The notes under the pieces are model-generated. The model was not told where the DNA came from and made no database searches. It saw nothing but the letters and a program-made list of their open reading frames with translations. DNA of 22,417 nt from a virus. This document shows, piece after piece, positions 1-22,417 of the stretch. The stretch covers positions 1-22,417 of IMG/VR virus record IMGVR_UViG_3300032050_000878, one strand, 5' to 3'. Each line of letters starts with the position of its first letter. Position 1 is the stretch's first letter. The position numbers and the translations under genes are program-made.

Positions 1-1
1 A

Positions 2-592
2 AGAACTGGACTTGATGCATTATCAAGGCAAATTTATTGCATCCACAGGAACGTTAAAACGCAAAACGGATGGTCTAAAAAAATGACCATTCAAACAAGC
101 ATTGATGGATTCCGAGTAATCGCTGAACGTAGCGGAAACTATGGTGGACAAAGCGAACCAATCTTTGTAGAACAAGATGGGAAGTTAATTTCTTGTAAGG
201 TTTCAGTATTTAGATTTCACGGAGAAACAAGGTATGAAGCATCGGTAGGTGTGGCTTATTGGGATGAATATTGCCAAAGAACAAACGATGGCAAACCAAT
301 GGGTTTATGGGCAAAGATGCCACATACAATGTTAAGCAAAGTTGCAGAGGCATTAGCTTTGAGAAAGGCTTACCCACAAGATTTAAGCGGTCTTTACACA
401 GGCGATGAAATGGCACAATCAACAGAGGAAACCCCAGCCTATATTAAGACGCACGAAAACTTAGAGGACTTAGAGTTAGCGATTGATTTATGTATAAATA
501 CTACTGAATTAAGCCAACTTTATGCACTAAATAGCGAACTTGCAACTAAAGATGTAACTAAATTATTTACCAAGAAAAAACAAACTTTATGA
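2..592 (+). CDS. RecT/Bet-family single-strand annealing protein, N-terminus cut off by window edge
   Basis: This is probably the phage annealing protein that pairs complementary single strands during recombination and replication. The reading frame is open from base 2, and the codons before the ATG at 83 read RTGLDALSRQIYCIHRN, which fits the Bet-family pattern 'GLDPxxxQIYxIxR'. The ATG at 83 is therefore an internal methionine and the real start lies left of the window. Family-like stretches follow: MTIQTSIDGFRVIAERSGNY, W(A)KMPHTMLSKVAEALALRKAYP, and the closing LSGLYTGDEM. About 196 residues are visible; family members usually have 250-300, so roughly the first quarter is missing. The stop overlaps the next start by ATGA, so the two are probably translationally coupled. 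Family assignment is from motif recognition; no partner exonuclease can be seen in the window. Confidence 0.88.
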   Translation, partial: RTGLDALSRQIYCIHRNVKTQNGWSKKMTIQTSIDGFRVIAERSGNYGGQSEPIFVEQDGKLISCKVSVFRFHGETRYEASVGVAYWDEYCQRTNDGKPMGLWAKMPHTMLSKVAEALALRKAYPQDLSGLYTGDEMAQSTEETPAYIKTHENLEDLELAIDLCINTTELSQLYALNSELATKDVTKLFTKKKQTL

Positions 593-834
593 CACCAATA
601 AATAAACTATGGGATTTAAGAGAGAATGTTAAGTTCTGGAATTACAAAGTAGATACAAGCTACCCACATAACGCAAAGGAAATGATGGATAAGCTAAATG
701 CAGCTAAGGATGAACTTAAAAGACATAAACTAAGATATTTTCCAGAGTTATTAGACCAACCTAAAAGAAATTACATACCTTATAAAATGTTAGCTGATAA
801 ATTTGAGGTATTTGAAAACTATTTAAACGATTAA
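589..834 (+). CDS. small charged protein of unknown function
   Basis: I do not recognise this 81-residue protein. It is hydrophilic, rich in Lys, Asn and Asp, has no cysteine pair and no membrane segment, and is probably mostly helical (residues 20-50 look amphipathic). The start is fixed by the ATGA overlap with the recT-like gene. Its place directly after the annealing protein and before other early genes suggests a role in recombination or early takeover, but that is inference from position only. Confidence 0.7.
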   Translation: MTPINKLWDLRENVKFWNYKVDTSYPHNAKEMMDKLNAAKDELKRHKLRYFPELLDQPKRNYIPYKMLADKFEVFENYLND

Positions 835-836
835 TT

Positions 837-1004
837 ATGCCTTATTCAACTTGCTGCGGAGCATATACCGATATGGATGAAATTGGAATTTGTCCAGATT
901 GTTTAGAACATTGCGACTGGGAAGAAGAAGAAGATGAGGAGGATTTAGAACAAGATAGACAAAACGAAATAGCATTAGAACAAGAACAATTAAATAAACA
1001 TTAA
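837..1004 (+). CDS. 55-residue zinc-binding-like protein with acidic tail
   Basis: A short gene that starts 2 nt after the previous stop and reads MPYSTCCGAYTDMDEIGICP at its N-terminus. It has CC at residues 6-7, CPDC at 19-22 and a further Cys at 26, a pattern that could hold one zinc ion in a minimal zinc ribbon. From about residue 29 the protein becomes a run of Glu/Asp (EEEEDEED), then a Gln/Glu-rich helix to the C-terminus. The mix of a zinc knuckle and an acidic helix suggests protein binding or nucleic-acid mimicry, but no function can be named. Its tight fit between two genes and its non-random composition support it as real. Confidence 0.7.
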   Translation: MPYSTCCGAYTDMDEIGICPDCLEHCDWEEEEDEEDLEQDRQNEIALEQEQLNKH

Positions 1005-1014
1005 ACTTAAAACA

Positions 1015-1287
1015 ATGATTGTATTAAACATTTGCAAAGAGGAAATTAACTGGAAAGAAGCTAAAAACGGCAAACACTACGCAAACGTAGCTACCGACTT
1101 TTTAAAGCAACCAGATGAAAAAGGAAACACTCACACAGTATGGAATAACCAAACAATGGAGGAACGAGCAGAAAAAGCTAAGAAAAACTACTGTGGCAGA
1201 GGTAAGCAAGTTTCTTATAACGCACCAACAGGTAAAAAGGAATTTGCCGTAAACCAACAAGAAAGCGAGGACGATTTGCCCTTCTGA
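1015..1287 (+). CDS. small early protein with SSB-like C-terminal tip (DDLPF)
   Basis: This 90-residue protein ends ESEDDLPF. In bacterial SSB the last residues (typically DDxPF) are the peptide that recruits recombination and repair partners, so the ending is a recognisable mimic or remnant. The body (residues 9-60) has NGKHYANVATDF and a GNTHTVWNNQT segment resembling beta-strand stretches of small OB-fold proteins, then a Lys-rich part with CGRGKQVSYNAPTGKKEF. It is shorter than a normal SSB (about 110 residues for the OB fold alone), so I call it SSB-like rather than SSB. It lies 10 nt after the previous gene, near the annealing protein, a sensible place for an ssDNA-related function. Moderately sure of the gene, unsure of the fold. 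Confidence 0.72.
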   Translation: MIVLNICKEEINWKEAKNGKHYANVATDFLKQPDEKGNTHTVWNNQTMEERAEKAKKNYCGRGKQVSYNAPTGKKEFAVNQQESEDDLPF

Positions 1288-1298
1288 TATTAACCCCC

Positions 1299-1315
1299 AC
1301 GTTGGGCGACAACGT
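1299..1315 (+). promoter_or_regulatory. 6-bp hairpin in the leader of the HTH gene
   Basis: ACGTTG (1299-1304) and CAACGT (1310-1315) are exact inverted repeats around the loop GGCGA. The hairpin lies between the stop at 1287 and the HTH start at 1342. No T-run follows, so it is not a standard terminator. It could be an operator for the small HTH protein encoded next door, or an RNA structure in its leader. Function is not shown. Confidence 0.4.
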
Positions 1316-1341
1316 TAAGCGCAAATTTAAAACCTACAACT

Positions 1342-1536
1342 ATGAGCCAAAACCAACAAATTGCTAACTACCTAAATAAAGGTAGAAAATTAACCCCTAT
1401 TGATGCTTTAAACAAGTTCGGATGCTTTAGATTAGCAGCACGAATAGCAGACCTTAGAAACGATGGTATGAATATAAAAACTACCATTATTAAGCTAAAA
1501 AATAAGAAGCAAATAGCACAGTATTCGGTTAATTAA
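1342..1536 (+). CDS. small helix-turn-helix protein (HTH_39-like)
   Basis: A 64-residue protein that is essentially one winged-helix/HTH domain. Residues 7-25 (IANYLNKGRKLTPIDALNKF) and 26-45 (GCFRLAARIADLRNDGMNIK) fit the common phage pattern 'L..G..LTPxxAL..FG..RLAARIxxLR..G..I', seen in small helix-turn-helix proteins of phages and mobile elements. The remaining residues would form the wing. It is likely a DNA-binding regulator or accessory replication factor acting on phage DNA. It is followed by a TAnnTTTG promoter box that overlaps its stop region, so it could regulate that promoter; this is inference. The start has a normal A-rich upstream region. Confidence 0.8.
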   Translation: MSQNQQIANYLNKGRKLTPIDALNKFGCFRLAARIADLRNDGMNIKTTIIKLKNKKQIAQYSVN

Positions 1537-1538
1537 TG

Positions 1539-1546
1539 TAATTTTG
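1539..1546 (+). promoter_or_regulatory. TAnnTTTG (-7) promoter box upstream of the replication gene
   Basis: TAATTTTG matches the Bacteroidota primary-sigma -7 consensus TAnnTTTG. No TTG is visible at the expected -33 position (about 20 nt upstream), so the box is weaker than those at 3401 and 8319. Initiation a few bases downstream would put the 5' end at about 1550, where hairpin 1 of the leader begins. Confidence 0.45.
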
Positions 1547-1613
1547 TATTAGGTGTCGCATACCTATTAGCAACTTATTGCCCTTGATTTGAACCCCCAA
1601 TGCGACTGGGGGG
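1547..1613 (+). promoter_or_regulatory. structured leader: two hairpins with exactly complementary 7-nt loops (candidate kissing loop)
   Basis: Hairpin 1 pairs TAGGT (1550-1554) with ACCTA (1562-1566), with two further pairs beyond one mismatch, leaving loop GTCGCAT (1555-1561). Hairpin 2 pairs CCCCCA (1594-1599) with TGGGGG (1607-1612), leaving loop ATGCGAC (1600-1606). The two 7-nt loops are perfect reverse complements, so they could form a 7-bp loop-loop complex, or open into one long-range 7-bp stem. The arrangement lies between a TAnnTTTG box and the start of the replication gene, so it should be transcribed as that gene's leader. No T-run follows hairpin 2, so it is not a simple terminator. 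Folding is read by eye. Confidence 0.6.
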
Positions 1614-1620
1614 AATCTGA
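1600..1620 (+). other. possible six-codon leader ORF in hairpin 2
   Basis: ATG at 1600 opens a frame of six codons (MRLGGI) that ends with TGA at 1618-1620, and this stop overlaps the ATG at 1620 as TGATG. The start codon is in the loop of hairpin 2, so loop-loop pairing would mask it. This would couple leader translation to the 1620 start. Ribosome use of this ORF is not shown, and the downstream gene probably starts at 1638, so confidence is low. Confidence 0.2.
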
Positions 1621-1637
1621 TGGGGCTATTTTATTTT

Positions 1638-2363
1638 ATGGCAAAGAGATTTACAGACACAGAAAAGTGGAAAAAACCTTTTATAAGGTCTTTAAAAGCC
1701 CCTTACAAGCTACTTTGGTTATACATTTGTGATGACTGCGACCATTCTGGAATTTGGCAAGTTGATATAGAAGTTGCACAAATAAGGATTGGCGAAAAGT
1801 TAGATGAAAAAAAGGCATTAGAATATTTTATAGATAAGATAATACCATTAGAAAATAATACTAAATGGTTTATCCCAAGTTTTATTGAGTTCCAATATCC
1901 AAGCGGTTTAAGTGAAAACAACAAAGCGCATACAGGAATAATTAAAAATTTAGAAAGGTATAAAGAACAAATTGATAATTACAAGCCCCTTATAAGCCCC
2001 TTGCAAGGGGACAAGGATATGGTTATGGATAAGGTAATGGTTAAGGATAAGGTTAAGGTAATGGTAACAATGCCATTTGATAGCGAAGAATTTTTAAATT
2101 ATTGGGAAATGTGGAAGGAATTTAAAAGAAAACAATTTAAGTTTACATACGCTACTCCACAAAGCGAACAAGCAGCTTTAAAAGACTTGGTAAAACTATC
2201 AAATGGTGATGAACAAATTGCACTACAAATAATTGAACAATCATTAGCAAAAGGCTGGAAGGGTTTTTTTGCACTTAAAAACGAAACAAATGCAACAGGA
2301 ATTAGCTACAATCGCAAACCAACTTTTACAGAGCAGCAATCTAATGCCCTTAGAAATCTATAA
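1638..2363 (+). CDS. phage replication protein, DnaD/replisome-organizer-like
   Basis: Probably the phage replication initiator or organizer. The N-terminal part begins MAKRFTDTEKWKKPFIRSL, then LKAPYKLLWLYICDDCDHSG, a winged-helix-like block common to replication proteins of Bacteroidota phages. A hydrophilic linker (about residues 118-145) is made of alternating [D/V][K/M] pairs. The C-terminal part carries a 'YWEMWKEFKRKQFKF' block and a 'IIEQSLAKGWKGFFAL' block near the end, resembling DnaD-type C-terminal domains ('...xAIxxGWKGxF'). I chose the ATG at 1638 because the recognisable conserved sequence starts with MAKRF; an in-frame ATG at 1620 would add MGLFYF. The linker DNA itself looks like an origin. 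The next gene overlaps its 3' end, suggesting co-expression. Confidence 0.78.
   Translation: MAKRFTDTEKWKKPFIRSLKAPYKLLWLYICDDCDHSGIWQVDIEVAQIRIGEKLDEKKALEYFIDKIIPLENNTKWFIPSFIEFQYPSGLSENNKAHTGIIKNLERYKEQIDNYKPLISPLQGDKDMVMDKVMVKDKVKVMVTMPFDSEEFLNYWEMWKEFKRKQFKFTYATPQSEQAALKDLVKLSNGDEQIALQIIEQSLAKGWKGFFALKNETNATGISYNRKPTFTEQQSNALRNL
1983..2064 (+). repeat. origin-like cluster: direct repeats, two palindromes and nine phased hexamers inside the replication gene
   Basis: AAGCCCCTT occurs at 1983-1991 and 1994-2002. CTTATAAG (1989-1996) and CCCCTTGCAAGGGG (1997-2010) are perfect palindromes. From 2011 to 2064 follow nine hexamers of the type WWAWGG (first one ACAAGG) with GG at every sixth base. 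A third AAGCCCCTT is at 1696-1704, and the 15-mers at 1696 and 1983 match at 14 of 15 positions although they are read in different codon frames. The array encodes the alternating [D/V][K/M] linker. Phage origins inside initiator genes are known (lambda ori in O), so this is a reasonable origin candidate; slippage-prone coding repeat is the alternative. Confidence 0.5.
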
Positions 2364-3015
2364 TAAACTTGAACCAGATGAATTAAAGGTTGCAGTTGCT
2401 TTAGATACAATGAGTGTGGGTAGATGCTCACCAATTGAGGTAAAAGAACACCTTAAGACCTGTATTGCTTTAAGCGGATGTCAAACACCTACAATAGAGT
2501 TATTTCAGTTTTTATGCGAATTTGTTATTAAAAACTATGGGAACTTCAAACTAAAAGAACTTGGAGTAGCTTTTGAACTTTACGCAATGGGTAAATTATC
2601 GGTTGACAAAGCGATTATGTTTACCCCTAAATTCTTTGGGGATGTGATGGCTGCATATAAGCCGATAGCTTTGCAAGTAAGACAAAAGACCTATGTAGAA
2701 CCTAAACCAGTAGAGATACCTAAAATACAAGATGATGAAATTATTGAGGCATTGTACGAAAACTGGGAGAAGTCTGCTAAAAGAGGCTGGGAGTTGCTAA
2801 ATACTATGGCTTTTGATGTACTATGGAAACGTAAAGAACTAAACAAGGAAAATCTAAGCCAAGAGAAGGCAGACCAAATAAAGAAAAAGATTATAGCACA
2901 TTACAAGGTAATGGCTAAAACACCTAAAGACTTGGAGAAATTAAATAACGAAATATTTATCAAAAACGAGTGCAAAAGATATACTTTGTACTTATTTTTA
3001 CAAAACCAATTATAG
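2290..3015 (+). CDS. probable replication-associated protein (possible helicase loader), unrecognised family
   Basis: About 241 residues from ATG 2290. The protein is soluble and mostly helical, with no cysteine cluster and no Walker motif. Visible blocks are an N-terminal helical part (ELKVAVALDTMSVG), a middle block (GNFKLKELGVAFELYAMGKL, then FTPKFFGDVMAAYKPIALQ), and a charged C-terminal half. Proteins with a 'AFELxAxGKL...SxxFxxxVxxAY' middle often follow the initiator gene in Bacteroidota phages, which makes a replication or helicase-loading role plausible, but I cannot assign a family. It overlaps the previous gene by 74 nt. An ATG at 2344 would reduce the overlap to 20 nt; 2290 was preferred for its A-rich upstream sequence. 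A strong terminator begins one base after its stop. Confidence 0.72.
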   Translation: MQQELATIANQLLQSSNLMPLEIYNKLEPDELKVAVALDTMSVGRCSPIEVKEHLKTCIALSGCQTPTIELFQFLCEFVIKNYGNFKLKELGVAFELYAMGKLSVDKAIMFTPKFFGDVMAAYKPIALQVRQKTYVEPKPVEIPKIQDDEIIEALYENWEKSAKRGWELLNTMAFDVLWKRKELNKENLSQEKADQIKKKIIAHYKVMAKTPKDLEKLNNEIFIKNECKRYTLYLFLQNQL

Positions 3016-3077
3016 CCACCTCAAGAATTAAATATTTTTAACCAAGATAGTAATTAGGGAACTTGGGGTGGTTTTTT
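3016..3077 (+). terminator. Rho-independent terminator after the replication block
   Basis: CCACCTCAAG (3016-3025) pairs with CTTGGGGTGG (3062-3071) over 10 bp with one G-U pair, and AATTA/TAATT (3026-3030/3051-3055) extends the stem inside a long loop. Six T residues follow at 3072-3077. It begins directly after the stop at 3015 and ends the early operon. Confidence 0.85.
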
Positions 3078-3083
3078 AAACTT

Positions 3084-3203
3084 ATGAAACAATTAACATT
3101 TATTTACGAATTGCTAAAGTTTACGATTATCAGTGTTCCTTTAGCTTGTTGCATTTATTTAACTGCACATTTATACTTTGAATTAAAACGATTATTTAGA
3201 TGA
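3084..3203 (+). CDS. 39-residue single-span membrane protein
   Basis: A short gene just behind the terminator. It starts MKQLTFIYELLKF, continues with an uncharged stretch of about 20 residues (TIISVPLACCIYLTAHLYF, roughly residues 14-32) and ends ELKRLFR. This is one membrane helix with a basic C-terminus, consistent with an inner-membrane microprotein with the C-end in the cytoplasm. The TGA overlaps the next start by ATGA, which supports the gene. It has no recognisable family. Possible roles include a small lysis or superinfection-exclusion peptide, but nothing in the sequence distinguishes these. Confidence 0.6.
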   Translation: MKQLTFIYELLKFTIISVPLACCIYLTAHLYFELKRLFR

Positions 3204-3397
3204 CAGGAATAGACAACAACATTGAGGTTAAATTAATTTATTTAGATACAAAAGAAGAAATATGGTTTAGGTCAATAGCAAAGGCGATTAGGTTTTTAGG
3301 TACTGACTACAAAACGATAATGACCTATATGAACCCAATTAACAAAAAACGATACAAGCATAACGATAGATTATGTGTTGTTAGATTGAAAAAGTAA
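3200..3397 (+). CDS. small protein with possible DNA-binding helix, unknown function
   Basis: A 65-residue basic protein. The first part (EVKLIYLDTKEEIWFRSIAK) looks like a beta hairpin followed by the helix AIRFLGTDYKTIMTYM, ending with KKRYKHNDRLCVVRL. This layout ('strand, S-x-x-x-A-x-x-x-L-G, x-x-x-I') is reminiscent of NUMOD1-type small DNA-binding modules that accompany HNH nucleases, and a NinG-type nuclease is encoded 15 nt downstream. The resemblance is weak and I give it as a possibility only. The ATGA overlap with the membrane microprotein gene sets the start. Confidence 0.65.
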   Translation: MTGIDNNIEVKLIYLDTKEEIWFRSIAKAIRFLGTDYKTIMTYMNPINKKRYKHNDRLCVVRLKK

Positions 3398-3408
3398 CCC
3401 TAATTTTG
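3378..3408 (+). promoter_or_regulatory. Bacteroidota-type promoter directly before ninG
   Basis: TTG at 3378-3380, a 20-nt spacer, and TAATTTTG at 3401-3408 fit the TTG/TAnnTTTG arrangement of Bacteroidota promoters. Only CTTT separates the box from the ATG at 3413, so transcription would start at or within a few bases of the start codon. Confidence 0.65.
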
Positions 3409-3412
3409 CTTT

Positions 3413-3781
3413 ATGCCATTGATACCTTTACCCAAGTTGTTAGAAAAGACCCAAAAGGTAGTAAATGCGTATATAAGGAAACGAGATGAAGGGTTACCTT
3501 GTATTAGTTGCGGAAGCTATAATGGTAATCAAGCTGGACACTACTTTACAGTTAAAGGGTATTCGGCTTTAAGGTTTAACGAATGGAATATCCATTTACA
3601 ATGTGCTGGATGCAATATGTTTAAGCACGGCAACCAAGCAATGTACCGAATAGGACTTGTAGAAAGAATAGGTGAAAAAGCGGTGAAGGAGTTAGAGTTT
3701 GAAGCGGTAAACAATAGGCTAAAGAAATGGACAAGAGCAGAATTAATAGATTTAATAAATAAATATGGCGAAGCTAAGTAA
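3413..3781 (+). CDS. ninG: NinG/Rap-like recombination nuclease (short form)
   Basis: NinG (Rap) of lambda is a structure-specific nuclease that acts on recombination intermediates. The match is in 'YIRKRDEGLPCISCGSYNGN' (Cys30, Cys33), 'QAGHYF' (His43), 'ALRFNEWNIHLQCAGCNMFK' (Cys64, Cys67) and 'GNQAMYRIGLVERIG'. The two CxxC pairs and the AGHY...NxHxQC..CN motif give a treble-clef/HNH-like metal site. At 122 residues it is shorter than lambda NinG (about 200) because it lacks the N-terminal extension; the core is complete. The gene has its own promoter 4 nt upstream and overlaps the next small gene by 18 nt. With the RecT/Bet-like gene it suggests a phage recombination set. Family confidence is high; exact activity is inferred. 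Confidence 0.9.
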   Translation: MPLIPLPKLLEKTQKVVNAYIRKRDEGLPCISCGSYNGNQAGHYFTVKGYSALRFNEWNIHLQCAGCNMFKHGNQAMYRIGLVERIGEKAVKELEFEAVNNRLKKWTRAELIDLINKYGEAK

Positions 3782-3883
3782 CACAGGAAAAGTATCCTTT
3801 GGCAAAAGAAAGACTGGCAAATACAAAAAGACATCTGGTCCAAAGGACAAAGCAGTTAAACCTTATAACAGACAAGGTCGATG
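3764..3883 (+). CDS. 39-residue very basic protein
   Basis: The frame from ATG 3764 reads MAKLSNTGKVSFGKRKTGKY and continues lysine-rich to YNRQGR, with about a third of its residues Lys or Arg and a single acidic residue. Such a composition fits a small nucleic-acid-binding or ribosome-associated peptide. It overlaps the end of ninG by 18 nt in another frame and its TGA overlaps the next start by ATGA; this placement in an otherwise gapless run supports it. The RKTGKYKKTSGPKDK and closing RQGR pattern seems to be a recurrent small protein in phages of this group, but I know no function. Confidence 0.62.
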
Positions 3884-4072
3884 AAAGACACATACGGAAA
3901 GAAGCTATATACTTGTAAATGCGGTACAGTTACCGAAGGCTATGTATGGTTTGGTAAGATAAAAGAAACCCAATTTGAATGCACTAAGTGTGGCAAATGG
4001 GTAGGATATGAAAACTTAGAGAAGAAAGTAGATAGTATTATTTCAATACGAACACCAACAAAGAACCGATAA
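3881..4072 (+). CDS. 63-residue zinc-ribbon protein
   Basis: A small protein with one zinc ribbon: Cys12 and Cys14 (CKCG) and Cys34 and Cys37 (CTKCG), joined by about 20 residues with aromatic YVWFGK. This is the usual two-knuckle layout of a zinc-ribbon fold for binding nucleic acid or a protein partner. The C-terminal 25 residues are charged and carry no motif. It is linked on both sides by start-stop overlaps (ATGA before, TAATG after), so it is probably translated together with the basic peptide and the ParB-fold protein. The partner is unknown. Confidence 0.72.
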   Translation: MKDTYGKKLYTCKCGTVTEGYVWFGKIKETQFECTKCGKWVGYENLEKKVDSIISIRTPTKNR

Positions 4073-4506
4073 TGAACATCAACGAAATCAAACCTAATCC
4101 TAACAACCCAAGAAAGATTGATGGGGATGACTTTGCTAAGTTGGTTAAGTCTATTCAAGAAGACCCAAAGTTACTTGAAGCAAAGCCGTTAATCATAGAT
4201 GAGAACAATGTAATCTTAGGAGGTAACCAAAGGTATCGTGCTTGTTTAGAATTAGGAATCCAAGATGTACCTGTTATCAAAATGCCTAACTTAACAGAGA
4301 AAGAAAAAAAGAAATTACTTGTAATTGATAACACTCACTATGGAATGTGGGATATGGATATGTTAGCAAATGATGATTGGGAAGTTGGAGATTTATGCGA
4401 TTGGGGAATTAATGTTGATTTCTTAGTTCCAACAAATGAAGAACCAAAATCAATAGACAATACTAAAAAAGGAAAGGTTTGCCCTAATTGTGGCATATCT
4501 TTGTAA
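4072..4506 (+). CDS. ParB/sulfiredoxin-fold protein with terminal CPNC knuckle
   Basis: Residues 1-80 form a ParB N-terminal-like domain: NPNNPRKID near the start, PLIIDENNVILGGNQRYRAC (about 39-58; GGNQR at 50-54 takes the place of the GERR-type motif of chromosomal ParB) and a DVPVI strand. Phage proteins of this type often lie just before the terminase genes and may process or bind DNA; true ParB segregation is unlikely, as there is no parA and no helix-turn-helix part. Residues 80-130 are acidic with many Trp and Asp. The protein ends KVCPNCGISL, half of a zinc ribbon with a single CxxC (Cys137, Cys140). A second CxxC may come from a dimer mate, or the C-terminus is shortened. Function is inferred. 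Confidence 0.8.
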   Translation: MNINEIKPNPNNPRKIDGDDFAKLVKSIQEDPKLLEAKPLIIDENNVILGGNQRYRACLELGIQDVPVIKMPNLTEKEKKKLLVIDNTHYGMWDMDMLANDDWEVGDLCDWGINVDFLVPTNEEPKSIDNTKKGKVCPNCGISL

Positions 4507-4527
4507 TACAGGTAAAATACAGGTAAC
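4506..4527 (+). repeat. tandem 11-nt repeat before the small terminase gene
   Basis: ATACAGGTAAA (4506-4516) is repeated as ATACAGGTAAC (4517-4527), directly before ATG 4530 and immediately after the preceding stop. AGGTAA would be a weak ribosome-binding-like element in both copies. It might also be a packaging recognition site given the terminase position, but the sequence gives no direct support for that. Confidence 0.4.
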
Positions 4528-4529
4528 TT

Positions 4530-4877
4530 ATGGCATTCCCAAATATAGAAACACAATTCACTAAAGGAGTAAGCGGAAACCCTAATGGTAGACCTAAAGG
4601 TGTGCAAAATAGTAAGACTCGTTTACTTAGATTACTTGAATTAGTACAAAAGAAACGCAACCCAATAACAGGCGAAGAAGAAGATTTTACTGTACTTGAG
4701 TTAATGGATATGCAAATGATTAGCAAGGCATTGAAAGGCGACCAAAGAGCATACGAGGCAGTAGTAGATAGATTAGAAGGTAAACCAAAACAAACAACCG
4801 ACATTAACGCTGATGTTAGAGGTAATGTCCAAATTATAATAGAACCAGATGCAGGATGTGAACCAATTAAAGATTAG
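4530..4877 (+). CDS. small terminase subunit-like protein (DUF5681 type)
   Basis: Probable TerS, which selects phage DNA for packaging. The N-terminal segment FTKGVSGNPNGRPKGVQNSK (residues 10-29) is the hallmark of DUF5681 proteins, which in many phages lie just before the large terminase. The middle (residues 30-85) is helical and charged with ALKGDQRAYEAVVDRLEGKP, as in small terminase oligomerisation regions; the C-terminal 25 residues are short and acidic. It overlaps the large terminase gene by 29 nt, so translation is probably coupled. Assignment rests on the NPNGRPKG motif and gene order; no separate HTH motif is obvious. Confidence 0.83.
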   Translation: MAFPNIETQFTKGVSGNPNGRPKGVQNSKTRLLRLLELVQKKRNPITGEEEDFTVLELMDMQMISKALKGDQRAYEAVVDRLEGKPKQTTDINADVRGNVQIIIEPDAGCEPIKD

Positions 4878-6015
4878 AGGAACACCTGTCTTTTATGCTA
4901 ATAAAAATGCATACGAGGAGGGTTATCCAATAATTTGTAATGAAGGAGGCTCAAGGTCAAGCAAAAGCTATTCCGTTGTTCAGTTACTAATCCATATTGC
5001 TTCAAGCAAACCCAATACAAGGATTTCGTGTGTATCTCATTCCCTACCACATATTAAGCGTGGAGTTTATAGGGATTTTAAAATGATAATGGAGCAATGG
5101 AATTTATGGGATGAAAGTAGTTTCCGTTATACTGATTTCATTTATACGTTTAAGAACGGCTCTTACATTGAGTTATTTGGTCTTGAAGACCCTGACAAAG
5201 CAAAAGGACCAGCAAGGGATATACTATTCGTAAACGAGGCAAACCTTATTAGTAAGGCATTGTTTGACCAGCTTTTGATTCGTACAACTGGACAAGCATT
5301 CTTAGACTGGAATCCAGCCGACTTTATTTCTTGGGTATATGAGGTAGCTGATAACCCAAAGAACAAGCGCATCCATTCTACATACTTAAACAACATAACT
5401 AACTTAAGCGAAAGCCAAATAAAAAACATTGAGCAATACAAAGACTTGCCAGATGACTTTATGTGGAAAGTGTATGGCTTAGGAGAAAGAGGAGCAGCAA
5501 AAGAAATTGTCTATACTCAATGGAAACAATACGATGAAGCACCAGATGGCGATGTATTCTACGGATTGGATTTTGGTTATGTTCACCCAGCTGCATTAGT
5601 TAAGGTTACGCATCACGAAGGACAAAACTACTTTGAGGAAATAGTTTATCAAAGCGGATTAACTTTAAGCGACCTATCAAGATTGATTAAGGAGAAGCTA
5701 CCAGAACGTGCAACAATATATGCGGATGCTGCCGAGCCTAAATCTATTGAGGAACTTTACCGACAAGGGTTTAACATTAAACCAGCCGTCAAAGATGTAT
5801 GGGCAGGTATAGTAAAGATGAAGTCTTATCCAATAAACTTACATTACAATAGCAAAAACCTAAGAAGGGAGTTTATGTCTTATAAATGGAAAAAGGATAA
5901 AAACGATAACGTAATTGAAGAACCTGTAAAGGCAAATGATGACTTGATGGATGCTTGTAGGTATGCCGTGTTTACACATTTAACCAAGCCTAAATTTGAG
6001 GTGTCGGTATTTTAG
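4849..6015 (+). CDS. terminase large subunit (PBSX-like)
   Basis: The packaging motor and nuclease. The ATPase half has a Walker A variant GGSRSSKS at residues 33-40, Walker B DILFVNEAN at 124-132, and an NP-containing coupling block TTGQAFLDWNPA at 146-157. The nuclease half shows three acidic clusters of the RNase-H-like fold: Asp241 in YGLDFGY, Asp293 in YADAAEP, and Asp364/365/368 in NDDLMDACRYAVF. Length (388) is typical for the compact PBSX-like group. The gene sits between TerS and portal, in standard order. All catalytic positions I can identify are present, so it should be functional. Confidence 0.95.
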   Translation: MQDVNQLKIRGTPVFYANKNAYEEGYPIICNEGGSRSSKSYSVVQLLIHIASSKPNTRISCVSHSLPHIKRGVYRDFKMIMEQWNLWDESSFRYTDFIYTFKNGSYIELFGLEDPDKAKGPARDILFVNEANLISKALFDQLLIRTTGQAFLDWNPADFISWVYEVADNPKNKRIHSTYLNNITNLSESQIKNIEQYKDLPDDFMWKVYGLGERGAAKEIVYTQWKQYDEAPDGDVFYGLDFGYVHPAALVKVTHHEGQNYFEEIVYQSGLTLSDLSRLIKEKLPERATIYADAAEPKSIEELYRQGFNIKPAVKDVWAGIVKMKSYPINLHYNSKNLRREFMSYKWKKDKNDNVIEEPVKANDDLMDACRYAVFTHLTKPKFEVSVF

Positions 6016-6026
6016 GATAAATTGTC

Positions 6027-6034
6027 TAACTTTG
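6027..6034 (+). promoter_or_regulatory. TAnnTTTG box before the portal gene
   Basis: TAACTTTG matches the -7 consensus and lies 16 nt before ATG 6051, in the gap between terminase and portal. No clear TTG is seen at -33. This could start a head operon. Confidence 0.45.
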
Positions 6035-6050
6035 TTAAAATTCATATATA

Positions 6051-7427
6051 ATGGGATTACTTGACTTTTTTACTAAAAGACAAAAACTATCAACTGTTTT
6101 ACCACAGATACCTTTTAACGGACAAGTTGCAATACAACAAGGGATAATCACTTGGCAAGGTGGAGATAATATTAGCTTTGTTCGTGATGGTTATTCAGCT
6201 AATGACATAGTTTATTCAATCGTAAAATTAATTACGGATAAAGCAAAACTTGCACCATTCCACGTTTACAAAGTAGTAGATGAAACTTCCGCAAAGAAGT
6301 ATAAAGCGTTAATGAGCCAACCAGATAAAATTGAAAACTGGAAAGATGTAGAAAAGCTACACAAGAAGGCATTTGAATTATATACAGGAGATGCAAGATT
6401 AAACGAGTTATTAAAATATCCAAATGAAGATGATACTTTTGGTGATTTCGTAGAAGCGTGGTGTGCGTTTAAGTTAATTACAGGTAACTCTTTCATTTAC
6501 GCAAAGATGATTGAAGGTGGTAATAACAACGGCAAACCTTATGAGATGTACGTGCTACCTTCTCAATATATGTACGTGTTAGCAAACATTCAAAATTTTC
6601 CTCCAACTATTAGCGGTTACCAATTGAATTATGGTCCACTTTGGAACTTTACTAAACAAGAGATATTACAAGATAAATACTTTAATCCACAATGGAATAC
6701 AACTGGAAATCAACTGTATGGTCAATCTCCTTTAATGGCTGCTGCGAAAAACTTGACTCGTTCAAACGAAGCGAAGACTGCAGCTGTTGCTTCTTTCCAG
6801 AATGGTGGTCCAGCTGGAGTGCTATTTATGAATGATGAACGCTTTGACCCTATTAGTGGAACACAACAAGCACAAGCACTTAAAAAAGCAGTAAGTGAAA
6901 AAGGTGGCTCTGCTAACTTTAATTCAATTGCGGTTAGTGGTTACAAAGTAGATTGGAAACAAATCGGTTTAAGTCCTGTTGAATTAGATATCATTGAAAG
7001 TGAGAAATGGGATATGAAAGCACTTTGTAATATTTACGGAGTACCTGCACAACTTTTAAACGATAGCGATAACAAGACTTATAACAACCAAAGAGAAGGC
7101 GAAAAAGCATTGACATTGCGTTGTGCTATTCCTTTGCTTACAGGTATTAGAGATAACTTAAATCGTAAACTACATTCTGATTGGGGTTATCGTGGAACTG
7201 ATATTTATGTTGACTTTGATGCAAGTGTTTACGGAGAATTAGAAGCAAACAAATCGGAGCAAGTAGAATGGTTAGATAAAGCGTGGTGGATTGCACCAAA
7301 GCAAAAGATGGATATAATGGGATTAGAGATTCCTGATTACATTGACCAAACAGAAATGGAAAAATTATATATTCCATCAAGTTTACAAAGTCCAGATGAG
7401 TTCCAACCATTAACACTACCTGAATAA
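6051..7427 (+). CDS. portal protein (HK97/SPP1-type fold)
   Basis: Forms the dodecameric portal at one capsid vertex through which DNA enters and leaves. The N-terminal part (residues 1-90) carries 'GYSANDIVYSIVKLITDKAK', typical of the portal clip/wing start. The most diagnostic part is residues 315-380: VELDIIESEKWDMKALCNIY, GVPAQLLND, and LRCAIPLLTGIRDNLNRKL, which matches the HK97-portal pattern 'I...FGVPxxLL...T...LxPxLxxIExxLNxxL'. Length (458) is normal. It is followed by a TAATG overlap with the SPP1 gp7-like gene. Confidence 0.92.
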   Translation: MGLLDFFTKRQKLSTVLPQIPFNGQVAIQQGIITWQGGDNISFVRDGYSANDIVYSIVKLITDKAKLAPFHVYKVVDETSAKKYKALMSQPDKIENWKDVEKLHKKAFELYTGDARLNELLKYPNEDDTFGDFVEAWCAFKLITGNSFIYAKMIEGGNNNGKPYEMYVLPSQYMYVLANIQNFPPTISGYQLNYGPLWNFTKQEILQDKYFNPQWNTTGNQLYGQSPLMAAAKNLTRSNEAKTAAVASFQNGGPAGVLFMNDERFDPISGTQQAQALKKAVSEKGGSANFNSIAVSGYKVDWKQIGLSPVELDIIESEKWDMKALCNIYGVPAQLLNDSDNKTYNNQREGEKALTLRCAIPLLTGIRDNLNRKLHSDWGYRGTDIYVDFDASVYGELEANKSEQVEWLDKAWWIAPKQKMDIMGLEIPDYIDQTEMEKLYIPSSLQSPDEFQPLTLPE

Positions 7428-8308
7428 TGATTTGGCAAGATTATAGGAAACTATACTTAAACGCAATAAAAACCTACTCACCTAAGTTCAAGAAAGAACT
7501 ACAAAGGCAAGTGGATACTTATTGCGATACCCAAGATTTAAACGCTATTAGCGATAAGAAGATAAAAAAGACCATCCAAAACGTTCATATTGCAATGGGC
7601 GTTAAGATGGCACAAATTTCCGAGAAGAACGTATCTAAGTCAGTAAAAGGTTATTTCGGTCCAGAGGAGTTTAAAAGTAAGCAAACGGATTTGTTTACTT
7701 ATGTGATGCTAACTTATCTTGAACTAAAAGGATTAGACAATATTGCAGCAGAGATAACTCAAACAACTAAAAACCAAATTCAACAATACTTAATGAAGTC
7801 AGTTGAAGAAGGTTTAACGATGCAAGAAACAATTAAGCTATTAAGAACGGCTGGGATAACGGATTACAGAGCCGAGATGATAGCAAGAACTGAAACAGGT
7901 AGAGCAGCGAACATAGGCTCAATGGTTGGCACGGCATCCACAGGACTTGTAACTATGAAAGAGTGGATAGCAGCAAGGGATAACCGAACAAGACGAGTGC
8001 CAAGAGATATGTTTGACCATTATCATATGGATGGAATAAAAGTAGCATACGATGAAAAATTTAATGTTAAAACTAAGAATGGCGGTTTTGAGCAAATGTT
8101 ACATCCTTGCGACCCAAGTGGAAGTGCTGGGGATGTTATCAATTGCCGTTGTACGTTAGGTTACGAAGCCGTGCGAGGCGAAGATGGAAAGCCAAAAAGG
8201 TTACAAGATAACCCACCGAGAGGAGATATGGGGTTAGTATGGAATCTAATAAATAATGTGGCTTTGATGCAAATTTCTAACTTAATAAGAGATTTGTTAG
8301 CAGATTAA
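7427..8308 (+). CDS. head morphogenesis protein, SPP1 gp7/Mu gpF-like
   Basis: A minor head protein thought to attach to the portal and enter the head with the DNA. Residues 145-165 (YRAEMIARTETGRAANIGSM) and the cysteine-containing block at about 225-245 (MLHPCDPSGSAGDVINCRC, then TLGYE) are the two signatures of the family ('RAxxIARTEtxxA...' and 'hP......~INCRC'). The N-terminal 130 residues are helical and charged, as usual for the portal-binding part. It starts on the last base of the portal stop (TAATG), matching the portal-gp7 coupling seen in many phages. The two cysteines in INCRC may bind metal. Confidence 0.9.
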   Translation: MIWQDYRKLYLNAIKTYSPKFKKELQRQVDTYCDTQDLNAISDKKIKKTIQNVHIAMGVKMAQISEKNVSKSVKGYFGPEEFKSKQTDLFTYVMLTYLELKGLDNIAAEITQTTKNQIQQYLMKSVEEGLTMQETIKLLRTAGITDYRAEMIARTETGRAANIGSMVGTASTGLVTMKEWIAARDNRTRRVPRDMFDHYHMDGIKVAYDEKFNVKTKNGGFEQMLHPCDPSGSAGDVINCRCTLGYEAVRGEDGKPKRLQDNPPRGDMGLVWNLINNVALMQISNLIRDLLAD

Positions 8309-8326
8309 AAAAAATTAATAACTTTG
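8293..8326 (+). promoter_or_regulatory. Bacteroidota-type promoter before the protease-capsid operon
   Basis: TTTG at 8293-8296, a 22-nt spacer and TAACTTTG at 8319-8326. TTAT then leads into ATG 8331, so the mRNA would start at or just before the start codon. The upstream element lies inside the end of the previous gene. Confidence 0.65.
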
Positions 8327-8330
8327 TTAT

Positions 8331-9074
8331 ATGAGTAAGATTGAAAACAAAAGCTACAATGATATGATTTTGGATATAGAGCCAGAATCAAGAACAGTTA
8401 AAGCGTGTTGGTCAAGGATTGGTAACGTTGATTTAGATAACGATATTATCGTTGCTGAAGCGTTTACCAAGACTATCAAAGAACGTGGACCAAAAGGCAA
8501 AAATATGATTTGGTCTTTAGTAGACCATAAAGCTGATATGGCACATACTTTGGGTAAGCCTAAAGAATTGTATATTGAAGGCGATATGCTTGTTGCGGTT
8601 ACTGACTTAATAGAAACTGAATGTGGCGAAGATGCAATCAAGTTATATGAAGCTGGTTTAATCAATCAACACTCAATCGGATTTAGTACGTTAAAGTCGG
8701 ATGTAAACCAAAAGACTGGTGTGCGTACAATTACCGAATTAAAACTATATGAAGGTTCTGCGGTTCTTTGGGGTGCTAATCCAGAAACACCAACATTGGG
8801 TTTCAAGAGTGAAATCAAAGAAACTAAAGAATCTTTATCAATAAGATTAGAAAACTTGATTAAGGCATTTAGAGGTGGAAGTTTCACAGACGACACCTTT
8901 GCTTTAATGGAGATTCAAATAAAACAAATACAAGCCGAGTTATTAACTTTGGAGATTACTGAAACAATCACTCAACCCGCAGAAGCAGTTGAGCCGACAC
9001 CAGAAGTTGAAGAAAAGAATGATGAGGAAGTATTAAAGGCAATTAAGCAATTTAACAATCTATTTAAAAAGTAA
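8331..9074 (+). CDS. HK97-type prohead protease
   Basis: Cleaves the scaffold and capsid N-termini during head maturation. The family's catalytic His and Ser are visible: His66 in SLVDHK and Ser115 in INQHSIGF, with LKLYEGSAVLWGANPET (about 143-158) forming the usual third block and supplying the likely acidic partner. The core ends at about residue 160; the rest is a charged, proline- and glutamate-rich tail to residue 247, which may be scaffold-like and could itself be cleaved. The gene is directly followed by the capsid gene with 2 nt between them, the common protease-capsid pair. No separate scaffold gene is visible, so the capsid's N-terminal coiled coil and this tail may do that job. 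Confidence 0.92.
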   Translation: MSKIENKSYNDMILDIEPESRTVKACWSRIGNVDLDNDIIVAEAFTKTIKERGPKGKNMIWSLVDHKADMAHTLGKPKELYIEGDMLVAVTDLIETECGEDAIKLYEAGLINQHSIGFSTLKSDVNQKTGVRTITELKLYEGSAVLWGANPETPTLGFKSEIKETKESLSIRLENLIKAFRGGSFTDDTFALMEIQIKQIQAELLTLEITETITQPAEAVEPTPEVEEKNDEEVLKAIKQFNNLFKK

Positions 9075-9076
9075 AA

Positions 9077-10168
9077 ATGGAAAATTTAATCAATGAAATG
9101 GCTGAGAACCTTAAAGGTTTTCAAGCTAACGCAGAAGCACAAATCAAAGAAGTGTCTGCACAAATAACTGTCGTAAAAGATGAGTTACAAAAGCAAATCG
9201 ATGGTCAATTAGCTGCACAAAAGAAAGCTGAGAAGAAAGAAGTAAAATTCATCGACCAAGTTATTATGGAGAAATTAGATGGCAACTTCGATGCAATGGA
9301 GAAGTCATTAAAGAACAATGGTAAGTATCGTTTAGATTTAAGCGATGTTAAGACTATGACTTTAAGTGGTAACTTAACTGGTGATGCTCAAGCAACTTAT
9401 GCTCCTAACCCAGCTATCCAACCTTCTCAAAGTTTAAACTTTAGAGATTTAATCCCAACAGTAAGAAGCGAAAGCGGATTGTATGTTTACTATCGTGAGA
9501 ACGCTGGTTTAACTAACAACATCGCAGCTCAAACTGAAGGTTCTAACAAAGGTGAAAACAACTACTCTTTAACAGAAGTTAAAGTTGTAAACGATTACCT
9601 TGCTGGTTTCTCTACTTTCTCTAAGCAAATGTTGAAGTCATTACCTTTTATGACTCAAACTTTACCAAGAATGTTACAAAGAGATTTCTTCAAGGCTGAG
9701 AACGCTGCGTTTTTCTCTACTGTATCTGGTGCTGCAACAGGTTCAACTACAACTGCTGAAACTAACGATTTGTTACAATTAGTAGATTATATCGCAAACC
9801 AAAAACAAGCAAACTTTGTAGCTTCATTTGCATTAGTATCTGAAACTCAAATGGCTCGTTTATTGAAAGCAACTATCGCTGCTGGTTACTATGCTGGTGC
9901 TGGTAGTGTTATTGTTAACCCTAATGGTGGTATCACAATCTGGGGTGTTCCAGTTGTTGCTGCATCTTGGGTAACAGATGACAAAGTATTAATCTTTGAT
10001 AACAGCTACTTAGAAAGAGTTGAAGTTGAAGGTTTAGCTATTGAGTTCTCTTATGAGAATGGCGAAAACTTCCAAAAGAACTTGGTAACTGCTCGTATTG
10101 AGTGTTACGAAGACATCAACTTAATGTTGACTACTTCTGCAATCTTTGCTGATTTAGGTAACGTATAG
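9077..10168 (+). CDS. major capsid protein (HK97 fold)
   Basis: Forms the icosahedral shell. Residues 1-55 are a charged, Ala/Glu/Lys-rich coiled coil (delta domain) acting as scaffold and expected to be removed by the protease encoded upstream. The body begins with a TMTLSGNLTGDAQATYAPNP loop (about 93-112), then RDLIPTVRSESGLYVYYRE (E-loop region), and ends with the A-domain blocks GGITIWGVPVVAAS and NFQKNLVTARIECYEDINLM. At 363 residues it is in the family range. Its upstream promoter and downstream terminator frame a two-gene operon that allows high expression. The gene is noticeably enriched in GCT and AAC codons compared with its neighbours, as is common for abundant proteins. Confidence 0.94.
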   Translation: MENLINEMAENLKGFQANAEAQIKEVSAQITVVKDELQKQIDGQLAAQKKAEKKEVKFIDQVIMEKLDGNFDAMEKSLKNNGKYRLDLSDVKTMTLSGNLTGDAQATYAPNPAIQPSQSLNFRDLIPTVRSESGLYVYYRENAGLTNNIAAQTEGSNKGENNYSLTEVKVVNDYLAGFSTFSKQMLKSLPFMTQTLPRMLQRDFFKAENAAFFSTVSGAATGSTTTAETNDLLQLVDYIANQKQANFVASFALVSETQMARLLKATIAAGYYAGAGSVIVNPNGGITIWGVPVVAASWVTDDKVLIFDNSYLERVEVEGLAIEFSYENGENFQKNLVTARIECYEDINLMLTTSAIFADLGNV

Positions 10169-10191
10169 TTCTAAAGGTTTAGTAAATAATG

Positions 10192-10219
10192 ACCCCTACC
10201 AATTCGGTGGGGGTTTTTT
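10192..10219 (+). terminator. Rho-independent terminator after the capsid gene
   Basis: CCCCTACC (10193-10200) pairs with GGTGGGGG (10206-10213) around loop AATTC, with one G-U pair, and a T6 run follows at 10214-10219. It ends the protease-capsid transcript. Confidence 0.88.
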
Positions 10220-10235
10220 ATTGGAATAAATTAAG

Positions 10236-10243
10236 TAATTTTG
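10236..10243 (+). promoter_or_regulatory. TAnnTTTG box restarting transcription after the terminator
   Basis: TAATTTTG lies 12 nt before ATG 10256 and 16 nt after the terminator T-run. No clean TTG at -33 spacing (the nearest, 10221-10223, is only 12 nt away). Likely promoter for the head-tail joining operon. Confidence 0.5.
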
Positions 10244-10255
10244 TAAAAAAAGGAT

Positions 10256-10798
10256 ATGTCTTATTCTAATTATATAAATGACTTTAGTGCAATGCCTTTG
10301 GGTTCTACTTGTGAGCCTGTAACCTTAGCAGAAGCTAAAAGTTATGCAAGAGTAACAACCAACGCAGAAGATGCTCTAATTGAAATTATGATTAGTTCTG
10401 CAAGAGAGGCGGTTGAAGTAGCCACAGGATTGAGTTTAATCCAAAAGGAAATAGTTGTATTTTTTAACAATGTAAGCGGCAATTTCCCAATACCATTTGG
10501 TCCAGTAAATATCAACACATTTCAATTGTATGATATGGGTCAAGATGGGTTAGAAATAGAAAGCCCAGATTATGATTTAATTGGTGGAATACATCCTACA
10601 TTGGGTTTCCCAAGATATGCTAATCTAAAAGCTACATATTTCGCTGGTTCTACAACAATTCCTAAAGACCTTAAATTAGCCATATTAGACCAAATTTCTT
10701 ATGACTATGAAAATAGAGGGTTAGATGGTGATTCAGGTATTTGTGAAAAGACTTGGAAAGCGTGTCAAAGATGGACAAGAATAAGCCCAATTTTATAA
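10256..10798 (+). CDS. head-tail connector (HK97 gp6-like)
   Basis: An adaptor ring protein that attaches beneath the portal. The diagnostic N-terminal segment CEPVTLAEAKSYARVTTNAE (about 19-38) followed by DALIEIMISSAREAVEVATG matches the 'PVTLaEAKxxLRv...DDxLIxxLIxaAReavE' pattern of phage head-tail connectors. The middle is beta-rich with F/Y residues; the C-terminal helix ends with KACQRWTRISPIL. Length (180) fits. The next gene starts one base after its stop, and the three genes following are the usual joining proteins. Confidence 0.86.
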   Translation: MSYSNYINDFSAMPLGSTCEPVTLAEAKSYARVTTNAEDALIEIMISSAREAVEVATGLSLIQKEIVVFFNNVSGNFPIPFGPVNINTFQLYDMGQDGLEIESPDYDLIGGIHPTLGFPRYANLKATYFAGSTTIPKDLKLAILDQISYDYENRGLDGDSGICEKTWKACQRWTRISPIL

Positions 10799-10799
10799 T

Positions 10800-11141
10800 A
10801 TGAAGTTAGGAAAAGCGAAAGCAAACTACGTTGATGCCAACACGATGACTCGTCAAGTTGGAATTTATGCTCCCACAAGGGTAAGTGATGGTCAAGGTGG
10901 GTTCACTACCACATTTGCCCTACAAAGCACAGTTTGGGGCGATTTAAGACCAGATAATCAAGTTCGTGAGATAGACCAATCGGAATTACAATTCGACCAA
11001 AAAAACAGGCTTTACATTCGTTTTGGGGTTAACATTAACAATTCTTATGAGGTTGACGTTGAAGGTTCAAGATACACAATACATTCTATTAAGAACGTTG
11101 AGAACCAAAATAGGTTTTTAGAGTTAATAATTTATAGATAA
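10800..11141 (+). CDS. head closure / head-tail adaptor (SPP1 gp16-like)
   Basis: A 113-residue beta-barrel protein that plugs the connector. It has the family outline: an N-terminal strand with RQVGIYAPTRVSDGQGGFTT (compare 'R.v.iq.....dg.Gg.~~tw'), VWGDLRP, and the closing YTIHSIKNVENQNRFLELII (compare 'Y.I~~v.n~....~~LeL~~~'). Placement after the gp6-like connector and before the gp10-like protein fits. The start is the ATG one base after the previous stop. The stop overlaps the next start as ATAATG. Confidence 0.84.
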   Translation: MKLGKAKANYVDANTMTRQVGIYAPTRVSDGQGGFTTTFALQSTVWGDLRPDNQVREIDQSELQFDQKNRLYIRFGVNINNSYEVDVEGSRYTIHSIKNVENQNRFLELIIYR

Positions 11142-11557
11142 TGGCATTTGGTCTTAATTTAACAGGAATAAAGGAAGTTAAAAATGCCTTGAAAACAATG
11201 GACAAACATTTAAGGCAAGATGTAGGGGATGAAATTAATGCATCTGCTTTAACCATTCAAAGTAGCGCAAAGCGACTTGCACCTGTTGATTTAGGTTTTT
11301 TAAGAAATAATATTGCTTTAGTTCCTATTGGTGATTTAACATTCTCAGTAGAAGCAAAAGCTAAATATTCGGCTTATATTGAATTTGGAACAGGTGGTCA
11401 AGTTAGCATACCAGCAGGATATGAAGATTTGGCAATGATGTTTAAAGGTAGAGGATTAAGAACTATAAACATAAGACCACAACCTTTTTTGATACCTTCG
11501 TATGAAAATGAAAAGCCAAAATTAATACAAAGACTAAAAAAATTGTTAAATGCTTAA
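11141..11557 (+). CDS. HK97 gp10-like tail completion/neck protein
   Basis: A joining protein of the gp10 family. The pattern is clear: a helix with MDKHLRQDVGDEINASALTI, then SSAKRLAPVDLGFLRNNIAL (about 45-64), AKAKYSAYIEFGTGGQ (about 74-89) and the C-terminal RPQPFLIPSYENEKP (compare 'a.~~aPvdTG.Lr~si.......Ya~~vEfGt......~PqPfl.pA~~~~~~'). Length (138) is normal. It overlaps the next gene by 8 nt. Confidence 0.9.
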   Translation: MAFGLNLTGIKEVKNALKTMDKHLRQDVGDEINASALTIQSSAKRLAPVDLGFLRNNIALVPIGDLTFSVEAKAKYSAYIEFGTGGQVSIPAGYEDLAMMFKGRGLRTINIRPQPFLIPSYENEKPKLIQRLKKLLNA

Positions 11558-11957
11558 CCCTAATATAGAGATAAAGAAATGGTTTTATACCAACTTGACA
11601 AGTGCAAGTGGATTGGTTGTTTACGATGGTTTTGCTCCAGAGGGTGCAGGTAATGAGTATATTGTAATGACTGGAAGGACATCAACACAAGACCAAGGCA
11701 AAAATGGATATACAAATAGTATTTCAATCGTAGTTGATATTATTACAAAAAATGCTAACTTTGGTTATAAACGTGCTGAAACTATAAGCAATTTAGTCTT
11801 GACGGCAATAAATTCAGACACCAATATTACATTGGCAAACGGATTCACGGCATCAAGTTTAAGTGTTGAAAGTGTAAGAAACTTAGACGGCTTAAATCCT
11901 TTAGATAACGTTTTTAGAGTATTGATAACTTATAACATTATAATAACACAAATTTAA
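11550..11957 (+). CDS. tail completion/terminator protein (DUF3168/gp17-like)
   Basis: A 135-residue protein, probably the ring at the head-proximal end of the tail tube. It begins with a helix (IEIKKWFYTNLTSASGLVVY), then beta strands separated by 'EYIVMTGRTS', 'SISIVVDIITKNANFGYKRAE' and 'VFRVLITYNIIITQ', the helix-plus-beta outline of the DUF3168/gp17 group. The identity rests as much on its place between the gp10-like and tail tube genes as on sequence. It overlaps the previous gene by 8 nt. Confidence 0.72.
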   Translation: MLNPNIEIKKWFYTNLTSASGLVVYDGFAPEGAGNEYIVMTGRTSTQDQGKNGYTNSISIVVDIITKNANFGYKRAETISNLVLTAINSDTNITLANGFTASSLSVESVRNLDGLNPLDNVFRVLITYNIIITQI

Positions 11958-11968
11958 AATTAAATAAA

Positions 11969-12418
11969 ATGCCAGAAACAAAAGTAAGCGCAAGAGATTA
12001 TATTCTTTTAGCTGACATAAACAATGATGGAACATTCAAGCCTGTTGCTTGTTTAACATCTAACTCATTAACATCAACTAATGACACAATAGATGCAACA
12101 TCTAAATGTGGTAACGAGTACACTCCAGCTCCTTCTTTTTCTCAATCTTTTGAGTGTGAAGGTTTTGCGATTGATGAAACAGGTACTCCAGCTAAAGATA
12201 GCTACCAACAATTATATGCTGCTCACGCTGCTAAGACTTTATTCGCAATTAAAATGGGTAAAGCAGTTCCATCTTCAGGTGATATCACTTATGGTGGTGC
12301 TGGTCAATTAGTGTTTATTAGCGATTTCGGTGTAACTGCTGACGATAAAGATGATGTTAAATTTACTGCAACTTTCGTAGTAAGTGTTCCTCCTATCACA
12401 CAAACTGAAACTGTATAA
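11969..12418 (+). CDS. major tail protein (tail tube), first copy
   Basis: A 149-residue beta-rich protein in the position of the major tail protein, between tail terminator and assembly chaperone. It contains DYILLADINNDGTFKPVAC, a SNSLTSTNDTIDATSKCGNE block typical for tail tube proteins ('t.s.~.~~d.id.tsk~~~'), SFECEGFAIDETGTPAKDSY, and QLVFISDFGVTADDKDDVKF. The pre-start sequence is very A-rich (TTAAATAAA), a mark of strongly translated Bacteroidota genes. A second protein with similar features is encoded at 16834; this one is the more likely tube subunit because of size and position. Confidence 0.78.
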   Translation: MPETKVSARDYILLADINNDGTFKPVACLTSNSLTSTNDTIDATSKCGNEYTPAPSFSQSFECEGFAIDETGTPAKDSYQQLYAAHAAKTLFAIKMGKAVPSSGDITYGGAGQLVFISDFGVTADDKDDVKFTATFVVSVPPITQTETV

Positions 12419-12431
12419 TAAATAAAAAACT

Positions 12432-12785
12432 ATGTACGAATTAAAGACTGACAACAACACAATCCACTTAAAGTGGGGAACTTGGGCTATGAAAAGGTTT
12501 TGCGAATTAGAGAATAAAAATCTAATGCAGCTAATTGAGGTTTTATCTGGAGGGGTTTATGACTTAGATACAATCGTTCATATTGTTCAAGCCGCAGCAG
12601 AAAGTGGATGCAAGAGCCTTAAAAAGCCTATTGACTTTGATGAATTTGATGTGTGCGAATGGATAGACCAAGTTGGTGGGTTATCGGCAAAAGATGGACA
12701 ATTGGTTGAGTTTATGAGATATATGCAAGACTCAATGACTCCAGATTTAAAGCCAGAGAAAGGCACGGATGAAAAAAAAAATTAG
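12432..12785 (+). CDS. tail assembly chaperone, upstream part (gpG-like)
   Basis: A 117-residue protein in the position of lambda gpG, between tail tube and tape measure, where it keeps the tape measure soluble during tail assembly. Residues 1-100 hold an all-helical block (WAMKRFCELENKNLMQLIEV, IVQAAAESGCKSL, FDEFDVCEWIDQ). The end PEKGTDEKKN is low-complexity and is encoded by a run of ten A residues followed by TAG. That run is a strong slippery site, and the -1 frame continues into the downstream ORF, so a minor part of the ribosomes should make a G-T fusion of about 219 residues. Confidence 0.82.
   Translation: MYELKTDNNTIHLKWGTWAMKRFCELENKNLMQLIEVLSGGVYDLDTIVHIVQAAAESGCKSLKKPIDFDEFDVCEWIDQVGGLSAKDGQLVEFMRYMQDSMTPDLKPEKGTDEKKN
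12772..12785 (+). promoter_or_regulatory. probable -1 frameshift site (ten A residues) of the tail chaperone gene
   Basis: A 10-nt A homopolymer (12772-12781) directly precedes the in-frame TAG (12783-12785). It contains A AAA AAA in the right phase for tandem slippage. A purine-rich AGAGAAAGG lies at 12755-12763, a possible stimulatory Shine-Dalgarno-like element. Transcriptional slippage on the homopolymer would give the same product. Confidence 0.72.
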
Positions 12786-13090
12786 GGTTTTATAGTTGGG
12801 ACTCAATAATTATTCTCGCTATTGAAGTTGGCTTAACGATTAACGAGTTTTGGCAATTGACGTGGCGAGAATTTTTGTTGTATAAAAGGGCTTATGATAA
12901 TAAACAGTTAAAGGAATGGGAACGAACAAGGATGATTAGTTATTTGATTTATAAAGCTAATACAACCGATAAAAGTCCTAAAAGCATTAAAAGTTTTTTT
13001 CCTTTGCCAAGTGATGAAGTTGAAGATGATAAGCCAAAAATAACCCAAGAACAATTGGCAAGGACATTAAAGTTGTATGGAGTAAAATAA
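12779..13090 (+). CDS. tail assembly chaperone, downstream part (gpT-like), expressed by -1 frameshift
   Basis: This frame is open from the A-run and reads KLGFYSWDSIIILAIEVGLT through to LKLYGVK; there is no ATG near its 5' end and only a TTG at 12857, so independent initiation is unlikely. It includes the block WQLTWREFLLYKRAYDNKQL and an acidic C-terminal region (SDEVEDDKPK). Aligned after residue 116 of the upstream protein, it adds about 103 residues. Such a downstream partner immediately before the tape measure is the classic gpG/gpT layout. The tape measure gene starts 4 nt after the stop. Confidence 0.75.
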   Translation, partial: KLGFYSWDSIIILAIEVGLTINEFWQLTWREFLLYKRAYDNKQLKEWERTRMISYLIYKANTTDKSPKSIKSFFPLPSDEVEDDKPKITQEQLARTLKLYGVK

Positions 13091-13094
13091 TAAA

Positions 13095-14618
13095 ATGGCA
13101 CAAGAAACGTTAAAAATTACGATAACCGCTGACAATCAACAAGCGGTAAAAAATATACAAGAAACAGTTACCGCAACCCAAAAATTAGGTACTGCTTTTA
13201 AAACGTTGCCAAGTACAAGCAATCAAGCAACTAATGCATTAACAAACTTATCAAGGGTTGCACAAGATGCTCCTTATGGATTCATTGGTATTGCGAATAA
13301 CTTAAATCCATTATTAGAATCATTTCAAAGATTAAGTAAGGATGCTGGAGGTGCAGGTGGTGCTTTAAAAGCAATGGCAAGTGGTTTAATGGGTCCAGCA
13401 GGTATTGGTTTAGCTTTGGGTGCGGTTTCATCAATTTTAGTCGCATTTGGTCCTAAAATAGCTGATTTTATAAGTGGCACAAACGAAGCCACAAAAGCAG
13501 AAGATAAGTTTGCACAAAGTTTAAGTGATGCAAGAGCCGAAGCAAGTGAGACAGGAATAAGATTACAAGCATATTTGACAATTACTCAAAATGCAAGTGT
13601 AAGTGATGAAAGAAGGGCGGAGGCATTAAAAGCGGTTAAAAACGAATTAAGTAAAGTAAATAGTGCTTATGCTTCAACAATTACAAATGTTGACCAAGCA
13701 AGAGCAGCGGTTGATTTATATACACAAGCACTGGTTGCACAAGCTATAACATCAAGATATATTGATGAAATTGCTAACAAAACAATTGCTTTAGCAGATG
13801 CAAATAAAAAGATACTACAAACAGGAAGGGAATATTATGCAACATTAGAGTCAACTAAATTAGCTATTAATGGTTATGCAGATGCTTCAGTTTATCAAGC
13901 AAGTGCAATTAGCAAAGCAAAAGATGCTAATATTGATGCAAGAACGGAGGCTATTAAATTAAAGAATGGGATAATTGGTTTAAATACAGAATTAGCTAAT
14001 ACAATAACATTAGCTTTAAATAATCCATTTTTCCAATTAGATAAGGGAGCAAAAGCATTAGCACAATCAACAAAAGAAATTGCTGATAATATTCAAAAAA
14101 TAGGAGGACAACCGAGACCATTACCAGCAGATGCAGAAAGTCCTATTTTAGGTAATAAACCTACTTCTCCTGCATTACCAAATGCGCCACAAACATTTAC
14201 AGGTAATTTTAACGGAATTGATGCAGCACAACAAGCATTAGATGTGTTGGAACTTGCAAAAGCACAAGCAAAATATAACGAACAATATAAATTAACAACA
14301 GAGTTAACAAACCTACTTGCTCCAGCATTTGATAGTGTAATTCAAGCAATGGTAATGGGTGAAGATATTGGGTTAGCATTACAAGCAGCTTTTAAACAAA
14401 TAGTTATTCAGTTAGCTTCAATGGTTGCACAAGCATTATTATTTCAAGCTATTATGACTGCAATTACTGGTGGTGTTGCTCCTGCAGCTGGTGTAGTAAC
14501 TGGTGGTATGGGAATGGGAGGTGGTAATTTCTTAGGTGAGTTTTTATTAAAAGGTTCTGATTTGATTTTGGCAACTCAAAGAGCAAACAACAACTTAAAT
14601 ATTAGACGAGGCAATTAA
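13095..14618 (+). CDS. tape measure protein (short)
   Basis: Sets tail length and is packed inside the tube. Typical traits are an Ala/Gln/Lys/Thr-rich helical protein, TATQKLGTAFKTL-type early helices, Gly/Ala-rich hydrophobic segments (MASGLMGPAGIGLALGAVSS at about 95-114, and a second around residues 430-470 with VAPAAGVVTGGMGMGGGNF), and a long helical middle. At 507 residues it is a small member. Using the usual rule of about 0.15 nm per residue, the tail would be roughly 75 nm; this is an estimate. Its stop overlaps the next start by TAATG. Confidence 0.87.
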   Translation: MAQETLKITITADNQQAVKNIQETVTATQKLGTAFKTLPSTSNQATNALTNLSRVAQDAPYGFIGIANNLNPLLESFQRLSKDAGGAGGALKAMASGLMGPAGIGLALGAVSSILVAFGPKIADFISGTNEATKAEDKFAQSLSDARAEASETGIRLQAYLTITQNASVSDERRAEALKAVKNELSKVNSAYASTITNVDQARAAVDLYTQALVAQAITSRYIDEIANKTIALADANKKILQTGREYYATLESTKLAINGYADASVYQASAISKAKDANIDARTEAIKLKNGIIGLNTELANTITLALNNPFFQLDKGAKALAQSTKEIADNIQKIGGQPRPLPADAESPILGNKPTSPALPNAPQTFTGNFNGIDAAQQALDVLELAKAQAKYNEQYKLTTELTNLLAPAFDSVIQAMVMGEDIGLALQAAFKQIVIQLASMVAQALLFQAIMTAITGGVAPAAGVVTGGMGMGGGNFLGEFLLKGSDLILATQRANNNLNIRRGN

Positions 14619-16816
14619 TGGCATATACTAATAAATACAAAATAACAATGGCTACCAAAAGCGGTAGCATATCAACACTATATTTACAAGAGGATGGTTA
14701 TGCAGGTGCTTTAATAGAATATCCAGCTATTACTTTACAAATTCAATACATCCCAAGAAGCGATGATATTTTTGAGGCAATTTATGTTAGTCAGTTAAAC
14801 GTTATTATAGATGTTACTGATAACTTAAACAATATGCCTGACTTTACTTCTTTAAACGATAGGAAGTATTTATGTAAATTATTTTACGATACTACTTTAG
14901 AATGGCAAGGATGGGCATTAAGTGATTATGTTCAATTTTCATATACAACAGGCAGAAAGGAATTATCTTTTAATGCTATTGATGGATTAGGTATGCTTGA
15001 AAGAATACCATATCAATTGCCTGTTGATTATTCTTTAATTGATAGAATTACTTGTTTAGCTTTTTTACAAAATTCATTAAGTAATATTGGTTTTGGTTTA
15101 AATTTAATAAGTGGAATAAGTTTGTATGCAACATCTATGTTAAATAGAACAGTAAATACTTTTAACGAACCTTTGATACAATCTTATCAAAATTATGCTT
15201 CAATAACAAATAATAATCAAGAACCTTATAATTGTTTAAAAGTAATAAGTGATATTGCCAAAGGTTTTGGTTGCCGTTTATTTCAAGCACAAGGCAAATG
15301 GTATATTGTACCTTTAACTCAATTTGCACAATCAAGTTATTATTTTACAGAATATAACACAAGTGGAACAGTTGTTACAAGTGGAACAAAGTCATTAACT
15401 GGACAAATACAAGGATATACAGGTAATACAAGTAATTTATTTTATGTTGAAAATAGTCAATTTAAAATATTAAGAAAAGGGTATAATAAAATAAGATTAG
15501 AAAAAGAAATTGAATACCCAAATAATTACATAACTAACTGGGATTTAAAAAATTATACAGTAGTAAGCCCAACAGAGGGTAATGCTTTTGGATGGGTTGA
15601 AAGAAGGGAAACAGGTGGTATTATATTTATCAAGAGTTATCCAGAGAAAGAGTACAATTCATTTATTCTTAATAACACAGTTTCAGCTGCGCCATTTGAT
15701 TTAGGAGTAAGCCCAATAAATTTACCTAAACTTGGTATAAATGAAACGGCAAAAATAAGTTTTGATATAAGTGGTATTGGAGTTCCAGCAAGTGGTCCAG
15801 ATGGATTATTTATTTTAAAGGTAACATTAGTAACTCCATCTTTTACATACTATATAAATGACAAAAAGGAATGGGCAAATATTGGAAGTAATTATTATTA
15901 TTATCCTTTTGATGCTGCTAATGCAAAAGCTAATTTTACATTACAAACTCCACCAGCACCAGATAATGGTGTATTTGCATTTGAGTTAGTTTTAGCTGAT
16001 AATAGTTCTCCTTATTGGAAATCTACTGTTGCTGGAGTTGAGGTACAAAAATTCAACCTTCAAATTATACCTTCATTTATTGGCTTTAGAACTGAGAGTT
16101 TTGTAAATGATACAGAAGAATATGTTTTAGATATAGATTTGCCATTAGGTTTTAATCCTAACGTTGATGGTAATTATTCTTACAGAGGATTTTTAAGTAA
16201 TTCTCTTGGAGAAACATTAATTGGGTGGTATAGATTTGAATATCCTTTAGATATATATAGAAGTTTAAGTGAATTAGTAGTCAAACAATATTCAAATTGC
16301 TTACATACTAATGTAATAAATATTGATAGTTCATTTATGGGTATGAATACAACAAACGGAAGATTAAGCGGTGCTATGCGTTTAACTTCTGCTGATACAG
16401 ACCCAGCACAAATAAATGTTAGTAATAAAAAATACATTTTAGGTAATTCAACTATTGACTTACAAAATGATATTATACAAGCTACTTTATTAAATATAAA
16501 CAATGAAAATGTTGAAACAACTTTAAGAACTGTTTATTCTAATAATAACCTTTCAAATGTAGTATCTGGTTATGGACATTTAAGGTCAACGGCTTATACA
16601 ACTAAAGAAGCAGCTTATGCAGCACCTTTAACAAGTAATTTAGTTTATTTAGAAGATATTGGAGTTCCAAGTGTAGGGGATGTTTATTACACAAATGAAC
16701 TTTTAATAACTCCTTTTAATGGTGCAAACTTATGGTGGAAAGTAATGACAACAGATATATCGTTTAAAGCATTTAAAATTAGCGGAGCAGGTGAAATATT
16801 AGAAACATACGGATAA
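14618..16816 (+). CDS. baseplate/tail-tip protein (Tal/Dit-region)
   Basis: A 732-residue protein directly after the tape measure and overlapping its stop (TAATG). In siphoviruses this position holds the distal tail and tail-associated proteins; no separate Dit gene is seen, so this protein may combine both. Beta-rich throughout; the N-terminal part (residues 1-130) holds QIQYIPRSDDIFEAIYVSQL and EWQGWALSDYVQFSYTTGR. Residues about 205-230 read EPYNCLKVISDIAKGFGCRL, followed by FQAQGKWYIVPL, a repeated pattern in large tail proteins of Bacteroidota phages ('cL.~l~di~~~~g~rl~q~~g~W~i~'). The C-terminal ~90 residues (YLEDIGVPSVGDVYYTNELL, then ISGAGEILETYG) look like a small receptor-binding-like domain. 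Role is inferred from position. Confidence 0.75.
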   Translation: MAYTNKYKITMATKSGSISTLYLQEDGYAGALIEYPAITLQIQYIPRSDDIFEAIYVSQLNVIIDVTDNLNNMPDFTSLNDRKYLCKLFYDTTLEWQGWALSDYVQFSYTTGRKELSFNAIDGLGMLERIPYQLPVDYSLIDRITCLAFLQNSLSNIGFGLNLISGISLYATSMLNRTVNTFNEPLIQSYQNYASITNNNQEPYNCLKVISDIAKGFGCRLFQAQGKWYIVPLTQFAQSSYYFTEYNTSGTVVTSGTKSLTGQIQGYTGNTSNLFYVENSQFKILRKGYNKIRLEKEIEYPNNYITNWDLKNYTVVSPTEGNAFGWVERRETGGIIFIKSYPEKEYNSFILNNTVSAAPFDLGVSPINLPKLGINETAKISFDISGIGVPASGPDGLFILKVTLVTPSFTYYINDKKEWANIGSNYYYYPFDAANAKANFTLQTPPAPDNGVFAFELVLADNSSPYWKSTVAGVEVQKFNLQIIPSFIGFRTESFVNDTEEYVLDIDLPLGFNPNVDGNYSYRGFLSNSLGETLIGWYRFEYPLDIYRSLSELVVKQYSNCLHTNVINIDSSFMGMNTTNGRLSGAMRLTSADTDPAQINVSNKKYILGNSTIDLQNDIIQATLLNINNENVETTLRTVYSNNNLSNVVSGYGHLRSTAYTTKEAAYAAPLTSNLVYLEDIGVPSVGDVYYTNELLITPFNGANLWWKVMTTDISFKAFKISGAGEILETYG

Positions 16817-16821
16817 TTGAT

Positions 16822-16829
16822 TAAATTTG
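16822..16829 (+). promoter_or_regulatory. TAnnTTTG box 4 nt before the second tail-tube-like gene
   Basis: TAAATTTG, then TAAT, then ATG 16834. No TTG is seen at the expected upstream distance. The 4-nt spacing to the start codon repeats what is seen at 3401 and 8319. Confidence 0.5.
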
Positions 16830-16833
16830 TAAT

Positions 16834-17526
16834 ATGGCAGCAGTAATAGGAAATAACGTAATGCTTTATTGGCATAGAACAGATGTTGACCCAGAGGTTG
16901 ATGTCGCTTTTGCGTGTAGTACAAATTGTACGTTTGATGTAAGTGTAGACCAAAAAGAGGTGACAAGTCAATCAAGTGCTTGGTTTAGAGAATATAAAAA
17001 CGATGTGGCTACTTGGAATGTAACCTGTGATGGGTTAATTACTTTAAGTGGCTTTTCATATTTGTTTATGCTTGAAAAGCAGTTAGCAAGAGAGCCAATA
17101 GAGATTAAGTTTGTTGTTGATAATGGAGTTGATGGATTGGTTATTATTAACGGGACTTGTAATATATCAAGTTTAGCAATAAACGCACCCCAAAAGGATG
17201 TGGCTACATATAACATAAGTTTACAAGGTAGCGGAGTATATGGAATAACAGGAACAACTGTTGACCCAGAAGGAATTATTATAGTAGGTTCAAACCCTGT
17301 TAGAACAAAAGGTTACACGGCAATAGGAGGGGAAACATCAATTACATTTACTGACACAATAGGTTATTCTTGTCTTTACGTTTCAAGAGGTGGTGTGGAT
17401 GCACAAAACATTTTAACAACAGGAACTGCAACAGGTGATGATGTTAAGTTTGTAAGTGCAACAGGGGTATTGACTTTTGGTAGAGTTTTGGTAGCAGGGG
17501 AATATATTAGAGCATTATTTCAATAA
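16834..17526 (+). CDS. second tail-tube-like protein with C-terminal add-on domain
   Basis: A 230-residue protein. Residues 1-140 look like a tail tube (TP901-1-like) domain: GNNVMLYWHRTDVDPEVDVA, CTFDVSVDQKEVTSQSSAWF ('tf.~s~~~~e~tsk~s.gw.e'), and ATWNVTCDGLITLSG. Residues about 145-230 form a further small beta domain (IVGSNPVRTKGYTAIGGETS, with TFGRVLVAGEYIRALFQ), similar to Ig-like decorations. It lies after the tail-tip gene, not in the tube position. It may be a distal tube/hub ring, a decorated tube variant, or a structural protein feeding the fibre. It is preceded by a promoter box and followed after 6 nt by the fibre gene. Confidence 0.7.
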   Translation: MAAVIGNNVMLYWHRTDVDPEVDVAFACSTNCTFDVSVDQKEVTSQSSAWFREYKNDVATWNVTCDGLITLSGFSYLFMLEKQLAREPIEIKFVVDNGVDGLVIINGTCNISSLAINAPQKDVATYNISLQGSGVYGITGTTVDPEGIIIVGSNPVRTKGYTAIGGETSITFTDTIGYSCLYVSRGGVDAQNILTTGTATGDDVKFVSATGVLTFGRVLVAGEYIRALFQ

Positions 17527-17532
17527 AATATT

Positions 17533-19965
17533 ATGAGTCAAATTCAAGTAACTGGCGAAGCAAAAATAAGAACATTAACTGGTGCATTAACTGCAACTGC
17601 TGGGGTTGTTACTTCAGTTCCTTTAGGTGATGCAAATGGGGTAGCTACTTTAGGAGCTGATGGAAAAGTACCATCTGCTCAATTACCAACTTTAGGTTCT
17701 TCATATAAGGGAACTTGGAATGCTGCTACTAATACACCTTACATTGTAGATGGTGTTGGTACGGCAGGGGATTATTATTTAGTTAGTACAGGTGGTACTT
17801 GGAATGGAATAGTGTTCGTTGCAGGTAACACAGTAATTTATTCAGGAAGTATTTGGCAAAGAGCTGGTGGTGGAACTGGGACAGTAACTTCGGTTGCTCT
17901 TTCTGCTCCTGCTGCTTTTTCTATTACAGGTTCGCCAATTACAGGTGCAGGTACTTTAGCAATAGCTGGTGCAGGTAATGCTAATGACTATATAAAAGGT
18001 GATGGCACTTTAGGTGTATTTAGTAGTGCAGCAGTTGCTTCAATTACTGGAGGAGCATCTACCATAGCTACAAGCAATTTAGATACATCAAAGGCTTTAA
18101 ATTCTAACTCAAGTGGTAAGGTTGTAGCTAATATAACAACAGCTACTGAATTATCTTATTTAAGCGGTGTAACTTCTAATGTGCAAACGCAATTAGATGG
18201 CAAAGGTCCATCTTATACTTTAGGTAGTGTTAGTTCATCTCCTACAAGCGTATTGGTTATTACTGGTACAGGTGCGCCTGTTAATGGCACATTGACTTTT
18301 ACAATAAATAAATCATCAACTACTCAAAATGGTTATCTTGCTTCTGCAGATTTTACAACCTTTAATAATAAACAAAATGCAATCACTTTAACTACAACTG
18401 GTTCAAGTGGTGCTGCAACTTTAGTTGGTTCAACTTTAAACATACCTAATTATTCTATAAATACTACTGATTTTGTTACTATTGGTACTACACAAACTAT
18501 TACAGGTACTAAAACTTTTGATGGTGCTATTAGAAATGAATCAGGGTTACTTCTTAAAAATGGTGTTCTTTCAGGATTAGCAGGATATACAAGTCTTGCT
18601 GGTGCATCTAATGGTTTAATCGTTCAATTGAGTGGTAGTTCAAATCAGCAAACATTAATATTCCAATCGGCTGCGGCATATTCCTATACATTACCAGCAT
18701 CAAGTGGTACTATCGCTTTAACAAGTAATATTTCATATCCAGTAACTTCTGTATTTGGAAGGACAGGTGTGATTGTAGCAGCAAGTGGTGATTATACAAC
18801 AACGCAAGTTACCGAAGGAACTAATCTTTATTTCACTAATGCAAGGTCAAGAGGTGCAATAAGTTTAACCACTACAGGTTCAAGCGGTGCTGCTACATAC
18901 AATAGCACAACAGGTGTATTAAATGTTCCTCAATATAGCACCGATTTAAGTGGTTATGTTACTATTGGTACAACGCAAACAATAACAGGTAATAAAACAT
19001 TTAATGAAGCAACAAGGCAAGAATCAGGATTATTACTTAAAAATGGAGCTTTAGCAGGAGCAACAGGTTATACAAGTCTTGCTGGTTCAGCTTCTAATGG
19101 ATTGAGTATCCAATTAAGTGGCAGTTCTAATCAACAAAATTTGATATTTCAATCTGCTGCATCTTACTCATATACTTTTCCTACTGCTTCAGGTACTTTA
19201 GCTCTTACAAGTCAATTAACAAGTGGAACTGTTACAAGCGTAGGTTTATCATCTTCTACAAGCGGAGTATCTATTAGCTCTACTCCTGTTACTACAAGTG
19301 GTACAATTATTTTAAATATTGCAACTGCAAGTGGTTCACAAAATGGTTTATTATCAAGCGCAGATTGGAATACATTTAACAATGCTGCAACAGGTAGTTT
19401 TCTTCCTTTAAGTGGTGGTACATTATCAGGTAATTTAATAGTTAATGGTTCTACTAATACTCCTTTAAAAATAACAGCTACTGAACCATATATGGAGATT
19501 CAATCAAATGGTTCAACTAATGTTTGTGGAATTAAGTTTTTACCATCAACAGGTTATGATGCTTATGTAGGTAACTATGGTTCTGGTAAGTTATGGTTGA
19601 TTGCAGGTAATGCGGATAATGCTTATGTTGATACAAATGGTGATTTATTTAATAGAACAGGTGTATATGGTACAATTTCGGATATAACATTAAAAGAAAA
19701 TATTGTTGACGCTACTCCTAAACTTGATGATTTACTTAAATTAAAAGTAAGAAACTTTAATTTTATAGGCAATGACAAAAAGCAATTAGGATTTATAGCT
19801 CAAGAGTTTGAAGATGTTTTCCCTAATGCTATAAGTATAGATAATGGTTATGGTGATAATAATGGTAAAAAAGTAGTAAAAACAACTGTCTTAATTCCAA
19901 TGTTGGTTAAAGCTATACAAGAGCTTAAAGCTGAAATTGACGAGTTAAAAAGAAATAATGGGTAA
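17533..19965 (+). CDS. tail fibre with C-terminal self-cleaving S74 chaperone
   Basis: An 810-residue Ser/Thr/Gly-rich protein. The main body is repetitive beta structure with Asn/Thr-rich strands and GSSGAAT repeats, as in trimeric fibres. The last ~95 residues are an intramolecular chaperone autoprocessing domain (peptidase S74): TISDITLKENI at 714-724 with Ser716 and Lys721 five residues apart, the same spacing as the Ser-Lys dyad of endosialidase chaperones, then NFNFIGNDKKQLGFIAQEFE (about 741-760) and a C-terminal coiled coil (MLVKAIQELKAEIDELK). The chaperone should trimerise the fibre and cleave itself at Ser716. Residues 314-400 and 475-561 are an internal duplication. The Gly/Thr-rich N-terminus should bind the baseplate. 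Confidence 0.88.
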   Translation: MSQIQVTGEAKIRTLTGALTATAGVVTSVPLGDANGVATLGADGKVPSAQLPTLGSSYKGTWNAATNTPYIVDGVGTAGDYYLVSTGGTWNGIVFVAGNTVIYSGSIWQRAGGGTGTVTSVALSAPAAFSITGSPITGAGTLAIAGAGNANDYIKGDGTLGVFSSAAVASITGGASTIATSNLDTSKALNSNSSGKVVANITTATELSYLSGVTSNVQTQLDGKGPSYTLGSVSSSPTSVLVITGTGAPVNGTLTFTINKSSTTQNGYLASADFTTFNNKQNAITLTTTGSSGAATLVGSTLNIPNYSINTTDFVTIGTTQTITGTKTFDGAIRNESGLLLKNGVLSGLAGYTSLAGASNGLIVQLSGSSNQQTLIFQSAAAYSYTLPASSGTIALTSNISYPVTSVFGRTGVIVAASGDYTTTQVTEGTNLYFTNARSRGAISLTTTGSSGAATYNSTTGVLNVPQYSTDLSGYVTIGTTQTITGNKTFNEATRQESGLLLKNGALAGATGYTSLAGSASNGLSIQLSGSSNQQNLIFQSAASYSYTFPTASGTLALTSQLTSGTVTSVGLSSSTSGVSISSTPVTTSGTIILNIATASGSQNGLLSSADWNTFNNAATGSFLPLSGGTLSGNLIVNGSTNTPLKITATEPYMEIQSNGSTNVCGIKFLPSTGYDAYVGNYGSGKLWLIAGNADNAYVDTNGDLFNRTGVYGTISDITLKENIVDATPKLDDLLKLKVRNFNFIGNDKKQLGFIAQEFEDVFPNAISIDNGYGDNNGKKVVKTTVLIPMLVKAIQELKAEIDELKRNNG
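18472..19215 (+). repeat. internal duplication in the fibre gene
   Basis: Two copies about 483 nt apart (18472-18732 and 18955-19215). Both encode [FY]VTIGTTQTITG[TN]KTF, then ESGLLLKNG.L(S/A)G, GYTSLAG, QLSGSSNQQ.LIFQSAA and SGT(I/L)ALTS. Between them is a TSVFGRTGVIVAASGDYTTT segment. The two copies are clearly diverged at the DNA level, so the duplication is not recent. Confidence 0.82.
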
Positions 19966-19988
19966 ATTAATAGAAACGAATAATTAAG

Positions 19989-19996
19989 TAAATTTG
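19989..19996 (+). promoter_or_regulatory. TAnnTTTG box before the small baseplate-like gene
   Basis: TAAATTTG lies 15 nt before ATG 20012, in the 46-nt gap between genes. The upstream -33 element is not evident. Confidence 0.42.
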
Positions 19997-20011
19997 TAAA
20001 AATTATATAAA

Positions 20012-20383
20012 ATGTCTTGCTCTCAATCAAATGCTGACTTTAAACCAGCAAATTACAATATACAGATATGGAGAAATGATACTTGGAGTCAAGTATTTTT
20101 ATTGACTGCAAATGAAGTGCCTATTAGTTTAGTAGGTGCTGAGGTTGAGATTCAAGTGCGTAAGAAGCCTAATAGTACAACTGCTGAGTTAACCTTAACT
20201 GAAGCTGCAGGTGGAGGTATTACTGTGGGTGGAGTTAATAACAATCAAATTACACTTAATAAACAAGTAGATATTGCTGCTGGAAGCTATGTTTATGATA
20301 TGGCTATTTTGTTTCCTAATGGCAACGAAAAGACTTATATCTGGGGTAACTTTATTGTTTACGAAGACATAACCAAATTATAA
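20012..20383 (+). CDS. small baseplate-like protein (BppU N-terminal-like)
   Basis: A 123-residue beta protein. It reads QIWRNDTWSQVFLL, PISLVGAEVEIQVRKKPNST, ITVGGVNNNQITLNKQVDIA, AAGSYVYDMAILFPNGNEKT and ends GNFIVYEDITKL. This follows the outline 'rGDtw...f......p.dLtGa.v~~~vR...~~......g.I......~~~v~l......~~~aG.Y.YDl~~...dG....~~~G.f~V..dvT' seen in small phage tail proteins that anchor fibres to the baseplate (BppU N-terminal-like). It lies between two fibre genes and is followed by a TAATG overlap with the second, so it may be the adaptor for that fibre. Confidence 0.68.
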   Translation: MSCSQSNADFKPANYNIQIWRNDTWSQVFLLTANEVPISLVGAEVEIQVRKKPNSTTAELTLTEAAGGGITVGGVNNNQITLNKQVDIAAGSYVYDMAILFPNGNEKTYIWGNFIVYEDITKL

Positions 20384-22417
20384 TGAGTACAGAGATAACC
20401 ATAAATCAAGACATAGTAGAAATAAATGTAACTGAAGAAGTAGTTGTAATTGAAGCTCCATCAGGTGCTTATCCTTTGCCAAGTATGGTTAGTTCTGTAT
20501 TCGGTAGGACAGGTAACGTAGTGGCTCAAGAAGGCGATTACACCTTAACTCAATTAGGTGATGTAACTATAACCTCACCTACAAACAATCAAGTTTTAAA
20601 GTACAATGGCACTCAATGGGTAAATGGAACTGATACAGACACAGGATTGACTTCCGTAGGGTTATCTATGCCAAGTGCTTTTAGTGTCGCTAATAGCCCT
20701 TTAACGGCTAATGGAACGCTATCAGTAACAGGAGCAGGTACAACGGCTCAATATGTAAGAGGTGATGGTAGTTTAGCTACTTTCCCAACGATTGCTCAAG
20801 AAGCACAAAGGTTAATTACAGAGGTTTATAATAGCACAGGTGCTACGTTAACAAAAGGCACAGTAGTTTATATCAATGGTGGTCAAGGTAACTTGCCAAC
20901 TGTTACTAAAGCAATAGCTACTGGTGATGCTACATCTGCTCAAACTTATGGAGTTGTTCAATCGGATATTACGAATATGAACAATGGTTTTGTAGTTGCA
21001 ATGGGTTCTTTAACAGACTTAGATACTCAAATATATCCAGTAGGAACTCAACTTTATTTAAGTGGTACAACTGCTGGTGCTTGGACATCAACTAAGCCTT
21101 ATGCTCCTATACACTTGGTTTATGTTGGTATAGTGGTTAGAAGCCATCCAACTCAAGGTGTGGTTGAAATTAGAATACAAAACGGATATGAATTAGATGA
21201 ATTACACGATGTGTCTGCTCAAAATCCTACTAACGGAGATATTTTACAATATGTAGCTGCTACTGATTTATGGACTAAGGTTGCAGGTACTACAACTAAC
21301 ATAGCTGAAGGAACTAATTTATATTATACTGATGCTCGTTCAAGAGCTGCTTTTAGCGAAAGTGTAACTGGTTTAGATTATAACTCTACAACTGGAGTTT
21401 TAAGTACTACAAGTGGTTTTGGAATACCTACAACTGCAAGTCAAAGTACTTGGAATACTGCATATAATAGAAGTTTAACAAGTGCAGCGGTTACAGGAAC
21501 AACTACTAAAACATTAACTTTAAATCAGCAAGATGGTGGTACAATAACTGCTTCTTGGACTGATATAAATACGGATGCGGTTACAAGTGTATTTGGTAGA
21601 ACAGGTGCGGTTACTGCTCAAAGTGGTGATTATACAACTACTCAAGTAACAGAAGGTACAAACCTTTACTTTACAGATGCAAGAGCAAGGGCAGCGATTA
21701 CATTAACAACAACAGGTACAAGTGGTGCAGCGACTTATAGTGGTGGTACTTTAAACATACCACAATATCAAGGGGTTTTAACTAACCCTGTAACAGGTAC
21801 AGGTACAACAAACACTTTACCAAAGTTCACAGGTGCTTCTACAATAGGTAATAGTAATATTACCGATAGTGGTACTTTGATTACTTTAGGTAGTAATACA
21901 AATATTTCGGCTTTAGGTGTTGGTAGTACTAATTTAACTCAATATAGTATAAGAGTTGAAAAAGGAATAACAGGTTCAATTATATCTTATGGAATAAGAC
22001 AAGATGGAACAGTACAAACAGATGTTACTAATACTGCTTATGGCTTTAGTAATACATTAAGAACGTCTGCTGCAAGTTTTACGCTATCTAGCTATACTCA
22101 TTATGATGCTGGACAAGCTACATTAGGTGCAGGTAGTTCTGTTACAAATCAAACAGGTTTTTTAGTACAAAGTGGTTTAATTGGAGCAACTAACAACTAC
22201 GGATTTAGAGGCTCTATTCCAAGCGGTACTAACAGATGGAACTTATTTATGGATGGTACTGCTAACAACTATTTAGCAGGTTCATTAGGTATAGGTTCTG
22301 CTGGTTTATCTACATATTCTTTAAGAGTTGCTAAATCTTTAACTGGAGCAACAACAATGTATGGTATTTCTTCTGAAGGAACTATACAAAGTGATGTAAC
22401 TACAGGTGCAATAGCTT
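20383..22417 (+). CDS. second tail-fibre-like protein, cut off by right window edge
   Basis: The frame from ATG 20383 (on the last base of the preceding TAA) is open to the window end, giving 678 codons with no stop. It starts MSTEITINQDIVEINVTEEV and continues as a Thr/Gly/Ser/Ala-rich repeat protein. SVFGRTGNVVAQEGDYTLTQ (about residue 38) and TSVFGRTGAVTAQSGDYTTT (about residue 402) recur, each near an 'EGTNLYFTDARARAA' type motif; the same module is in the upstream fibre. Residues about 130-290 are a distinct domain (IAQEAQRLITEVYNSTGA, LTKGTVVYINGGQGNLPTV) resembling the 'valid prior to use' capsid-decoration or fibre-shaft modules. The 3' end is missing, so an S74-like end cannot be tested. 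Confidence 0.8.
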   Translation, partial: MSTEITINQDIVEINVTEEVVVIEAPSGAYPLPSMVSSVFGRTGNVVAQEGDYTLTQLGDVTITSPTNNQVLKYNGTQWVNGTDTDTGLTSVGLSMPSAFSVANSPLTANGTLSVTGAGTTAQYVRGDGSLATFPTIAQEAQRLITEVYNSTGATLTKGTVVYINGGQGNLPTVTKAIATGDATSAQTYGVVQSDITNMNNGFVVAMGSLTDLDTQIYPVGTQLYLSGTTAGAWTSTKPYAPIHLVYVGIVVRSHPTQGVVEIRIQNGYELDELHDVSAQNPTNGDILQYVAATDLWTKVAGTTTNIAEGTNLYYTDARSRAAFSESVTGLDYNSTTGVLSTTSGFGIPTTASQSTWNTAYNRSLTSAAVTGTTTKTLTLNQQDGGTITASWTDINTDAVTSVFGRTGAVTAQSGDYTTTQVTEGTNLYFTDARARAAITLTTTGTSGAATYSGGTLNIPQYQGVLTNPVTGTGTTNTLPKFTGASTIGNSNITDSGTLITLGSNTNISALGVGSTNLTQYSIRVEKGITGSIISYGIRQDGTVQTDVTNTAYGFSNTLRTSAASFTLSSYTHYDAGQATLGAGSSVTNQTGFLVQSGLIGATNNYGFRGSIPSGTNRWNLFMDGTANNYLAGSLGIGSAGLSTYSLRVAKSLTGATTMYGISSEGTIQSDVTTGAIA
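21904..22417 (+). repeat. internal repeat near the right edge of the second fibre gene
   Basis: A block at 21904-22045 and one starting near 22273 encode the same pattern: LG[VI]GS....YS[IL]RV.K..TG....YGI...GT[VI]Q[TS]DVT. The second copy runs into the window edge. They encode tandem fibre modules. Confidence 0.7.

Follow-up and report, generated by a model that had tools for sequence, protein, structure and literature searches.

RNA I and RNA II of ColE1 meet through fully paired 7-nt loops that are bound by Rom/Rop, and in antisense attenuation of the pT181 type a loop contact within a replication-gene leader decides whether transcription terminates. In T4-like phages, homing endonuclease genes such as I-TevI and mobE likewise begin with RNA structure: their leader hairpins sequester the ribosome binding site, and we know of no kissing loops or terminator described for these leaders. 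In the guanidine-IV riboswitch (GGAM-1 or mepA motif), a kissing loop that involves the terminator hairpin gives antitermination, and it has been proposed that kissing stretches the linker and thereby blocks the outer pairs of the terminator (PMC7736828, PMC11611296). Its loops hold highly conserved residues that are needed for ligand binding (PMC7736828).

Here we describe a leader of about 87 nt in a viral stretch of 22,417 nt (IMG/VR record IMGVR_UViG_3300032050_000878, positions 1 to 22,417; the window). We take it to represent an undescribed cis-regulatory RNA family of phages, probably phages of Bacteroidota. Our literature search found no description of the element, Rfam 15 covariance models did not match the window at E values up to 5, and ten other loci gave only unrelated, sub-threshold Rfam matches. 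We propose, with about even confidence, that the leader acts in cis and that kissing between its two loops gates a terminator-like hairpin in front of the start codon. As in ColE1, the 7-nt loops are fully paired, and as in the pT181 type, a loop contact would decide on termination in a replication-gene leader; in contrast to both, the partners lie within one RNA and an antisense transcript is not indicated. Leaders of T4-like homing endonuclease genes likewise place RNA structure at the start of the gene, but they hide the ribosome binding site, whereas here kissing loops are combined with a terminator-like hairpin. The guanidine-IV riboswitch shares with the element two hairpins joined by a loop-loop pseudoknot and a second hairpin followed by a U-tract (here 1580-1626 and 1627-1637, a predicted terminator). 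However, nucleotides of the second loop that contact the ligand are highly conserved in that riboswitch and its genes encode exporters of the sugE/emrE type, whereas here all loop positions vary in a compensatory manner and the genes encode initiators, homing endonucleases, or a DNA methyltransferase. Because the loops vary freely and the downstream genes differ, the element is not a member of the guanidine-IV class; it may work in a similar way.

Results

The promoter box, both hairpins, the loops, and the gene start had been located before by a model that saw the sequence alone (the sequence-only reading), and all of these coordinates were verified on the window, where the two 7-nt loops are indeed perfect reverse complements. 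All features lie on the plus strand. The promoter box TAATTTTG (1539-1546), a -7 box of the Bacteroidota type (TAHHTTTG), precedes hairpin 1 (1550-1566), whose arms TAGGT (1550-1554) and ACCTA (1562-1566) form an AGGU/ACCU stem with one optional outer pair and enclose loop 1, GTCGCAT (1555-1561). A single-stranded linker (1567-1579; 13 columns in alignment A7, see below) leads to hairpin 2 (1580-1626), a long hairpin of about 47 nt. It is made up of a base GCCCT/GGGGC (1580-1584 with 1622-1626), a purine-rich internal region, and a tip (1594-1612) with the arms CCCCCA (1594-1599) and TGGGGG (1607-1612) around loop 2, ATGCGAC (1600-1606), which pairs with loop 1. What the sequence-only reading had called hairpin 2 is merely this tip. 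Behind the long hairpin, a T-rich tract TATTTTATTTT (1627-1637) abuts the start codon, and hairpin and tract together resemble an intrinsic terminator by prediction. The gene that follows (1638-2363; MAKRFTDTEKW...) is replication-initiation-like, matching PHROG 678 "replication initiation O-like" with E = 2.6e-4, and has relatives in 189 viral-contig stretches of IMG/VR.

Elsewhere in the window, an inverted repeat ACGTTG-GGCGA-CAACGT (1292-1322) lies just upstream of an HTH_39 gene (1342-1536) and is a possible operator or terminator. At 3014-3083, the inverted repeat CCACCTCAAG...CTTGGGGTGG encloses a loop of about 35 nt and is followed by TTTTTT, with ATG 3084 close behind, which makes it another hairpin with a T-tract at a start codon, in this case without kissing loops.

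The best-conserved sequence of the element is the linker core AACTTATTG (1572-1580), which forms the 5' foot of hairpin 2, has invariant columns in alignments A7 and A8, and is common to class A, to which the element of the window belongs, and class B (both described below); AACTTTTTG, AATTTATTG, and AACTTCTTG are uncommon variants. In class A, moreover, GAA faces G(G/A)A within hairpin 2. Together with a core conserved in both classes next to free loops, this would suit a structural platform, either a riboswitch or the site of an RNA-binding protein, where the kiss serves only to shape the RNA and a small ligand or protein is bound by the conserved linker core and the purine internal loop. 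The downstream genes, however, share no metabolic theme, and we consider such a platform unlikely, while noting that it can be compatible with kissing-gated termination.

Plain folding of the window leader gave no significant signal (z = -0.65), and since folding alone does not single out the hairpins, the case rests on comparison. Regions upstream of relatives of the gene at 1638-2363 keep this layout while the loop letters change; the pairs include GTCGCAT/ATGCGAC, GTTGCAG/CTGCAAC, GTCGGAT/ATCCGAC, GTAGGAT/ATCCTAC, and GTCGTTT/AAACGAC, as well as the swapped pair ATGCGAC/GTCGCAT. Alignments were built as equal-length sets, a mixed-length MAFFT alignment having been out of register. In alignment A7 (18 distinct rows, with one linker nucleotide deleted from four rows for register), 97.3% of cells were paired, compared with 32-46% in slid controls, and the score was 0.506 versus 0.207 for shuffled alignments (0 of 500 shuffles). 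Compensatory change was seen in all five helices, the loop-loop helix included: in four of five pairs of hairpin 1 (92% of cells paired), four of five pairs of the hairpin 2 base (100%), and five of six pairs of the hairpin 2 tip (100%), with 100% of the loop 1-loop 2 cells paired. Loops and stems of related leaders do covary, a check that the sequence-only reading had named beforehand.

To avoid selecting on the loop match, a covariance model (R1) without loop-loop pairs was run, yielding 141 matches (72 distinct) across two sets of loci. Seventy-one of the 72 distinct elements had a perfect 7-nt Watson-Crick loop match, although for two of them (L147 and L196) the stem rule of the script did not apply and GTTGCAG/CTGCAAC was read by eye; related phages with altered loop bases remain complementary. 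The sole exception, L189, has lost hairpin 1. At this locus (13873-13956, minus strand), the 5' part of hairpin 1 is gone, with upstream coding sequence running in, and hairpin 2 and its tail are intact, so that the locus represents either a naturally arisen variant with one partner only or a join made during assembly. Across a set of 20 distinct loop pairs from both classes, 140 of 140 cells were Watson-Crick, with no G-U, against a permuted maximum of 94, the class B loops in this count having been found through their complementarity. Every loop position showed at least two Watson-Crick pair types among these pairs, and further pairs beyond the 20 involve CTAGGAA, TTGCGAC, and ATCCGAC. A geometry scan of 1.55 Mb of DNA from related phages, covering either strand, sought two perfectly complementary 7-nt loops, 30-70 nt apart on stems of at least 4 bp each. 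It returned only this element or its opposite-strand mirror, and because the geometry is confined in this way, the pairing is not a matter of chance. These data support the earlier suggestion that the replication-gene leader contains a kissing-loop RNA acting in cis, as the loops covary and keep their complementarity across relatives.

A set of 67 distinct elements, selected by perfect loops, contained 14 loop pairs, with loop-to-loop distances of 45-47 nt in class A and 49-50 nt in strictly matched class B elements. Complementarity ended at the seven loop bases in 64 of the 67 on the 5' side and in 58 on the 3' side, and because it stops there, we reject the long-range stem that had been put forward earlier as the second state of a switch. 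All 25 distinct 7-nt loops have a G+C count of 3 or 4, and their duplex energies are narrowly spread (standard deviation, 0.95, versus 2.48 for composition-matched random 7-mers); many of these loops are related, and when only six loops with at least four mutual differences are considered, the narrow spread has P = 0.02. As far as the sequences tell, the loop letters vary freely while complementarity and pairing strength are retained across evolution, and the element is therefore very probably an undescribed RNA switch.

In Flavobacterium johnsoniae, position -5 is occupied by the G of this promoter box (PMC6847099). With G1546 at -5, +1 is therefore predicted at A1551, the first base of hairpin 1. 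Among 58 distinct class A elements, the box keeps its position, ending 8-10 nt upstream of loop 1, and the 5' arm of hairpin 1 measures 4-6 nt counted from the predicted +1. The predicted start coincides with the first base of hairpin 1, within 1 nt, in all 58 scored elements, which agrees with the earlier proposal that the transcript begins there.

At the other end of the element, loop 2 lies 30-33 nt from the ATG in 67 of 67 distinct elements, although the genes that follow are unrelated to one another and encode mostly replication initiators or homing endonucleases. An ATG stood directly behind the T-tract in 17 of 17 kissing elements versus 9 of 64 chance matches, in a search that imposed no ATG requirement, and this adjacency disfavors a stand-alone small RNA. 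The tract often starts with one or two bases other than T, which speaks against a terminator. Because the tract abuts the ATG, a further promoter would not fit in between, and the gene must therefore be reached by read-through from the promoter of the element or from further upstream. Sequence comparison thus establishes the two stems, the contact between the loops, the constant spacing to the ATG, and the place of the promoter.

The base of hairpin 2 sits a nearly constant 10-13 nt upstream of the AUG, a spacing that fits translational control equally well. In this main rival of kissing-gated termination, the kissing complex and hairpin 2 would set the access of ribosomes to a U-rich start, with no termination involved. 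RNA hairpins at the start site are known to restrain homing endonuclease genes in T4-like phages, a precedent that favors such control. Initiation in Bacteroidota proceeds without a Shine-Dalgarno sequence and is tuned by structure near the start codon, which also speaks for it; on the other hand, F. johnsoniae favors A at -3, where the T-tract places a T, which suggests some other reason for retaining the tract (PMC6847099). Moreover, its T6-A form resembles the T-tails that follow further hairpins of these phages. On balance, we regard translational gating as somewhat unlikely.

The element is present in well over 100 IMG/VR phage contigs and precedes the replication gene in many freshwater phages. 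Most relatives of the initiator gene below about 66% identity showed no element; two divergent relatives (L047 and L049) have a leader in which 6- or 7-base loop matches were read by eye. When viral contigs were searched with the pattern of the conserved linker and T-tract, nearly all of the matches listed were the element, standing before many other genes. Named phages gave no element by BLAST, a pattern scan of cellular genome contigs gave two matches, neither of them an element, and 396 Bacteroidota genomes gave no match, a weak negative obtained with strict filters and without a positive control.

Class A comprises one element per phage record, apart from two records that repeat it at a repeated end, and precedes replication initiators of several families (PHROG matches). 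Alternatively, a GIY-YIG/HNH endonuclease or methyltransferase gene is inserted between element and initiator, and where an inserted homing endonuclease gene is present, the element stands before that gene. In L003, L009, L030, L032, L039, and their relatives, GIY-YIG-like or HNH genes of different families lie exactly between the element and the initiator ATG, and in L127 and L156 a DNA methyltransferase gene lies between the element and the initiator start codon. The cyanophage Pseudanabaena phage Pan5 (L082, 3641-4262) encodes a related initiator N terminus with an HNH gene before it, and the kissing element is absent at this locus.

Class B is found in larger phages, with up to six elements per genome, each before a different homing endonuclease gene. 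Its hairpin 1 is longer, and a conserved TATTTATTATAGATAG lies upstream: in L136, L152, and L182, for example, TATTTATTATAGATAG precedes loop 1 and its mirror CTATCTATAATAAA follows it, and the two may serve as promoter and outer stem at once. Six elements in one record (G007) have six different loop pairs, and three in another (G003) have three, as expected if the contacts are intramolecular; given the overall diversity of loop pairs, such differences could also arise by chance. That loop identity is a private address, with an orthogonal 7-nt pair of one strength for each gene, used for per-gene regulation or, in class A, for counting like genomes via the released leader, seems to us quite improbable.

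The element always points toward the downstream gene. This orientation and its fixed place at the start codon, the G-U pairs in its stems, and its multiple copies per genome before endonuclease genes argue against a role at the DNA level, as replication-origin hairpins or a protein operator, even though class A adjoins replication initiators and the outer arms of class B hairpin 1 form a long inverted repeat. We hold this reading to be extremely improbable, and a replication origin in particular is disfavored by the gene contexts of class B.

ColE1-like copy control finds no direct support. A TAHHTTTG box on the other strand within 200 nt was present in 4 of 65 elements versus 9% of random regions; a host-type antisense promoter is thus not conserved, and we reject antisense control of the ColE1 type driven by such a promoter. 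A copy-control system would also fail to explain class B, with several elements per genome before homing endonuclease genes. A terminated leader might instead pair in trans with nascent like leaders, so that expression would fall as genome copies rise and loop variants would define specificity groups. Such feedback would draw on loops that are self-sufficient as partners in trans, on the initiators as class A targets, and on the different loop pairs of related phages; yet a contact in cis is strongly favored by local concentration, the class B elements target homing endonuclease genes, and the lack of a conserved antisense promoter weighs here as well, making this feedback very unlikely.

Discussion

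Control of the synthesis of the downstream protein is the best reading of the element, and kissing-gated termination is favored because the guanidine-IV riboswitch is the nearest precedent. The transcript would open with hairpin 1, and as RNA polymerase advances, the tip of hairpin 2 would form and offer its 7-nt loop to that of hairpin 1. Hairpin 2 and the U-tract would constitute an intrinsic terminator immediately upstream of the start codon. The kissing loops, together with the short linker, would hinder closing of the hairpin 2 base and so let polymerase continue into the gene, leaving the start codon accessible. If the kiss is disrupted or cannot form, the hairpin 2 base would close and transcription would stop just before the AUG. 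A factor acting in trans, possibly bound to the conserved linker AACUUAUUG, might set the balance. Termination, the direction of the switch, and its trigger are the putative parts of this model.

The helix adjoining the T-tract has only 4-6 bp above which internal loops follow, which counts against termination; a simple terminator scan did not call hairpin 2 with its T-tract, and inspection by eye revealed no conventional antiterminator pairing. For class A, linker arithmetic gives about 88 Å needed versus about 88 Å available, a limit case only; in class B the linker is long enough, except where the outer part of hairpin 1 forms too. An automatic estimate of linker geometry gave inconsistent registers and was excluded as unreliable.

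The elements amount to a naturally occurring set of more than 20 kissing-loop pairs in one frame, in which sequence is free and strength is fixed. This collection provides material to test how loop-loop contacts gate termination, as well as orthogonal parts for RNA design. Initiators and homing endonucleases are classes of genes for which dose and timing matter, and to our knowledge the control of both in phages of Bacteroidota is largely unknown. Our findings suggest that phages place replication initiators and homing endonucleases under a shared form of control.
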